Assembly (NCBI RefSeq): GCF_000819445.1
Contig: NZ_CP005286.1
Coordinates: 1,054,001 to 1,118,000, forward strand
Direction of reading: 5' to 3'
Source: Corynebacterium humireducens NBRC 106098 = DSM 45392
GTDB lineage: Bacteria; Actinomycetota; Actinomycetes; Mycobacteriales; Mycobacteriaceae
Length of the DNA stretch: 64,000 nucleotides
The position numbers were made by a program, and so were the translations under genes. Below are positions 1 through 64,000 of this stretch, one piece after another. The notes below the pieces were generated by a model. That model searched no databases. It saw nothing but the letters and a program-made list of their open reading frames with translations, and was not told where the DNA came from. Numbering within the stretch: the first letter of the stretch is position 1; each line of letters begins with the position of its first letter.

Positions 1-740
1 GGCGCTGGGGTTCCGCCGTCGCGGGCGACGACTCCCGCTCCGCGTGGGCCGGCACCCTGGACATCCGTTCGGTGGAGGAGTGGTCGGTGCGGGGTTGGGT
101 CCCGAACCCGCAGTCGGTGCAGCTCGTCGCCCCGGGCACGCACGGGCAGGAGGTCTACTACCTGCTGCGTGACGACGCCCTCGTGGCCAACCGCCTCGCC
201 GCACTGCAGTCCTCCGTCGACGAGGGCCGCGACCGAACGGTGCCGGTCCGGTCGGCGCCGCACGACGCCCCCGAACTCACGGAGTTCGATGACCTGGTCG
301 CACCCCGGGAGAAGGAGATGCTGCGCAATCTGTGGCGCGTCGAGATGATCCCGGTGCTCGTCGATTCCGTGGACGGCGGAACCGAGATACCCCTGGACCG
401 TGGTACCCCGCCCTACCGGCTGCCCGTCGTGGTGGAGGAGGGGGTCAACCCGATGAACGAGATCATCGAGCAGCTCTCCAACCGGGTGCTCGCCTGGGAG
501 CTGGGTGTGCTGCACACCGCCCCCATCGTCAACCAGCGTTTCTGGGCGGCCAGTGAGTGGGAGTCGGCGCTCGTCGCCCACGTGGCGGCCCGCCGTCTCG
601 ACCTGGACGTCGGTGAGCCCTCCCCGCTGGTGGAGGAGGCGCTCTCCCGCACGGAGCGGGTGCCGGGGCTCATCCGCTGGGCAGTCGTCTACCATGCGGC
701 CGCCCGGGTGGAGGACCTGCTGCGGGGTTTCCCCACGTAG
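1..740 (+). CDS. Conserved hypothetical protein, 5'-truncated by the window; paralogue of the next gene
   Basis: The reading frame is open from base 3 through the window edge to the stop at 738-740, so the gene begins outside; the internal GTG at 72 is probably not the true start. The visible part (about 245 residues) aligns by eye with the C-terminal half of the next protein: both carry an EEW.VRG segment, an LVAPGTHG/LYAPGSHG segment, a LRN(L/V) helix and a final helical region ending near DLL or DHL. The protein is acidic, has no signal peptide and no membrane segment. The EEW-x-VRG-to-AP block and the C-terminal helical block resemble the layout of ArdC-type (DUF1738) proteins, but there is no HExxH metal site. 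That relation is inference. Function is unknown. Confidence 0.75.
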   Translation, partial: RWGSAVAGDDSRSAWAGTLDIRSVEEWSVRGWVPNPQSVQLVAPGTHGQEVYYLLRDDALVANRLAALQSSVDEGRDRTVPVRSAPHDAPELTEFDDLVAPREKEMLRNLWRVEMIPVLVDSVDGGTEIPLDRGTPPYRLPVVVEEGVNPMNEIIEQLSNRVLAWELGVLHTAPIVNQRFWAASEWESALVAHVAARRLDLDVGEPSPLVEEALSRTERVPGLIRWAVVYHAAARVEDLLRGFPT

Positions 741-797
741 ACCCTCTGTTCGAGGGGCGCCCGGGAGATGTCGTCCCGGGGTGGTTGACTGGGGCGC

Positions 798-2699
798 ATG
801 AACCGCCCCGCCGCAGTCAACCTCGCCATGGTCGACGACCGCCTCCGCTCCATCGACGCCCCCGGGACCCGGGCCCTGCTCGAGCGGTGGATGCTCACCT
901 TCGCCTGCACGCACACCCGTTTTCCTATCGACGAGGCCCTGCTCCTCGGCTGGCAGTGGGGACAGCGCTGCGGCCACGAGACCATCGCCACCAGCGGCCG
1001 GGAACCCTGGTGCGCCCGGCCCATGCCGGCCACCGCGGCCGAATGGTCGGCGGACGGCTGCGTGGTCGACCCGGACACCCTGCCGCTCGTGCTGGAGGGT
1101 GAGGACGGTGAACTCGTCGAGTACCACGTCCTCTACGACACGGTCACGGTCGAGGAGGAACGATCCGTGTACGTCGACCACTTCCCGGAGCTCGAGCCGC
1201 TGGACCAGCATCCGAAGGCGGACGGGCACCGGGAGTTCGAGGACGTGCTCACCGTCCGCGAGCGGCTCATGCTCAGCCACCTGTGGCAGATCGGCGCGGT
1301 CGTCGGGTGGGACGCCCCTGAGGAGGAGACCCTCACCCGGGTGGTGGCGGAGGAGTACCGCGGGCTCCCGGGGCCGGACATCCTGGTCCGCCGTCTGCTC
1401 ATCCGCCCCGACACCGGGGGCGTCGATGTCATGACGCTGGTCCTGCGCTTCCTCGCCGAGACCGCCTGGCTCATGGTCCTCGGGCGGCATCTCGGTGAGG
1501 TCGTGGAGGAACCGCTCGCCGAGGTGAGCACGCCTCTCGAGCTCGGCCTGGCGGTGGAGGTCACGCGGCGGCGGACGGGCGTCGGCAGGCAGTACGCCAA
1601 CATGGACGCCTACCGCTTCCTCGAGGAGGAGACCGGGCTGCCGGCCCCGGAGGAGCTGCGGTGGTGGCTGGTCTTTGAGGTGGCGCAGCTCATGGAGGAC
1701 CTGCTGCTCGGCCACGGTCCCGGAGAGGACTGGGACGAGGAGGACTGGGAGGACGAGGACTGGGAGGACGAGGCGGACGATCCGGAGGAGATCCACGCCG
1801 ACACCCTCCGCCACCTCGACCGGCTCATGGCGGAGGTGCCGGAGGAGAAGGAGGACCTGGTCACCTCCTGGCTGCGTGACTTCGTCTGCGACAACCCGCG
1901 TTTCAGCACCGAGCAGGCGGTCGCGCTCGGGTGGCAGCTCTATGAGCGATTCGGGGACATGATGGCGGAGAATCCCCGCCTGCGGGGGCGCACCGGGGAC
2001 CTGGAGCTGCGTACCGAGGAGGAGTGGACGGTCCGGGGACGTCGCGTCCGCGACGACGCCTGCCCCCTGTACGCGCCGGGCTCCCACGGCGGGGTGGTGG
2101 CCTTCCTGCTCTCCAGTGACACGGAGGTCGTCGATACGCTGGGGGCCCTGATCTCCGATGAGACCGACAGCGACTTCTTCCACCACCGTGCCCCGACGGA
2201 GGACACCCCCGAGCTGGAGAGCCTCCACGGGTACGTCAGTGACTACGAGCTGGATCTGCTGCGCAACGTCACCCGGCTGGGCATCCGCCCGGAGGTGGTC
2301 TACGGGCTCGAGCCCGATGACCTGGCCCTGTGGAGCGACGAGGAGGAGGGGCAGGAGGTGTGCTACATGCCGCTCGTCGTCGACGAGGACCGCAGTGTGA
2401 TGCGCATGGCGATGGACCGGGTGATGAACATTCTCATGGCGGACCTGCTGGGGGAGTTCGAGGAGGCCGAGTTCAGCGACGGCCGCTTCGTGGTGTCCTC
2501 CACCCTGCTCGAGGAGGAGCTGGCGGTGCTCATCGCCGCCCGCCGCCTGGGGCTGGAGGAGGAGCCCGTCCTGGACGAGGCGTGGGACTTCTTCTTCGGC
2601 GACGTCCCGCCTGCCGACGTGCGGTGGGGGCTGGTGTACCTGGCGGCGGCGAACCTGGACCACCTCATGCGGGGCTACTGCTGGAACTCGAGCGACTGA
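798..2699 (+). CDS. Internally duplicated acidic protein of unknown function (ArdC-like repeats?)
   Basis: This 633-residue protein starts at the ATG at 798, 57 bp after the preceding paralogue. It consists of two copies of one module: residues about 1-300 and about 318-633. Matching landmarks are LLERWMLTFACTHTRF / LVTSWLRDFVCDNPRF, ALLLGWQWGQR / AVALGWQLYER, an RERLML / YELDLL helix and a closing V(F/Y)..A.LM.DLL helix. The copies are joined by an acidic linker of repeated DWEDE units around residues 305-320. There is no signal peptide, transmembrane segment, nucleotide-binding motif or HExxH. The arrangement (F...RFS..Q helix, W.VRGR-x-V followed by AP, C-terminal AARRLGL helix) recalls the DUF1738 domain of ArdC proteins; this is a weak resemblance by eye. 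Function is unknown. Confidence 0.8.
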   Translation: MNRPAAVNLAMVDDRLRSIDAPGTRALLERWMLTFACTHTRFPIDEALLLGWQWGQRCGHETIATSGREPWCARPMPATAAEWSADGCVVDPDTLPLVLEGEDGELVEYHVLYDTVTVEEERSVYVDHFPELEPLDQHPKADGHREFEDVLTVRERLMLSHLWQIGAVVGWDAPEEETLTRVVAEEYRGLPGPDILVRRLLIRPDTGGVDVMTLVLRFLAETAWLMVLGRHLGEVVEEPLAEVSTPLELGLAVEVTRRRTGVGRQYANMDAYRFLEEETGLPAPEELRWWLVFEVAQLMEDLLLGHGPGEDWDEEDWEDEDWEDEADDPEEIHADTLRHLDRLMAEVPEEKEDLVTSWLRDFVCDNPRFSTEQAVALGWQLYERFGDMMAENPRLRGRTGDLELRTEEEWTVRGRRVRDDACPLYAPGSHGGVVAFLLSSDTEVVDTLGALISDETDSDFFHHRAPTEDTPELESLHGYVSDYELDLLRNVTRLGIRPEVVYGLEPDDLALWSDEEEGQEVCYMPLVVDEDRSVMRMAMDRVMNILMADLLGEFEEAEFSDGRFVVSSTLLEEELAVLIAARRLGLEEEPVLDEAWDFFFGDVPPADVRWGLVYLAAANLDHLMRGYCWNSSD

Positions 2700-2706
2700 A
2701 TCGGGA

Positions 2707-2730
2707 CAGGCCCCGCCGGAGCGGGGCCTG
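2707..2730 (+). terminator. Hairpin terminator after the duplicated gene
   Basis: A perfect 10-bp stem (CAGGCCCCGC / GCGGGGCCTG) with a 4-nt loop lies 7 nt after the stop codon at 2699. No clear T-run follows, as is common for GC-rich actinobacterial terminators. Confidence 0.7.
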
Positions 2731-2741
2731 TGCCGGGGGAG

Positions 2742-2759
2742 GGGCAGCCGGAGCTGCCC
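2742..2759 (-). terminator. Hairpin between convergent genes
   Basis: A perfect 7-bp stem (GGGCAGC / GCTGCCC) with a CGGA loop ends 10 bp before the stop codon of the minus-strand membrane protein gene. It probably ends that transcript and may act in both directions. Confidence 0.5.
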
Positions 2760-2768
2760 GGCAGGTTC

Positions 2769-3245
2769 CTAGAGGAACATGAGGACGAACATGACGACCC
2801 AGAGCAGGGAGAAGATGCCGCCGAACATGGACAGCTGGGACTTGGTCTTGGCCCACTTCTCCTCGGAGAGGACGTCGGTCTCCGGGTCGTGGTCGGCCGG
2901 GTCGAGCAGGCCGAGGGAGCCCATCATCTTCTTCTGACGCGGGATGATGAGCAGAAGGAGGATGACCCAGGCGATGACGGCGAGGGCGATCGCGGCGTGG
3001 AACTGGCCCTGCTTCCAGTAGGCGCTGTCGGTCATCATGATGGCCACGCCGAGGAGCGGCACGATGGCGGCGAGCATGCCGTAGGTGCTGGTGAGCTTGT
3101 GCAGGACGGTGGCGGCACCGGCGGCACGGGTGTCCCCGCCCCGGGCCTTGAGGGCCTGGGTGTGGAAGCTGGAGACGGCGACGGTGACGGGGCCGAGGAA
3201 GAGCACGGCGGCCAGGACGTGAAGCGCGATCAGAATCGTGGTCAT
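2769..3245 (-). CDS. Integral membrane protein, DUF2269-like
   Basis: This 158-residue protein is hydrophobic with about four transmembrane segments (residues about 3-25, 55-73, 82-102 and 139-158). A cytoplasmic charged loop rich in D/E/K lies between the third and fourth segments. The N-terminal segment with HVLAAVLFLGP fits the predicted integral membrane family DUF2269. No catalytic or metal motif beyond His9 is evident. It is convergent with the upstream duplicated gene and 43 bp downstream of the HNH nuclease gene on the same strand, so the two may be cotranscribed. The biochemical role is unknown. Confidence 0.7.
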   Translation of the reverse strand: MTTILIALHVLAAVLFLGPVTVAVSSFHTQALKARGGDTRAAGAATVLHKLTSTYGMLAAIVPLLGVAIMMTDSAYWKQGQFHAAIALAVIAWVILLLLIIPRQKKMMGSLGLLDPADHDPETDVLSEEKWAKTKSQLSMFGGIFSLLWVVMFVLMFL

Positions 3246-3288
3246 GCTGGTGGGCAGGCCTTTCGGGGGTTAGGTCGGATGAGACCGG

Positions 3289-3942
3289 TCAGAGATCCAC
3301 GGACCACCCTAACCAGTGGCGCGTGACCACGTCCATTCGGCAGGTGCGCGTCATGGAGGCGACGTCGGCGGCCGGGAGGGGCAGGCCGTAGGTGGCGGCG
3401 ACGACGGCCAGGCGTCGTGCGTACCAGCACCGCGCGCGCCGGTCCGCGGGCTGCCAGGCGGCGGGCAGCAGATCGGATTTCCGCTGGTTCGCGGCCCGGG
3501 AGGTGACCACCAGGTTGAGCGGGTCGTTGGCGAAGGCCTGCCGCTGCGCGGCGCTCCACCGGTGGGCCCCGAGGTCCCAGGCGGCGGAGAGTGGCATCAG
3601 GTGGTCGATCTCGACGCCCTCCCGCAGGTCGAGTTCCTCCCCGGTGAACGGGTCCCGCGCGATCCCGGCGGTGACGCGGCAGTCGTGGAGGGTGGCGCCG
3701 GCCGAGAGGAGCATCGCCTCGCGGACGGTGCATCCCTCGGTGGCGGCCCACCCGGGGCCGAACTCCGTGCGTTCGTAGCCCAGGACGCGGGGGCGCTGCG
3801 GCACCTGCCCGACGTGGGGAAGGGTCGCCGCGAGGTCAGGGAGTCCGGGTTCGGTGAGCGGGGGACGGGGGAGGGAGGTGACGGTGGCGGCGAGCAGCGT
3901 CGCCAGGGACAGCAGGAGCAGATAGATAAGGAAGGGCCTCAC
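3289..3942 (-). CDS. Secreted HNH-type endonuclease (DUF1524/GmrSD-like)
   Basis: The 217-residue protein begins with a hydrophobic signal-like stretch (residues about 3-22) and is probably exported or membrane-anchored. The nuclease core is the VEIDHLMPLSAAWDLGA block (residues about 117-133) followed by a QRQAFANDP.NL segment and N-x-x-KSD, the usual features of exported actinobacterial HNH proteins of the DUF1524 group; the IDH histidine and the Asn are the expected metal-site residues. The only plausible start is GTG at 3942, which lies inside the 3' arm of the putP terminator hairpin and lacks a Shine-Dalgarno sequence, so expression may depend on read-through. The role could be extracellular DNA degradation or uptake; this is not shown. 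Confidence 0.8.
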   Translation of the reverse strand: MRPFLIYLLLLSLATLLAATVTSLPRPPLTEPGLPDLAATLPHVGQVPQRPRVLGYERTEFGPGWAATEGCTVREAMLLSAGATLHDCRVTAGIARDPFTGEELDLREGVEIDHLMPLSAAWDLGAHRWSAAQRQAFANDPLNLVVTSRAANQRKSDLLPAAWQPADRRARCWYARRLAVVAATYGLPLPAADVASMTRTCRMDVVTRHWLGWSVDL

Positions 3943-3968
3943 ACCGGTATTGGACTGGTGTGAGGCCC
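3934..3968 (-). terminator. putP terminator overlapping the next gene's start
   Basis: A perfect 12-bp stem (GGGCCTCACACC / GGTGTGAGGCCC) with an 11-nt loop lies 26 bp after the putP stop. On the minus strand it is followed by a T-rich tract (TTCCTTATCTAT). The GTG start of the HNH nuclease gene is within the distal arm. Confidence 0.8.
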
Positions 3969-3994
3969 GGAAGGTTCCTGCGGAGAGCGGGAGA

Positions 3995-5563
3995 CTAGTT
4001 CTTCTTCACCTGTGCGGCAGCGGCCTCGATGTCGACGTCCGTGTCCTCACGGAACACGGTGTTGAGCTGTGCGGCCTGCTCGAACTCGCGCTGGACCTTC
4101 GCCGGCGGCGGGGAGGTGGCCAGGGAGACGCCGATGAGGGCGAGGGTGGCGGCGATGAAGCCCGGGACCATCTCGTAGATGATGTCGCCGTAGAAGTTGC
4201 CCCAGACGAACACCACGACGGCACCGGTGATCATGCCGGCCAGGGCACCGGCGGTGTTGAGACGCTTCCAGTACAGGGAGGCCAGCATGAGCGGACCGAA
4301 GGCGGCGCCGAAGCCGGCCCAGGCGAAGCCGACCAGGCCGAGGATGGTGTCGGAGGGGTTGATGGCCAGGACCGCGCCGATGATGGCGACGACCACGACG
4401 GCGGTACGGGAGAGGTTGATGAGCACGCCCTCGCTGGGCAGGCGCTTGGCGATGATCTTGTACAGGTCCTCGATGAGAGAGGAGGAGACGACGAGCAGCT
4501 GCGAGGACATGGTGGACATGATGGCGGCCAGCACGGCGGTGAGGACCAGGCCCGCGATGAGCGGGTGGAAGAGGATGCGGCCCATGTCGAGGAAGATCGT
4601 CTCGAAGGCGAAGCGGTCGGTGACGGCGATGTCCGGGTTCTGGGAGAAGAAGACGGTGCCGATCATGGCGGTGAAGGTGGCGCCGACGATGCACAGCAGC
4701 ATCCAGCCGATGCCGATCCAGCGGCCGGTCTTCGCCTGGGCGGGGGAGGACAGGGCCATGAAGCGGACGACGATGTGGGGCTGGCCGAAGTAGCCCAGGC
4801 CCCAGGCGAGGTTGCCGATGATGGCGGCGGCGGAGACGCCGGCGATCATGTTGAAGTAGGTCGGGTTCCCCACGCCGTCGGTGTAGGGGCCGTAGTCGTT
4901 GGAGGCGGCCCAGGTCCAGATGTCGGAGGGGTTGTCCAGGGCGATGAGCGCCATGACGGGGACGATGATGAGCGAGGCGAACATGATCATGCCCTGGACG
5001 GCGTCGGTGTAGGACACGGCCAGGAAGCCGCCGATGAAGGTGTAGGCGACGGTGACGGCCGCGACGATGAGCATGCCGTTGAGGTACTCGCCGCCGAAGG
5101 TGGCCTCGAAGTAGCGGCCGCCGGAGACCATGCCGGAGGACACGTAGAAGGTGAAGAAGAAGATGATGATGAGCGAGGCGACGATGCGCAGGGCACGGGA
5201 CTTGTCGTGCACGCGGTTCTCGAAGAAGCTCGGCAGGGTGATCGAGTTGTTGGCGATCTCGGAGTAGGCGCGCAGGCGGGGTGCGACCCACATCCAGTTG
5301 GCCCAGGCGCCGACGAGCAGTCCGACGGCGATCCACAGCTCACTCATGCCGGTGACGAACAGCGCGCCGGGCAGTCCCATGAGGAGCCAGCCGGACATGT
5401 CGGAGGCTCCGGCGGACATCGCCGCCACGAAGGGGTTGAGCTTACGGTCCGCGAGGACGTAGTCGTCGTATTTGTCTGTCTTGGTGAAGCTCCAGTAGCC
5501 GATCGCCAGCATCAGAGCCATGTAGAGGATGATGGCGATGATGAACCACGTTGTCTCGGTCAT
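3995..5563 (-). CDS. putP: Sodium/proline symporter PutP
   Basis: The 522-residue protein is a sodium:solute symporter with about 13 hydrophobic segments and the typical N-terminus (ETTWFIIAIILYMALMLAIG). The ADRKLNPFVAAMSAGASDMSGWLL region (residues about 40-63) matches the PutP TM2 region involved in sodium and proline binding. The start was set at 5563 because an AAAGGA ribosome site lies 6 nt upstream; a longer frame to 5638 would remove it. It imports proline across the cytoplasmic membrane using the sodium gradient. A near-consensus CRP/GlxR box sits upstream at 5646-5661 and a strong terminator follows. Confidence 0.93.
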   Translation of the reverse strand: MTETTWFIIAIILYMALMLAIGYWSFTKTDKYDDYVLADRKLNPFVAAMSAGASDMSGWLLMGLPGALFVTGMSELWIAVGLLVGAWANWMWVAPRLRAYSEIANNSITLPSFFENRVHDKSRALRIVASLIIIFFFTFYVSSGMVSGGRYFEATFGGEYLNGMLIVAAVTVAYTFIGGFLAVSYTDAVQGMIMFASLIIVPVMALIALDNPSDIWTWAASNDYGPYTDGVGNPTYFNMIAGVSAAAIIGNLAWGLGYFGQPHIVVRFMALSSPAQAKTGRWIGIGWMLLCIVGATFTAMIGTVFFSQNPDIAVTDRFAFETIFLDMGRILFHPLIAGLVLTAVLAAIMSTMSSQLLVVSSSLIEDLYKIIAKRLPSEGVLINLSRTAVVVVAIIGAVLAINPSDTILGLVGFAWAGFGAAFGPLMLASLYWKRLNTAGALAGMITGAVVVFVWGNFYGDIIYEMVPGFIAATLALIGVSLATSPPPAKVQREFEQAAQLNTVFREDTDVDIEAAAAQVKKN

Positions 5564-5645
5564 CGTCGTTCCTTTCCATTTTGTGGGATGTATCGAACGT
5601 AACGAGGCCGGGAAGGTGTTCCCAACCGCATGACACACAGAATAC

Positions 5646-5661
5646 TGTGACCCAGGTCATA
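5646..5661. promoter_or_regulatory. CRP/GlxR-like box in the putP-helicase divergent region
   Basis: TGTGACCCAGGTCATA matches the corynebacterial GlxR (cAMP receptor) consensus TGTGA-N6-TCACA with one deviation. On the minus strand it precedes a possible putP -10 box TATTCT (5637-5642), so binding would overlap the putP promoter. The site is seen directly; the regulation is inference. Confidence 0.5.
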
Positions 5662-5748
5662 TTATTGGAATATCCATGGAATGACCTGCATGGAGCCTGC
5701 CTTTAACAAAACCGTAACGATCGCCCTGCGGGTGGTACAAAGGTCTTT

Positions 5749-8700
5749 ATGCCTTCTTTCCTCCTGCACGGTCTGTGGATGCCTTCCGGTCTCCACCTGT
5801 GGATCGAACAGGTGGAGGGCCACCGCGTCGTGCTGCCGTCCTCCGTGCCCCCGGAACAGTTCCCTCCGGCCGCCCGTTCGCTTCTCGACGACCGCTCCTA
5901 CCGCCACCGCCTCAAGGTCGAGCTGCGCACCCCGCGGGGCCGCGAGGTGGAGCTGCGGATCCCCACCTCCGCCTACGCCCCCGAGCACGCCGTCGCGGTG
6001 CTCAGCCAGCTCTCCTTCCTGCTGCACCCCGGTGCGGCGGCGACAAAGGCGCAGCGTGCGGCCATCGCCCCCGACCTCATGTGGCTCATCCAGATGAACG
6101 CCGGGCTGACCCGTTTCGTGCAGGCCGGCCGCGTGGTGCCCAAGCTGGTGTTCGAGGACGGCCAGTGGTGGCCGCACTGGCAGCTGGCCTCCGGGCTGGG
6201 GGAGCGCGGCTGGCTGGCGGAGATGATCGCCGCCGCACCCGGCATCCTCACAGCCAACAACAAGGCGATCGAGGAGATCGCCGACCACCTCGTCCACTGG
6301 ATCGCCGCGGACCTGCTGCAGGATCTGGCGACGAGCACCCGACCGTACCCGTGGCACGATTTCGCGGACTCGCTCATGAACTCCACCCCGCTGCGCCGCG
6401 GCGGCCCGGGGCTGCTGCGTGCGATGAACGACTGGAAGGACTCGATCACGGCGATCGACCTCCAGATGGTGTTCATCGTCGAGGAGCCCCCGCGCGAGGA
6501 CGAGCTCGCCGAGACCTCCGGGGATCCGGAGGACGCGACCTGGCCGGTCCGGGTGCAGGTGCGCTCGGGCACGGACGCGCCGGTGCCGATCCGGGCGGAG
6601 GAGCTGGACCGGTCGAGCGTCGAGAAGCTCCGTCTCGCGCAGCGCCGCGCCATCAACATCGCCGAGCACCTGGACCCTGCCCTGCGGACCCGCGGGCCGG
6701 AACGGCACGAGGAACGCAACGGCGACTGGGACGTGTACCTGTCGACGGCGGAGATCGTCGACTTCATCTCCGGCGCCGTGCCGCGGCTGCAGGCGGCGGG
6801 TTTCACCGTCATGCTGCCGAAGGCGTGGTCGGCCTACGAGACGAAGGCGCGACTGGAGACCCGGGAGGTCGCCGACGCGGCCGGTGCGGCCACGCAGAAG
6901 CACTTCGGCCTGGACAAGCTCGTCGAGTACAACTGGCGCCTGTCCGTCGGCGACGTCGAGCTCAGCGACGAGGAGATGGACCAGCTCGTCCGCTCCAAGT
7001 CGGGCCTGATCAAGCTGCGCGGCGAGTGGGTCATGGCGGACCAGTCGGCGCTCAACAGGATCACCTCCTACATGGAGGAGCTCGCGGAGACCTCCCGCAA
7101 GCGGCGTTGCCGGGAACTGGAGAAGGCCGCGGCCCTGGCGGAACGGGCCCGCGTGGCGGAGCAGCCGGGCTGGGAGGCGCTCGTCGCCGACGTGGAGCGC
7201 CGCCGCGAGGAGTTCAACGCGGAGCACGCCGGCCACGACGGCTTCGGCGAGGTGAGCATCGCGGAGCTGCGGCAGCTGGCCCTGGAGTCCATGGTCGAGG
7301 ACCCGGTCGAGTTCACCGGTTCCACCTGGCACACGGCGCTGCTCGGCGGGGCCGACGCGCTGACCACGAAGGCCCCGGAACGCATCGCGCTCCCCGACAC
7401 CGTCGACGCGGAACTGCGCGAGTACCAGCGGCGCGGCGTCGACTGGCTGTACTGGATGTCCCGCAACAACTTCGGCGCGGTGCTCGCCGACGACATGGGC
7501 CTGGGGAAGACGCTTCAGCTGCTCTCCCTGCTGGCCATCGAGATCGACCGCGGGGAGGCGGCCGGGCCCACCCTGGTCGTCGCGCCGACGTCGGTGGTGG
7601 GCAACTGGGCGAAGGAGGCCGCCCGCTTCGTGCCCTCCCTGCGGGTCATGGTCCACCACGGGCCGGACCGCTACCACGGTGAGGAGCTGACCGAGCGGGT
7701 GGCGGAGTCCGACCTGGTCATCACGAGCTACGGCGTGGTGGGGCGCGACTTCGCCGAGATGGGGGAGCAGCCCTGGGACCGCGTCGTCCTCGATGAGGCG
7801 CAGGCCATCAAGAACTCCACCACCCGGGCCTCCAAGGCGGTGCGTTCCCTGCCGAGCCGCCACCGCGTCGCGCTCACCGGCACCCCGGTGGAGAACCGCC
7901 TCTCGGAGATGCGCTCCATCCTGGACTTCTGCAACCCGGGCGTGCTCGGTTCCGCGAGCTTCTTCCGCAACCACTTCGCCAAGGCCATCGAACGCGAGCA
8001 CGACGAGCAGATGACCGAGCGTCTGCGTCTGCTCACCGCCCCGTTCATCCTGCGGCGCCTCAAGACGGACCCCGCGATCATCGACGATCTGCCGGAGAAG
8101 AACGAGGAGATCATCACCGTCGAGATGAGCACCGAGCAGGCGGCCCTGTACACCGCGCTCGTCGAGGACGTGCAGGCCCGCCTCGAGCAGCGCGAGGGCA
8201 TGGCCCGCCGCGGCCTCGTGCTGGCCACGATCACGCGCATCAAGCAGATCTGCAATCACCCGGCGCAGTACCTCGGAGACGGCTCGCCCGTCACCGTCCG
8301 CGGCCGCCACCGCTCGGGCAAGGTCGAGGAGCTCATGAGGCTTCTCGACGAGGCCATCCGCACCGGCCAGCGCATGCTCATCTTCACCCAGTACAAGGCG
8401 TTCGGGGACATCCTCGTCCCCTACCTCTCGGAACGTCTCGGGGAGACGGTGCCCTTCCTCCACGGTGGCGTGACCAAGACGCGACGCGACCAGATGGTCG
8501 CCGAGTTCCAGGCCCCGGACGGGCCGCGCGCGATGATCCTCTCGCTCAAGGCCGGCGGCACGGGCCTCAACCTCACCGCCGCCAGCATGGTCGTGCACAT
8601 GGACCGCTGGTGGAACCCGGCGGTGGAGAACCAGGCCACGGACCGGGCCTTCCGCATCGGCCAGCAGCGTGACGTGGCGGTGTACAAGATGATCACCGCC

Positions 8701-8847
8701 GGTACGCTGGAGGAGTCCATCCAGGACATCCTCGACGGCAAGACCGAGCTCGCCGGTGCCGTCATCGGCGAGGGCGAGGGCTGGATCACGGAGCTCGGGC
8801 CGGAGCAGCTGGCCCAGCTCATGAGTTACCGCGGGAGGGACGCGTAG
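5749..8847 (+). CDS. SNF2-family DNA helicase/ATPase (superfamily 2)
   Basis: The 1032-residue protein has a long N-terminal region typical of bacterial SNF2 proteins (SNF2-associated domain, residues about 1-530) and a C-terminal two-lobed ATPase. Visible motifs are Walker A ADDMGLGKTLQ (about 580), motif II VLDEAQAIKN (about 682), motif III ALTGTPVENR, a helicase C lobe with MLIFTQYKAF (about 877), GGTGLNLTAA, and motif VI DRAFRIGQ (about 957). It probably translocates on double-stranded DNA or remodels nucleoprotein. An AAAGG ribosome site precedes the ATG. Its stop overlaps the start of the SWIM-domain gene, and four genes form one tight operon with an Mre11-like nuclease and an SbcC-like ATPase, pointing to DNA repair or processing. 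Confidence 0.92.
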   Translation: MPSFLLHGLWMPSGLHLWIEQVEGHRVVLPSSVPPEQFPPAARSLLDDRSYRHRLKVELRTPRGREVELRIPTSAYAPEHAVAVLSQLSFLLHPGAAATKAQRAAIAPDLMWLIQMNAGLTRFVQAGRVVPKLVFEDGQWWPHWQLASGLGERGWLAEMIAAAPGILTANNKAIEEIADHLVHWIAADLLQDLATSTRPYPWHDFADSLMNSTPLRRGGPGLLRAMNDWKDSITAIDLQMVFIVEEPPREDELAETSGDPEDATWPVRVQVRSGTDAPVPIRAEELDRSSVEKLRLAQRRAINIAEHLDPALRTRGPERHEERNGDWDVYLSTAEIVDFISGAVPRLQAAGFTVMLPKAWSAYETKARLETREVADAAGAATQKHFGLDKLVEYNWRLSVGDVELSDEEMDQLVRSKSGLIKLRGEWVMADQSALNRITSYMEELAETSRKRRCRELEKAAALAERARVAEQPGWEALVADVERRREEFNAEHAGHDGFGEVSIAELRQLALESMVEDPVEFTGSTWHTALLGGADALTTKAPERIALPDTVDAELREYQRRGVDWLYWMSRNNFGAVLADDMGLGKTLQLLSLLAIEIDRGEAAGPTLVVAPTSVVGNWAKEAARFVPSLRVMVHHGPDRYHGEELTERVAESDLVITSYGVVGRDFAEMGEQPWDRVVLDEAQAIKNSTTRASKAVRSLPSRHRVALTGTPVENRLSEMRSILDFCNPGVLGSASFFRNHFAKAIEREHDEQMTERLRLLTAPFILRRLKTDPAIIDDLPEKNEEIITVEMSTEQAALYTALVEDVQARLEQREGMARRGLVLATITRIKQICNHPAQYLGDGSPVTVRGRHRSGKVEELMRLLDEAIRTGQRMLIFTQYKAFGDILVPYLSERLGETVPFLHGGVTKTRRDQMVAEFQAPDGPRAMILSLKAGGTGLNLTAASMVVHMDRWWNPAVENQATDRAFRIGQQRDVAVYKMITAGTLEESIQDILDGKTELAGAVIGEGEGWITELGPEQLAQLMSYRGRDA

Positions 8848-9671
8848 TGGCCGCACCGAAGGACGACAACGTCATCTACGCCAACTTCGGCCGCAAGGTG
8901 CGTGTGGACACCCCCGAGCAGGCCCACCACCAGCGTGCCGAGCGACGTCCCGCCCTGGCCCCGGCCGCGGAGCTGCTGCTGGAGGTCGCCACCTCCCGGG
9001 CCGACCGTGGACGCCTCACGCGCGGCCGCGACTACGCCCGCGCCGGGCACGTCGTCAGCCTGGACCTGCGCAACGGCAGCGTCCACGCGCAGGTCGCCGG
9101 CTCCCAGAACGAGCCCTTCACCGTGCTCGTCCAGCTGCCGTACCGTAGCACCGACGACCTCGCGGCCGTCGCCGCCGAGCTGGCGCGCACCCCGAACGGC
9201 ATGCAGGGGGCGCGGCGGGGCGAGATCACCCCGACGGTCCTGGGTACCCTCCTGGCGGAGGACGTCAACGACATCCGGGTGCGCTGCGACTGCCCCGACC
9301 CGTACGCGATCTGCAAGCACTCGGTGGCGGTGCTGGAGAAGCTGGCCGCGAAGATCGACGCCGACCCGCTCGCCCTGTTCGGACTCCGCGGCATGGACCT
9401 GACCTCCCTGGAGCAGGCCGTGATGGCGCAGGCCCGGGAGGTCTCCCGGGAGGCGGAGGAGGACCCGGAGCTCTTCTGGTCCGGACGTCCGCTGCCGGCG
9501 CTGCCGGAGCCCCGCACCGCCCCCGCGCTCGATGACTCGGACCTCGATCTCCTGCACAAGGCGATGCGGGCGATCTCGTACACGAACGTCGATCAGCTGC
9601 GCGCGGTCTCGGACATCGAAGACCTGTACGACCACCTGTGTCGGGGTGGCATGCTAGACAATGAGTCATGA
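8847..9671 (+). CDS. SWIM zinc-finger protein, partner of the SNF2 helicase
   Basis: This 274-residue protein starts with GTG at 8847, which overlaps the helicase stop by one base. It carries the SWIM signature C-x-C-x(n)-C-x-H as CDCPDPYAICKH at residues about 147-158, expected to bind one zinc ion and to contact DNA or protein. SWIM proteins encoded next to SNF2 helicases are frequent in actinobacteria and are thought to work with them. The C-terminal region has a YTNVDQLRAVSDIEDLYDHL segment without a known motif. Its stop overlaps the start of the nuclease gene by four bases (ATGA), implying translational coupling. Confidence 0.88.
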   Translation: MAAPKDDNVIYANFGRKVRVDTPEQAHHQRAERRPALAPAAELLLEVATSRADRGRLTRGRDYARAGHVVSLDLRNGSVHAQVAGSQNEPFTVLVQLPYRSTDDLAAVAAELARTPNGMQGARRGEITPTVLGTLLAEDVNDIRVRCDCPDPYAICKHSVAVLEKLAAKIDADPLALFGLRGMDLTSLEQAVMAQAREVSREAEEDPELFWSGRPLPALPEPRTAPALDDSDLDLLHKAMRAISYTNVDQLRAVSDIEDLYDHLCRGGMLDNES

Positions 9672-10807
9672 CCCCGGAACCCCACTCCGTCACCTTCCTC
9701 CACACCTCTGACCTGCAGATCGGCATGACCCGCTGGTTCCTGGCGGGCGAGGCGCAGGCGCGTTTCGACGCCGCCCGCCTCAACACCCTCCGCCGCCTGG
9801 GCGAGCTCGCGCTGGAGCACGACGCCGCCTTCATCGTCATCGCCGGCGACGTCTTCGACTCGAACTCCCTGTCCGCGCAGACGATGGGCCGCGCGCTCGA
9901 GGCCCTGCGGGCCCTGCCGGTGCCTGTTTACCTGCTGCCCGGCAACCATGATCCGCTGGTCGCGGACTCGGTGTTCCGGCTCATCGACGTCGAGGGGGTC
10001 CACCTCCTCGGGGACTCGGAGGTGGTGGAGGTCGCCCCGGGCGTGGAGCTGGTCGGCGCGCCGCTGCTGGCGCGGACCGCCGCCACGGACCTGGTCCGCC
10101 GCGCTCTGGAGGGGCTCGAGCCGACCGACGCCGTGCGCATCATGGTGGGCCACGGGCAGGCCGAGGCGCGGACCCACGACGCCCGCGCCGACCTCATCGA
10201 CCTCGCCTACGTCGAGTCCCGCCTGGCCGACGGCACCATCGACTACCTCGCCCTCGGCGACACCCACTCGGCGCAGCCGGTGGGCACGAGCGGGCGGGTG
10301 TGGTTCTCGGGTTCCCCCGAGGTGACGGACTTCCGGGACCACGCCACCGCCGGCGGCGGGGAGACGAACTCCGGGAAGGCGCTGGTGGTCACCGTGTCCA
10401 AGGGTGCGGCCGAGGTGACGGAGGTGCCCGTCGGTGAGTGGACCTTCGAGGCCCTCGACCGGGAGCTCATGGGGGAGGAGGACGTCGCGGAGTTCCTCGC
10501 CACCCTCGACGCCTACCCGCACAAGGACCGCACCGCCCTCAAGTACGGTCTCCGTGGCACCCTGACGATGACCGCCACCCGCCTCCTCGAGGAGGGGCTG
10601 GAGGCCCGCCGCCCCGTCTTCGCGGCCCTCCACGAGCGTGAACGTCTCACCGACCTGCATCTGGAACCCGGCCCCGAGGAACTGGCGTCACTGGGGGTGA
10701 CCGGCTTCGCCGCCGGAGCCCTCAGGGAGCTTGTCGACGCCGCCGTCGACGACCCCACCGCCCGCGACGCCGTCAACCTCTTCTTCCGTCTGGCCAGGGA
10801 GGACTAG
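9668..10807 (+). CDS. Mre11/SbcD-type metallophosphoesterase nuclease (YhaO-like)
   Basis: The 379-residue protein has the calcineurin-like phosphoesterase motifs in order: HTSDLQIG (residues about 11-18), AGDVFD (about 58), LPGNHD (about 94), VGHGQAE (about 159) and LGDTHS (about 196). Two usual metal ligands look altered relative to classical SbcD: DxH is DLQ and GHxH is GDTH; I believe this actinobacterial subgroup shares this, but did not check. Members act as Mn-dependent exo/endonucleases on DNA ends with an SMC-like ATPase partner, here encoded directly downstream after a 4-bp gap. The start overlaps the upstream gene by 4 bp. Confidence 0.88.
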   Translation: MTPEPHSVTFLHTSDLQIGMTRWFLAGEAQARFDAARLNTLRRLGELALEHDAAFIVIAGDVFDSNSLSAQTMGRALEALRALPVPVYLLPGNHDPLVADSVFRLIDVEGVHLLGDSEVVEVAPGVELVGAPLLARTAATDLVRRALEGLEPTDAVRIMVGHGQAEARTHDARADLIDLAYVESRLADGTIDYLALGDTHSAQPVGTSGRVWFSGSPEVTDFRDHATAGGGETNSGKALVVTVSKGAAEVTEVPVGEWTFEALDRELMGEEDVAEFLATLDAYPHKDRTALKYGLRGTLTMTATRLLEEGLEARRPVFAALHERERLTDLHLEPGPEELASLGVTGFAAGALRELVDAAVDDPTARDAVNLFFRLARED

Positions 10808-10811
10808 TCCC

Positions 10812-13451
10812 ATGCGTATCCATTCCCTCACCCTGGAGAACTTCCGCGGCGTCGAGAGGCTCGAGCTGCGGGACCTGCCGGAGACCGGCGTCATCGTCAT
10901 CCACGGCGACAACGAACAGGGCAAGTCGACCATCCTCGACGCCCTCGACGCGGTGCTCAACGAGAAGCACGGCGGCCGTTCCCGCGCCGTGAAGGCCTGG
11001 CAGCCCGTCGGGCGTGACGATTCCCCGACGGTGACGCTGCACGCCACGGTCGGGCCGGTGACGTTCACCATCCGCAAGAACTGGCTGCGCGCCCCCAAGG
11101 CGGAGCTGCGCATCACCGCCCCGCAGCGGGGCGACTACACCGGCCGGGAGGCCGAGGACCAGCTCGAGGAGATCCTCTCCCGCCACCTGGACCGTGAGCT
11201 GGCCCGCACCCTCTTCCTGCGGCAGGACGACCTCGGCGACGGGATTGCCGCGGTGGGCATCTCCTCGGTGACGAGGGCCCTCGACGGCGCCGACGACGCC
11301 GAGAGCTCCGGCACGGAGGACACGGCGTTGAGCGCGGCCGTCGAGAAGGAGTACGAACGCTACTTCACCGCCGGCGGGCAGGCGCGGCTGGAACTCAAGG
11401 AGGCCCGCGAGGCCTTCGAGAGCGCGCAGACCGACCAGGAGACGGCCGCCGCCGAGAACGCCGAACTGGCGGGGCACGTCGACCGTTTCGACAGGGTGAC
11501 CGAGCGGCAGGCGCAGGCCCTCGCGGACCTGCCCGGTGCGGAGGCCGAGGAGCAGGAACTCGCCGAGCGGGCGCGCGTCGCCGCCGAGGCCGAGGAACGC
11601 GCCGGGGTGCTGCGCCGCGAACTGCAGTTGGCCACCGAGGCGCTGGAGCGCGCCGAGTCCGCCGTGACGCAGCGCGCCACCCTCGCCGCCGCCGTCACCG
11701 ACGCGGAGGAGCTGCTCGCCGAACGCCGCGCAGGCCTGGAGGCCGCGCAGGAGGAGGCCGGCCGGGAGGCCACCCAGCTGCAGGAGCTGGGGGAGAGGCG
11801 CACCGCGGCGGTGCAGGCGCAGAAGGACGCCGCCGCACGTCTGCGCACCGCGCGCCGGGAGCTGCGGCTGGTCACCGATGCTTCCCGACGCGCCGACCTC
11901 ACCACCCAGCTCGCCTCCGTCCGCGAGCTCAACGAGAGGATCGCCCAGCTGCGGACGGCCACCGCCGGACGGGAGATCACCGCGGCGGACGTCGACGCCG
12001 TCGAGGAGGCCACCACCGAACTCACCCTCGCCCGCCGCCTGCGCGCCGGGGCGGCGGCCCGTCTGGAGTTCACCGGCCCGGCCGGGGAGACCCTCACGGT
12101 CGACGGCACGGAGCTGACGCTCGGCGATGAACCCGTGTCGGTGGAACTGTCCGACGGCACCGCACTGCTCATCGGCGGGATCACCGCCCGCTACCGCGCC
12201 GGGCACACCGCGGAGACGGGCACCGACCCGGTCGCGGCGGCCGAGCAGACCCTCACCGCGCTGCTGGAGGAGCTCGACCTCCCCGACCTCGCGGCCGTCC
12301 GTGAGGCCCACGACGTCCACCGGCGCGCCACGGAGGACCTCGCGGCGCTGCTGCGGGAGCGCACCAGCCTGCTCGGCGGGGCGGAGGAGGAGCAGCTCGT
12401 CGCCGAGCTCGCCCGCCTCGAGGAGGAACTGGCGGACGAGGACCTCCCTGACCTCGACGTCGACGCCGCCACCCGTGCCGTGGAGGAGGCGGAAGACGCC
12501 GGCGAGGAGGCCGGCCGCCTGCTTGCCGAGATCGACGAGGCACTCGCCCCCTGGCAGCAGCGCCGCGCCGAGAACGCCCTCACCGCGCTCAACGTCCGCA
12601 TCGAGGCGGCGGAGGAGTCCCTCCGCCAGGCGCAGTCCGCCCTCGACAGCGCACTTGCCGGGGCCTCTGACGAGGCGCTAGGGGAGGCCGTCCGGGAGGC
12701 GACGCGGGCCCGCGAGGAGGCGCTCGCGCAGTCCCGCGCGGCGGATGAGGAGGTCGCCGCCGCCGACCCGCAGCTGGCCGCCGACCTGCACGAGGGGGCG
12801 GTGGTCCGACTGCGTTCGCTGCACGAGACCGTCGCCCGGTCCCGGGAGGACCTGGCCGGCCTGCGGAGCTACATCGAGCAGGCCCAGGGGGCGGCGGAAC
12901 GCCTGGACAAGGCGGAGTCCGCGCTGGAGGCCGCCCGCCACCGGCTCGACTCCGTCACCCGCCGCGCCGAGGCCGTGCAGCTGCTGCGCGAGACCCTGCA
13001 GCGGCACCGTGCCGAGGCCCGCGCCCGCTACGCCCGCCCCTTCGCGGAGCAGCTCACCCTGCTGGCGCGGCCGGTGTTCGGCACGGACGTGGAGTTCACG
13101 CTCTCCGACCAGCTGGAGGTCAGCCAGCGCAGCGACGCCGACGGCACCGTCCCGCTGGCGGACCTGTCGGGTGGTGCCAAGGAGCAGCTGGCGATCCTCA
13201 CCCGGTTCGCCATCGCCCACCTCACCTCCCGGGAGTCGGAGGACGGTCAGGTGCCGGTGCCGGTCATCATCGACGACGCCCTCGGCTCCACCGACCCGAC
13301 CCGCCTGCAGCGGATGTCCACGCTGTTCTCCCGGATGGGCGACTCCGGCCAGGTCATCGTGCTCACCTGCGTGCCGCAGCGTTATGAGCGGGTCGGCGGG
13401 CGGACCGAGTACGCGATCGAGGACCTGAAGTCGTCGACGACGTTGCTGTAG
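10812..13451 (+). CDS. SbcC/Rad50-like coiled-coil ATPase lacking a zinc hook (YhaN-like)
   Basis: The ATG at 10812, 4 nt after the nuclease stop, gives 879 residues beginning MRIHSLTLENFRGVE, the usual start of SbcC/RecF-type ATPases. Walker A is HGDNEQGKST (about residues 34-43). The ABC signature is DLSGGAKEQLAIL (about 783) and Walker B is VPVIIDDALGSTD (about 818). The centre is long Glu/Ala/Arg-rich coiled coil. No CxxC zinc hook is present. Instead a Gly/Thr-rich, beta-type segment (residues about 405-460) interrupts the coiled coil. With the upstream phosphoesterase it should form an Mre11-Rad50-like complex acting on broken or blocked DNA ends; the hookless form resembles Bacillus YhaN/YhaO. 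Confidence 0.88.
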   Translation: MRIHSLTLENFRGVERLELRDLPETGVIVIHGDNEQGKSTILDALDAVLNEKHGGRSRAVKAWQPVGRDDSPTVTLHATVGPVTFTIRKNWLRAPKAELRITAPQRGDYTGREAEDQLEEILSRHLDRELARTLFLRQDDLGDGIAAVGISSVTRALDGADDAESSGTEDTALSAAVEKEYERYFTAGGQARLELKEAREAFESAQTDQETAAAENAELAGHVDRFDRVTERQAQALADLPGAEAEEQELAERARVAAEAEERAGVLRRELQLATEALERAESAVTQRATLAAAVTDAEELLAERRAGLEAAQEEAGREATQLQELGERRTAAVQAQKDAAARLRTARRELRLVTDASRRADLTTQLASVRELNERIAQLRTATAGREITAADVDAVEEATTELTLARRLRAGAAARLEFTGPAGETLTVDGTELTLGDEPVSVELSDGTALLIGGITARYRAGHTAETGTDPVAAAEQTLTALLEELDLPDLAAVREAHDVHRRATEDLAALLRERTSLLGGAEEEQLVAELARLEEELADEDLPDLDVDAATRAVEEAEDAGEEAGRLLAEIDEALAPWQQRRAENALTALNVRIEAAEESLRQAQSALDSALAGASDEALGEAVREATRAREEALAQSRAADEEVAAADPQLAADLHEGAVVRLRSLHETVARSREDLAGLRSYIEQAQGAAERLDKAESALEAARHRLDSVTRRAEAVQLLRETLQRHRAEARARYARPFAEQLTLLARPVFGTDVEFTLSDQLEVSQRSDADGTVPLADLSGGAKEQLAILTRFAIAHLTSRESEDGQVPVPVIIDDALGSTDPTRLQRMSTLFSRMGDSGQVIVLTCVPQRYERVGGRTEYAIEDLKSSTTLL

Positions 13452-13455
13452 CCGG

Positions 13456-13470
13456 GGCGTCGGAAAGCGC
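13456..13470 (+). repeat. GTCGGMAAGC repeat, intergenic copy
   Basis: GGCGTCGGAAAGCGC lies between the stop of the SbcC-like gene and its terminator. It is one of at least nine copies of the core in the window. Confidence 0.55.
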
Positions 13471-13473
13471 AAA

Positions 13474-13501
13474 GGACCCCCGCCAGAGGTGGCGGGGGTC
13501 C
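13474..13501. terminator. Strong terminator, originally shared by convergent genes
   Basis: A perfect 12-bp stem (GGACCCCCGCCA / TGGCGGGGGTCC) with a 4-nt loop follows the SbcC-like gene. It lies just before the IS element that now separates it from the convergent yceI gene. Confidence 0.85.
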
Positions 13502-13518
13502 GTGTCGGGAGAGGCTTA

Positions 13519-13533
13519 GAGGGTGTTACGAAA
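13519..13533 (+). repeat. IS left terminal inverted repeat
   Basis: GAGGGTGTTACGAAA, matching the right end (reverse complement) at 14 of 15 positions. The transposase stop codon lies inside this repeat. Confidence 0.85.
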
Positions 13534-14413
13534 GTCGTTTCAGCCAGTAGCGGATATTCGCCAACTGCACCGTGGCCTCGAAATGCACCGCTAACTTGTC
13601 GAAACGCGTGGCACACCCACGATGCTGCTTGATCCGGTTGATACCCCGCTCCACGGCATTACGCCGCTGGTAAGCCACGGCATCGAAGGCAGGGGGTCGG
13701 CCACCGGCCGACCCCCTGCGCCGACGGTTGGCGACCTGGTCCTTCGGCTGGGAGATCGTCGCCTTGATCCCCCGCGCCCGCAACCACGCCCGGTTCGCCC
13801 GTGAGGAATACGCCTTGTCCGCCAACACCCGCTCGGGTCGTTTCCGCGGCCGACCACGCGTGGCGGACGGCACCCGGATTTTCTCCAGTACCCGCACCAT
13901 CTGTGGACCATCACCGGCTTGACCTGGGGTGATCGCAAAGGACAGCACCCCGCAGTCAGCGTCAATGGCCACATGGATCTTGGTCGACCACCCGCCCCGC
14001 GAGCGGCCGAACCCATGATGATCCGGCTCCCCCGGGTGGCGGAGGGGGCTGTCTTTCCGTGCACCCGCGGCGTGGATATGTCCACGGGTGGTTGTGGAAT
14101 CCACGCTGACCTCCCAGGAGAGTTTTCCTTTCTCCTGGGCGTGGGTGAGCAGCCGGGTGTGCACGTTCTCCCATACTCCGTTGGCCCGCAGCCGGGCGAA
14201 CAGATCGTGGACCCGCCACCAGGGGCCGTAGCGCTCATGGACGTCGCGCCACGGGCAGCCGGTGCGGATGCGAAAGAAGATGCCGTTGACCAGGGACCGT
14301 AGGTCCCAGGTGCGGGGGCGTCCCCGCCGTGACGGGGCCGGTAGCAGTGGGACAAGCAGGTCCCATTCAGCGTCGGTGAGGTCATGGCGTGCTGAGGGCG
14401 GTACAGTAGGCAA
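13526..14413 (-). CDS. IS5-family DDE transposase
   Basis: The 295-residue protein shows the IS5-type order: N-terminal LTDAEWDLLVPLLP, an RTGCPWRDVHERYGPWWRV segment, then the DDE catalytic core with first Asp in VSVDSTTTRGH (residues about 104-114), second Asp in LADKAYSSR (about 199-207) and the Glu in RNAVERGINRIK (about 255-266). It is full length with no frameshift. The start is a TTG at 14413 preceded by AAGGAAA at 8-9 nt spacing; no in-frame ATG or GTG fits better. The TTG lies in an 11-bp hairpin stem (see 14410-14478). The gene points the same way as yceI, so yceI read-through enters it. Confidence 0.92.
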   Translation of the reverse strand: MPTVPPSARHDLTDAEWDLLVPLLPAPSRRGRPRTWDLRSLVNGIFFRIRTGCPWRDVHERYGPWWRVHDLFARLRANGVWENVHTRLLTHAQEKGKLSWEVSVDSTTTRGHIHAAGARKDSPLRHPGEPDHHGFGRSRGGWSTKIHVAIDADCGVLSFAITPGQAGDGPQMVRVLEKIRVPSATRGRPRKRPERVLADKAYSSRANRAWLRARGIKATISQPKDQVANRRRRGSAGGRPPAFDAVAYQRRNAVERGINRIKQHRGCATRFDKLAVHFEATVQLANIRYWLKRLS

Positions 14414-14478
14414 CGAGGGTTTCCTTGCGAGCGTTGATGATTCGACACCAACAGCGTGCGCGGGGAGACCCTCGTTGC
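14410..14478 (-). promoter_or_regulatory. Hairpin masking the transposase start codon
   Basis: On the minus-strand RNA, GCAACGAGGGT (14478-14468) can pair perfectly with ACCCTCGTTGC (14420-14410), which contains the TTG start. The 47-nt loop holds the AAGGAAA ribosome site. Transcripts entering from outside the IS would contain both arms and fold. A transcript starting inside the loop region would not. Confidence 0.6.
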
Positions 14479-14510
14479 TGTTTATGACACGCCGGTCTCA
14501 CTCACCGGAT

Positions 14511-14525
14511 TTTCGTAACACGCTC
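14511..14525 (-). repeat. IS right terminal inverted repeat
   Basis: Reads GAGCGTGTTACGAAA on the minus strand; its outermost base supplies the last base of the yceI stop codon. Confidence 0.85.
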
Positions 14526-15061
14526 TAGGCCTGCTTGATGCCGGAGCCGTCGATCTCGATGGTGATCTGCTCGGAGACGAGGACGCCGCCGGAGCCCAGC
14601 GGGGCCTGGAAGTCGACGCCGAAGTCCTTGCGGTTGATCTTGGTGGAGGCCTCGAAGCCGACGCGGGTGTTGCCGAACGGGTCCTCCTCGACGCCGAAGA
14701 CCTCGACATCCAGGGTGACCGGCTTGGTCACGCCCTTGAGGGTGAGGTTGCCGGTGACGGTGCCGGAGTGGCCCTGCATGTCGAAGGAGGTGGACTCGAA
14801 GGTCATCTCCGGGTACTGCTCGACGGCGAAGAAGTCCTCGCCGCGGACGTGGCCGTCGCGGTCGGCGTTGTTGGTGTTCACGGAGGCGGTCTTGATGACG
14901 GCCTTGGCGACGGAGGCGGCCGGGTTGGCCTCGTCGAAGGTGACGGAACCCTCGAACTCGTCGAAGGTGCCGCGGACCTTGGTGACCATGGCGTGGCGGG
15001 CGACGAAGGCGATGGTGGTGTGGGCGGTGTCCAGGATCCAGGTTCCGTTGAGGTTGGTCAT
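14525..15061 (-). CDS. YceI-family (polyisoprenoid-binding) protein
   Basis: The 178-residue protein has the YceI fold signature: LNGTWILDTAHTTIAFVARHAMVTKVRGTFDEF near the N-terminus, a DGHVRGEDFFAVEQYPEMTFEST block mid-protein, and a final GVLVSEQITIEIDGSGIKQA strand. YceI proteins form a lipocalin-like barrel that binds isoprenoid-type lipids and are often stress-induced. There is no signal peptide, so it should be cytoplasmic. It is divergent from the MarR-type gene rosR and has a RosR-type operator on its -35 box; in C. glutamicum the yceI-like gene next to rosR is, as I recall, a RosR target. The stop codon TAG was completed by the IS end; the pre-insertion stop was probably TAA. Confidence 0.92.
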   Translation of the reverse strand: MTNLNGTWILDTAHTTIAFVARHAMVTKVRGTFDEFEGSVTFDEANPAASVAKAVIKTASVNTNNADRDGHVRGEDFFAVEQYPEMTFESTSFDMQGHSGTVTGNLTLKGVTKPVTLDVEVFGVEEDPFGNTRVGFEASTKINRKDFGVDFQAPLGSGGVLVSEQITIEIDGSGIKQA

Positions 15062-15127
15062 TGTCTTCTCCTACGTGAGTCAGGTGTCTAATACCGCCGC
15101 CGTGGTCCGGCGTGCGGTTCGGTTATC

Positions 15128-15155
15128 ACCCTAACACGGAATGGTGACTTGTCAA
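15128..15155 (-). promoter_or_regulatory. yceI promoter
   Basis: On the minus strand, -35 TTGACA (15155-15150), a 16-bp spacer and -10 TAGGGT (15133-15128) lie about 65 bp before the yceI ATG. An AGGAGA ribosome site precedes the start. Confidence 0.6.
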
Positions 15156-15158
15156 CAA
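15141..15158. promoter_or_regulatory. RosR-type operator
   Basis: On the minus strand the site reads TTGTTGACAAGTCACCAT, matching the published C. glutamicum RosR motif TTGTTGAYRYRTCAACWA (from memory) at 15 of 18 positions. It overlaps the yceI -35 box, so RosR binding should repress yceI and oxidation should release it. Confidence 0.65.
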
Positions 15159-15264
15159 CAGGTGCATTTCATGCTCCGAGGGAAGTGTATCTGCGCAGGT
15201 CAAGGCATGAATATTATTTCGCATCCGTATCCGGGCTCAAGGTAGGTCATCCCCGTCGGGATTA

Positions 15265-15292
15265 TTGTCGCCGCCTATCGGAGGGCTATAGT
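15265..15292 (+). promoter_or_regulatory. rosR promoter, leaderless
   Basis: TTGTCG (15265-15270), a 16-bp spacer and TATAGT (15287-15292) are followed after 7 nt by the ATG. Transcription would start at or next to the A of the start codon, and no ribosome site is present. Confidence 0.6.
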
Positions 15293-15299
15293 CAGTGAC

Positions 15300-15800
15300 A
15301 TGGGAAACGATGCACGCTGGCTCAACGATGAAGAACAGGCGCTGTGGCGACTCATTCTCGCGGGAATGCGGAAGATCGACCGGGTGATGGATGAGACCCT
15401 CCTCGCCACGAGCGATCTCTCCAGCTCCGAGTTCTCTGTGCTCGTGAGCCTCTCCGAGGCCGAGAACCAGTCGCTGCGTCTGCGTGACCTGTGCGCCAGC
15501 CTCGACTGGGACCGCTCCCGCACCTCCCACCAGATCACCCGCATGGAACGCCGCGGCCTGGTGACCAAGCGCAAGAGCGAGGGCGACGCCCGCGGCGTCG
15601 TCGTCTCCCTCACCGACGAGGGCATGCGCCGACTCGAGGCCGCTGCCCCGGAGCACGTCGAGAGCGTCCGCCGCGTCGTCTTCGACCACATGACCCCGGA
15701 GCAGCACACCCACCTCAAGGCCTTCATGCAGGGCGTTGTCGCGGTGACCAACGTCCCGGGGCACCCCGACTTCTGCGGTTCCGACGACGCCGACTGCTGA
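15300..15800 (+). CDS. rosR: MarR-family redox regulator, RosR-like
   Basis: The 166-residue protein is a winged-helix MarR regulator. The recognition region is RLRDLCASLDWDRSRTSHQITRMERRGLVTKRKSEGDARGVVVSLTDEG (split here for reading), residues about 60-108, with the conserved DxR wing. It has three cysteines (about 65, 159 and 166). C. glutamicum RosR is a hydrogen-peroxide-sensitive repressor whose cysteines are oxidised; identity as RosR is inferred from divergent orientation to yceI and from a matching operator between the two genes. Its mRNA is probably leaderless. Confidence 0.82.
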   Translation: MGNDARWLNDEEQALWRLILAGMRKIDRVMDETLLATSDLSSSEFSVLVSLSEAENQSLRLRDLCASLDWDRSRTSHQITRMERRGLVTKRKSEGDARGVVVSLTDEGMRRLEAAAPEHVESVRRVVFDHMTPEQHTHLKAFMQGVVAVTNVPGHPDFCGSDDADC

Positions 15801-15812
15801 TCTCAGGGTTTT

Positions 15813-15830
15813 ATCGGGGCGCTCCCCGAT
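15813..15830 (+). terminator. Hairpin after rosR
   Basis: A perfect 7-bp stem (ATCGGGG / CCCCGAT) with a 4-nt loop lies 13 bp after the rosR stop. No T-run follows, so it is a weak terminator call. Confidence 0.45.
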
Positions 15831-15900
15831 GTGCGGGATCCCCGTGAGTTGTCACAATGGAGGGGACAACGAAGAGACGACAGCACCCGAGGAGCCCACC

Positions 15901-16110
15901 ATGAGCAACTTCAACACCCCGATGCACCAGCGCCGCCTGCGCCGTTCCCTCACCGACCGTTACGTCGCCGGTGTCCTGGGCGGCATCGCCGAGACCTACG
16001 ACTGGAACCCGACCCTGGTCCGCCTGATCTTCATCGCGGTCGCCGTCCTCGGCACCGGCACCCCGCTCCTGGCGTACGTCATCGCCTGGTTCATCATGCC
16101 GACAGAGTAG
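15901..16110 (+). CDS. PspC-domain small membrane protein
   Basis: The 69-residue protein has one PspC domain: LRRSLTDRYVAGVLGGIAETYDWNPTLVRLIF (split: R-S-x-x-DR-x-x-x-GVLGG-IAE at residues about 15-30) followed by a hydrophobic segment with GTPLLAYVIAWFIMP. It should sit in the cytoplasmic membrane. PspC proteins are linked to envelope stress, but stand-alone actinobacterial PspC proteins have no defined role. The ATG at 15901 was chosen because GAGGAG lies 7 nt upstream. It is followed by a strong shared terminator. Confidence 0.85.
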   Translation: MSNFNTPMHQRRLRRSLTDRYVAGVLGGIAETYDWNPTLVRLIFIAVAVLGTGTPLLAYVIAWFIMPTE

Positions 16111-16126
16111 GCCGAGTAGGCCCAGA

Positions 16127-16175
16127 GACAGCACCGCCCGTCGCCCACGACACGTGGGGGACGGGCGGTGCTGTC
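16127..16175. terminator. Bidirectional terminator between convergent genes
   Basis: A 16-bp perfect stem (5' arm 16127-16142, 3' arm 16160-16175, core GCACCGCCCGTC) encloses a further small stem CCCAC/GTGGG. It separates the pspC-like gene from the convergent isomerase-like gene. Confidence 0.85.
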
Positions 16176-16176
16176 G

Positions 16177-16190
16177 TGCGTCGGCAAGCG
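16177..16190 (+). repeat. GTCGGMAAGC repeat, intergenic copy
   Basis: TGCGTCGGCAAGCG, adjoining the stop of the isomerase-like gene. Confidence 0.5.
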
Positions 16191-16192
16191 GA

Positions 16193-16483
16193 CTAGAAGA
16201 AGTCCTCGCGCGTGGCGTTCGGGTGCTGCGCCAGCGGCGTGACCCTGATGTCCATGTACTTGTACATCGGGAAGCCGGAGAGGATCTCGTGGAGGTGGTC
16301 GTTGTCGCGGACGTCGTAGATGGAGTAGTTCGCGTACTCGCCGACGACCCGCCAGATGCCCTTCATGATGCCCTCCCGCTGCAGGTTGCCGGAGTACTCC
16401 TTCTCGCGGACCTGGAAGTCGGCGACCTGCTCGGGGGTGAGGGACTCGGGGAACGTGACATCCATACGTGCCAGGAACAGCAT
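16193..16483 (-). CDS. Muconolactone isomerase-like protein
   Basis: The 96-residue protein matches the length and pattern of muconolactone delta-isomerase (CatC): MLFLARMDV at the start, REKEYSGNLQREG, IWRVVGEYANYSIYDVRDNDHLHEIL, and a final PMYKYMDIRVTPLAQHP. CatC isomerises muconolactone to 3-oxoadipate enol-lactone in catechol degradation and forms homodecamers. No other catechol-pathway gene is present here, so this orphan copy may have another substrate. The start at 16483 is supported by GAAAGG 8 nt upstream; a longer frame to 16510 is less likely. Confidence 0.75.
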   Translation of the reverse strand: MLFLARMDVTFPESLTPEQVADFQVREKEYSGNLQREGIMKGIWRVVGEYANYSIYDVRDNDHLHEILSGFPMYKYMDIRVTPLAQHPNATREDFF

Positions 16484-16556
16484 CGACGCGGCCTTTCGGT
16501 GGAGGGGCAAGGTGATACCTCACGATACCCGCTCCCGAAAGGCCGTGGGGACCTCC

Positions 16557-19358
16557 TCAGAGCAGCTGGCGCAGCACGTACGGCAGGATGCCGCCGTGCC
16601 GGAAGTACGCCTCCTCTGCGGGGGTGTCGATGCGCACGACCGCCTCGAACTCGACGGTGCGCTCCGGGGACTCGGCACGCACCGTCACCGTCCGGGGGAT
16701 GTCCTCCCGGCCGGCCAATCCCGTGACCGAGAAGACCTCGTCGCCGGTGAGATCGTAGGACGCCGCCGATTCGCCCTCCGGGAACTGCAGCGGCAGCACT
16801 CCCATGCCCACCAGGTTGGAGCGGTGGATGCGCTCGAAGGAGCGGGCGATCACCGCACGCACCCCGAGCAGTGACGTGCCCTTCGCCGCCCAGTCGCGGG
16901 AGGACCCGGAACCGTACTCGGCGCCCGCGAGGACGATGAGCGGCACGTTCTCCTCCCGGTAGCGTTGCGCGGCGTCGTAAATGGACATCTCCTCGCCGTC
17001 GGGGAGGTGACGGGTGACCCCACCCTCCGTGCCGGGGGCGAGCAGGTTCCGCAGCCGCACGTTGGCGAAGGTGCCGCGGACCATCACGTGGTGGTTGCCG
17101 CGTCGCGAGCCGTAGGAGTTGAAGTCCCTCGGCTCCACACCCTGTTCCTGCAGGTAGCGGCCCGCAGGTGAGGTCGGGTTGATCGCGCCGGCCGGGGAGA
17201 TGTGGTCGGTGGTCACCGAGTCGCCCAACAGCGCCAGCACACGCGCCCCCGCGATGTCCTCGACCGGGGCGGGTTCGACCTCCATGCCGTCGAAGTAGGG
17301 GGGTTTCCGGATGTAGGTGGACTCCCCGCTCCAGGCGTACTTGTCGCCCTCCGGGATGGCCATGCCGCGCCAGTTGTCGTCACCGTCGAAGACCGTGTCG
17401 TAGCTGGCGGAGAACATCTCCGCGCGCACGTGCTCGTCGACGACCGCGCGGATCTCCTCCTCCGTCGGCCAGATGTCACGCAGGTAGACGTCCCGGCCCT
17501 CGGGGTCCTGCGCCAGCGGGTCCTCCAGCAGGTTGGTGTGCAGGCTGCCCGCCAGGGCGTAGGCGACCACCAGCGGCGGGGAGGCGAGGAAGTTCATCTT
17601 CACCTCGGGGTGGATGCGCCCCTCGAAGTTGCGGTTGCCCGACAGCACGGACGCCACGTTGAGTCCGTTGCCCGTCACCGCGCGGGACACCTCCGGGATG
17701 AGCGGCCCCGAGTTGCCGATGCACGTCGTGCAGCCGTAGCCGATGTTGTGGAAGCCCAGCCGGTCCAGGTACTCCGTCAGGCCGGCGCGCTCCAGGTAGG
17801 TGGTGACCACGCGGGAACCCGGCGCGAGGGTCGTCTTCACCCAGGGGCGGGTGCGCAGCCCACGTTCGACGGCCTTCTTCGCCAGGAGTGCAGCGCCCAG
17901 CATCACGGACGGGTTGGACGTGTTGGTGCACGAGGTGATCGCCGCGATGACCACGTCGCCGTGGTCGATGATCGCCGGGGTGCCGTCGATGACGACGTCC
18001 ACCGGGTCCGAGGGCCAGCCCAGCTTCGCGTTCATGGTGAGCTGGCGGCGCGAGAGTTCCCGCGGTGGCGCGTCCCGGTACTGCCCCGTGTGCAGGTACA
18101 CGGGGTCACTGGCGGGGAAGGAGTCCGCGGAGGCGTCGTCGACGCCGCCGGCGGCCGGGTGGTAGATGTCGTGCTCCCCGGCGAGCAGGCCCAGCACGGT
18201 GGCGGGGGCGTCGGCCAGGTTCATGCGGTCCTGTGGGCGGCTGGGACCGGAGATCGACGGGGTGACCGTCGCCAGGTCCAGTTCGACGACCTGGCTGTAG
18301 TCCGCGGGGGAGTCCGGGTCGTGCCACAGTCCCTGCACCTTCGCGTACTCCTCGACGAGCGCGATCTGCTGCTCCTCCCGCCCGGTCAGGCGCAGGTAGT
18401 TGAGGGTCTCCTCGTCGACAGGGAAGATCGCCACGGTGGCGCCGTACTCCGGGCTCATGTTGCCCAGGGTCGCGCGGTTGGCCAGCGGGATGGAGGCCAC
18501 GCCGGGCCCGAAGAACTCCACGAACTTGCCGACGACCCGCGTCCTCCGCAGCAGCTCCGCCACCGTGAGCACCAGGTCCGTCGCCGTGGTGCCGGCGGGC
18601 AGCTCACCGATGAGCTTGAGGCCGACGACCTCCGGGATGAGCAGGCTGGCGGGCTGGCCGAGCATGGCGGCCTCCGCCTCGATGCCGCCCACGCCCCAGC
18701 CGAGCACGCCGAGGCCGTTGACCATCGGGGTGTGCGAGTCGGTGCCGACGAGCGTGTCCGGGTACGCCTGCACCACGCCGTCGCGCTCCCGGGTGAACAC
18801 CACACGCGACAGGTACTCCAGGTTGACCTGGTGGCAGATGCCGGTGTCCGGCGGCACCACCACGAAATCGGCGAAGGACTGCTGCGCCCACCTCAGCAGC
18901 TGGTAGCGCTCCTCGTTGCGCTCGAACTCCAGCTGCGCGTTGATGCCGAGTGCCTGCGGGCTGCCGAAGGCGTCGGCGATGAGGGAGTGGTCGATGACCA
19001 GTTCCCCCGGGATGAGCGGGTTGATCTTCTGCGGGTCGCCGCCGAGGTCGGACATGGCGTCGCGCATGGCGACCAGGTCCACGACGCACGGCACGCCCGT
19101 GAAGTCCTGCATGAGCACGCGCGCCGGGGAGAACTGGATCTCCTCCGTGGACACCTTGTCGGGCGACCAGTTTCGCAGCGCCTCGATCTGGTCCCTCGTG
19201 ACCAGCCGCCCGTCCTCGTTGCGCAGCAGGTTCTCCAGCAGGATACGCAGCGAGTAGGGGAGCCGCGCTTTCGTCTCGACGCCGTCGAGCCGGTGGATCT
19301 CGTAGTCGGTGTCACCGACCCGCAGGGTGTCCCAGGTGTCGAAGCTATTGGTCGTCAT
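16557..19358 (-). CDS. acn: Aconitate hydratase (aconitase)
   Basis: The 933-residue protein is an AcnA/IRP1-type aconitase catalysing citrate to isocitrate in the TCA cycle. It carries a 4Fe-4S cluster held by Cys in AITSCTNTS and by the two Cys of [12 protein letters not shown]. Other signatures are LMQDFTGVP near the N-terminus, [30 protein letters not shown] (in pieces), [16 protein letters not shown] and [14 protein letters not shown] near the end. It differs noticeably from the C. glutamicum acn I remember in the middle (an SFPASDP segment replaces a longer linker), and acnR is not adjacent, so this may be a second aconitase. Its start overlaps a small upstream gene by 14 bp. A CRP-like box lies further upstream. 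Confidence 0.93.
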
Positions 19359-19593
19359 TGCTGACCCTCTCGCGCCAGTAGTTGTTGGCGGCGGCGATCG
19401 TGGCGAACTCCACGGCCACGGCATGGGCGGCCATCGTCAGCGAATCGGCGTTGCCCGCGTAATCGGGGCGCAGCCGCTGCCGGACATCCGCGTCCGGCTG
19501 GATGGCGGCGACGGTCTTGCGCGCCAGCATGATGGCGAGCGCGCGTCCTTCCTCAGGAGTGTCGGTGAGCAGGGTGTTTCCGGGGACGAGCAT
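19345..19593 (-). CDS. Small conserved-looking protein overlapping aconitase
   Basis: This 82-residue protein starts at the ATG at 19593, preceded by AAGGAG at 7 nt, and its stop lies 14 bp inside the aconitase gene, implying translational coupling. It is mostly helical by eye ([18 protein letters not shown] and [19 protein letters not shown] segments), with no cysteine, signal peptide or membrane segment. I recognise no family. The excellent ribosome site, compared with the weak one of aconitase, suggests it is the first gene of the transcript and may set aconitase translation. Confidence 0.65.
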
Positions 19594-19652
19594 GATCGGC
19601 TCCTTCGCTGGGTGAAGAATGTACGGGGAAATCTGGGGTAATTTACACGGTA

Positions 19653-19668
19653 CGTGACCGGGCTCACT
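19653..19668. promoter_or_regulatory. CRP/GlxR-like box upstream of the aconitase operon
   Basis: CGTGACCGGGCTCACT contains a perfect GTGA-N6-TCAC core. It lies 60-75 bp upstream of the small gene that precedes aconitase. Binding is inferred from the consensus only. Confidence 0.45.
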
Positions 19669-19687
19669 TTCGCTACGGCCCACAAAA

Positions 19688-19712
19688 AAGGGCCGGGGGA
19701 GTCCCGGCCCTT
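19688..19712 (-). terminator. Rho-independent terminator of the DUF937 gene
   Basis: A 10-bp perfect stem (AAGGGCCGGG / CCCGGCCCTT) is followed on the minus strand by a run of T residues (TTTTT then GTG). It lies 10 bp after the DUF937 stop. Confidence 0.88.
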
Positions 19713-19722
19713 CCACCACTGC

Positions 19723-20286
19723 TTATCGACGCCCACCGCCCAGCAGCCCACCCAACAGGTCCCCGAGGACCCCGCCGAGCCCACCCGGGCCCTGCGCCTG
19801 GGTCTGGGTCTGACCACCGCCGAGGACCTGACCGAGGATCATCTCGAGCAGGCCACCCTTGTCCCGGGCCTGCGCCTGCCCGGCACCACCCTGGGTGAGG
19901 CGGCCCGCCAGCCAGGACATAGCCAGCGGAGCCAGGATCGGCATGAGCGCACGCACGAGGCTCGTGCCACCGACGAGGCCACCGAGCTGGTGCGCCACCT
20001 GGTCCTCGTTCTGGCCGAACACATGGTGGGCGATCTTCGCGCCGTCCTGCGTGTCGATGTCGTCGACGTTGACGTCACCCTCGACGAGGTCCGGGTTGTG
20101 CGACTCCAGTGCGCTGGCCAGCGAGTCACGCCCCGCCTGGTCCTGGGCGTTGGCACCCATGCCGGCCAGCAGGGTGGACAGGATCTTCTCGGAGGCCTGG
20201 CGGACCTGCGCCGGGTCCTCGCCGAGGCGGGCGGCGATGCTGTCGATCGGGAGCTTGGACAGGAGATCGTTGATGTTGTTTGTCAT
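19723..20286 (-). CDS. DUF937 family protein
   Basis: The 187-residue protein begins with an amphipathic LLSKLPIDSIAARLGEDPAQVRQASEKILSTLLAGM region (in pieces) and has a DIDTQDGAKIAHHVFGQNEDQVAHQLGG block (residues about 77-104), the conserved DUF937 (YidB-like) core. It is followed by an Ala/Leu helix and a Gly/Gln-rich tail (residues about 135-187) of low complexity. There is no signal peptide. The fold is predicted helical; the function is unknown. It has its own terminator and an intergenic region of about 150 bp upstream. Confidence 0.8.
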   Translation of the reverse strand: MTNNINDLLSKLPIDSIAARLGEDPAQVRQASEKILSTLLAGMGANAQDQAGRDSLASALESHNPDLVEGDVNVDDIDTQDGAKIAHHVFGQNEDQVAHQLGGLVGGTSLVRALMPILAPLAMSWLAGRLTQGGAGQAQARDKGGLLEMILGQVLGGGQTQTQAQGPGGLGGVLGDLLGGLLGGGRR

Positions 20287-20330
20287 GACACAATTCTAGA
20301 GAAACTCTCAGGTCCGCGTCCGGGGGTTGG

Positions 20331-20343
20331 GGCGTCGGCAAGC
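20331..20343 (+). repeat. GTCGGMAAGC repeat, intergenic copy
   Basis: GGCGTCGGCAAGC, 45 bp upstream of the DUF937 start. Confidence 0.5.
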
Positions 20344-20348
20344 CCCCG

Positions 20349-20417
20349 AGGTGGATCGCCGGTGAGCATGGGGCCCTGAGTCCCCGGAATTTGCCGATGT
20401 TCACCGGCGATCGACCT
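20349..20417. repeat. Long imperfect inverted repeat upstream of the DUF937 gene
   Basis: Two 17-bp arms (20349-20365 and 20401-20417; core GATCGCCGGTGA / TCACCGGCGATC) match with one mismatch. The 35-nt loop can form its own GGGG/CCCC stem. There is no T-run. It lies between the tRNA-Arg terminator and the DUF937 start and has no known identity. Confidence 0.6.
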
Positions 20418-20436
20418 GGAGGCAAGCATGCAGAAA

Positions 20437-20462
20437 CCCCCGTTGACAGAGGTCAACGGGGG
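20437..20462 (-). terminator. Terminator of tRNA-Arg
   Basis: A perfect 11-bp stem (CCCCCGTTGAC / GTCAACGGGGG) with an AGAG loop lies 6 bp beyond the tRNA 3' end and is followed on the minus strand by TTTCTG. Confidence 0.85.
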
Positions 20463-20468
20463 TGGCGG

Positions 20469-20541
20469 CGTCCCCGACAGGATTCGAACCTGCGACCTTT
20501 GGTACCGGAAACCAGTGCTCTATCCACTGAGCTACGGAGAC
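20469..20541 (-). tRNA. tRNA-Arg (anticodon CCG)
   Basis: On the minus strand the 73-nt sequence folds as a cloverleaf: acceptor GTCTCCG/CGGGGAC, D-stem GCTC/GAGC, anticodon loop TTCCGGT (anticodon CCG), T-arm GCAGG-TTCGAAT-CCTGT. The top anticodon-stem pair is a C-A mismatch. The 3' CCA is not encoded, so it must be added after transcription. It decodes CGG codons. Confidence 0.92.
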
Positions 20542-20575
20542 AGCGCAGTCATCCGTGATGGATGACAACGGTGAA

Positions 20576-20581
20576 AGTCTA
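20576..20581 (-). promoter_or_regulatory. Possible -10 box of tRNA-Arg
   Basis: The minus strand reads TAGACT 35 bp upstream of the tRNA 5' end. No convincing -35 box is seen. A 7-bp hairpin (GTCATCC/GGATGAC, 20548-20566) lies between this box and the tRNA. Confidence 0.35.
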
Positions 20582-20614
20582 GCACCCGGGGCGGGGAGGA
20601 TCCCAATCCGGTGG

Positions 20615-22186
20615 CTAGCGGTTGAGGCCCGGCACCTCGGTCACGGTGACCTGTCCGTCACGCAGGTAGTCGACGACGATCTCGTCGACGGCGGCGTTGC
20701 CCAGGCCGACGTGGCCGTGGCCGGAGCCGTTGACGGTGACGACGTGGGCGTTCATGGCGTCGGCAAGCGCGCGGTGGGTGCCGTAGGGGGTCTGCGGGTC
20801 GCCGGTGGCCTGGATCAGCAGCGGCCGGACGCCCAGTTCAGCACCCGAGACGGCCGGCAGGGAGGCGACGGGCGGGGCGCCGGCGCAGGCGGCGCCGGAG
20901 GTGAACATCGCGTTGGGGGCGGTGAAGATGTCGCCGGTGACGAAGTTGGTCCACGCGTACTTCGGCATGTCGGCCGGGTTGGCGGGGTAGTGGTTCTCGT
21001 TGCACATGACGAGGCGCTGCATGAGCTGGGCGTTGGCGAAGTCGAGGAGCTGGGTCTCCGACATCTCGGCGGCGAGCTCGGCCGGGTTCGGGGTGGGCCT
21101 CGTGCCGTTGATCATCTCGGCGAGGTTGGGCCACTGGGCGGTGAAGGGCAGGATCTGGCGGGTGATGGCGAGGGTGGGGGAGGTCGCCTGGTTGCCGCCG
21201 GTGACCACCTGGGAGCTCAGACCCTGAGAGGAGACGACGAAGGGGTTGACGGCGGTCATGGCCTGCGCGCCGGGCTGTCCGGACGAGAGGAGACCCGGGG
21301 GCAGGTCGCCGACCTGCGCCGGCGGCGGGACGACGGTCGGGTTGGTGCCGGTCTCGGCGACGACGCGGGCGGACCACGCCTGGTAGACGGCGAGCGGGGT
21401 CTCGCCGAGGCCGTAGACGTCGTGGCGCTCGGCGACCCAGGTCATGAAGTCGTGGAGGGCGTTCTCGTAGCCGGCCTGCTGGGAGCCCATGATGCCGTTC
21501 CAGGCGAGCTTCGGGTCCATGGCGGAGTCGAGGACGACGCGGTCGGTGTGCTGCGGGTAGCGGGTGGCGTACGCGGAGCCGAGGTAGGTGCCGTAGGACA
21601 GGCCGAGGACGGAGATCTTCTCGCGGCGCAGGGCGTTGCGGACCCACTCCCAGTCCTCGGCGGTGTTGTCCGTGGTCAGGGAGGCGGTGTAGCCGGGGTG
21701 GTTGGCCTCGCAGGCGGCCCGGATGAAGCCACCCTGGTTGGTGAGCGCGTCGACCGGGCCCATCGCCATGGCCTCCTCGGCGCAGTTCACGCCGGTGGAG
21801 CCGGGCAGGCCACGCGGCTGGACGGCGACGCGCTCCCACTCGTTGACCAGTCCGGCGGGCCAGGCGAAGTTCTCCTGGCCACCGACGTAGGAGTAGGCGT
21901 CGCCGCCCGGGCCGCCGGGGTTGGTGAACAGGGTGCCGCGGGCGGCGCCGGAGGCGGCGGGCACGCGGACGAAGCCCACGGAGATCGTGGGGCCGGCGGG
22001 GTCGGAGTGGTACATGGGGACGTCGATACGCCCGCACTGTGCCGTCGGGTCGGTCACCTGCTCGGGGCAGGCCTCCCAGGTGATGGGCTGGGCGGGGGCT
22101 GCGGTGGCGGCGGGGGCCGCCACGGCCGACACCGGCAGGAGGCCGAGCAGGGCGACTGCGGTCAGGGCGCGGGGGAGAAGATGCAT
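20615..22186 (-). CDS. Secreted alpha/beta hydrolase, tripeptidyl-aminopeptidase type
   Basis: The 523-residue protein has a signal peptide (LPRALTAVALLGLLPVSAVA then a cleavage region near AAPA, residues about 25-31). The hydrolase core has the oxyanion region TNPGGPGGDAYSYVGG, the nucleophile elbow GLSYGTYLG (Ser at about 195), and the catalytic His in NGSGHGHVGLG near the end; the C-terminal part matches the TAP-like domain. Such exported enzymes remove tripeptides or related groups in the envelope. The minus-strand sequence TATCAT, 6 nt before the ATG, suggests a leaderless transcript. It is divergent from argS. Confidence 0.88.
   Translation of the reverse strand: MHLLPRALTAVALLGLLPVSAVAAPAATAAPAQPITWEACPEQVTDPTAQCGRIDVPMYHSDPAGPTISVGFVRVPAASGAARGTLFTNPGGPGGDAYSYVGGQENFAWPAGLVNEWERVAVQPRGLPGSTGVNCAEEAMAMGPVDALTNQGGFIRAACEANHPGYTASLTTDNTAEDWEWVRNALRREKISVLGLSYGTYLGSAYATRYPQHTDRVVLDSAMDPKLAWNGIMGSQQAGYENALHDFMTWVAERHDVYGLGETPLAVYQAWSARVVAETGTNPTVVPPPAQVGDLPPGLLSSGQPGAQAMTAVNPFVVSSQGLSSQVVTGGNQATSPTLAITRQILPFTAQWPNLAEMINGTRPTPNPAELAAEMSETQLLDFANAQLMQRLVMCNENHYPANPADMPKYAWTNFVTGDIFTAPNAMFTSGAACAGAPPVASLPAVSGAELGVRPLLIQATGDPQTPYGTHRALADAMNAHVVTVNGSGHGHVGLGNAAVDEIVVDYLRDGQVTVTEVPGLNR
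20756..20770 (+). repeat. GTCGGMAAGC repeat, copy inside the hydrolase gene
   Basis: GGCGTCGGCAAGCGC, within coding sequence. Confidence 0.4.
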
Positions 22187-22294
22187 GGGTGAATGATAAC
22201 CAGAACAATCCGTTCATGTGAGTCAGACATGGGGGCGGATCCGGTGTGACGACGCTCAGGAAAGCCTCAGTGGGAGTGCAGGCGCGGGGTGCAC

Positions 22295-22300
22295 TAGACT
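22295..22300 (+). promoter_or_regulatory. argS -10 box, leaderless
   Basis: TAGACT ends 8 nt before the argS ATG and no ribosome site is present; no clear -35 box is visible. Confidence 0.45.
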
Positions 22301-22308
22301 CATCGCCC

Positions 22309-23961
22309 ATGACACCTGCTGATCTTGCGTCCCTCATCCGGGACACCGCCGCCGGCGTGCTCTCGTCCCGTGACCTCGACATCTCTGTTCTGCCCGACCC
22401 GGTGGTCGTCGAGCGTCCCCGTAATCCGGAGCACGGCGACTACGCCACCAACCTGGCCCTGCAGGTGGCCAAGAAGGTCGGCACCAACCCCCGCGAGCTG
22501 GCCACCTGGCTGGCCGAGGCCCTGGCGGAGGACCCCGCCATCGACGAGGCCACCATCGCGGGCCCGGGCTTCCTCAACATCCGCCTGGCGGCTGCGGCGC
22601 AGGGTGAGATCGTGGCGAAGATCCTCGCGGCCGGCGAGCAGTACGGCCACCTCGACATCTACGCCGGCCAGAGGATCAACCTGGAGTTCGTCTCCGCGAA
22701 CCCGACCGGCCCGATCCACCTCGGCGGCACCCGCTGGGCGGCCGTCGGTGACTCCCTGGGCCGCGTGCTCACCGCCGCCGGCGCGCAGGTGACCCGCGAG
22801 TACTACTTCAACGACCACGGCGGCCAGATCGACCGTTTCGCACGTTCCCTCGTCGCGGCCGCCCAGGGTGAGCCGACCCCCGAGGACGGTTACGGCGGCG
22901 ACTACATCCGGGAGATCGCGCAGGCGGTCGTCGAGAAGCAGCCGACGGCGCTGGACGGCACCCCGGAGCAGGTCCAGGAGACCTTCCGCGCCGAGGGCGT
23001 CGAGATGATGTTCGCGCACATCAAGGAGTCGCTGCACGAGTTCGGGACCGACTTCGACGTGTACTTCCACGAGAACTCGCTGTTCGAGTCGGGGGCCGTG
23101 GACAAGGCGGTGCAGACCCTCAAGGACAACGGCAACCTCTACGAGTCCGACGGCGCCTGGTGGCTGCGTTCCACCGACTTCGGCGACGACAAGGACCGCG
23201 TCGTGATCAAGTCCGACGGCGACGCCGCGTACATCGCCGGTGACATCGCCTACGTCGCGGACAAGATCGACCGTGGCCACGACCTGTGCATCTACATGCT
23301 CGGCGCCGACCACCACGGCTACGTCGCCCGCCTCAAGGCCGCCGCGGCCGCGCTGGGCTACGACGCCGACCAGGTGGAGGTCATGATCGGCCAGATGGTC
23401 AACCTGCTCCGCGACGGCGAGGCGGTGCGCATGTCCAAGCGTGCCGGCACCGTCATCACCCTCGACGACCTGGTCGAGGCCATCGGCATCGACGCCGCCC
23501 GCTACTCCCTCATCCGCTCCTCCGTCGACTCCTCCCTGGACATCGACCTGGCGCTGTGGGCCTCCCAGTCCTCGGACAACCCCGTCTACTACGTCCAGTA
23601 CGGCCACGCCCGCCTGTGCTCCATCGCGCGCAAGGCCGCCGAGCTGGGCGTCACCGCCGACAACCCGGACCTCTCCCTGCTCACCCACGAGCGGGAGGGC
23701 GACCTCATCCGCACCCTCGGCGAGTTCCCGAACGTGGTCAAGGCCGCGGCGGAACTGCGTGAGCCGCACCGTATCGCCCGTTATGCCGAGGAACTGGCCG
23801 GCGTGTTCCACCGCTTCTACGACAACTGCCAGATCCTGCCGAAGGCGGACGAAGAGGCCGCCCCGATCCACACCGCCCGCCTGGCGCTGGCTGCGGCCAC
23901 CCGCCAGACCCTGGCCAACGCGCTCGGCCTGGTCGGTGTCACCGCCCCGGAGAGGATGTAA
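22309..23961 (+). CDS. argS: Arginyl-tRNA synthetase
   Basis: The 550-residue class I synthetase charges tRNA-Arg in the cytoplasm. The HIGH-type motif appears in [12 protein letters not shown] (residues about 129-140), the KMSKS-type motif as RMSKRAGTV (about 374-382), and the C-terminal anticodon-binding domain ends with the usual [16 protein letters not shown]. The ATG at 22309 was chosen over an upstream GTG frame because [13 protein letters not shown] is the typical beginning and a -10 box sits 8 nt upstream. It is followed after 4 bp by lysA, as in C. glutamicum, where the two are cotranscribed. Confidence 0.96.
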
Positions 23962-23965
23962 GCGC

Positions 23966-25297
23966 ATGACCTCGGATTTCAACGATCTGCCGGCCCACGT
24001 CTGGCCGCGCAACGCCGCGCGCCAGGAGGACGGCGTGGTCACCGTCGCGGGTGTCCCGCTGCCGGAGATCGCCGAGGAGTTCGGTACCCCGGTCTTCGTC
24101 GTCGACGAGGACGACTTCCGTTCCCGCTGCCAGGACATGGCCCGCGCCTTCGGCGGCCCGGAGCACGTCCACTACGCCTCCAAGGCGTTCCTCACCCGCA
24201 CCGTCGCCCGCTGGGTCGACGAGGAGGGGCTGTCGCTCGACGTCGCCTCGCTCAACGAGCTGCGGATCGCGCTGGCCGCCGAGTTCCCCGCCGCCCGCAT
24301 CACCGCGCACGGCAACAACAAGGGCCCGTCCTTCCTGCGGGCGTGCGTCACCGAGGGCGTCGGCCACGTCGTCCTCGACTCCGAGCAGGAGCTCGAGCTT
24401 CTCGACGCCATCGCCGCCGGCGCCGGCGTCATCCAGAAGGTGATGATCCGCGTCAAGCCGGGCATCGAGGCGCACACCCACGAGGCCATCGCCACGTCCC
24501 ACGAGGACCAGAAGTTCGGCTTCTCCCTGGCCTCCGGCTCGGCGTTCCGCGCCGCGGAGGCCGCCGTCCGCGCCGAGAACCTCGAGCTCGTGGGCCTGCA
24601 CTGCCACGTCGGCTCCCAGGTCTTCGACGCCCGGGGCTTCACGATGGCCGCCGACCGCGTGCTGGGCCTCTACTCGCAGATCCACCGCGAACTCGGCGTG
24701 CAGCTGCCCGAGCTCGATCTCGGCGGCGGCTACGGCATCGCCTACACCGAGGACGAGCAGCCCCTCAACGTCGACGAGGTCGCCCACGACCTGCTCACCG
24801 CCGTGGCCAAGACCGCCGCGGAGCTGGGCATCGACGCCCCCGCCGTCCTCGTCGAGCCGGGCCGCGCCATCGCCGGCCCCGGCACGGTGACGGTCTACGA
24901 GGTCGGCACCGTCAAGGACGTCACCGTCTCCGAGGACGAGAAGCGACGCTACCTCTCCGTCGACGGCGGCATGTCCGACAACATCCGCCCGGCCCTCTAC
25001 GACGCGCTTTACGACGCCCGCGTGGTCAACCGTTTCACCGAGGGCGAGGAGATCTCCTCCCGCCTCGTCGGTTCCCACTGCGAGTCCGGCGACATTCTCG
25101 TCCGCGACGCGCGCTACCCCGACGACATCGTGGTCGGGGACCTCATGGCCGTCGCCGCGACCGGCGCCTACGCCTACGCCATGTCCTCGCGCTACAACGC
25201 CTTCGGCCGTCCGCCGGTCGTCGCGGTGCGTGCCGGCAAGACGAAGCTCATGCTGCGCCGCGAGACCGTCGAGGACATTCTCGCGCTGGAGACGTAG
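23966..25297 (+). CDS. lysA: Diaminopimelate decarboxylase
   Basis: The 443-residue PLP enzyme makes L-lysine from meso-diaminopimelate, the last lysine step. The PLP lysine is in HYASKAFLT (about residue 72), the phosphate-binding glycine loop is [11 protein letters not shown] (about 251-261), the EPGR block is [10 protein letters not shown], and the second-subunit Cys is in [10 protein letters not shown] (about 371). The start at 23966 lies 4 bp after argS, so expression is coupled to argS. It ends at a small bidirectional terminator. Confidence 0.97.
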
Positions 25298-25301
25298 AAC
25301 C

Positions 25302-25320
25302 GACGCCCGGGCAGGGCGTC
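25302..25320. terminator. Bidirectional terminator between lysA and the next gene
   Basis: A perfect 7-bp stem (GACGCCC / GGGCGTC) with a 5-nt loop starts 4 bp after lysA and reaches the stop codon of the convergent gene. Confidence 0.6.
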
Positions 25321-26110
25321 AGTGGAAGAGGCCCTTGAGGCTGCCGGCGTCCTCCAGCAGCGCCACGACGAGCGAGGTGTGGATGGAACCGAGCGGCACG
25401 CCCCTGGCGGGCGTCGGCGCGGTCGACGGGTCCGGGGTGGAGGAACGGGTCGGCGTCGTGGACGACTCTTCGCGGTCGACGGTGCCGGAGGCTCCCGTGG
25501 CGCACATGCGCAGCTCCGCCCGGTAGGCGTCCGCCTCCGCCTGGGCTCCCGGGGTGCGCTCCCAGGCCCGCAGCCAGGCCTCGTCGGCGGCCACGGAGAG
25601 CCCTTCCCGGGTGCCGCTGAGCAGCGTCGTCGACCCGGAGCGGCGGGCGGCCGCGAGCTGGGCGCGGGCCTCCGCGGAGGTCATCTGGTACGTGTCGCGC
25701 CCGGCCGCCCGGTGGTTGTTGCGTTCGACGAGGATGCGCAGCGGCGCGGCGGCCTCCCCGTCCCGGTAGCCCACGCGGGCGCTGGCCGCGTTGATGCGCT
25801 CCAGGGCGGCCCGGACGTTGCCGGGCATGTCGGCCAGCTGCTCGCTGGTCTTGTCCGCGTGCCAGGTGCGTGCCAGGGCCATGTCCTCCGCCACGGAGGG
25901 GACGTCCCGCAGGATCTCGGCGGACCAGTTGGCGGCGAACACGCCCGACAGGGCGAGGCCGCTCTCGGTCTCGGCGGGGGAGAGGCGGACGGTGCACACG
26001 CCGTCGTCCGTGGTGATCTCGGCGGCGTGCGCGGACGAGATCCCCGCCAGTGGGATCACCAGGCACGCCACGCAGGCCGTGAGTGCACGGGTGATCCGAC
26101 GGCGGGACAT
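25319..26110 (-). CDS. Secreted protein of unknown function
   Basis: The 263-residue protein has a clear signal peptide (MSRRRITRALTACVACLVIP then GISSAHA, cleavage near residue 29). The mature part is helical with two widely spaced cysteines that could form a disulfide, and a Thr/Ser/Pro-rich low-complexity tail (residues about 215-240) before a final hydrophobic VVALLEDAG segment. I recognise no domain. The start at 26110 has ACAGGAG upstream. It sits between lysA and hom, a position also held by proteins of unknown function in C. glutamicum. Confidence 0.7.
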   Translation of the reverse strand: MSRRRITRALTACVACLVIPLAGISSAHAAEITTDDGVCTVRLSPAETESGLALSGVFAANWSAEILRDVPSVAEDMALARTWHADKTSEQLADMPGNVRAALERINAASARVGYRDGEAAAPLRILVERNNHRAAGRDTYQMTSAEARAQLAAARRSGSTTLLSGTREGLSVAADEAWLRAWERTPGAQAEADAYRAELRMCATGASGTVDREESSTTPTRSSTPDPSTAPTPARGVPLGSIHTSLVVALLEDAGSLKGLFH

Positions 26111-26244
26111 GCTGACTCCTGTCACTGGCAGAGGCATGGGGGTGGTGAGGACAGATTAATCGTCTGAACGCAATATGTCCAGAGATGTGACTTATCTTAT
26201 GGAGTGTCGTGACCCCGGAGTCTGAGGAAGTGGCCGAATCCCGG

Positions 26245-26250
26245 TAGGGT
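26245..26250 (+). promoter_or_regulatory. Possible hom-thrB -10 box
   Basis: TAGGGT lies 71 bp upstream of the hom ATG, with no clear -35 box. The transcript would include the hairpin at 26275-26293. Confidence 0.35.
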
Positions 26251-26274
26251 GGTCACGGAAATCTGTCCTCAGTC

Positions 26275-26293
26275 TGCCCGTCCCCGACGGGCA
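26275..26293 (+). promoter_or_regulatory. Hairpin in the hom leader
   Basis: TGCCCGTC and GACGGGCA form a perfect 8-bp stem with a 3-nt loop, ending 28 nt before the hom start codon. No T-run follows, so it is not a terminator by itself. Confidence 0.45.
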
Positions 26294-26321
26294 CGGACCC
26301 ACGACCATGTGCAGGAGAACC

Positions 26322-27653
26322 ATGACCGTCACTCAGCAGCCCAGCTTCAACCCCGGCAAGGGAGCCGGCGAGCCGGTGGGCGTCGCCATTCTCGGCCACG
26401 GCACCGTCGGATCTGAGGTGCTGCGCCTGATGGGCGAGTACTCCGACGCGCTCGCGCACCGCATCGGCGGTCCGCTCGAGCTCAAGGGTGTGGCCGTGTC
26501 CGACCTCTCCAAGCCGCGCGAGGGCGTGGACCGTGAGCTGCTCACCGATGACGCGCTGAGCCTCATCAACCGCGACGACGTCGACATCGTCGTCGAGGTC
26601 ATCGGCGGCATCGAGTACCCGCGTGAGCTGGTCCTGGCCGCCCTGCGCGCCGGCAAGTCCGTCGTCACCGCCAACAAGGCCCTCGTCGCCGCGCACGCCG
26701 ACGAGCTTGCCGACGCCGCCGACGCCGCCAACGTCGACCTCTACTTCGAGGCCGCCGTCGCCGCCGCCATCCCGGTCGTCGGCATGCTGCGTCGTTCCCT
26801 CGCCGGCGACAACATCCTGCGTATCTCCGGCATCGTCAACGGCACCACCAACTTCATCCTCGACGCGATGGAGTCCACCGGCGCCAGCTACGACGACGCG
26901 CTCGCCGAGGCCACCCGTCTGGGCTACGCCGAGGCCGACCCGACCGCCGACGTCGAGGGCCACGACGCCGCCTCCAAGGCCGCCATCCTCGCCTCCCTGG
27001 GCTTCCACACCCGCGTCAAGTTCGACGACGTCAGCTGCGAGGGCATCTCCAAGGTCACCGCCGAGGACATCGAGGCCGCCCGCGACGCCGGCTACGTGAT
27101 CAAGCTGCTCGCCATCTGTGAGCGCGTCACCGACAAGGACGGCGTGGAGTCCGTCGCCAGCCGCGTCCACCCGACCCTCGTTCCGGTCGACCACCCGCTG
27201 GCCTCGGTCAACCAGTCCTACAACGCCATCTTCGTCGAGGCCGAGGCAGCCGGTCGCCTGATGTTCTACGGCAACGGTGCCGGTGGCGCCCCGACCGCCT
27301 CCGCCGTCCTCGGTGACCTCGTCGGCGCCGCCCGCAACAAGGTCCACGGTGGCCGCGCCCCGGGCGAGAACACCTACGCGAACCTGCCGATCGCCGACCT
27401 CGGCGACGTGCGCACCCGCTACCACATCGACATGGAGGTCGAGGACCGCACCGGTGTCCTCGCCGAGCTGTCCGCGATCTTCGCCACCCACGACATCTCC
27501 CTCAAGACCGTCCGCCAGGAGGAGGCCGGCGACCACGCCCGCCTCATCGTCGTCACGCATTCCGCACGTGAGGCCGACCTGGCCGCCACCGTCGAGGACC
27601 TGAAGAAGGCCCCGGCGGTCAAGTCCGTCGACAGCGTCCTGCGACTCATCTAG
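26322..27653 (+). CDS. hom: Homoserine dehydrogenase
   Basis: The 443-residue enzyme reduces aspartate semialdehyde to homoserine, the branch point to threonine and methionine. The dinucleotide-binding loop is AILGHGTVGSEV (residues about 24-35), the catalytic block contains GIVNGTTNFIL (about 172-182) and the Lys/Asp region EADPTADVEGHDAASKA. The C-terminal ACT domain (about 365-443, beginning YHIDMEVEDRTGVLA) is the threonine feedback site. The start was placed at 26322, just after AGGAGA. It is followed by thrB after 13 bp. Confidence 0.97.
   Translation: MTVTQQPSFNPGKGAGEPVGVAILGHGTVGSEVLRLMGEYSDALAHRIGGPLELKGVAVSDLSKPREGVDRELLTDDALSLINRDDVDIVVEVIGGIEYPRELVLAALRAGKSVVTANKALVAAHADELADAADAANVDLYFEAAVAAAIPVVGMLRRSLAGDNILRISGIVNGTTNFILDAMESTGASYDDALAEATRLGYAEADPTADVEGHDAASKAAILASLGFHTRVKFDDVSCEGISKVTAEDIEAARDAGYVIKLLAICERVTDKDGVESVASRVHPTLVPVDHPLASVNQSYNAIFVEAEAAGRLMFYGNGAGGAPTASAVLGDLVGAARNKVHGGRAPGENTYANLPIADLGDVRTRYHIDMEVEDRTGVLAELSAIFATHDISLKTVRQEEAGDHARLIVVTHSAREADLAATVEDLKKAPAVKSVDSVLRLI
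26705..26717 (-). repeat. GTCGGMAAGC repeat, copy inside hom
   Basis: Minus strand reads GGCGTCGGCAAGC; within coding sequence. Confidence 0.35.
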
Positions 27654-27666
27654 GGAGCGTTGAGCT

Positions 27667-28593
27667 GTGAGCATCCAGCTTGAGGTGGGCACCCGGGCCA
27701 CCGTCACCGTCCCCGGCTCCTCCGCGAACCTGGGCCCCGGATTCGACACCCTCGGCCTGGCCGTGGGCATCTACGACACCGTCGAGGTCGAGGTCATCGA
27801 GTCGGGCCTCGAGGTCGAGGTCTTCGGCGAGGGCGAGGACGACCTGCCCCGCGACGGTTCCCACCTGGTGGTCAAGGCCATCCGGTCGGGCCTCAACGCC
27901 GCCCACGCCGAGGCCCCGGGCCTGCGCGTGGTGTGCACCAACGCCATCCCGCAGTCCCGTGGCCTGGGCTCCTCCGCCGCCGCAGCCGTCGCGGGAGTTC
28001 TGGCCGCCAACGGTCTGGCGGGCAACCCGCTGACCACCGACCAGGTGGTCCAGCTGTCCTCCGCCTTCGAGGGGCACCCCGACAACGCCGCGGCCTCCGT
28101 CCTCGGTTCCGCCGTGGTCTCCTGGACCACGACCCCGGTCGACGGCTCGCAGCCGGGGTACCGGGCGGTGGCGGTGGACGTCGACAAGCGCATCCGGGCG
28201 ACGGCTCTCGTGCCGGACTTCCACGCCTCCACCCAGGCGGTGCGTCGCGTGCTGCCGAGCCACGTCACCCACACGGACGCGCGTTTCAACGTCTCGCGCA
28301 CCGCGGTGATGACCGTGGCGCTGCAGAACCACCCGGAGCTGCTGTGGGAGGGCACCCGTGACCGCCTGCACCAGCCCTACCGCGCCGACGTGCTGCCGGT
28401 GACCGCCGAGTGGGTCAACCGTCTGCGCAACCGCGGTTACGCCGCGTACCTCTCCGGCGCCGGCCCGACCTGCATGGTCCTGTCGGTCGACCCGATCGAG
28501 GAGGCCATCCTCGAGGAGGCCCGCGCCGCCGGTCTGCGCGTCCTCGAGCTGGAGGTCGCCGGTCCGGCGACCGTCGAGGTCAGCCGGGTCTGA
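27667..28593 (+). CDS. thrB: Homoserine kinase
   Basis: The 308-residue GHMP kinase phosphorylates homoserine on the threonine pathway. The GHMP ATP loop is [17 protein letters not shown] (residues about 93-109), the N-terminal [17 protein letters not shown] block is family-typical, and the C-terminal motif is [12 protein letters not shown]. The start is GTG at 27667 with a GGGAG sequence upstream. It forms an operon with hom and is convergent, with no gap for a terminator, with the ArnR-like gene. Confidence 0.96.
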
Positions 28594-28594
28594 C

Positions 28595-29347
28595 CTACCG
28601 GTCGTCGGCGGGGGTCCCCCTGTCGGCGACCACCGAGCACGCGCCCGAGGGCTGGAAGGGGCGCAGGCTCAGCCGGACGGGGGCGGAGCCGACGGACTCC
28701 TGCAGGAAACCCTCGTGGATGGCGCAGATCATGAGCGAGGGTCGGTGCCCCTCGGCGACGAAGGGGCACGCCTGCAGCTCGATGTCGACCGACTCCGCGT
28801 CGGTGCCCCCGTCGCCCTGCTCCCTGCGCATGGTCGGGTCGAAACCCAGCTCACGGAGGGTGTGGTGGAGACGGTCGAGCGCCGTGTCCATGGTGTCCTC
28901 GCCGTCCTCATTGCCGGTGCCGGCGGGGGCGTCCTCCCGTTCAGCCATGCGGCGGGCCCAGAGACGCCCGATCTCGCGGGCCTTCTCCACCGTCTCGGGG
29001 CTGGGGGAGTCGATGTCGACGATCATCGAGGCCAGCAGCTCCACCAGGGAGATGTACTCGCGGGCGATGGCCCGGTTGTCGGGGATCCGGACCTGGAAGA
29101 TCAGGGAGGGGCGTCCGCGTCCCTGTGCCGGGGCGGTGTGCGCGTGGACGGCACCGCGGGCGATGAGCTCGTCGAGGTGACCGCGGACGGTGTTGACGTG
29201 CATCCCGAGGTCCTCCGCCAGGTCGGCGGAACGTGCCCCCTGCGGGTAGGTCTGCAGCTGGTCGAGGACCTCGCGCTGGCGGGTGCTCAGTTGCAGTGAC
29301 TCGGGGTAGAGCTCCGCTGCGGGGCGGGGCGGCCGGTTGTCCGTCAT
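28595..29347 (-). CDS. Winged-helix regulator with cysteine cluster, ArnR-like
   Basis: The 250-residue protein has an N-terminal helix-turn-helix (STRQREVLDQLQTYPQGARS then DLAEDLGMHVNTVRGHLDEL) and a C-terminal part with Cys in LQACPFVAEG, Cys in LMICAIHEGFLQ and Cys in SGACSVV. This arrangement fits ArnR/SufR-type iron-sulfur repressors. In C. glutamicum, ArnR (cg1340) lies at this place, just after thrB, and represses the nitrate reductase operon narKGHJI and hmp; here those genes are absent, so the target must be elsewhere or has changed. The ATG at 29347 has AGGAGG 11 nt upstream. An inverted repeat brackets its promoter. Confidence 0.75.
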   Translation of the reverse strand: MTDNRPPRPAAELYPESLQLSTRQREVLDQLQTYPQGARSADLAEDLGMHVNTVRGHLDELIARGAVHAHTAPAQGRGRPSLIFQVRIPDNRAIAREYISLVELLASMIVDIDSPSPETVEKAREIGRLWARRMAEREDAPAGTGNEDGEDTMDTALDRLHHTLRELGFDPTMRREQGDGGTDAESVDIELQACPFVAEGHRPSLMICAIHEGFLQESVGSAPVRLSLRPFQPSGACSVVADRGTPADDR

Positions 29348-29397
29348 CGGGACCGAAACCTCCTCATGTCCGGTACGGCACCTGCAGTTGAACACGG

Positions 29398-29436
29398 CAC
29401 CGTGACATTAATTGTTCGCGAGGCATCGTCACGGTG
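29398..29436. promoter_or_regulatory. Inverted repeat bracketing the ArnR-like gene promoter (operator)
   Basis: CACCGTGAC (29398-29406) and GTCACGGTG (29428-29436) are perfect 9-bp inverted copies 21 bp apart. One arm overlaps a minus-strand -35 box TTGACA (29440-29435) and the other overlaps the expected transcription start. The -10 candidate is AACAAT (29416-29411, 18-bp spacing). This fits autorepression. It could also act as a terminator hairpin for modA. Confidence 0.5.
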
Positions 29437-29453
29437 TCAATTTCCCCTCACCT

Positions 29454-30188
29454 TCACGGGGCCGGGAGAAATCCGTGTTCCTCCCACACCCGGGCCATCG
29501 CCGGGGAGTGCAGGAGCGTCACCAGGTCCGTCGCCGCCTGCTTGTCGACGGCCGTCGTCGTCACCGCCGCCAGCAGCGTGTTGGGGTGTTCCTCAGCGCC
29601 CGGGATGTCGATGACCTCGACCGCTGCGCCGGCGTCGAGGGCGTCGGTGCGGTAGACCCAGCCGGCGTCGGCCTGCCCGGAGACGACCCGGGCGAGGACA
29701 TCGGAGACGGAGTACTCGCGGAAGGCCGGGGTGAGCGCGAGGTCCTGCGCGTCGCTGATCCGCCGGGCGGAGGCACCGCAGGGGACGCGCTCGTCGCAGA
29801 GCACCAGCGTCGTCCCGGGGAGATCCTCCACCGACGTGATGCCGGCCGGGTTGCCGGCGGGCACGACCATGACCATCGAGTTGATGGCCACCACCCGCGG
29901 GGCACGGGCCACGCCGAGTGCGACGGCCTGCTCCATGGACGCCTCATCGGCGGTGATGAGGACGTCCCCCGGGGCGCCGTCGGCAAGCTGCTCGACGAGC
30001 GTCGTCGTGCCGGCATTGAGGAACTCGAGGTCCGCGCCGCTGAGGGCGGCGAGCTCCTCGTTGATGACGCGTGTCGACGACGCCCCGAGAACCAGCAGCG
30101 CCGGGTTCTCCGCCTCCGTGGGGGTGGGGGTGCACCCTGCCGCGAGGAGCACGGCGGTGAGGGGGACGAGCAGGCGGGGGCGGGGCAT
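29454..30188 (-). CDS. modA: Molybdate-binding lipoprotein ModA
   Basis: The 244-residue protein has a lipoprotein signal with lipobox LLAAGC (Cys at about 19). The mature part follows the ModA pattern: LLVLGASSTRVINEEL, FLNAGTTTLVEQLADGAPGDVLITADEASM (in pieces), VMVVPAGNPAGI, SGQADAGWVYRTDA and HPNTLLAAV. It captures molybdate (or tungstate) outside the membrane for an ABC importer. No modB or modC permease/ATPase gene is adjacent. The start at 30188 follows AAGGA. It lies between the DNA methyltransferase and the ArnR-like regulator. Confidence 0.85.
   Translation of the reverse strand: MPRPRLLVPLTAVLLAAGCTPTPTEAENPALLVLGASSTRVINEELAALSGADLEFLNAGTTTLVEQLADGAPGDVLITADEASMEQAVALGVARAPRVVAINSMVMVVPAGNPAGITSVEDLPGTTLVLCDERVPCGASARRISDAQDLALTPAFREYSVSDVLARVVSGQADAGWVYRTDALDAGAAVEVIDIPGAEEHPNTLLAAVTTTAVDKQAATDLVTLLHSPAMARVWEEHGFLPAP
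29976..29988 (+). repeat. GTCGGMAAGC repeat, copy inside modA
   Basis: GCCGTCGGCAAGC, within coding sequence. Confidence 0.3.
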
Positions 30189-30203
30189 CGAGGGGTCCTT
30201 CTG

Positions 30204-30227
30204 TGAGCGGGGGAGAGCTCTTCCGCT
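30204..30227 (-). promoter_or_regulatory. Hairpin in the modA leader
   Basis: GAGCGG and CCGCTC form a 6-bp stem around an inner GAGAGCTC palindrome, 16 nt upstream of the modA ATG and overlapping no coding region. Its role is unknown. Confidence 0.35.
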
Positions 30228-30298
30228 CATCGGCAGATGTTCTCCGGGTAAGCGTAGTCGGGCCACCGTCCCCGGAAGGGCGAACGGGCATTCCCGTG

Positions 30299-31438
30299 TC
30301 AGAGCCGGCGGAACTCCACGGAACCCCCGCCGGTCCAGCCGACGGCCGCGGAGATGCCCGACTGCTCTCCTGCGACGACCGCGCGCAGGCGCTCCAGGGC
30401 GACGGTCTCGGCGAAGTCCTCCCGCTCCACGCCGAGGAAACGACGCCCCAGCTTCAGCGCGACCGCGGCGGTCGTGCCGGATCCGAGGTGGTAGTCGAGC
30501 ACCACGTCGCCCGGTGCGGTGAACAGCTCGATGAGGAAACGCAGCAGCGCCTCCGGCTTCTTGCCGTTCCGGAAACTCACCCCGCCCTCGGCGGACACCC
30601 GGTTGAACTCGGCGTGGAAGTCGACGAAGTTCGGGTACGGCAGGGAGGTGACGTCGCTGGACTGCGGCACGCCCTGGAAGTAGGAGCCGTTGCGGTTGCC
30701 GGCCTTCGGGGTGTGGAAGAAGCGGTGCCCCAGGCCGTCGTCGCCGATGTCCGGCACCTGGATGAGGGTCAGCGGATCGAGGCCGAGACCCTCGAGGTGG
30801 GCGACCCAGAAGCGTCCCGAGGAGTTCTTCTCCCGCAGGCTGCCCCGGATGGAGTGGGTGCGGAACGTGCCCGCGCCCGGCCCCTTCTCCACCTTGCGCC
30901 ACTGGTCCGGGCGATAGATCAGGCAGGGGCGTCCACCCAGCTCGGCAGGCTCGCCGGGGCCGGTGAGCTCCACGTCCCAGCGGTACTCGCTGAGGTCGCG
31001 TTCGCGGATGCGGCGCGGCATGCGGAAACGGGGGTCGGTGGAGTAGATGAGGATCTGTTCGACGACGTCGTTGAACTGCTTGTCGGCGGTCAGCGCCCGG
31101 TCGGGGTGCCGGACGAGGACGTGCAGGACCATGACCTTGTGGAGCCACTCGGTGGCGTCGAGAAGCACCTCCAGGTGGGCGGACTGGTGGAAGCTGCACT
31201 GGATGGCGAGGACGGCGTCGTCGACGAGCAGCGGGCGGGCGGCCTCCAGCCGCTCCGCCATGAAGGTGAGCCACTCCGCGCGCGGCATCGCGTCGGCGTA
31301 GAGGTAGTCACCGCTGCCGGTGTTGTAGGGCGGGTCGATGTAGACCATCTGCACCCGGCCGGCGTGCGTGCCCGCCAGGTGGCGGAGAACCTGCAGGTTC
31401 TCGCCCTGGATGAGCAGATTGTCGACGCCACCGTGCAT
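30299..31438 (-). CDS. Solitary DNA (adenine or N4-cytosine) methyltransferase, beta-type
   Basis: The 379-residue protein has the catalytic motif IV DPPYNTG at residues 35-41, preceded by ENLQVLRHLAG, and the SAM-binding motif I LDYHLGSGTTAAVALKLGR near residues 314-332. The order IV before I defines the beta class shared by type III Mod subunits and many orphan methylases. It is shorter than a type III Mod (usually about 600 residues). No restriction or specificity gene is adjacent, so it probably acts alone, marking DNA. The ATG at 31438 has only a weak GGA upstream. Confidence 0.88.
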   Translation of the reverse strand: MHGGVDNLLIQGENLQVLRHLAGTHAGRVQMVYIDPPYNTGSGDYLYADAMPRAEWLTFMAERLEAARPLLVDDAVLAIQCSFHQSAHLEVLLDATEWLHKVMVLHVLVRHPDRALTADKQFNDVVEQILIYSTDPRFRMPRRIRERDLSEYRWDVELTGPGEPAELGGRPCLIYRPDQWRKVEKGPGAGTFRTHSIRGSLREKNSSGRFWVAHLEGLGLDPLTLIQVPDIGDDGLGHRFFHTPKAGNRNGSYFQGVPQSSDVTSLPYPNFVDFHAEFNRVSAEGGVSFRNGKKPEALLRFLIELFTAPGDVVLDYHLGSGTTAAVALKLGRRFLGVEREDFAETVALERLRAVVAGEQSGISAAVGWTGGGSVEFRRL

Positions 31439-31449
31439 GCCTGTCGATC

Positions 31450-33207
31450 CTAGCCCGGGACGGGACCGGCGCCCTCCGCAACCTCCTGCGCGTCCTTCTC
31501 ACCCGGACCCTTGAGCTTGATGATCTCGAACTCGCCGTCCGCCAGGTGCGTCCGCAGGTCCTTCTTGTCGAACTTGCCGACGGAGGTCTTGTCGATGTCC
31601 TGCACGAACGTCCAGTACTCCGGCAGCATCCAGCCCGGCAGGGAGGCGCGGAGCTGGTCGCGCAGCTGCTCGGCGGTGTCGCGGGTCTGCGGGATGTCGT
31701 CGTGCAGCACCGTCACCGCCAGCGGGCGCTCGCCCCACTTCTCGTCCGGGTAGCCGATCACCGCGCACTCCACGACCTCCGGGGAGTTCATGATGAGGTT
31801 CTCCAGCATGGCCGAGTAGATCCACTCACCACCGGAGCGGATGACGTCGCGCGCGCGGTCCGAGACCGTGAGGTAACCGTCCGCCGTCACCGAACCGACG
31901 TCGCCGGTGCGCAGCCACCCGTCCGGGGTGAACAGCTCCTCCGCGTCGTCGACCTCCCGACCGCGGAACTGGCTGGCGGAACCGTCACCGTCCTCGGTGG
32001 GGGAGTGGTAGTAGGCGCCCGTCACGATGTTGCCGCGGACCTGCAGCTCACCCTGGTTACGGTCCGTCGAGGAGACGACCTTGCCGTCGTTGACCACGCG
32101 GTACTCCAGGAGCGGGGAGAAACGGCCCTGGCTCACGCGGTACGCCCAGCGCGCCTCACCGGAGGACCCCGACGGCGGGCGGGCCACCGTGCCCACCGAC
32201 GACGTCTCCGTCATGCCCCACACGTGGACGACGTCGACGCCGTAACGCTCCTCCCACAGCTGGATGAGGATCGGCGGGGCCTGCGAACCGCCGACGTAGA
32301 TCTCCGTCAGCGACATGCGCTCCGGCGGATTGTGCAGGTAGTGCACCATGAGCTGGATCCACACCGTCGGCACGCCGTGCGCCACGCGGGGGTGGGTGGC
32401 CGCGATGAGGCGGGCCAGCGTCGGCGCCGACACGTCCGAGTCCGGGAACACCAGGGGAGTGCCCGACATGAAGGCCGCGTAGGGCACGCCCCACGACAGG
32501 ACGTGGTAGATCGGCACACAGCACAGGAAGGACTCGCCGTGGGAGACCGACAGTGAATCCGTGGCACGCAGCGACATGGACTGCAGGAACACCGAACGGT
32601 GCGAGTACGCCACGCCCTTCGGGGCACCCGAGGTGCCCGTCGAGTAGCAGATCGCGGCGGTGGTGTCCTCGTCGAGGACGGGCCAGTCGAAGACGGTCGA
32701 GCGGCCGTCGAGAAGCTGCTCGTAGGAGTGGACCGACAGGTGATCCGGGAGCTTCTCCGCCAGCGGCTCCAGCGGCTCCAGACCGGTGAACACCACGGCA
32801 CGCATGGTGTGGCACCCCTCCAGCGCCTGGCCCAGGAGACCCGCCAGACGCGGATCACAGACGATGACCTCGATCTGCGCGTGGTTGATGATGTGCCGCA
32901 CCTGGTCGGTCATCAGCTGCTTGTTCAACGGAGCGAACACCGCCCCCATGCACGAGACCGCGAACTGCACCTCCAGGTGCTCCGCGCAGTTGTGCATGAA
33001 GGAACCGACGCGCTGGTCACCGGTGATACCCAGATCGTCACGCAACGCGTGCGCCAGAGCCGCCGCCCGCGCGTGGATCTCCGCGAAGGTGGTCTCCTCG
33101 GCCTTGTCCGTGCGCCACGTGGTCACCTTCGTCGACGCATGCGCGGTGGACCCGAACTCCAGGATCCGCGAGATCGACAACGGCACATTCTGCATGGTGG
33201 AGAGCAT
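31450..33207 (-). CDS. Acyl-CoA synthetase (AMP-forming), FadD-type
   Basis: The 585-residue ANL-superfamily enzyme activates a fatty or related carboxylic acid to its acyl-CoA via an acyl-adenylate. The P-loop is YSTGTSGAPKGVAYSHRS (residues about 191-208), the adenylate motif includes VWGMTETSSVG, the hinge region is GWLRTGDVGSV followed by DRARDVIRSGGEWI, and the catalytic Lys is in SVGKFDKKDLR near the C-terminus. The start at 33207 was chosen because a -10 box TAGAGT lies 7 nt upstream on the minus strand, making a leaderless mRNA; the ATG at 33216 lies inside that box. It is divergent from rho. Confidence 0.88.
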   Translation of the reverse strand: MLSTMQNVPLSISRILEFGSTAHASTKVTTWRTDKAEETTFAEIHARAAALAHALRDDLGITGDQRVGSFMHNCAEHLEVQFAVSCMGAVFAPLNKQLMTDQVRHIINHAQIEVIVCDPRLAGLLGQALEGCHTMRAVVFTGLEPLEPLAEKLPDHLSVHSYEQLLDGRSTVFDWPVLDEDTTAAICYSTGTSGAPKGVAYSHRSVFLQSMSLRATDSLSVSHGESFLCCVPIYHVLSWGVPYAAFMSGTPLVFPDSDVSAPTLARLIAATHPRVAHGVPTVWIQLMVHYLHNPPERMSLTEIYVGGSQAPPILIQLWEERYGVDVVHVWGMTETSSVGTVARPPSGSSGEARWAYRVSQGRFSPLLEYRVVNDGKVVSSTDRNQGELQVRGNIVTGAYYHSPTEDGDGSASQFRGREVDDAEELFTPDGWLRTGDVGSVTADGYLTVSDRARDVIRSGGEWIYSAMLENLIMNSPEVVECAVIGYPDEKWGERPLAVTVLHDDIPQTRDTAEQLRDQLRASLPGWMLPEYWTFVQDIDKTSVGKFDKKDLRTHLADGEFEIIKLKGPGEKDAQEVAEGAGPVPG

Positions 33208-33214
33208 GACCAAC

Positions 33215-33220
33215 ACTCTA
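33215..33220 (-). promoter_or_regulatory. Acyl-CoA synthetase -10 box, leaderless
   Basis: The minus strand reads TAGAGT, then GTTGGTC, then ATG (33207). Confidence 0.5.
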
Positions 33221-33256
33221 GCCGGGAGGGTCGGTGCGATAGTGTGTGCGGCATGC

Positions 33257-33586
33257 GGTACACTGTCCGGAGATCGACGGGGGTCTGTATCTTCACTCCA
33301 GACCCATAGTCCACCCGGATCACGCGTTCACCCTCCTTCCTCCGCTGCAGGCGGCCCCGGCTGCCCCGGCCCGGAAGGTTGCGGTCCCAGGTTCGGTCCG
33401 GTCTGATCAACCACTGAAGTACGGCTCCGTACCCCCGCTGTCCTCACACGAGGACCACCCACGTCTGTGTGGGTGTTTCAAGGGGAGACGTCGAGTCGCT
33501 CAACTCCACAGAAGGCTTCCAGTCGGGCGTGTGACGCGCTCCGCCCATGACGCGCCGAAGACTGGTCAAGCAAGGAAAGGACATCC
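33257..33586 (+). promoter_or_regulatory. Long structured rho leader
   Basis: About 325 nt without a gene separate a possible -10 box (TACACT, 33257-33262) from the rho GTG. The first half is C-rich (33305-33380), like a Rho loading site. Then come three consecutive perfect hairpins: GTACGG/CCGTAC (33419-33432), GTCCTC/GAGGAC (33440-33455) and CACCCAC/GTGGGTG (33456-33475). The last is followed by TTT. An AAAGGA ribosome site precedes the GTG. The layout suggests autoregulation of rho by termination within its leader. Confidence 0.5.
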
Positions 33587-35611
33587 GTGACCGAAACGGA
33601 CACCGCCACCGCAGCAGCTTCCACCGACCTCGCGTCGCTGAAGCTCACCGAGCTGCGCAAGATCGCCGCGGAGAAGGGCCTCAAGGGGGTCTCCGGCCTG
33701 CGCAAGGGCGATCTGATCACTGCGATCCAGACCGGCACCGTGCCCGCCCGCGGGCGTGCCGCCGCGCCGGCCGCAGAAGCCGCGCCTGCCGCGCAGGCAG
33801 CCCAGGCCGAGCCCGCCGCAGAGGCTGAGAAGACCGAGCAGGCCGCGTCTGCTGAGACTCAGGACGCCGCCCCGGCCGCCGAGAAGACCGAGCGCCCGCA
33901 GCGCACCCGCCGTGCCACCCGCACGACCCGTGCGAGCCAGGAGAAGACGGAGCCCGCCGCAGAGCAGCCGGCCACCGAGCAGGCCGAGAAGTCTGAGCAG
34001 ACCGAGCAGCCCCAGCAGGCTGAGCAGGCCGAACAGTCCCGCACCGCAGAGTCCCGCGACTCCGGCGACTCCGGTGAGTCCCGCGACTCCGGCGACACTG
34101 CCGACTCCTCCGAGGAGCCGCGCTACGAGTCCCGCTCCGCCGCCCGCCGCGCGCGTCGCAACCGCGCCCGCCACGGCCAGCGTGAGCAGGAGCAGCAGTC
34201 CGGTTCCGAGCAGGAGCGCGGCCAGCGACAGGACCGTCAGGAGCAGGACCAGCAGGACTCCGACCGTGACTCCGGCCAGCAGCAGGGCCAGCAGGGCCAG
34301 CAGCAGGGCCGCAACCAGCGTGGCCAGCGCAACCAGGACCAGGAGGGCGAGGGCCGTCGTGGTCGTCGCAGCCGCCGCAACCGCCGCGGTCGCGGTGGTG
34401 ACCAGCAGGACCACCAGAACGACCAGCAGCACGATTCCGCTGATCTGCAGGACGTCGCCGGCATCCTCGACATCGTGGACAACAACGTCGCGTTCGTCCG
34501 GACGACCGGCTACCACGCCTCGCCGGCGGACGTGTTCGTGCAGAACCAGCTGATCCGCCGTTCCGGCCTGCGTGCCGGTGACGCGGTGACCGGCAAGGTG
34601 CGCATGGGTGCCGCCCAGACCCACGGTCAGGGCCGTAACCGTCAGAAGTACAACCAGCTGGTCAGCGTCGACACGGTCAACGGTCTCAGCGTCGACGAGG
34701 CCCGGAACCGTCCGGAGTTCTCCAAGCTGACGCCGCTGTACCCGAACCAGCGTCTGCGTCTGGAGACGGACCCGAAGATCCTGACCACCCGCGTCATCGA
34801 CCTGATCATGCCGATCGGCAAGGGCCAGCGTGCGCTCATCGTCTCCCCGCCGAAGGCCGGTAAGACGACGATCATGCAGAACATCGCGAACGCGATCTCC
34901 ACGAACAACCCGGAGTGCCACCTGATGGTCGTCCTCGTCGACGAGCGTCCGGAGGAGGTCACCGACATGCAGCGTTCGGTGCACGGCGAGGTCATCGCCT
35001 CCACCTTCGACCGTCCGCCGTCAGAGCACACGGCCGTCGCGGAGCTGGCGATCGAGCGTGCGAAGCGCCTGGTGGAGCAGGGCAAGGACGTCGTCGTCCT
35101 GCTGGACTCCATCACCCGCCTGGGTCGTGCGTACAACAACTCCTCCCCGGCGTCGGGACGCATCCTCTCCGGTGGCGTCGACTCGAACGCGCTGTACCCG
35201 CCGAAGCGCTTCCTGGGTGCGGCCCGCAACATCGAGAACGGTGGTTCGCTGACCATCATCGCCACCGCGATGGTGGAGACCGGTTCCGCCGGTGACACCG
35301 TGATCTTCGAGGAGTTCAAGGGCACCGGTAACGCGGAGCTCAAGCTGGACCGCCGTATCTCCGAGCGTCGCGTCTTCCCGGCGGTCGACGTCAACCCCTC
35401 GGGCACCCGTAAGGACGAGCTGCTGCTCGCCCCGGAGGAGGCCCGCATCATGCACAAGCTGCGCCGTATCCTGTCTGCACTGGATCCGCAGCAGGCCATC
35501 GATCTGCTCATCAAGCAGCTGAAGAAGACCAAGAGCAACGGTGAGTTCCTCATGCAGGTCGCCTCTTCCGCCCCGATGGCCGCCGACAAGGACGAGGAGG
35601 ACTACTCCTAG
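33587..35611 (+). CDS. rho: Transcription termination factor Rho
   Basis: The 674-residue hexameric RNA helicase ends transcription. It has an N-terminal Rho_N domain (LASLKLTELRKIAAEKGLKG, about residues 14-33). A long low-complexity insertion follows (about 60-285, rich in Ala/Glu, then Gln/Arg/Asp), typical of actinobacterial Rho and probably extra RNA-binding. The cold-shock-like primary RNA site is about 285-360 and the ATPase has Walker A PPKAGKTT (about 420) and a DSITRLGRAYN block. The start is GTG at 33587. Its stop abuts the prfA ATG with no gap, indicating coupled translation. Confidence 0.96.
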   Translation: MTETDTATAAASTDLASLKLTELRKIAAEKGLKGVSGLRKGDLITAIQTGTVPARGRAAAPAAEAAPAAQAAQAEPAAEAEKTEQAASAETQDAAPAAEKTERPQRTRRATRTTRASQEKTEPAAEQPATEQAEKSEQTEQPQQAEQAEQSRTAESRDSGDSGESRDSGDTADSSEEPRYESRSAARRARRNRARHGQREQEQQSGSEQERGQRQDRQEQDQQDSDRDSGQQQGQQGQQQGRNQRGQRNQDQEGEGRRGRRSRRNRRGRGGDQQDHQNDQQHDSADLQDVAGILDIVDNNVAFVRTTGYHASPADVFVQNQLIRRSGLRAGDAVTGKVRMGAAQTHGQGRNRQKYNQLVSVDTVNGLSVDEARNRPEFSKLTPLYPNQRLRLETDPKILTTRVIDLIMPIGKGQRALIVSPPKAGKTTIMQNIANAISTNNPECHLMVVLVDERPEEVTDMQRSVHGEVIASTFDRPPSEHTAVAELAIERAKRLVEQGKDVVVLLDSITRLGRAYNNSSPASGRILSGGVDSNALYPPKRFLGAARNIENGGSLTIIATAMVETGSAGDTVIFEEFKGTGNAELKLDRRISERRVFPAVDVNPSGTRKDELLLAPEEARIMHKLRRILSALDPQQAIDLLIKQLKKTKSNGEFLMQVASSAPMAADKDEEDYS

Positions 35612-36685
35612 ATGAGTTCCACTGTTTCCGCCGTAGACGACGTCGTCTCCGAGTACCAGGGCATCGAGGCCCAGATGGCCGATCCGGCGACTGCCGGTGA
35701 CCAGGCCCTGTTCCGCAAGCTCTCGAAGCGTTACGCCGAGCTGCAGCCGATCATCAAAGTGAACAACGAGCTGGTCAGCACCCGGGAGGACCTCGAGGTC
35801 GCCCGCGAGATGGCCCACGAGGACAAGGAGTTCGCCGCCGAGGCCGAGCGCCTGGCCGCCCGTGAGGTCGAGCTGGAGGAGCAGCTCGCCGATCTGCTCG
35901 CCCCGCGTGACCCGCACGACTCCGATGACGTCATCATCGAGATCAAGGCCGGCGCGGGTGGCGAGGAGGCCGCGCTGTTCGCCGGCGACCTGGCCCGCAT
36001 GTACGAGCGTTACGCCGACAAGCACGGTTTCACCTGGGAGGTGCTCGGCCTGTCTGAGTCTGACCTGGGTGGAGTCAAGGACATGACCTTGTCCATCCGT
36101 GCCAAGAACCCCTCCCGCGACGGCGCATGGAGCGTATTCAAGTTCGAGGGTGGCGTCCACCGCGTGCAGCGCATCCCCGTGACCGAGTCGCAGGGTCGCA
36201 TCCAGACCTCCGCCGCAGGTGTCATGGTCTTCCCCGAGACCGAGGACGCCGGCGAGATCACCATCGACGAGAAGGACCTGCGCGTCGACGTCTACCGTTC
36301 CTCCGGTAAGGGCGGCCAGGGCGTCAACACCACCGACTCCGCCGTGCGCCTCACGCACCTGCCCACGGGCATCGTCGTGACGTGTCAGAAGGAGCGTTCG
36401 CAGATCCAGAACAAGGCGCGCGCCATGCAGGTCCTGCAGGCCCGCCTCGAGCAGATCGAACGAGAGAAGGCCGACGCCGAGGCCGCCGAGGGCCGTGCCG
36501 CCCAGGTGCGCAACATGGACCGCTCCGAGCGCATCCGCACCTACAACTGGCCGGAGAACCGCATCAGCGACCACCGCATCGGTTTCAAGGCCAACAACCT
36601 CGACTCCGTCCTCGACGGCAACCTCGACGACCTGTTCACCGCCCTCAAGGCGGCCGAGCGCGCCGAGCGTCTCGAGGCTGAGTAG
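35612..36685 (+). CDS. prfA: Peptide chain release factor 1
   Basis: The 357-residue RF1 recognises UAA and UAG. The anticodon-like tripeptide appears as PVT in [15 protein letters not shown] (about residues 188-190) and the catalytic GGQ is in [17 protein letters not shown] (about 233-235), the site methylated by PrmC. The ATG follows directly on the rho stop codon, and prmC follows after 1 bp. Confidence 0.97.
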
Positions 36686-36686
36686 G

Positions 36687-37514
36687 GTGTCGCTCCGCGC
36701 CGCGCTTCTCGACGCCGCGGAGCGTCTCACCGCGGCGGGCGTGCCGTCGCCGCTTGTCGACGCCCGCCTCATCGCCGCCCACCTCCTCGGCTGCGGCCCC
36801 CTCGACGTGGCCTTCCACGACGAGGTCCCGGCCGGTTTCGAGGAGATGGTCGCGCGCCGCGAGCAGCGCGAACCCCTGCAGCACATCCTGGGCGTCGCCC
36901 CCTTCGGGGCGCTCGACCTGGCCGTCGGCCCAGGGGTGTTCATCCCGCGCCCGGAGACGGAGGTCCTCGCGGACTGGGGTGTGCGGCAGCTCGCCGCCCT
37001 CGCCGTCCCGCGGCCCCGCGTCGTCGACCTGTGCACCGGCTCGGGTGCCCTCGCGCTCTACGTCGCGCATGAGGTGCCGGGGGCGGAGGTCGCGGGCGTC
37101 GAGAAGCATCCCGCAGCGTTGGAGTACGCACGCCGCAACGCGGCGGGCACCACCGTGGACATGCTCGAGGGCGACGTCACCGACCCGACCCTGCTGGGGG
37201 AGTGGCACGGCACCGTCGACCTCGTGCTGACCAACCCGCCCTACGTCCCCGAGACCCCGGACCTCGACCGCGAGGTCTACGCCGACCCGCCGGAGGCCGT
37301 GTTCTCCGGGGTCACCGGCATGGACGTCATCCGGGCGTTCGTTCCGACCATCCACGCGCTGCTGCGCCCCGGCGGGCGCGTGGGCATCGAGCACGACGAC
37401 ACCACCTCCTCGGCCGTGCAGGACGTTCTCGCAGCTCACGGCGGGTTCCGGGAGATCGCCGTGCTCAAGGATCTGACCGGGCGGGCGCGGTTTGTCACGG
37501 CGAGTAAGGTGTAA
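36687..37514 (+). CDS. prmC: Release factor glutamine N5-methyltransferase
   Basis: The 275-residue SAM-dependent enzyme methylates the GGQ glutamine of RF1 and RF2. The SAM loop is [15 protein letters not shown] (about residues 111-125) and the catalytic NPPY is in [13 protein letters not shown] (about 182-185). The start is GTG at 36687, one base after the prfA stop. Placement next to its substrate gene prfA is the usual arrangement. Confidence 0.95.
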
Positions 37515-37518
37515 GCCC

Positions 37519-38178
37519 ATGAGCCGCATCTACTCCTGTGCCGACGACTCCTCCCGCGCCGAGGGCATCAGCGCGGCCGTCGAGGCCGCCCGCAGCGGCC
37601 GGCTGGTCGTGCTGCCCACCGACACGCTCTACGGGCTGGGCTGCGACGCCTTCGACAACCAGGCCGTGGCCAACCTCCTGGCCACCAAGCGGCGCGGGCC
37701 GGACATGCCCGTGCCGGTGCTCGTCGGCTCCTGGGACACCATCCGCGGCCTCGTCCGCGAGTTCCCGCCGCAGACCGAGGCGCTCGTCCAGGCCTTCTGG
37801 CCCGGCGGGCTGTCCATCGTCGTCCCGCAGGCGCCCTCGCTGCCGTGGAACCTGGGAGACACCCGCGGCACCGTCATGCTGCGCATGCCGCTGCACCCCG
37901 TCGCCATCGAACTGCTCCGCGAGGTCGGCCCCATGGCCGTCTCCTCCGCGAACATCTCCGGCCACGAGCCGCCGACCACCGCCATCGCCGCCAAGCAGCA
38001 GCTCGGCACCGCCGTCGCCGTCTACCTCGACGGCGGGCAGACCCCGGTGGGGCAGCCGTCCACCATCATCGACCTCTCCGGCCCCCGCCCGTACCTGCTC
38101 CGCGAGGGAGCCCTCTCCGCCGAGCGCATCGGCGAGGTCCTCGGAGTCGACGCCGAGCTCCTGCGGACGCGACCCTAG
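37519..38178 (+). CDS. tsaC: Threonylcarbamoyl-AMP synthase (Sua5/YwlC/YrdC)
   Basis: The 219-residue protein makes threonylcarbamoyl-AMP for the t6A37 modification of ANN-decoding tRNAs. Family marks are VLPTDTLYGLGCDA (about residues 34-47), KRRGPDMPVPVLVG, FWPGGLSIVV, MLRMPLHPVA and SSANISGHEPPTT (about 143-155). The start at 37519 lies 4 bp after the prmC stop; the upstream AAGG could serve as ribosome site. Confidence 0.94.
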   Translation: MSRIYSCADDSSRAEGISAAVEAARSGRLVVLPTDTLYGLGCDAFDNQAVANLLATKRRGPDMPVPVLVGSWDTIRGLVREFPPQTEALVQAFWPGGLSIVVPQAPSLPWNLGDTRGTVMLRMPLHPVAIELLREVGPMAVSSANISGHEPPTTAIAAKQQLGTAVAVYLDGGQTPVGQPSTIIDLSGPRPYLLREGALSAERIGEVLGVDAELLRTRP

Positions 38179-38187
38179 GGGGCGGGC

Positions 38188-39363
38188 ATGGGAGCAGGCG
38201 TCCCGCTGCGCGAACTCGGCCTGGTGATCCTCGCGGCGGCGGCGATCACCTACCTCGCCACGGGTGTGGTCCGGTCCGTCATGGTGCGTTCCGGGCGGGT
38301 CGCCGAGATCCGCCAGCGCGACGTCCACACCCAGCCGACGCCCCGTCTCGGCGGGGTGGCGATGTTCTCCGGTTTCCTCGCGGCCGTCTTCCTGGCCAAC
38401 CAGTTACCGGCCCTGACCAGGGGATTCATGCCGATCACCCCGGAGATGAACGCCGTCGTCTGGGCGGCGTTCGCGATCGTCCTGGTCGGCATCCTCGACG
38501 ACCTCTACGAACTCGACGCGATCACGAAACTCATCGGCCAGATCCTGGCGGCGATCGTCATGAGCGTCCTCGGCCTGTCCTGGACGCTGCTCTACATGCC
38601 GGTGGGGGACGGCACGACGCTCGTGCTCGACCAGGTGCAGGCCACGATTGTGACCACCATCTTCACCGTCGCGCTCATCAACGCCATCAACTTCGTCGAC
38701 GGCCTCGACGGGCTCGCCGCCGGCCTGGGCATGATCGCCGGCGGCGCCATCCTGCTCTTCTCCCTCACGGTCCTCCACGACCAGGGCGGGGCCGTGTCCG
38801 GCTACCCGCCGGCCATCATCGCCGCCGGCCTCGTCGGTATGTGCCTGGGCTTCCTCCCGCACAACTTCGAGCCCTCCCGCATCTTCATGGGGGACTCCGG
38901 CTCGATGCTCATCGGCCTGCTGCTGGCCGCGGCCTCCACCTCGGCCTCCGGCAAGATCAACATGTCGCTCTACGGCACCGCCGACATCGTGGCCCTCATG
39001 AGCCCCATCATCGTGGTGGCCGCCGCGGTGTTCGTTCCAGTCCTGGACCTTGTCATGGCGGTCCTGCGCCGCCTCGCGATCGGCCAGTCGCCCTTCGCAG
39101 CCGACAAGCTCCACCTGCACCACCGGCTGCTCTCCCTGGGCCACACCCACCGCCGCACGGTCCTCGTGCTCTACATGTGGGTCGGCGTGGTCACCCTCGG
39201 GGCGGTGAGTTTCTCCATCGTGCCCTCCCGGGTGGCGGTGGCTGCGAGCGCCATCGGCCTCATCCTCGCCTTCATCATCACTCTCATCCCGCTGCGCGCC
39301 GGCAAGATCGGACGTCAGCCCCCGCCGACCCGCGTGGTCATCCACACCGATCCCTCACTCTGA
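38188..39363 (+). CDS. wecA: Decaprenyl-phosphate GlcNAc-1-phosphate transferase (WecA-type)
   Basis: The 391-residue polytopic enzyme (about 11 membrane segments) transfers GlcNAc-1-phosphate to decaprenyl phosphate, starting the linker between arabinogalactan and peptidoglycan in mycolate-bearing actinobacteria. Signature blocks are QPTPRLGGVAMF (about residues 50-61), the DD pair in GILDDLYELD, INFVDGLDGLAAG (about 170-182), IFMGDSGSML (about 231-240) and the HxHH motif LHLHHRLL (about 308-315). It follows tsaC after 9 bp and belongs to the rho-prfA-prmC-tsaC gene string. Confidence 0.94.
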   Translation: MGAGVPLRELGLVILAAAAITYLATGVVRSVMVRSGRVAEIRQRDVHTQPTPRLGGVAMFSGFLAAVFLANQLPALTRGFMPITPEMNAVVWAAFAIVLVGILDDLYELDAITKLIGQILAAIVMSVLGLSWTLLYMPVGDGTTLVLDQVQATIVTTIFTVALINAINFVDGLDGLAAGLGMIAGGAILLFSLTVLHDQGGAVSGYPPAIIAAGLVGMCLGFLPHNFEPSRIFMGDSGSMLIGLLLAAASTSASGKINMSLYGTADIVALMSPIIVVAAAVFVPVLDLVMAVLRRLAIGQSPFAADKLHLHHRLLSLGHTHRRTVLVLYMWVGVVTLGAVSFSIVPSRVAVAASAIGLILAFIITLIPLRAGKIGRQPPPTRVVIHTDPSL

Positions 39364-39382
39364 CGCCGCAACGGCGGCAGGT

Positions 39383-39388
39383 AGGATC
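39383..39388 (+). promoter_or_regulatory. atpI -10 box, leaderless GTG start
   Basis: TAGGAT ends 7-8 nt before the atpI GTG, with no ribosome site. Confidence 0.4.
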
Positions 39389-39395
39389 CGGGGGC

Positions 39396-39848
39396 GTGAC
39401 TACTCCTGCGAACACACCCGAGCCCACCGGGTCCACCGTGACCTCCGACTACGACGATCCCCGTCGGCCGCTGCTGCGCGCCGTGCGTTTCGGCAGCATC
39501 GCGCTCGTGGCCCTCACCATCGTCTCGTTGGCCGTGTGGGGCGCCACCCGTGACCTGCCGGGCATCTGGGGCGTGCTCATCGGCGCCGCGATCGGCGGCG
39601 GCTTCGTCCTCATGACCGCCGCCAGCGTGCTGTTCACGTCCTCGACGAACGTGGCCACCACCGGTGCGGTGGTGCTGGGCAGCTGGCTGCTGAAGATCGT
39701 GGTGCTCATCATCGTCCTGGCGATCATCCGGGACATGGAGTTCTACGACCGCATGGCGCTGCTCGTGACTCTGGTACTGGCTCTCATCGTCGTTCTGGCG
39801 ACCGAGGTGTGGGGCGTCATCACCGCCCGTGTCACGTACGTGAGCTGA
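39396..39848 (+). CDS. atpI: ATP synthase protein I-like membrane protein
   Basis: The 150-residue protein has a charged N-terminus and four predicted membrane segments (residues about 30-50, 58-78, 90-113 and 120-142). Position directly before atpB and length fit AtpI, an assembly factor or magnesium/calcium-handling protein for the c-ring; actinobacterial AtpI is poorly conserved. The GTG at 39396 was chosen because a -10 box lies just upstream; longer open frames run back through wecA but have no support. Confidence 0.75.
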   Translation: MTTPANTPEPTGSTVTSDYDDPRRPLLRAVRFGSIALVALTIVSLAVWGATRDLPGIWGVLIGAAIGGGFVLMTAASVLFTSSTNVATTGAVVLGSWLLKIVVLIIVLAIIRDMEFYDRMALLVTLVLALIVVLATEVWGVITARVTYVS

Positions 39849-39857
39849 GCGGAGGCA

Positions 39858-39871
39858 CGTCGGAAAGCGCC
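39858..39871 (+). repeat. GTCGGMAAGC repeat, intergenic copy
   Basis: ACGTCGGAAAGCGC, ten bases after the atpI stop. Confidence 0.5.
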
Positions 39872-40008
39872 GGGGGAGGCCCCGGGAAGACGTCGGGGGA
39901 ACAGCCTTTCTGCACCACAACGGGGGAGTGGGCGGAGGGGCTGTTTCGCGTTCCTGGGACGTTGAGAAGGGGGGTAATCACCCCCGTCGGGGGAGTCCCG
40001 GGAATACA

Positions 40009-40024
40009 TGTGACCGACCTTACA
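40009..40024. promoter_or_regulatory. CRP/GlxR-like box in the atp leader
   Basis: TGTGACCGACCTTACA matches TGTGA-N6-TCACA with one deviation. I recall that GlxR binds upstream of respiratory and ATP synthase genes in C. glutamicum; this site would fit. Confidence 0.5.
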
Positions 40025-40377
40025 AAGGTACCCAAAACTGCCGTTTGAGGCCCTTTTCCTTGCGTTCCTGTGGAGAAGCTGGGGGCGTATCGCGCCACGT
40101 CAGGAAACATATTGGGGCGCTACGCGAGAATCCGGGGGGACCCTGATAAGCTTTCCTGCGGGTTACCCCGGCAAGTTGAAAGCGTCACCTGTGGGATCCA
40201 CACGGAGACGCCGAACGGGTCTGTGGTTCATCCCCTGTCACCGCCCTCGCTGATGTGCGACGGAGTCCGAGGCGGTGTCGGAAAGAGTTTTTCAGACGTC
40301 CATCGCACCGTGTGGGAATTAACCCTCCGCACACGGCCCGAACACGGGAGAGAACGCTGAGCGTTACAACACTGGCC

Positions 40378-41175
40378 ATGAGGGGCGAATTCCACGCACC
40401 CGAACTGGATCCTGAATTTTTCCCGGGGCAATACTACGGCCACATGTTGTTTGCAGATGTTGCAAACGGGTGGTTCGCACTGGACCGACTGATGCTCGTC
40501 CGCATTCTGATGACGATCATCGTGGCGGTCCTTTTCCTTGTCGCCTTCCGGAACCCGAAGCTGGTTCCGTCAGGTCTGCAGAACTTCGCAGAACTCGCTC
40601 TGGATTTCGTCCGGGTGCACATCGCCGAGGACATTCTGGGCAAGAAGGAGGGGCGCCGGTTCCTGCCGGTCATCGCCACCATCTTCTTCGCCGTCCTGGC
40701 GTTCAACATCCCGACGATCATCCCGGGACTGAACATCTCCCCGAACGCGCGAATCGGTTTCCCGATCGTCCTCGCGCTCTTCGGTTATGTCGCCATGATC
40801 TACGCCGGTGCCAAGCGTTACGGCTTCGGTAAGTTCATGAAGTCTTCGGTGGTCATTCCCAACCTTCCGCCGGCACTGCACCTTCTGGTTGTGCCGATCG
40901 AGTTCTTCTCGACGTTCATCATGCGGCCGGTCACTCTCGCACTTCGTCTCATGGCGAACTTCCTTGCGGGACACCTCATTCTGGTTCTGCTGTACTCCGC
41001 CACGAACTTCTTCTTCTGGCAGCTGAACGGCTGGACCGCGATGTCCGGTGTGACCATCCTCGCCGCTATCGCGTTCACGCTCTACGAGTGCATCATCATC
41101 TTCCTGCAGGCGTACATCTTCGCTCTGCTGGTCGCGGTGTACATCGAACTGTCGCTGCACGCGGACTCTCACTAG
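40378..41175 (+). CDS. atpB: ATP synthase F0 subunit a
   Basis: The 265-residue membrane subunit forms the proton half-channels. It begins like its C. glutamicum counterpart (R-G-E-FHAPELDPEFFPGQYYG). The essential Arg lies in the LALRLMANFLAGH helix (about residue 200). C-terminal AYIFALLVAVYIELSLHADSH is family-typical. No good ribosome site precedes the ATG at 40378; a GGGAGAG lies about 25 nt upstream, so the start rests on homology. Confidence 0.95.
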   Translation: MRGEFHAPELDPEFFPGQYYGHMLFADVANGWFALDRLMLVRILMTIIVAVLFLVAFRNPKLVPSGLQNFAELALDFVRVHIAEDILGKKEGRRFLPVIATIFFAVLAFNIPTIIPGLNISPNARIGFPIVLALFGYVAMIYAGAKRYGFGKFMKSSVVIPNLPPALHLLVVPIEFFSTFIMRPVTLALRLMANFLAGHLILVLLYSATNFFFWQLNGWTAMSGVTILAAIAFTLYECIIIFLQAYIFALLVAVYIELSLHADSH

Positions 41176-41244
41176 ACAAGCTGCGAACCGACACGCGGCC
41201 AACTGAATAACCCCACTTCAATCACCACCTGAAGTCCCGGTTGA

Positions 41245-41523
<279 letters not shown>

Positions 41524-41563
41524 TTTTCGAGCGGAAACCACACCCCTTTAAGACTGGAGACTC

Positions 41564-42133
41564 ATGACGAACGTCATTTACTACCTTGCGCAGGAGGCTG
41601 AGACGCTTCCCCTGGAGGGCGGCAACTCCATCCTCCTGCCCAAGGCATACGACATCGTCTGGTCCATCATTCCGCTCGTCGTTATCCTGCTGATCTTCTG
41701 GAAGTTCGTGCTTCCGAAGTTCCAGGAGGTCCTGACTGAGCGTGAGGACCGGATCAAGGGTGGCATTCAGCGCGCCGAGGCCGCTCAGGCCGAGGCCAAG
41801 GCCGCACTTGAGAAGTACAACGCGCAGCTCGCCGAAGCCCGTGCCGAGGCAGCCGAGATCCGTGAGCAGGCCCGCGAGAAGGGCAAGCTGATCGAGGCTG
41901 AGATGAAGGCTCAGGCCACCGAAGAGAGCAACCGCATCATCGCATCCGGTGAGAAGCAGCTGCTGGCCCAGCGTGAGCAGGTCGTCGCAGAGCTTCGCCA
42001 GGAGATGGGACAGAACTCGATCAACCTCGCTGAGCGTCTGCTCGGTGGCGAGCTTTCCGACGCCACCAAGCGCTCCGGCACGATCGACGCCTTCCTGTCC
42101 GACCTGGACACCGTGGCACCGGCAGGAAAGTGA
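41564..42133 (+). CDS. atpF: ATP synthase F0 subunit b
   Basis: The 189-residue peripheral-stalk protein has one N-terminal membrane helix ([20 protein letters not shown], about residues 34-53). A long Ala/Glu/Lys coiled coil follows (about 55-165). It links a/c to F1 through the delta subunit. It is a separate b protein, unlike mycobacteria, where a second b is fused to delta. Confidence 0.96.
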
Positions 42134-42138
42134 GCGCC

Positions 42139-42957
42139 ATGCACGCAGCGAGCCGCGAAGCACTAGCAACGGTCGAGTCTCACCTGGACGGTCTCGTCCA
42201 GGGTGCGGGCAACGCCGTCGCCGTCGCAGCCAAGACCGGCACCGAACTGTTCGACGTCGTCGAGGTGCTCGACGGTGACCGCGCCCTGCGTGTCGCCGTC
42301 GCCGACGCCTCGGCCACCGCCGAGCAGCGCACGGGCCTCATCCGGGCCGTGTTCGGTGGCAAGGTCTCCGACAGCACCCTCTCGGTGCTCAACGAGGCAG
42401 CCACCCTCCCGTGGTCCACGCCGCGCCAGTTCCGCGCCGGTCTTGTCGAACTCGGTCGTCGCGCACTCCTGCGCGGTGCTGAGAAGGAGGGACAGCTGGG
42501 ACTCGTCGAGGACGAACTGTTCCGACTCTCCCGACTCCTCGACCGTGAGGGCGAGCTGACCCAGCTCCTCTCCGACAAGGCTGCGGACCCGGCACGCAAG
42601 CGTGGCCTGCTCGCAAGTGTTCTGTACGGCAAGGTCAGCAAGTTCACCGAGGCGCTCGCGCTGCAGGTGATCGGCCGGCCGGAGAAGAACCCGATCGACG
42701 ACCTCGCCAACCTGGTCGGCACCGCAGCCAAGCTGCAGGGCCGTTCCGTTGCGCACGTCGTCGCTGCCGAGCAGTTGAACGTGAGCCAGCAGGCGGCGCT
42801 CGCCGACAAGCTGGGACGAATTTACGGTCGTGCGATGTCCATCCACTCTGAGGTTGACCCCAGCCTCCTCGGTGGCATGACCATCCGCGTCGAAGACGAG
42901 ATCATCGACGGAAGCCTGGCGGGCAAGCTCACCCGGCTCCGCGCGAACCTCGCGTAA
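42139..42957 (+). CDS. atpH: ATP synthase F1 subunit delta
   Basis: The 272-residue stalk subunit is longer than the usual 180, as in other corynebacteria. The C-terminal block [31 protein letters not shown] (in pieces) is the conserved OSCP/delta signature. The ATG at 42139 fits homologues; an in-frame GTG at 42130 overlaps the atpF stop and would give three extra residues. Confidence 0.95.
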
Positions 42958-43016
42958 GACACGACTCAAGACAAAACAAAAATATGCTGGAAGATACAAC
43001 CGAGAGCAGGAAGAAC

Positions 43017-44660
43017 ATGGCGGAGCTGACGATCTCCTCCGATGAGATCCGTAGCGCGATAGCGAACTACACCTCGAGCTACTCCGCGGAGGCCTCCCGT
43101 GAGGAGGTCGGCGTGGTCATTTCGGCAGCTGACGGTATTGCCCAGGTTTCGGGCCTCCCGTCGGTCATGGCGAATGAGCTGCTTGAGTTCCCGGGCGGCG
43201 TCATCGGCGTCGCACAGAACCTTGACACCGACACCGTGGGTGTCGTCGTGCTGGGTAACTTCGAGACCCTCACCGAGGGTGACGAGGTCCGACGGACCGG
43301 TGAGGTCCTGTCCATCCCCGTCGGCGAGGAGTTCCTCGGCCGAGTAATCAACCCCCTGGCACAGCCCATCGACGGCCTGGGTGCCATCGCCGCAGAGGAG
43401 AACCGCGTTCTCGAGCTGCAGGCCCCCTCCGTGCTGCAGCGTCAGCCCGTCGAGGAGCCGCTGGCCACCGGTATCAAGGCCATCGACGCGATGACCCCGA
43501 TCGGCCGTGGTCAGCGTCAGCTGATCATTGGTGACCGTAAGACCGGTAAGACCGCGGTCTGCATCGACACCATCCTCAACCAGAAGGCGAACTGGGAGTC
43601 CGGCGACAAGACCAAGCAGGTCCGCTGTGTCTACGTCGCCATCGGTCAGAAGGGCTCCACCATCGCAGCGGTCCGCAAGACCCTCGAGGAGCACGGCGCC
43701 CTGGAGTACACCACCATCGTGGCTGCTCCGGCCTCTGACTCCGCCGGCTTCAAGTGGCTGGCTCCGTTCACCGGTGCCGCACTGGCTCAGCACTGGATGT
43801 ACCAGGGTGCACACGTCCTGGTCATCTACGATGACCTGACCAAGCAGGCCGAGGCCTACCGTGCCATCTCCCTGCTGCTGCGCCGCCCGCCGGGCCGCGA
43901 GGCATACCCGGGTGACGTGTTCTACCTGCACTCCCGTCTGCTGGAGCGCGCCGCCAAGCTGTCCGACGACATGGGTGCCGGTTCCATCACCGCCCTCCCG
44001 ATCATCGAGACCAAGGCGAACGACGTGTCGGCCTTCATTCCGACCAACGTCATCTCCATCACCGACGGCCAGGTCTTCCTCGAGTCCGACCTGTTCAACC
44101 AGGGTGTCCGCCCGGCCATCAACGTCGGTGTCTCCGTCTCCCGAGTCGGTGGCGCCGCACAGACCAAGGGCATGAAGAAGGTCGCAGGTTCCCTGCGTCT
44201 GGACCTCGCCGCCTACCGTGACCTCGAGGCCTTCGCCACCTTCGCGTCTGACCTGGATGCCGCATCCAAGGCTCAGCTCGAGCGTGGTCAGCGTCTCGTC
44301 GAGCTGCTCAAGCAGGCCGAGAACTCCCCGCAGCCCGTCGAGTACCAGATCATCTCGATCTGGCTCGCCGGCGAGGGTGTCTTCGACGTCGTTCCCGTCG
44401 AGGACGTCCGCCGCTACGAGGCCGAGCTGCACGAGTACTTCCGCGCCAACAACCCGGAGGTCTACGAGCAGATCGCCGGTGGCGCTGCTCTGTCCGACGA
44501 GTCCCAGGCTGCCCTGCTGGCCGCCAACGACGAGTTCGCCAAGACCTTCCAGACCACTGATGGCCGCCCGGTCATCAACGAGCCGGAGGTCGACGCCCTG
44601 TCTGACGCAGAGCACAAGAAGACCCAGCTCACCGTCCCCCGCAAGACGGCCAAGAAGTAG
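43017..44660 (+). CDS. atpA: ATP synthase F1 subunit alpha
   Basis: The 547-residue non-catalytic nucleotide-binding subunit starts [18 protein letters not shown]. Walker A is GDRKTGKTA (about 172-180), the arginine finger region is [13 protein letters not shown], and LIIYDDLTK-like Walker B appears as [20 protein letters not shown] precedes the ATG at 43017; the ATG at 42984 lacks such support. Confidence 0.97.
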
Positions 44661-44713
44661 GGCCTCGATGCCCACTGAAACCGTCAACATCAACGAAGGG
44701 AGGAGTGTGAACC

Positions 44714-45688
44714 ATGGCTAATCTTCGCGAATTGCGTGACCGTATCCGGTCCGTCAACTCGACCAAGAAGATCACCAAGGCTCAGGAGCTGATCGCCACC
44801 TCGCGCATCACCAAGGCTCAGGCCAAGGTCGAGGCATCCCTGCCGTACGCGCAGGAGCTGTCCGACATGATGGAGCGTCTGGCTGAGGCGAGTTCGCTCG
44901 ACCACCCGATGCTTCACGAGCGTGAAGACGGCAACGTGGCCGCCATCCTCGTGGTCTCTTCCGACCGCGGCATGGCCGGTGGCTACAACCACAACGTCTT
45001 CAAGAAGGCTGCCGAGCTGCAGAAGAAGCTCGAGGAGGCCGGCTACGAGGTCGTCCGTTACGTGACCGGTGGCAAGGCCGTCGGCTACTACAAGTTCCGT
45101 GACGAGCCCGTCGCGGGCCAGTGGACCGGTTTCTCCCAGGATCCGTCCTGGGAGGCCACCCACGACGTCCGCCGCCACCTCATCGAGGGCTTCAACGCCA
45201 GCTCCAAGGGCGAGGCCAAGTACCGCGAGGGCGTCAACACTGACGGCCAGGCGATCCGTGGCTTCGACCAGGTGCACGTGGTGTACACCGAGTTCGTGTC
45301 CATGCTGTCCCAGGTTCCGGTCGCACACCAGCTGCTGCCGATCGAGCCTGTCATCCGTGAGGATGTGCTCGACACCGGCGAGTCCATGCAGGACACCGGC
45401 GGAGAGATCGGACCGGACGTCGAGTTCGAGCCGGACGCAGACACCCTGATGGACGCACTTCTGCCGAAGTACGTGTCCCGCCGTCTGTTCGCGATGTTCC
45501 TCGAGGCTTCCGCAGCCGAGTCCGCATCGCGCCGTAACGCCATGAAGTCTGCGACTGACAACGCGTCGGCACTGGTCAAGGACCTGTCGCGCGTGGCCAA
45601 CCAGGCCCGTCAGGCACAGATCACCCAGGAAATCACAGAGATCGTCGGTGGCGCTGGCGCGCTCGCCGAAAGCGGAGAAAGTGACTAG
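44714..45688 (+). CDS. atpG: ATP synthase F1 subunit gamma
   Basis: The 324-residue central-stalk subunit has the N-terminal helix LRDRIRSVNSTKKITKAQEL and a C-terminal helix with SRRNAMKSATDNASALVKDL and RQAQITQEITEIVGGAGAL. Its middle contains an actinobacterial acidic insertion (about 205-245, with EDVLDTGESMQDTGGEIG). GGGAGGAG lies upstream of the ATG. Confidence 0.96.
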   Translation: MANLRELRDRIRSVNSTKKITKAQELIATSRITKAQAKVEASLPYAQELSDMMERLAEASSLDHPMLHEREDGNVAAILVVSSDRGMAGGYNHNVFKKAAELQKKLEEAGYEVVRYVTGGKAVGYYKFRDEPVAGQWTGFSQDPSWEATHDVRRHLIEGFNASSKGEAKYREGVNTDGQAIRGFDQVHVVYTEFVSMLSQVPVAHQLLPIEPVIREDVLDTGESMQDTGGEIGPDVEFEPDADTLMDALLPKYVSRRLFAMFLEASAAESASRRNAMKSATDNASALVKDLSRVANQARQAQITQEITEIVGGAGALAESGESD

Positions 45689-47137
<1,449 letters not shown>

Positions 47138-47149
47138 GAGGAGACGCAC

Positions 47150-47521
47150 ATGGCTGACATCACCGTTGAACTGGTCGCCGTGGAGCGCATGCTCTGGTCG
47201 GGTACGGCCAGCATCGTCACCGCGCAGACCACTGAGGGTGAGATCGGCGTGCTGTCGGGTCACGAGCCGATGCTCGGGCAGCTGCGCGAGAACGGCGTCG
47301 TGACCATCCGTCCGACCGACGGCGACAGGCTCGTCGCCGGCGTGCAGGGTGGCTTCCTCTCCGTTTCCCCGGAGAAGGTCACCATCCTCGCGGATTACGC
47401 GATCTGGGCCGACGAGGTTGACTCCTCGCTGGCCGAGTCCCAGCTGCAGGACGAGGACGAGTCTGTGCGCGCACGCGCGGAGGCTTCGCTCAACGCCGTG
47501 CGCCGTAAGGCTGAGGGCTAA
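47150..47521 (+). CDS. atpC: ATP synthase F1 subunit epsilon
   Basis: The 123-residue rotor subunit has the N-terminal beta-sandwich ([36 protein letters not shown]) and a C-terminal helical hairpin. GGAGGAG lies 8 nt upstream of the ATG. It ends the operon ahead of a strong terminator. Confidence 0.96.
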
Positions 47522-47551
47522 ATCCGAGGCGCCGCCTCTACCTCTCTCGGA

Positions 47552-47586
47552 CCGGCACCCGCCAGCGTCATGCTGGCGGGTGCCGG
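47552..47586 (+). terminator. atp operon terminator
   Basis: A perfect 15-bp stem (CCGGCACCCGCCAGC / GCTGGCGGGTGCCGG) with a GTCAT loop is followed by CCTTTCC, 31 bp after atpC. Confidence 0.92.
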
Positions 47587-47590
47587 CCTT

Positions 47591-47610
47591 TCCGCGCTTT
47601 CCGACGCCCC
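47591..47610 (-). repeat. GTCGGMAAGC repeat, intergenic copy
   Basis: The minus strand reads GGGGCGTCGGAAAGCGCGGA between the atp terminator and the next promoter. Confidence 0.5.
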
Positions 47611-47611
47611 C

Positions 47612-47641
47612 TTGACACCCTCATGTGATGTGGGTTACAGT
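47612..47641 (+). promoter_or_regulatory. Promoter of the candidate small RNA, with overlapping CRP-like box
   Basis: TTGACA (47612-47617), an 18-bp spacer and TACAGT (47636-47641) make one of the best promoters in the window. TGTGATGTGGGTTACA (47624-47639), a one-mismatch CRP/GlxR box, fills the spacer and overlaps the -10 box, so bound regulator would block transcription. Confidence 0.65.
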
Positions 47642-47647
47642 GATCGG

Positions 47648-47745
47648 ACAAGCTTCACAGAGCACATCGAGAGACAGGTTCTGTGAAGAAGTGGACCCCG
47701 GGTGTTCCGCCGAGAGGCGGGGACCCGGGGTCTGCGCGTTCCGCG
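47648..47745 (+). ncRNA. Candidate structured small RNA (or leader of the next gene)
   Basis: Downstream of a strong promoter, two hairpins follow each other. The first is CTTCACAGA (47653-47661) with TCTGTGAAG (47680-47688), 9 bp perfect, 18-nt loop. The second is GACCCCGGGT (47694-47703) with ACCCGGGGTC (47723-47732), 10 bp perfect, topped by CCGCC/GGCGG with a GAGA tetraloop. No open frame with a ribosome site lies within. The 3' end is not marked by T residues, so the end is a guess. It does not match the 6C or other RNA families I know. The next start codon is at 47827, so it could instead be a regulatory leader. Confidence 0.45.
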
Positions 47746-47826
47746 GCAGGGGCGGATCGGCCCACTTCGTTATTGGGCCGGTGGTGACTAAGATTGACCC
47801 TTAACCGTCGAGAAAGGGGTACGTCT

Positions 47827-48294
47827 GTGGAGATCGTGGCCTGGGTAGTGGGTGTCGTCGTTCTACTGGCTGTGCTGCTGGCACTGTGGCGCTTCCTCAC
47901 GCTGCGGTCACGGGGACAGACGGTCCTGCTGCGTCGCCTGCCGGCCTCGGGGCTGCACGGCTGGCGCCACGGGACGCTGCGTTACGACGGCGACCAGCTC
48001 CTCTACTACAAGCTGCGTTCCCTCTCCCCGCGCGCCGACCATGTCTTCCACCGTCAGCAGCTCGAGTTCCTCGACTCGCGGAACGTCTCGGAGGAGGAGG
48101 GTGGCTTCATGTCGCGGGACCTGCGTATCGCCACCCTGTCCGACGACCATGACGTCCGCTACGAGTTCGCCCTCGACCAGCACGGTCTCATGGCGCTGAC
48201 GGCCTGGGTGGAGGCCGCCCCCGACATCCGCCACGAGCGGATCGACTACGCCGCGCTGCGCGACAGGATCACCCGGGGCAAGAACGGGAAGTAG
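47827..48294 (+). CDS. DUF2550 membrane-anchored protein
   Basis: The 155-residue protein has one N-terminal membrane segment ([20 protein letters not shown], residues about 4-23). A soluble domain follows with [22 protein letters not shown] and [14 protein letters not shown], the actinobacterial DUF2550 pattern. The GTG at 47827 is preferred because AAAGGGG lies 8 nt upstream; a TTG at 47794 is possible. In mycobacteria and corynebacteria this gene regularly follows the atp operon. The function is unknown. Confidence 0.85.
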
Positions 48295-48301
48295 TCCCGG
48301 C

Positions 48302-48307
48302 TAGGGT
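48302..48307 (+). promoter_or_regulatory. nucS -10 box, leaderless
   Basis: TAGGGT, then GGGTCGC, then the nucS ATG (48315). Confidence 0.5.
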
Positions 48308-48314
48308 GGGTCGC

Positions 48315-49007
48315 ATGCGTTTAGTCATCGCCCGTTGTTCCGTGGATTACGTCGGCCGCCTGGAGGCACACCTGCCCATGGCGGACCGCCTGCTCATGAT
48401 CAAGGCCGACGGCTCGGTGTCCGTCCACGCCGACGACCGGGCCTACAAGCCCCTCAACTGGATGACCCCGCCCTGCACCCTCACAGAGACGTCCATCAGG
48501 AACATCGACGATGAGGACACGGGCGAGCAGCTGTGGATCGTGGAGAACAGCAAGGGGGAGCAGCTGCGGATCACCATCGAGGAGATCCACCACGAGACCA
48601 ACCACGACCTGGGCACGGACCCGGGCCTGGTCAAGGACGGCGTCGAGGCGCACCTCCAGGAGCTGCTGGCCGAGCACATCACCACCCTCGGTGAGGGCTA
48701 CAGCCTCGTGCGCCGGGAGTTCCCCACGGCCATCGGCCCGGTGGACCTGCTGGCCCGTGACCAGGACGGCGAGACCGTCGCCGTGGAGGTCAAGCGCCGC
48801 GGCGGGATCGACGGCGTCGAGCAGCTCACCCGCTACCTCGAGCTGCTCAACCGCGACGAGCTGCTCAGCCCGGTCCGTGGCGTGTTCGCCGCCCAGGAGA
48901 TCAAGCCGCAGGCCCGGCTGCTCGCCGAGGACCGCGGCATCCGCTGCGTCACGCTGGACTACCAGGCCCTGCGCGGCATCGAGTCCGACGAGCTCCGGCT
49001 GTTCTGA
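48315..49007 (+). CDS. nucS: Mismatch-specific endonuclease NucS (EndoMS)
   Basis: The 230-residue nuclease replaces MutS/MutL mismatch repair in actinobacteria, cutting both strands at mispaired bases. The N-terminal domain starts [20 protein letters not shown]; the C-terminal nuclease domain has GPVDLLARD (metal Asp) and VAVEVKRRG (EVK catalytic pair). The last residues DELRLF are the beta-clamp binding motif. The ATG at 48315 is leaderless; a GTG at 48306 lies inside the -10 box. Its stop overlaps the start of the next gene. Confidence 0.95.
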
Positions 49008-49315
49008 TGGGGCGGCGGAACCGTCCGGCGCGGTCGCGGGGGCGTCGGGAGGCCCGGAAACCACCACGTGAGCTGCCCCGCGACGGCAGCGCCTTCTACG
49101 GCACGCAGGCGGTCGAGGGGCCGTCGTGGACGCAGGGGGAGATGTACCTCTTCCGGCACATGGGCAGCCACGCGGCGCAGAAGTTCTACGTCTGCCCGGG
49201 CTGCAACCAGAACATCCCGCCCGGTGTCGCCCACATCGTCGCCTGGCCACGGGACACGGGTCGGGGAGCGGACGACCGCCGTCACTGGCACCGGCACTGC
49301 TGGGACCGTCGCTGA
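49007..49315 (+). CDS. Small zinc-ribbon-like protein coupled to nucS
   Basis: The 102-residue basic protein begins with an Arg/Pro-rich stretch (residues about 2-25) and has VCPGCNQNIPPG (about 62-73) followed by HWHRHCW near the end, a probable zinc site of two Cys plus His/Cys. Similar actinobacterial proteins are often labelled ATP/GTP-binding without evidence; I see no Walker motif. The ATG shares a base with the nucS TGA, so translation is coupled. Role unknown; linkage suggests a possible link to mismatch repair. Confidence 0.75.
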   Translation: MGRRNRPARSRGRREARKPPRELPRDGSAFYGTQAVEGPSWTQGEMYLFRHMGSHAAQKFYVCPGCNQNIPPGVAHIVAWPRDTGRGADDRRHWHRHCWDRR

Positions 49316-49326
49316 GTTCCGACAGG

Positions 49327-49332
49327 TAGCCT
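49327..49332 (+). promoter_or_regulatory. -10 box of the thiamine-binding-type gene, leaderless
   Basis: TAGCCT, then GGTGGGC, then ATG (49340). Confidence 0.45.
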
Positions 49333-49339
49333 GGTGGGC

Positions 49340-49636
49340 ATGATCATCGCTTTTTCCGTGGCGCCGACGGTCACCGCGACCCCGAACGCCGAGATGTCCG
49401 CCGCCGTGGCGGAAGCCGTCCGCATCGTGCGTGAATCCGGTCTGCCGAACGAGACCAACGCCATGTTCACCCTCGTGGAGGGGGAGTGGGACGAGGTCAT
49501 GGACGTGGTCAGGCGCGCCACCTTCGCCGTCGCCGAGGTCTCACCCCGCGTGTCCCTGGTGCTCAAGGCCGACATAAGGGCCGGGTTCACGGACATGATG
49601 CACGAGAAGATCGAATCGCTCGAGAAGCACTTCTAA
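49340..49636 (+). CDS. Thiamine-binding-type protein (MTH1187/YkoF family, DUF77)
   Basis: The 98-residue protein follows the family pattern: IIAFSVAPTV at the start, EMSAAVAEAVRIVRESGLPN, NAMFTLVEGEWDEVMDVVRR, and a VSLVLKADIRAG strand. Family members form ferredoxin-like dimers or tetramers; some bind thiamine or its pyrimidine part. No thiamine gene is adjacent. The start at 49340 gives a leaderless transcript. Confidence 0.82.
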   Translation: MIIAFSVAPTVTATPNAEMSAAVAEAVRIVRESGLPNETNAMFTLVEGEWDEVMDVVRRATFAVAEVSPRVSLVLKADIRAGFTDMMHEKIESLEKHF

Positions 49637-49645
49637 GGAGAACAC

Positions 49646-50557
49646 TTGAACACCCCGCACCGCTACGTCTCCGGAGCCATCGATCTGGGGGAGGTCAAGG
49701 CCCGCGCCGAGGCCCGTGAGCAGGCAGCGGCGGCCGCCGCGCGCCCGCACACCGGCTCCGGCCCCGCGCCCTTCCTCACCGTCACGGTCGAGAACTTCGA
49801 GACGGAGATCGTCCGCCGCTCCCTGGAGGTGCCCGTCGTGGTCCTCGTGGGTTCCCCACGCAGCCCGGAGTCCGAGCAGCTGCGCATCGACCTCGAGAAC
49901 CTCGCCACCGCCGCCGGCCTGGCCTACATCGTCGGCTACGTCGACGCCGACGTCACCCCGCAGGTCGCCCAGGCCTTCGGCGTGCAGGTGCTGCCGACGG
50001 TCATCGCGCTGGGCGGCGGCCGCCCGATGACCCAGTTCGAGGGCGCGCAGCCCATCGACTCGCTGCGGCAGTGGCTCGACACCCTCGTCGAGCAGGTCGG
50101 CCCGCAGCTCTCCGGCCTGCAGGAGACCGAGGAGGAGGTCCCCGAGGACCCGCGTCTGCAGGACGCCCTCGCGGCCCTGAACACCGGTGACTTCGACGCC
50201 GCCATCGCCGTCTACGACGAGATCCTCACCGAGAACCCCGGAGACACCGACATCGCCCAGGCCCGGGACACCGCGAAGCTGCTCAAGCGCCTCGACCCGC
50301 AGAACCGCACCGAGGACCCGGTGGCGGCGGCGGACGCCGCGCCGGAGGACGTCGAGAAGCAGTTCACCGCCGCCGACGCAGAGGTCGTCGCCGGAACCCC
50401 GGAGCGGGCCTTCGAGCGTCTCATCGCGCTCATGACCGCGGTGCCCGGCGAGAAGCTGCGCGTGCGCGACCGCCTCGTCGAGCTCTTCGCGCTTTTCGAC
50501 GCCGCCGATCCCCGCGTCACCGCCGCCCGCACGCAGATGGCCTCGGCGCTGTTCTGA
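49646..50557 (+). CDS. Thioredoxin-fold/TPR protein without redox cysteines (CnoX/YbbN-like)
   Basis: The 303-residue protein starts with TTG at 49646 behind AAGGAG. A thioredoxin fold spans residues about 45-155, but the usual WCGPC site is SPRSPES, so it cannot do dithiol chemistry. The cis-Pro block is QVLPTVIAL. The C-terminal half has TPR-like helices (EDPRLQDALAALNTGDFDAA and later ERAFERLIALM). This architecture matches YbbN/CnoX holdase co-chaperones. It has no signal peptide. It lies 9 bp after the thiamine-binding-type gene. Confidence 0.85.
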   Translation: MNTPHRYVSGAIDLGEVKARAEAREQAAAAAARPHTGSGPAPFLTVTVENFETEIVRRSLEVPVVVLVGSPRSPESEQLRIDLENLATAAGLAYIVGYVDADVTPQVAQAFGVQVLPTVIALGGGRPMTQFEGAQPIDSLRQWLDTLVEQVGPQLSGLQETEEEVPEDPRLQDALAALNTGDFDAAIAVYDEILTENPGDTDIAQARDTAKLLKRLDPQNRTEDPVAAADAAPEDVEKQFTAADAEVVAGTPERAFERLIALMTAVPGEKLRVRDRLVELFALFDAADPRVTAARTQMASALF

Positions 50558-50572
50558 CGGGCTCGGTGACCG

Positions 50573-51145
50573 TCAGGCGTCCAGCGGGGCGTGGAGGCCC
50601 CCGAGTTCCGGCCCGCCGGCGTCCCGGGCGGTGACCCAGGCGTCATGGAGCCACATGGCGGTGTTGCGGCGTGAGTGGCTGCTGTTCCACTCGATGTCGC
50701 GCTCATAGGTGATGATCCGGTTGCCGGTGCCGACGATCACCCACGTGTACAGCCCCGAGCTGTGACGGGTCTTCACCTTCATCCCGGACACCGTCTCGCG
50801 TTCGCCGGTCGCCGTGGTGATGGTCTCGTCGTGCCGGTCGATCCACTGCACCGCGAGACCGGCGGCGAGGTCGGGGTCGAGGTCACGGAGGAACTCGCGG
50901 GCGACCTGTTCGGCGTCCCGGGGAGTGGGCATGGCGTCGGCAGTGAATCCGACGGTCTGCCGGGTGTACCCGTAGAGGGTGTCGTCGTCACCGTGGACGA
51001 CGGTGACATGTGCACCGCCGTATCCGACGTCGCCGGCGGGGTGGTGACGGGTGACGGTGACGGGCAGACCCGACTGCTTCTCGTGTCTGATGGTGGTCCC
51101 GGTGAAGTTCCCGGGGATGGACAGAGCGGGATGGAGTGTGGACAT
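50573..51145 (-). CDS. Hypothetical protein downstream of the MFS gene
   Basis: The 190-residue protein has no signal peptide, membrane segment or cysteine. It has beta-rich segments (SGLPVTVTRHHPAGDVGYGG, VSGMKVKTRHSSGLYTWVIV) and an acidic helix with AREFLRDLDPDLAAG. I recognise no family. AAAGGAA lies 5 nt upstream of the ATG. It lies 48 bp after the broken MFS gene on the same strand, probably one transcript. Confidence 0.7.
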   Translation of the reverse strand: MSTLHPALSIPGNFTGTTIRHEKQSGLPVTVTRHHPAGDVGYGGAHVTVVHGDDDTLYGYTRQTVGFTADAMPTPRDAEQVAREFLRDLDPDLAAGLAVQWIDRHDETITTATGERETVSGMKVKTRHSSGLYTWVIVGTGNRIITYERDIEWNSSHSRRNTAMWLHDAWVTARDAGGPELGGLHAPLDA

Positions 51146-51193
51146 GATCTTCCTTTGTGGTGTTTGAGTACAGGGGAGAGGCCGGGAGGTGGA

Positions 51194-52405
51194 TCACTGC
51201 GGGCGGGTGGCCAGTGCAGTCGAGTACAGGGCGAGCAGGAGACAGGGCACGGCGAGAAGAGCGGTGCCGTTGACGAGTGCGGCCTGGGGGACGGCCCCGG
51301 CGAGCGCGGTCACGGGCAGGGGCGCCAGGCTGGCGCCGAGGAAGAGCGAGAAGGTGTAGAGCGCGGTGACGCTGCCCTGCTGCGCGGGCGCCAGCGCGGT
51401 GAGTGCCTGGATCGTGGCCGGGGCCAGCACGGAGACACAGGCGGCGAGAACAAACATGCCGACTCCGGCCCCGAGCGCCGTTCCGCCTGCGAACGTGAGG
51501 AAGAGGGCGGCTGCTGCGCCGCCGGCGAAAGCAGTGAGCATGCGTGCTCGGGGGCTGACGCCGATGAGCCATCGGGACGCCGCACCCGCCCAGATCAGGG
51601 CGGGTACCGCGCTGAGACGCAGCATCAGGAGCTCGCTGTCCGGGTACCGGTTGCTGAGCCCGAGCGCGGCATACAGGGCCACGAAGGGACCCAGAACCGC
51701 CAGGGTCGCCCCCAGGAGCAGGCTGACACGGCGTTGCCTGATCAGACCGACGAGGACTGTGGCGGGGTTCCCGCCTGCGGGGGCACCGGGACTGACCGGC
51801 CGCACGGCGATGGCGACGACCACCCACCCGGCCGCCAGCACCACGGCGCTGGCGGCGAAGAACCAGCGCCACGACCCGACCATGAGCACCAGTTGAGCGG
51901 ACACCTGGGCGATGGCGGCCGCAGCCAGGAAGGAGCTTGTCAGCACGGTGACGGCGATCATGCGCACCGCACCCGGCAGCCGCGCGCCGACATAGGCGAA
52001 GACGGAGGGCGCGAAACCCGCGGCGCCGGCGCCCTGGAGCACGCGGCCGGCCAGGAGCCATTCCATCGACGGGGCAGCGGCGACCAGAACTGTGGCGGTC
52101 ACCAGCACGGCCAGACCGGTGAGCAGGCAGCGCCTGGGTCCGTACCTGTCCACCATCGGACCCCAGAGGAGGAAGCCGACCGCGTAGGACGCACCGAAGA
52201 GGGTCTACACCCAGTCGGCTGTCGCCGGGGCGGCCCCCAGATCCCGGGCGGCAGCGGGGCCGAGGACAAGCGCGCCGTAGAGCTGGGAGAGCACGGTGAG
52301 GGCCAGCAGGACGAGGAACGCCACCAGCACCGGGGGTCGCTCCAGGACGCCGGGGAACGAGGGGGAGCGGGGTGGTCGGGTGAGGAAGGCAGGTGGGGTG
52401 TGCAT
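51194..52405 (-). pseudogene. MFS drug-efflux-type transporter interrupted by an amber stop
   Basis: One reading frame runs from the ATG at 52405 to the stop at 51194 (404 codons) apart from a single TAG at 52207-52205 (codon 67). Residues before (ending ATADWV) and after (TLFGASYAVGFLLWGP then MVDRYGPRR) read as one typical MFS helix 2 and motif A loop; a Gln codon CAG at that place would restore it with one base change. Eleven to twelve membrane segments are otherwise present. The gene is divergent from a TetR gene across a palindromic operator, the usual arrangement for a repressed exporter. A sequencing error is an alternative. Confidence 0.85.
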
Positions 52406-52412
52406 GACCCCG

Positions 52413-52418
52413 AGGCTA
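52413..52418 (-). promoter_or_regulatory. MFS gene -10 box, leaderless
   Basis: The minus strand reads TAGCCT, then CGGGGTC, then ATG (52405). Confidence 0.45.
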
Positions 52419-52421
52419 CAA

Positions 52422-52437
52422 CCAACTAGTTAGTTGG
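52422..52437. promoter_or_regulatory. TetR-type operator
   Basis: CCAACTA and TAGTTGG are perfect 7-bp inverted arms 2 bp apart. Further related half-sites (CAACTA at 52439, TTGGTTG at 52450) extend towards tetR. The operator lies between the two divergent promoters. Confidence 0.7.
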
Positions 52438-52453
52438 GCAACTATCCGGTTGG

Positions 52454-52482
52454 TTGTTCCGTGGGTCGGGCCGACCTACCAT
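52454..52482 (+). promoter_or_regulatory. tetR promoter, leaderless
   Basis: TTGTTC (52454-52459), a 17-bp spacer and TACCAT (52477-52482), then 6 nt to the ATG. Confidence 0.45.
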
Positions 52483-52488
52483 GGAGCC

Positions 52489-53073
52489 ATGACAGGTCCG
52501 GAAGCCACCAAACGAGCACTTCTCGACGCCGGGCGTGCGGAGTTCGCCCGCCACGGCCTGGCCGGAGCCCGCACCGACCGGATCGCGGCCCACGCCGGCG
52601 TGAACAAGCAGCGCATCTACGCCTACTTCGGCAACAAGGAGGGCATGTTCCATGCCGTGCTCGCCGACGCACTCGACTCGCTGCTCGGCGTCGTCCCCTA
52701 CCCGGAGGGGGACCTCACACCACCGCAGTTCCTCAGCGCCTACGTGCAGGCGGTGAGCGACTACCACGCGCAGCACCCCGACCTGCTGCGACTGCTCCAG
52801 TGGGAGGGACTCGAGCTGGGGGCCTCGGAACGGACCACCGACTCCCGGTCCGGGTACTACCGCGACAAGGTCGCATCCTTCGCGGAACACCTCCGACTCG
52901 ACCCGGAGGAGGCCGCACCGCTGCTCTTCGGGGTGATCGGTCTGGCGGCCTGGCCCCATGTCGTCCCGCAACTGGCCGCGCTCATCCTCGACAAGGAGGC
53001 GGACCAGTCGCAGGAGGCGGCGATGGACTGGGCCTGCCGGCACGTCAGGGCCCTGGCCGGGCCCGACCTCTAG
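52489..53073 (+). CDS. TetR-family transcriptional regulator
   Basis: The 194-residue protein has the TetR N-terminal domain: TKRALLDAGRAEFARHGLAG, then TDRIAAHAGVNKQRIYAYF with GNKEGMFHAVL (residues about 8-58). The C-terminal ligand domain is helical (YHAQHPDLLRLLQWEGLELG). It most likely represses the divergent MFS exporter and itself. The ATG at 52489 was chosen for its leaderless promoter and homologous start. Confidence 0.88.
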   Translation: MTGPEATKRALLDAGRAEFARHGLAGARTDRIAAHAGVNKQRIYAYFGNKEGMFHAVLADALDSLLGVVPYPEGDLTPPQFLSAYVQAVSDYHAQHPDLLRLLQWEGLELGASERTTDSRSGYYRDKVASFAEHLRLDPEEAAPLLFGVIGLAAWPHVVPQLAALILDKEADQSQEAAMDWACRHVRALAGPDL

Positions 53074-53082
53074 ACAACGGCG

Positions 53083-53116
53083 AGGGCCCGCCCCCGGATG
53101 ACCGGGGGCGGGCCCT
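53083..53116. terminator. Bidirectional terminator between tetR and glgB
   Basis: A perfect 15-bp stem (AGGGCCCGCCCCCGG / CCGGGGGCGGGCCCT) with an ATGA loop lies between the convergent genes. Confidence 0.9.
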
Positions 53117-53134
53117 GTGGCGTCGAAAAGCGAC

Positions 53135-55342
53135 CTACCAGCTGCCGCGGTGGCGGTACCACTGCACGGAGTTGGCGGGGATGTGCAGGGTCAGGGAGTG
53201 GTCGTGACCGTCCCAGCCCTCATCCTCGGTGGCGACGACCTGGACGAGGTCGTTGCCGGCACCCTCGTACTTCTCGTCGTCGGTGTTGAGCACCAGCTCC
53301 CAGTCACCGGCCCGCGGCATACCCAGCTTGTAGGCCGGCTGCGAGGTGCCCGACAGGTTGATCACCGCGAGGATCGCGGAACCGTCGGTGCCGTAACGGA
53401 TGTAGGCCAGCAGGTTGTTGGCCGCGTCATCGCCCTTGATCCACTGGAAACCGGAGTAGTGGTGGTCCTGGGAGTACAGGGCGGGGTTGCGGCGGTACAC
53501 CCAGTGGATGTCCCTGATGAGGGCCTGGATGCCCTCGTGGTACTCGTGGCCCCAGCCCTCGAGGTTGGACCAGTCGATGGAGTGCGCCTCGTCCCACTCA
53601 CCGGTCTGGCCGAACTCCTGGCCCATGAACAGCAGGTTCTTGCCCGGGTGGGAGAACATGTAGCCGTAGAGGGCACGCAGGCCGGCGGCCTTGTTCCAGT
53701 CGTCGCCCGGCATACGGCCCCACAGGGAACCCTTGCCGTGGACGACCTCGTCGTGGGAGAACGGCAGGACGTACTTCTCCGAGTACGCGTAGATCATGGA
53801 GAAGGTGATGTCGTTGTGGTGGTACACGCGGTGCACCGGGTCGAGCTTGAAGTACTCGAGGGTGTCGTTCATCCAGCCCATGTTCCACTTCAGGGAGAAG
53901 CCCAGGCCACCGTGCTCGGTCGGGGCGGTGACGCCCGGCCAGGAGGTGGACTCCTCGGCGATGGTGATCACGCCCGGGTGCGCGCGGTGGACGGTGGCGT
54001 TCATCTCCTGGAGGAACTGCACGGCCTCCAGGTTCTCGCGGCCGCCGTACTGGTTCGGCTCCCACTCGCCCTCCTCGCGGGAGTAGTCGAGGTAGAGCAT
54101 GGAGGCGACGGCATCGACACGCAGGCCGTCGATGTGGAACTCCTCGATCCAGTACAGGGCGTTGGCGACGAGGAAGTTGCGGACCTCGTTGCGGCCGAAG
54201 TCGAAGACGTAGGTGCCCCAGTCCTTCTGCTCGCCACGACGCCAGTCCGGGTGCTCGTAGAGCGCCGGGCCGTCGAAGCGGGCGAGCGCCCAGTCGTCCT
54301 TGGGGAAGTGCGCCGGGACCCAGTCCACGATGACGCCGATGCCGCGGTTGTGGAACGCCTCGATGAGGGCGCGCAGCTCATCCGGGGAACCCCAGCGGGC
54401 GGTGGGGGCGTAGTAGCCGGAGACCTGGTAGCCCCAGGAACCACCGAAGGGGTGCTCCGCGACGGGCATGAGCTCGACGTGGGTGAAGCCCTGCTCGGCG
54501 ACGTAGTCGACCAGCTCGGTGGTCAGCTCCTTGTAGCCCTTGCCGATCTTCCAGGAACCCAGGTGCACCTCGTAGATGGACATGGGGCCGTTGACGACGT
54601 CGGCGTGGGCCCGGTTGCGGATCCACTCGCCGTCGGTCCACTCGTAACGGGAGTCGACGATGACGGAGGTGGTCTCCGGCGGGGCCTCGGTGGCCTTGGC
54701 CAGCGGGTCGGCCTTGTCGCGGCGGTGACCCTCCTTGGTCTGGATGGCGAACTTGTAGGCGTCGCCGGCGCCCAGACCCGGGACGAACAGCTCCCAGACT
54801 CCGGAGGAGCCCAGGGAACGCATCGGGTACTGGTTGTTGTTCCAGGCGCAGAAGTCACCGACGACAGCGACACCCTCCGCGTTGGGGGCCCACACGGCGA
54901 AGGAGGTGCCCTTCACGGTGCCCAGGGCCGTCTCGTAGGAACGGACGTTCGCGCCCAGGACGTCCCACAGGCGCTCGTGGCGGCCCTCGGAGATGAGGTG
55001 CAGATCGAGGCTGCCCAGGGTCGGCAGGAAGGCGTACGGGTCGGCGGTGACCACCGGCTCGGCGTCCGGCCAGTGGATGCACAGGCGGTAGTCCGGAGTG
55101 TAGATGTCCGGCAGGCCGAGGACCCACACGTCGTCACCGATCGGGGTGGCCGGGCGCGACTCATTGTGGATGAGGATGTCGACGCGGGTGGCTCCGAGCT
55201 GGCGGGTGCGGATGACCGAACCGCCCTCGACGGCGTGCCATCCGTAGAAGTCATGGGGTGCGTGATGGCTGCAGTTACGCAGTCGCTCCATGTCCGCGTC
55301 GGGGATGAGCAGTTTCTGGTCGATGCCGTTGGCGTCGTGCAT
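53135..55342 (-). CDS. glgB: 1,4-alpha-glucan branching enzyme
   Basis: The 735-residue GH13 enzyme introduces alpha-1,6 branches in glycogen. It has two N-terminal beta domains (the second begins near GTSFAVWAPNAEGVAVVGDF) and the catalytic barrel, with the nucleophile Asp in DGLRVDAVASML (about residue 405), acid/base Glu in ITIAEESTSWPG (about 460) and the third Asp in PFSHDEVVHGKG (about 528). The ATG at 55342 is preferred; a GTG at 55354 would add four residues. It follows glgE by 108 bp on the same strand. Confidence 0.96.
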   Translation of the reverse strand: MHDANGIDQKLLIPDADMERLRNCSHHAPHDFYGWHAVEGGSVIRTRQLGATRVDILIHNESRPATPIGDDVWVLGLPDIYTPDYRLCIHWPDAEPVVTADPYAFLPTLGSLDLHLISEGRHERLWDVLGANVRSYETALGTVKGTSFAVWAPNAEGVAVVGDFCAWNNNQYPMRSLGSSGVWELFVPGLGAGDAYKFAIQTKEGHRRDKADPLAKATEAPPETTSVIVDSRYEWTDGEWIRNRAHADVVNGPMSIYEVHLGSWKIGKGYKELTTELVDYVAEQGFTHVELMPVAEHPFGGSWGYQVSGYYAPTARWGSPDELRALIEAFHNRGIGVIVDWVPAHFPKDDWALARFDGPALYEHPDWRRGEQKDWGTYVFDFGRNEVRNFLVANALYWIEEFHIDGLRVDAVASMLYLDYSREEGEWEPNQYGGRENLEAVQFLQEMNATVHRAHPGVITIAEESTSWPGVTAPTEHGGLGFSLKWNMGWMNDTLEYFKLDPVHRVYHHNDITFSMIYAYSEKYVLPFSHDEVVHGKGSLWGRMPGDDWNKAAGLRALYGYMFSHPGKNLLFMGQEFGQTGEWDEAHSIDWSNLEGWGHEYHEGIQALIRDIHWVYRRNPALYSQDHHYSGFQWIKGDDAANNLLAYIRYGTDGSAILAVINLSGTSQPAYKLGMPRAGDWELVLNTDDEKYEGAGNDLVQVVATEDEGWDGHDHSLTLHIPANSVQWYRHRGSW

Positions 55343-55450
55343 GGCTTGCCTCACTGGTGGAAGGTTGATCCGGTTGTTTTTGGGTGGGGGCGTTCTAGCG
55401 CCCGGTCATACTCCTGACGCTACAGGAGTCGACCGGGCGGAAGAGCGGTG

Positions 55451-57469
55451 TCAGGCGCGGTAGTCCGTGACGTTGCGCCAGGCGAGCGCCTCGCGCTGAT
55501 CAGCGGCGACGGTCGGCAGGACGAGAATGTGGGCCACGTCGACCTCCGGGACGAGGCGCACGTAGTTGTGCTCGCCCCAGGTCCACGTGGCGCCGGTGAC
55601 GGCGTCGTGGACCGGGAAGGTCGCACCCGGGTGCAGGCCCAGGGCCTCGAGCTCGAGGTGGACGGTGCCGGCCTGGGTGTTGTAGGTGTCCAGGTTGACC
55701 ACGACGAGGACGACGTTGCCGGTGACCGGGTCGACCTTCGAGTAGGCCATGATCTGGTCGTTGTCCACGTCGTGGAAGTGCAGGTTGCGCAGCTGCTGCA
55801 GGGCCGGGTTCTCGCGGCGGATGTGGTTGAGCAGCGTGATGTACGGCTCGAGGGAGTTGCCGGAGGCGAGCGCGGCCTCGAAGTCGCGGGGGCGCAGCTC
55901 GTACTTCTCGGAGTCGAGGTACTCCTCGGAGCCCTGCGCGACCGGGATGTTCTCGTAGAGCTCGTAGCCGGAGTACACGCCCCACAGCGGGGACATGGTG
56001 GCGGCCAGGGTGGCGCGGACGGCGAACATGGCGCGGCCGCCGACCTGGAGCGACTCGTGGAGGATGTCCGGGGTGTTGACGAACAGGTTCGGGCGCGAGT
56101 AGTCGGCCGCGTCGCGGATCTCGGTGGCGAACTCGGTGAGCTCCTGCTTCGTCGTCTTCCACGTGAAGTAGGTGTAGGACTGCGAGAAGCCGAGCTTGGC
56201 CAGGCCGTAGAGGCGCGGGGCGCGGGTGAAGGCCTCGGCGAGGAAGATGACGTCCGGGTCGGTCTCGTGGACCTTGTTGATCAGCCACTCCCAGAAGTTC
56301 GCCGGCTTGGTGTGCGGGTTGTCCACGCGGAAGGTGCGCACGCCCACGTTCACCCAGTGCATGACGACGCGGTAGATCTCGTCGTAGACCGCCTTCGGGT
56401 TGTTGTCGAAGTTGATCGGGTAGATGTCCTGGTACTTCTTCGGCGGGTTCTCGGCGTAGGCGATGGTGCCGTCGGCGAGGACGGTGAAGAAGTCCCGGTG
56501 GTCGGTGGCCCAGGGGTGGTCCGGGGCGGCCTGGAGGGCCAGGTCGAGAGCGATCTCGAGGCCCAGCTCCTTGGCGCGGGTCAGCAGGATACGGAAGCTC
56601 TTGATGGTGCCCAGCTCCGGGTGGACGGCATCGTGGCCGCCCTCCTTCGAGCCGATGGCCCACGGGGAGCCCACGTCGCCCGGCTCCGGGGTGAGGGTGT
56701 TGTTGCGGCCCTTGCGGTTGATCTCACCGATCGGGTGGATCGGCGGGAAGTAGACGGTGTCGAAGCCCATCTTCGCCACCCGCTCCAGGGCGGCGGCGGT
56801 GGTGGCGAAGGTGCCGTGGACCGGGTTGCCGTACTGGTCCCAGCCGCCGGTGGAGCGGGGGAACAGTTCGTACCAGGAGCTGACCAGGGCGCCGCGGCGC
56901 TCGACCAGGACCTCGCAGACCGGGCCGTGGGTGAGCAGCTCACGCAGCGGGTGGCGGTGCAGCACGGCGGTGACGACCTCGGACAGGCCGGTCTCGACGC
57001 GCTTGGCCAGGCTCAGCTCCTCGTTGCGCAGGGCCGTGGCGGCGTCGATGAGCACGCCGGAGACGGAGGCCGGGGCGGCCTTCGCGGCGGTGTCGAAGAG
57101 GTCGGCGCCGTGGGCGAGGTCGTTGGCGAGCTCCTCGGCGGACTGGCCGGCGTCCATCTTCTTGGTCACGGCGTTGCGCCAGGTGGCGAAGACGTCGGAC
57201 CAGGCGTCGATGCGGAAGGTCCACAGACCGGGGGCATCCGGGACGAACACGCCGTGGACGCGGTCCTGGTTGTCGGGGTCGGTCGTCATGTGGATGGCGA
57301 CGGTCTCACCCTCCGGCGGGGTGACGTTGAGCGTCGCCGCGATGGCGTCGTGCCCTTCGCGCCACGCGAGGGCGGTGACGGGGACAACCTCTCCGACCAC
57401 GGCCTTTGCGGGGTACTGGCGCCCGGAGATCTGGGGGCGGACGTCATCGATTCCGAGTCGACCGGTCAT
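55451..57469 (-). CDS. glgE: Alpha-1,4-glucan:maltose-1-phosphate maltosyltransferase
   Basis: The 672-residue GH13_3 enzyme extends alpha-glucans from maltose-1-phosphate. N-terminal domain starts MTGRLGIDDVRPQISGRQYP; catalytic marks are FDTVYFPPIHPIGEINRKGRN, the nucleophile in VRTFRVDNPHTKP (Asp at about 382) and acid/base Glu in VIFLAEAFTRAP (about 411). GGAAGG lies 8 nt upstream of the ATG at 57469. Paired with glgB, as usual in the GlgE pathway; trehalose genes are not in the window. Confidence 0.96.
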   Translation of the reverse strand: MTGRLGIDDVRPQISGRQYPAKAVVGEVVPVTALAWREGHDAIAATLNVTPPEGETVAIHMTTDPDNQDRVHGVFVPDAPGLWTFRIDAWSDVFATWRNAVTKKMDAGQSAEELANDLAHGADLFDTAAKAAPASVSGVLIDAATALRNEELSLAKRVETGLSEVVTAVLHRHPLRELLTHGPVCEVLVERRGALVSSWYELFPRSTGGWDQYGNPVHGTFATTAAALERVAKMGFDTVYFPPIHPIGEINRKGRNNTLTPEPGDVGSPWAIGSKEGGHDAVHPELGTIKSFRILLTRAKELGLEIALDLALQAAPDHPWATDHRDFFTVLADGTIAYAENPPKKYQDIYPINFDNNPKAVYDEIYRVVMHWVNVGVRTFRVDNPHTKPANFWEWLINKVHETDPDVIFLAEAFTRAPRLYGLAKLGFSQSYTYFTWKTTKQELTEFATEIRDAADYSRPNLFVNTPDILHESLQVGGRAMFAVRATLAATMSPLWGVYSGYELYENIPVAQGSEEYLDSEKYELRPRDFEAALASGNSLEPYITLLNHIRRENPALQQLRNLHFHDVDNDQIMAYSKVDPVTGNVVLVVVNLDTYNTQAGTVHLELEALGLHPGATFPVHDAVTGATWTWGEHNYVRLVPEVDVAHILVLPTVAADQREALAWRNVTDYRA

Positions 57470-57561
57470 GTGTTTCACCTTCCACATTGAGGGGTTGGAA
57501 CTACCCAACGAGCCTAGTCCAGCTGTGTCAGTTCCACAGGGGACGAGAAAAATCGGCCACA

Positions 57562-58401
57562 ATGGGGGATGTGACTGACTTCAACGAGACCAACGAGGAT
57601 CTGCTGGTCGATTTCCGCGATGTGACCTTCAAGCGTGGGGGACGAAACCTCGTCGGCCCCGTCACGTGGCAGGTCGAGCTCGACGAGCGGTGGGTGATCG
57701 TCGGCCCCAACGGCGCCGGCAAGACCACCCTCATCCGCATGGCCGCCGCGGAGGAGTTCCCGACCACGGGCCAGGCCTACGTGATGGGCGAGCGGCTGGG
57801 CCGCACCGACATGCGTGACCTGCGGGCGATGATCGGCGTCTCCTCCTCGGCGCTCGGCAACCGCATCCCGCCGGACGAGACCGTCGGCGACCTCGTCGTG
57901 TCCGCCGGTTACGCCGTGCTCGGCCGCTGGCGGGAGGAGTACGAGGAGATCGACTTCGAGCAGGCCCACGAGATCCTCGACCAGGTGGGCGCCTACCACC
58001 TCATCGACCGCACCTGGGGCACCCTCTCGGAGGGTGAGCGCAAGCGCGTCCTCGTGGCGCGCGCGCTCATGACCAACCCGGAGCTGCTCATCCTCGACGA
58101 GCCGGGCGCCGGCATGGACCTCGGCGGCCGCGAGGACCTCGTGGGTTACCTCGGTGACCTGGCGATGGACCCGGACGCCCCGGCGATCGTCATGATCACC
58201 CACCACGTCGAGGAGATCCCCTTCGGTTTCACCCACGCGATGCTTCTCGACGAGGGCGAGGTCGTCGCCCAGGGCCTCATCGACCAGGTGCTCACCAGCG
58301 AGAACCTCTCGAAGGCCTTCCACCAGCCGATCGAGGTGTCGCGCATCGGGGAGCGCTACTTCGCCCGCCGCACCCGCCGTCGTCCGGCGCACCGCCGCTG
58401 A
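57562..58401 (+). CDS. ABC transporter ATP-binding protein
   Basis: The 279-residue ATPase has Walker A VGPNGAGKTTL (about residues 47-57), signature LSEGERKRVLVARAL (about 154), Walker B LLILDEPGAGMD (about 173) and the switch His in MITHHVEEIP. It resembles YlmA-type stand-alone ATPases; no permease gene is adjacent, so transport is unproven. Start uncertain: ATG at 57562, or GTG at 57571, which lies 6 nt after CACAAT and would be leaderless. It is divergent from glgE. Confidence 0.85.
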   Translation: MGDVTDFNETNEDLLVDFRDVTFKRGGRNLVGPVTWQVELDERWVIVGPNGAGKTTLIRMAAAEEFPTTGQAYVMGERLGRTDMRDLRAMIGVSSSALGNRIPPDETVGDLVVSAGYAVLGRWREEYEEIDFEQAHEILDQVGAYHLIDRTWGTLSEGERKRVLVARALMTNPELLILDEPGAGMDLGGREDLVGYLGDLAMDPDAPAIVMITHHVEEIPFGFTHAMLLDEGEVVAQGLIDQVLTSENLSKAFHQPIEVSRIGERYFARRTRRRPAHRR

Positions 58402-58462
58402 GGTTTCCCTAGACTGTCGGTAGTCTCACTGACCCCGATGATTCCCCGGAGGTGAATCAGCT

Positions 58463-59278
58463 GTGCCCAAACGTAAGGCACCCACCGGCTACGACCAGGC
58501 CCGGCTGTCCACCACGATCATCCTCGTGCGTGATTCCGCGGTCGGCCTGCAGGTGTGGGCGCAGGAACGCGTCCCCACGATGCGCAACTATCCCGGCATG
58601 ACCGTGTTCCCGGGCGGGGGAGTGGACCACCGCGACTTCCCGTCGGGCGAGTGGGACACCTCGGACCTGTGGACCGGCCGCCCGGTGGAGGAACTCGCGG
58701 AGCGTCTGGGGCTGAGCCCGGAGCAGACGCACGCGGTGGTGTTCGCGGGGGTGCGGGAGCTCTTCGAGGAGACCGGCACGCTGCTGGCCGTCCACGGCGA
58801 CGGCAGCCCGATCACCGACGGCACCCCCTACCACCAGGACCGCGTGGACCTGATCTCCCACAAGATCTCCCTCACCGAGATGCTCACCCGCCATGACCTG
58901 CGGGTCTGCTCGGATCTGGCGCGCCCCTGGGCGCGGTGGGTCGGCGGCTGGAAGAACCTCCACTGGTTCGACACCATCTCCTTCGTCGCCGTCGCCCCGG
59001 AGGGCCAGTCCCCGGACGGGGACACCTCCGAGGCCGACGACGCCGGCTGGTTCCCGCCGCAGCTGCTTCTCGACGGCTGGCGGCACGGACTCGTCCGCCT
59101 CGCCATCCCCACGTGGGCGCAGCTGAGCTTCCTCGCGCAGTTCCCCACGACCGCCGAGGCCCTCGCGGGCGCCGACGCCGCCGACCTCACCCCCGTGGTC
59201 GGGGACCCCGTCGACGACCCGCGCTACGCCGAGTACTTCACCACCGCCTGGGTCGACAGGATCCGTCCGGAACTCTGA
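58463..59278 (+). CDS. Nudix hydrolase
   Basis: The 271-residue protein starts with GTG behind GGAGGTG. The Nudix core has FPGGGVDHRDF (about residues 48-58) and the REUxEExGU box as RELFEETGTLL (about 99-109), with an unusually long insertion between the Gly and the REL part. C-terminal extension of about 150 residues. Substrate is unknown; such longer actinobacterial Nudix proteins may act on nucleotide or CoA derivatives. It overlaps the next gene's start by one base. Confidence 0.87.
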   Translation: MPKRKAPTGYDQARLSTTIILVRDSAVGLQVWAQERVPTMRNYPGMTVFPGGGVDHRDFPSGEWDTSDLWTGRPVEELAERLGLSPEQTHAVVFAGVRELFEETGTLLAVHGDGSPITDGTPYHQDRVDLISHKISLTEMLTRHDLRVCSDLARPWARWVGGWKNLHWFDTISFVAVAPEGQSPDGDTSEADDAGWFPPQLLLDGWRHGLVRLAIPTWAQLSFLAQFPTTAEALAGADAADLTPVVGDPVDDPRYAEYFTTAWVDRIRPEL

Positions 59279-60450
59279 TGGCCTTCACCCGCACCGAGGT
59301 CGCCTTCCTGGCGACCCACGCCGACGACATCGCCGACGCCACCGCCGGCCTCCCCCTGACGAGGGCCTCCCTGCTGTCCGACGCCGCCGTGCTCCGCGAA
59401 CGCTTCGGCGAGTACGGTCGCGCCGTCGCGGAGCTGGCCCAGGCCCGGCGCACCGCCGCCGCGCACGGCAAGTTCCCCGCGCACTGGCTCACCGACCTCG
59501 ACGCCGCCCAGCAGGCCACCCCGCAGGTGGTGGCGGCGCAGCGCGCCGACCGCCTGCGGCGGGCCGCAGGCCCGGACGCCCTCGTGCATGACGTGACGTG
59601 TTCGGTGGGGACGGAGGGGGCGTCGGCAAGCGCGGCGGGACTGCGCTACCTGGGCAGTGACCTCGACGGCGTCCGCCTGGCGATGGCCCGGCACAACCTC
59701 GGCGCCGGTGCCTGGCTGGTGCGTGCCGACGCCACCGTGCCCGTGAGCAGGGGAGCGGACGTCATCGTCGCGGACCCCGCGCGCCGGGCCGGGGGCCGCC
59801 GCATCACCCACCCCGACCAGCTGCTGCCCCCGCTGCCGGACCTGCTGGCCGCGTGGCCGGGCCAGGAGCTGGCCGTCAAGTGCGCGCCGGGGCTGGACTT
59901 CTCGGACTGGGAGGGGCTGGTGAGCCTGGTGTCGGTGGACGGCGGCGTCAAGGAGGCGTGCCTGTACACCCCGGGTCTGGCGGAGGGGGAGCGGCGCGAG
60001 GCCGTCATGATCAGTGGCGGCGAGGTGGACCGCATCACCGACGCCTCGCCCGATGACGTCGGCGCCGGAGAACCCGGCCGCTACCTCATCGACCCGGACG
60101 GCGCCGTCGTGCGCGCCGGGCTCGTGCGCCACTACGCGCGCCGGGAGAGACTGTGGATGCTCGACGAACGCATCGCCTACCTCACCGGGGACCGCATCCC
60201 GGAGGGTCGCAGCGGCTTCGAGATCCGGGAGATCGTGCCGCTCAAGAAGCTCCGGACGGCGCTGGGCCCGCAGGTCGGAGCGCTGGAGATCCTCGTCCGC
60301 GGCGTCGACGTCGACCCGGACGTGCTGCGGAAGAAGCTCAAGCTGCGGGGCCGGGAATCGGCGGCGGTGGTGTGCACGCGGATCGGGACGCAGGGCGTGG
60401 CGATCGTGTGCGGACCGCGGGAGCAGGCGGCGGCGACCCCCGGAAAGTAA
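59278..60450 (+). CDS. Class I SAM-dependent methyltransferase with THUMP-like domain
   Basis: The 390-residue protein has a helical N-terminus with AAHGKFPAHWLTD, a Rossmann region (VHDVTCSVGTEG, YLGSDLDGVRLAMARHN, VIVADPARRAGGRR; residues about 103-180) and a C-terminal THUMP-like part with REIVPLKKLRTALG and KLKLRGRESAAVV. It probably methylates RNA, but the target is unknown. The ATG shares bases with the Nudix TGA, implying coupling. Confidence 0.82.
   Translation: MAFTRTEVAFLATHADDIADATAGLPLTRASLLSDAAVLRERFGEYGRAVAELAQARRTAAAHGKFPAHWLTDLDAAQQATPQVVAAQRADRLRRAAGPDALVHDVTCSVGTEGASASAAGLRYLGSDLDGVRLAMARHNLGAGAWLVRADATVPVSRGADVIVADPARRAGGRRITHPDQLLPPLPDLLAAWPGQELAVKCAPGLDFSDWEGLVSLVSVDGGVKEACLYTPGLAEGERREAVMISGGEVDRITDASPDDVGAGEPGRYLIDPDGAVVRAGLVRHYARRERLWMLDERIAYLTGDRIPEGRSGFEIREIVPLKKLRTALGPQVGALEILVRGVDVDPDVLRKKLKLRGRESAAVVCTRIGTQGVAIVCGPREQAAATPGK
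59619..59633 (+). repeat. GTCGGMAAGC repeat, copy inside the methyltransferase gene
   Basis: GGCGTCGGCAAGCGC, within coding sequence. Confidence 0.4.
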
Positions 60451-60483
60451 GGGTTGCCTGACTTCGCGGCGCGGGGCCTAGCG

Positions 60484-60489
60484 TAGACT
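60484..60489 (+). promoter_or_regulatory. Possible etfB -10 box
   Basis: TAGACT lies 41 bp before the etfB ATG, giving a short leader with AAAGGTG. No -35 box is clear. Confidence 0.4.
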
Positions 60490-60530
60490 CTCTGCAGACT
60501 TCCCCGAAACCTTCAGAAAGGTGACTGCCG

Positions 60531-61337
60531 ATGCCCGCGATCGTGGTACTCGTCAAGCATGTTCCGGACACCTGGTCCCAGAAGACCCTCGAGGCGGACC
60601 ACACCCTGGACCGCGTCAACGTCGACTCTGTCATCGACGAGATCAACGAGTTCGCCATGGAGCAGGCCCTGCAGCTGAGGGACGCCCACCCCGACGCCGG
60701 CTACCGCGTCATCGCCCTGACGATGGGTCCCGCCGGGGCCGACGAGACCCTCCGCAAGGCCCTGGCCATGGGCGCGGACGACGCCGTGCACGTCCTCGAC
60801 GAGGCACTCGCCGGCTCCGACCTGCTGGGCACCACCTGGGCGCTGACCAACGCGATCAACACCGTCGCCGCCACCGAGGAGGTGGCCCTCATCGTCGCGG
60901 GCAACGCCTCCTCCGACGGCGCGATGGGTGCCCTGCCCGGCATCCTCGCCGAGTACCGTCAGATCCCGGCCCTCACCGGCGTGCGCTCCGTCACCCTCGA
61001 CGGCCAGACCGTCACCGCCGTCCGCGACACCGCCGCCGGACGCCACGAGCTCACCGCCCAGCTGCCGGCGATCGTCTCGGTGACCGACAAGGCCCCCAAG
61101 CCGCGCTTCCCCAACTTCAAGGGCCTCATGGCCGCCAAGAAGCACGAGATCACCGTGCTGGACACCGCCGCCATCGGCGTCGCCGCCGCCCAGGTCGGCC
61201 TGGCACACGCGGCCACCGCCGTCACCGCGGCGTCCGAGCGTCCGGCACGCACCGCCGGTGACGTCATCGGCGGTGCCGACGGGGTCGCCGCCGCCGCGCA
61301 GGTCGCCGACTACCTCGCCGCCGAGAAGTTCCTCTAA
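60531..61337 (+). CDS. etfB: Electron transfer flavoprotein subunit beta
   Basis: The 268-residue subunit starts IVVLVKHVPDTW and has the AMP-binding region of the ETF beta family (LTMGPAGADETLRKALAMGADDAVHV, in pieces) and a LPAIVSVTDKAPKPRFPNFKGLMAAKK recognition-loop region. It passes electrons from acyl-CoA or other dehydrogenases as a dimer with EtfA. AAAGGTG precedes the ATG. Confidence 0.94.
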   Translation: MPAIVVLVKHVPDTWSQKTLEADHTLDRVNVDSVIDEINEFAMEQALQLRDAHPDAGYRVIALTMGPAGADETLRKALAMGADDAVHVLDEALAGSDLLGTTWALTNAINTVAATEEVALIVAGNASSDGAMGALPGILAEYRQIPALTGVRSVTLDGQTVTAVRDTAAGRHELTAQLPAIVSVTDKAPKPRFPNFKGLMAAKKHEITVLDTAAIGVAAAQVGLAHAATAVTAASERPARTAGDVIGGADGVAAAAQVADYLAAEKFL

Positions 61338-61368
61338 GCCACCTCGACCACCCTCAAGGAGTACACGC

Positions 61369-62319
61369 ATGTCCACTGTCTATGTCCTGGTCGAGCACGA
61401 CGGTTCCCAGGTCTCTCCCGTCACCGCTGAACTCATCACCGCCGCCCGCCCCCTCGGCGAGGTCACCGCGGTCGTCGTCGGCGTCCCCGGCGTGACCGCC
61501 GCCCTGGCCCCCGAGCTGGCCGCGGCCGGCGCCACCACCATCGTCGCCGCCGAGGCCGCGGACGTCGCCGAGCGTCTCATCCTCCCGCAGGTCGACGCCC
61601 TGCACACCCTGGCGGCCACCACCCCGGGCCCGATCGTCGTCGCCGCCGACGCCACCGGCAACGAGATCGCCGGCCGCCTGGCCGCCCGCCTGGCCTCCGG
61701 CGTGCTGTGCGACGTCGTGGGCATCAACCCCGACCGCACCGCCACCCAGTCCGTCTTCGGCGACCAGATCCAGGTCTCCGCCGCCGTCGGTGGTGCCTGC
61801 CCGATCTACTCCGTGCGCCCGGGTGCCGTGGAGCCCGCGCCCGTCGCCGGCGCCGGCACGCTGAGCACCCTGGCCCTGCCCGCCGCCACCGCCAAGGACG
61901 TGACCGTCACCGGCTTCACCCCGGCCGTCCGCGGCTCCCGCCCGGACCTGCCGGCCGCCAAGGTCGTCATCGCCGCCGGCCGGGGCATCGGCTCCGCGGA
62001 GGACATGGCTCTGGCCGAGGAGCTCGCCGACGCCCTCGGCGGCGCGGTCGGCGTCACCCGCGACATCGTCGACCTCGACTACTACGACGGCGCGTACCAG
62101 ATCGGCCAGACCGGCGTGACCGTGTCCCCGGACCTCTACATCGGCCTGGGTGTCTCCGGCGCGATCCAGCACACCTCCGGCATGCAGACCGCGAAGAAGA
62201 TCGTGGTGATCAACAACGACGAGGACGCCCCGATCTTCCAGATCGCCGACCTCGGTGTCGTCGGTGACCTCCACGAGGTCGTCCCCGCCCTCATTGCCGA
62301 GATCAACGCCCGGAAGTAG
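61369..62319 (+). CDS. etfA: Electron transfer flavoprotein subunit alpha
   Basis: The 316-residue subunit has an N-terminal adenine-nucleotide-like domain and the C-terminal FAD-binding domain: AAGRGIGSAEDMALAEELAD, QIGQTGVTVSPDLYIGLGVSGAIQH (in pieces) and ADLGVVGDLHEVVPAL. AAGGAG lies 7 nt before the ATG. It follows etfB by 31 bp and overlaps the start of the cysteine desulfurase gene. Confidence 0.95.
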   Translation: MSTVYVLVEHDGSQVSPVTAELITAARPLGEVTAVVVGVPGVTAALAPELAAAGATTIVAAEAADVAERLILPQVDALHTLAATTPGPIVVAADATGNEIAGRLAARLASGVLCDVVGINPDRTATQSVFGDQIQVSAAVGGACPIYSVRPGAVEPAPVAGAGTLSTLALPAATAKDVTVTGFTPAVRGSRPDLPAAKVVIAAGRGIGSAEDMALAEELADALGGAVGVTRDIVDLDYYDGAYQIGQTGVTVSPDLYIGLGVSGAIQHTSGMQTAKKIVVINNDEDAPIFQIADLGVVGDLHEVVPALIAEINARK

Positions 62320-63449
62320 TGCGGCACTTCCTCGACCACGCGGCCACCTCGCCCATGCGGCAGGTGGCCGTCGACGCCTGGGTGGAGCACGCGGGGATGC
62401 TCAACCCGGGTGGGCAGTACGGTTCCGGGCGGGCCGCCCGGCGCGTGCTCGACGACGCCCGCGAGGAGATCGCCGCGCTCCTCGGCGCCGACCCGGTGGA
62501 GGTCATCTTCACCGCCTCCGGCACGGAGGCCGACAACCTCGCGGTGACGGGTCTGTACCGGGCCTCGCCCCTGGGTCGGGTGGTGTCGACGCCCGTCGAA
62601 CACCCGGCGGTTCTCGAGCCAGTCAAGGCTCTGGGCCGGACTGGAGCGTCGGTGGACCTGCTCCCGGTGGGGGCCGACGGACGCGTGTCCGACCTCTCCG
62701 CCCTCGACGAGCCCGCCGCGGTGGCCTGCTGCATGTGGGCCAACAACGAGACCGGCGCCCTGCAACCGGTCGACCTCGTCGTGACCCGGGCCGCGGCGGC
62801 GGGCACCCCGGTGCACGTCGACGCCGTCCAGGTCGTCGGCCACCGGGCGGTGGACTTCCACGCCCTCGGGGCCACGACGCTGGCCGCCAGCGCCCACAAG
62901 TTCGGCGGCCCCCGCAGCGGCGGCCTCCTCCTGGCACGGCGTTCCCCGGCCCCTGCGCCGGTGCTGCACGGGGGCGGGCAGGAGCGGGGCATCCGGCCGG
63001 GCACCCTCGACGTCGCCACCGCCGCCGCGACCGCCGCCGCGCTGCGGGAGGCCGTCGCGGAGATGGCGGCGGAGGAGCAGCGCCTCGCGGCCCTGCGTGA
63101 CCGACTGCGCGCGGGCATCCTCGACCGGGTCGACGACGTCGTCGTCCATTCACCGGAGACCGACGTGCTGGCGGGCCACCTCCACGTCTCCTTCCCCGGG
63201 GCGGAGGGCGACAGCCTCATCATGCTTCTCGATGCCGCCGGCATCGAGGCCTCCACCGGCTCCGCCTGCGCCAGCGGAGTCAACCGTGCCAGCCACGTGC
63301 TGCTGGCGATGGGGGTCGACGAGGCGACCACCCGTGGCGCGGTGCGGTTCACCCTCGGGCGGACGTCCACGGAAGACGATGTCGACGCGGTGCTGGCGGT
63401 CATCGGGGAGACGGTCGCGCGGGCCCGACTGGCCGGGATGGCCGGTTAA
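62319..63449 (+). CDS. Cysteine desulfurase (NifS/IscS family)
   Basis: The 376-residue PLP enzyme removes sulfur from cysteine for Fe-S clusters or thiolated tRNA. The PLP Lys is in ASAHKFGGPRSGG (about 195), the acceptor Cys in STGSACASGVNRAS (about 316), and the N-terminal block is FLDHAATSPMR. The start is GTG sharing its G with the etfA stop. In C. glutamicum this gene likewise follows etfBA and precedes the tRNA thiolase gene mnmA, which would lie outside this window. Confidence 0.92.
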   Translation: MRHFLDHAATSPMRQVAVDAWVEHAGMLNPGGQYGSGRAARRVLDDAREEIAALLGADPVEVIFTASGTEADNLAVTGLYRASPLGRVVSTPVEHPAVLEPVKALGRTGASVDLLPVGADGRVSDLSALDEPAAVACCMWANNETGALQPVDLVVTRAAAAGTPVHVDAVQVVGHRAVDFHALGATTLAASAHKFGGPRSGGLLLARRSPAPAPVLHGGGQERGIRPGTLDVATAAATAAALREAVAEMAAEEQRLAALRDRLRAGILDRVDDVVVHSPETDVLAGHLHVSFPGAEGDSLIMLLDAAGIEASTGSACASGVNRASHVLLAMGVDEATTRGAVRFTLGRTSTEDDVDAVLAVIGETVARARLAGMAG

Positions 63450-63584
63450 CGCTCCGCCGGGCGGACGTGCAGGTCCGTGGGAATTGCCCGGGGGCCTGAC
63501 TCGCAGCGTCGGGGTGATCCGGGCGCGGCGGCGTGGTGCGCAAGTTTTTTGAGTGACTGGTGTGATGCGTGGTGCCAGGTGGGT

Positions 63585-63590
63585 TATGTT
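63585..63590 (+). promoter_or_regulatory. Muramidase -10 box, leaderless
   Basis: TATGTT, then GAAGGCC, then ATG (63598). GAAGG could also serve as a ribosome site. Confidence 0.35.
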
Positions 63591-63597
63591 GAAGGCC

Positions 63598-64000
63598 ATG
63601 AGTGTTTTCCGCCGTCTGCGCAGCCGCGCTACCGCTGTCCTCACCATGCTGGCGGTCCTCTCCCTCGCTCTCGGCACCGCACCCGCCACGGCGTTCTCGT
63701 CTGCACCTCCCGTCGGAATCGACGTCTCCGGACACCAGCGCGGTCACGGCGTGCCGATCCACTGGCACGACGTGGCCGCGGACGGCCAGACCTTCGCGTT
63801 CATCAAGGCCACCGAGGGCGAGAACTGGGTCAACAACCACTTCCTCGAGGACGCCCACGCCGCGCACCAGGCCGGAGTGCTCGTGGGCACCTACCACTAC
63901 GCCCGCCCCGCCGGTGACGCCCGCCTGCAGGCCGCGCACTACGCCGCGACCCTGGCGGCCGCGCCGCAGCACTCTCTCCCTCCCGTCCTCGACATCGAGG
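63598..64000 (+). CDS. Secreted GH25 muramidase (lysozyme), 3'-truncated by the window
   Basis: The visible 134 residues include a signal peptide (RRLRSRATAVLTMLAVLSLA, cleavage near residue 32). The start of a glycoside hydrolase 25 domain follows: VGIDVSGHQRG (first catalytic-site Asp), TFAFIKATEGENWVNNHF, GTYHYARP and PPVLDIE (the catalytic Asp-x-Glu) right at the window edge. It should cleave peptidoglycan outside the cell. The frame is open to base 64000. Confidence 0.9.
   Translation, partial: MSVFRRLRSRATAVLTMLAVLSLALGTAPATAFSSAPPVGIDVSGHQRGHGVPIHWHDVAADGQTFAFIKATEGENWVNNHFLEDAHAAHQAGVLVGTYHYARPAGDARLQAAHYAATLAAAPQHSLPPVLDIE

Follow-up and report, generated by a model that had tools for sequence, protein, structure and literature searches.

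The DNA analysed here, a window of 64,000 nucleotides from the single-contig genome of Corynebacterium humireducens (2,681,312 bases), carries between the end of the atp operon and a DUF2550 gene a stretch that very probably constitutes a genuine gene encoding a short RNA of two hairpins. Upstream, this stretch is bounded by a plus-strand hairpin at 47553-47587, which in a direct reading resembles a terminator of the atp operon, lies outside the RNA and was not called as a U-run terminator. Downstream follow the DUF2550 gene on the same strand (47827-48294, PF10739 by Pfam, GTG start at 47827), which is a neighbour and not a part of the RNA, and next the gene for endonuclease NucS (48306-49004; PF01939, PF21003). 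A -10-like element of the DUF2550 gene (TAAGAT, 47789-47794, plus strand), also read directly and with a counterpart in Corynebacterium pollutisoli, is located 3' of the RNA. The proposed RNA of about 90-100 nt extends from 47648 to 47745 on the plus strand, with its start deduced from the promoter and its 3' end uncertain, and ends 81 nt upstream of the GTG, close to the 80 nt given in the first-pass annotation.

Transcription would start from a promoter composed of a -35 element TTGACA (47612-47617) and, after 18 bp, a -10 element TACAGT (47636-47641) with a G-T in front as in the corynebacterial extended -10. The description of this promoter as near-ideal was borne out by a scan for sigma-70-like promoters, in which it is the sole site between 46500 and 48800, with 0.2 sites found in shuffled sequences. 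It fits the housekeeping consensus TTGNCA of Corynebacterium glutamicum and agrees over GNTANANT with the extended -10 sequence GNTANANTNG reported for this species (PMC3917453). TTGAC of the -35 element is conserved in all eight closest copies of the RNA, most of which also read ATCGGACA at the 5' end (47642-47651 in the window).

A CRP/GlxR-like box with one mismatch, TGTGATGTGGGTTACA, is indeed present at 47624-47639 of the plus strand, and its second half-site doubles as part of the -10 element. By itself the box is weak evidence, close to chance, because a motif count finds three such one-mismatch boxes in the 64-kb window where 1.16 are expected, and 8 of 100 shuffles also reach three. 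All 17 free-standing copies of the family described below, which are related to each other, have GTG in the CRP register, extended to GTGA in 11 of them; the two closest sister copies in the same genome are without the A of GTGA. Judged from the sequence, CRP/GlxR control of the putative RNA is plausible, and since the box overlaps the -10 element, repression would be more likely than activation. A further one-mismatch CRP/GlxR box (TGTGACCGACCTTACA, 40009-40024) is found some 210 nt ahead of the leader RNA of atpB (RF02916, 40235-40370).

The computed fold consists of hairpin 1 (47653-47688, plus strand, CTTCACAG...TGTGAAG), with 11 pairs and an inner part of 2 pairs, of which 6/13 are changed on both sides among relatives, and hairpin 2 (47691-47735, plus strand), with 13+7 pairs, one bulged base and a GAGA tetraloop at 47712-47715. 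The two strong hairpins and the GAGA loop noted earlier are therefore present, and only the pair counts of 9 and 10+5 given for them were slightly low in comparison to this fold. For positions 47647-47780 the minimum free energy is -78.1 kcal/mol, compared to -51.25 (sd 3.8) for shuffled sequences (z -7.07), and 0 of 200 shuffles folded as well. After hairpin 2, a scan of the window detected nothing resembling a terminator with a U-run, so that the 3' end is a guess; T-rich stretches 3' of hairpin 2 occur in some relatives (seen by eye and uncounted, e.g. at the loci L019, L027 and L030). A 1-nt indel within hairpin 2 separates the window copy from its sisters, which makes a protein-coding reading unlikely. 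At the gathering threshold, Rfam has no match in the window RNA, and a permissive search of 47500-47900 yielded three matches with E 0.33-0.94, all far below the gathering scores. Membership in a known RNA family, already doubted in the first-pass annotation, is rejected, as all Rfam matches at the RNA places and in the window stretch are sub-threshold with E of at least 0.33.

Conservation of the stems beyond this species with compensatory changes had been named beforehand as a test of the RNA, and both the covariance-model search and the alignments reveal it. In a MAFFT alignment of the eight closest copies, which was not fitted to a model but uses a structure that six of these copies had supplied, 10 of 32 pairs are changed on both sides and 98.0% of the cells are paired, and sliding the partner lowers pairing to 33.6-56.1%. 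For broader comparisons we used two covariance models, R1 built from six copies, all of them free-standing, and R2 built from 31 members. The 31-row alignment fitted to R1 has compensatory changes in 23/32 pairs (slid controls 31.0-55.7%), and the alignment of 20 places in 15 loci (14 from the class-wide search) fitted to R2 has 22 of 26 pairs compensated (slid controls 36.4-45.5%), both alignments leaning towards the structure of their model. RNAalifold applied to the 20 rows predicts 15 pairs, 13 of them with double changes.

The RNA is not confined to this locus. Two further copies with 77% identity are encoded on the minus strand of the same contig (C1:1687003-1687133 and C1:1685851-1685962) and have the -35, the extended -10 and both hairpins in common with the window copy; together with a weaker sibling, the genome contains three strong copies and one weak one. 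The weaker sibling (C1:1917985-1918128; locus L043, 1486-1629) is positioned directly after a tRNA gene, as are its counterparts in the genomes G139, G220 and G074. At C1:1349168-1349345 (L054, 1169-1346), weak R2 matches of about 35 bits appear on both strands, perhaps merely reflecting a strong hairpin.

By BLAST against 201 genomes of the genus, a copy was found in one further genome (G139). R1 matches 28 of 242 genus genomes at E <= 0.01, and R2 matches 49 of 242 in the genus (E <= 0.001), 31 of 251 in the family (E <= 0.01) and 24 of 296 in the class (E <= 0.001), the own genome being included in each count. In control loci brought in solely by a short pattern (17 loci, 120,577 bases), the best R2 match has E 0.39, and a search of plasmids with the window RNA gave no match. 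The 31-row alignment (A4) omits L026, L032, L034-L036, L048-L050 and L053 as repeats, near-repeats or doubtful cases. R1 also recovers copies that are paired with a protein gene, for example in G013 at 7.5e-8, and many other paired matches are weak (24-37 bits). That a model built from free-standing copies finds paired ones supports a single family.

Many copies of this RNA are arranged tail to tail with a gene whose product has about 190 residues. We compared 87 RNA places, which remain of 105 R2 matches after removal of 18 overlapping a better match; they come from 84 sources picked among the R1 and R2 matches rather than from all matches (not included are, for example, the weak or partial L117 and L121-L126, as well as several matches for which no locus was fetched). 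A convergent DUF3800-like gene ends within 100 nt of the RNA at 43/87 places and within 20 nt at 39/87, counts that include near-identical copies and are not independent by descent; the window copy does not belong to these 43. At L115 the protein gene is on the same strand as the RNA and was counted as solo. In the genus, 26 genomes contain RNA and protein, 6 the protein only, 23 the RNA only and 187 neither (p 5e-16, kinship ignored). With the protein cut-off set to E <= 1e-15, 26 genus genomes carry the protein and 25 of these the RNA, and 23 of the 49 RNA-positive genomes are without the protein at E <= 1e-5. Of the loci newly fetched after the class-wide search, 22 of 27 have the gene (19 different ones) and five (L198, L204, L207, L208 and L211) do not. 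The RNA is located on the 5' side of the protein gene in L199, L201 and L220 and overlaps the protein's open frame in L212 and L215. The genome of C. humireducens has no match to the module protein and none to PF12686, for which the same search was positive in C. glutamicum as a control. In G212, the module protein gene next to an RNA copy (L090, about 1501-1619) is split and contains stop codons. Judged from the neighbouring pitA gene, G212 is presumably C. glutamicum, and the literature on a pitA-linked small RNA in this species yielded nothing relevant.

For four module proteins, neither Pfam (E up to 0.01) nor NCBIfam (E up to 0.1) returned a family, and the PF12686 model did not match them (E up to 0.01). 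We use the label DUF3800 because 2 of 107 homologs bear the source name "DUF3800 domain-containing", because PADLOC gave weak matches for one of the four proteins to retron RT-DUF3800 (E 0.013 and 0.023), and because of the predicted fold; another of the four matched PDC-M04A (0.0011). The AlphaFold2 model of a module protein (pLDDT 95.5, pTM 0.91) retrieved RNase H2/HII/HIII in all 17 Foldseek matches at E <= 0.001, and although the match is remote (TM-score over the query 0.41-0.55), the predicted fold class is clearly RNase-HII-like. D10, E11 and S12 are invariant in 33 sequences. The model agrees with the RNase H fold attributed to DUF3800 (PF12686), a group described near putative ncRNAs and CRISPR effectors (PMC10910872, PMC12669027).

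Within the family, two branches differ in the loop of hairpin 2. The motif CGGAC is present in this loop at 40 of 44 paired places, including one located 157 nt from the gene, versus 20 of 43 solo places, and the loop is of the CCGGACGA type in paired relatives versus GAGA, a GNRA loop, in the window copy. The promoter sequence GTTACA characterizes 17 places, all of which are solo (17/17) and none of which has the CGGAC loop (0/17). The window copy belongs to this free-standing branch, having no protein gene, no CGGAC loop and the conserved promoter. CGGAC recurs within ATCGGACA, the 5'-end sequence of most of the eight closest copies, which may be due to chance.

Near-identical modules sit in differing surroundings. 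In several module pairs, the identical block begins at the RNA promoter (-1 to -12) and continues for 593-597 nt beyond the RNA end, stopping near where the protein gene starts; in others, up to about 600 nt more upstream is also shared, or a whole 3-kb stretch. As the shared identity extends so variably, one fixed module end is not established. Relatives of the protein occur in 91 plasmid records, none of them reaching 60% identity, and one of 27% on a single phage that is present as two records. Direct repeats of the RNA were seen as well: two copies about 1.1 kb apart flank a gene in the own genome (L004, 5848-7134; C1:1685847-1687133) and in G139 (L010, 5012-6239), in both cases between rplS and an ABC transporter gene (named by eye). 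The flanked gene differs between the two species and belongs to no Pfam family at E 0.01. At L222, L223 and L224, from three more distant genomes, RNA copies are situated on either side of a DUF3800-like gene and resemble cassette ends.

On the basis of these data, the proposal that an undescribed small RNA is encoded here behind a promoter of its own is supported, and we favour, with a probability of roughly 70%, the reading that the window holds a small-RNA gene of an actinobacterial DUF3800-module RNA family, which belongs to the free-standing branch, most likely acts as a stand-alone regulator lowered by GlxR and is not specifically tied to the atp operon. Positions 47612-47745 would represent the complete gene with a housekeeping-type promoter, a CRP-like box and a two-hairpin RNA of some 90-100 nt. 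A large branch of the family consists of two-gene modules, in which an RNA gene and a DUF3800-like gene are arranged tail to tail, the gene usually ending within 20 nt of the RNA end. In these modules, the RNase-H-fold protein may bind the RNA via the CCGGACGA loop of hairpin 2, which hardly varies, and the bound RNA may in turn control (or serve) the protein. The window copy would most likely work as a regulatory RNA on its own, with GlxR-cAMP bound over the -10 element lowering its transcription. We tentatively extend this to a history of the family, to which we give rather less than even odds: the RNA with the near-invariant loop would be a dedicated partner of the RNase-HII-like DUF3800 protein in a new actinobacterial RNA-nuclease module, and a Corynebacterium lineage would have turned loose copies, which have lost this partner and the CCGGACGA loop, into regulatory siblings with a CRP-type promoter.

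A somewhat doubtful but serious alternative is that RNA and DUF3800-like nuclease form a mobile module similar to a toxin-antitoxin system, with solo copies being leftovers or protective antidotes. The compact two-gene arrangement, the patchy spread, the different surroundings of near-identical modules, the plasmid-borne relatives and the RNase-H fold of the protein are all compatible with this, as is the occurrence of solo copies in 23 genomes that do not have the protein; a sub-threshold match to the antitoxin RNA PtaRNA1 at L196 (E 0.81; 25.4 bits, with the cut-off at 47) is at chance level. However, the branch of the window copy does not have the CGGAC loop typical of paired copies, and whereas type III antitoxins form upstream repeat arrays, this RNA is convergent with the gene and in most cases present once. 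Quite improbable is a mainly DNA-level element, in which transcription is secondary and the RNase-H-fold protein recognizes the hairpins as the boundary of a cassette or as a mobility end. Such an element would account for the direct repeats that bracket a gene in the own genome and in G139, and for those around the DUF3800-like gene in G671, G679 and G483, but the promoter elements are conserved despite drift in much of the spacer between them, which favours transcription, and the stems contain G-U pairs.

The location itself was the argument for two further ideas, an ordinary 5' leader or attenuator belonging to DUF2550 and a functional link to ATP synthase, and both are rejected on synteny. 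C. pollutisoli (G220, L046) has an RNA copy at the equivalent place between atpC and DUF2550, in which the promoter motifs and the RNA block are kept and hairpin 1 is rebuilt. When the atpC-DUF2550 loci were scanned with R2, only these two of 26 contained the RNA (106.9 and 104.3 bits, own genome and C. pollutisoli); the 24 other relatives, whose gap from the atpC stop to the aligned DUF2550 start is 118-343 nt, showed no R2 match at E <= 1. Since R2 finds nothing at this site in these 24 relatives and a separate -10-like element precedes DUF2550, the RNA has most likely come to this place from elsewhere and forms a transcription unit of its own. A leader function would fit the same-strand position about 80 nt upstream of DUF2550, but it is very improbable in view of this rarity, of the -10-like element downstream and its C. 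pollutisoli counterpart, and of RNA copies at other sites that often face the 3' end of the next gene. The link to ATP synthase suggested in the first-pass annotation is not supported, as the RNA is also found at unrelated sites of the own genome and is missing from 24/26 atpC-DUF2550 loci; the location looks incidental. GlxR is described as activating the atp operon in C. glutamicum (PMC7026483), and a cAMP signal common to RNA and atp operon is possible. In a survey of C. glutamicum small RNAs, Table 2, which covers those of its 262 trans-encoded RNAs that RNAz supports, has no entry between cg1369 and cg1370 (PMC4046766). Finally, a guide RNA of an OMEGA-like RNA-guided nuclease, to which the RNase-H fold of the partner, the DUF3800 protein beside Cas12a2 and the earlier link of DUF3800 to putative ncRNAs (PMC10910872) could point, is the least probable reading, because conserved hairpins take up the RNA without a recognizable variable guide segment and because its transcription proceeds from the module edge inward.

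In this compact family, fixed gene order, a near-invariant loop and naturally partnerless copies make the RNA-protein question directly testable, namely whether the protein binds, cuts or depends on the RNA and whether the loop decides. The solo branch could be a case of an RNA moving from a mobile module into a host regulatory circuit.

In comparison to known systems, the actinobacterial 6C RNA (RF01066) is similar in being about 100 nt long with two stem-loops and its own promoter, and it has been tied to the GlxR network in C. glutamicum (PMC4046766). The window RNA differs from it in having neither a match to RF01066 nor C-rich loops. Mcr11 of mycobacteria, a cAMP/CRP-linked small RNA, is alike as an idea and set apart by its different locus. 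Type III toxin-antitoxin systems such as ToxIN and CptIN likewise combine a small structured RNA with an adjoining nuclease gene. Their RNA repeats are positioned upstream of, and co-directed with, a toxin gene encoding a ToxN-type fold, whereas in our family the RNA is convergent with the gene and the partner has a predicted RNase-H fold. The closest parallel is the DUF3800-associated RNA motif series I-XI, which was reportedly described by Weinberg and colleagues in 2017. Two of these motifs, DUF3800-I and DUF3800-IX, are listed in Rfam as RF02969 and RF02968 (PMC11701678), and a DUF3800 protein beside Cas12a2 has been discussed together with earlier links of DUF3800 to putative ncRNAs (PMC10910872). 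The Rfam DUF3800 models have no match in the window RNA and none at E <= 1 in 59 family loci (three permissive scans), and the matches listed for literature on DUF3800, corynebacterial small RNAs and GlxR contain no description of this RNA family, nor does Rfam 15. Like these motifs, our family is a structured RNA with conserved, compensated stems beside genes of the DUF3800 kind, but it differs by its fixed tail-to-tail order and by a solo branch with a CRP-like promoter. DUF3800-linked RNAs are therefore a known kind, of which this family and its solo branch appear to be new representatives.
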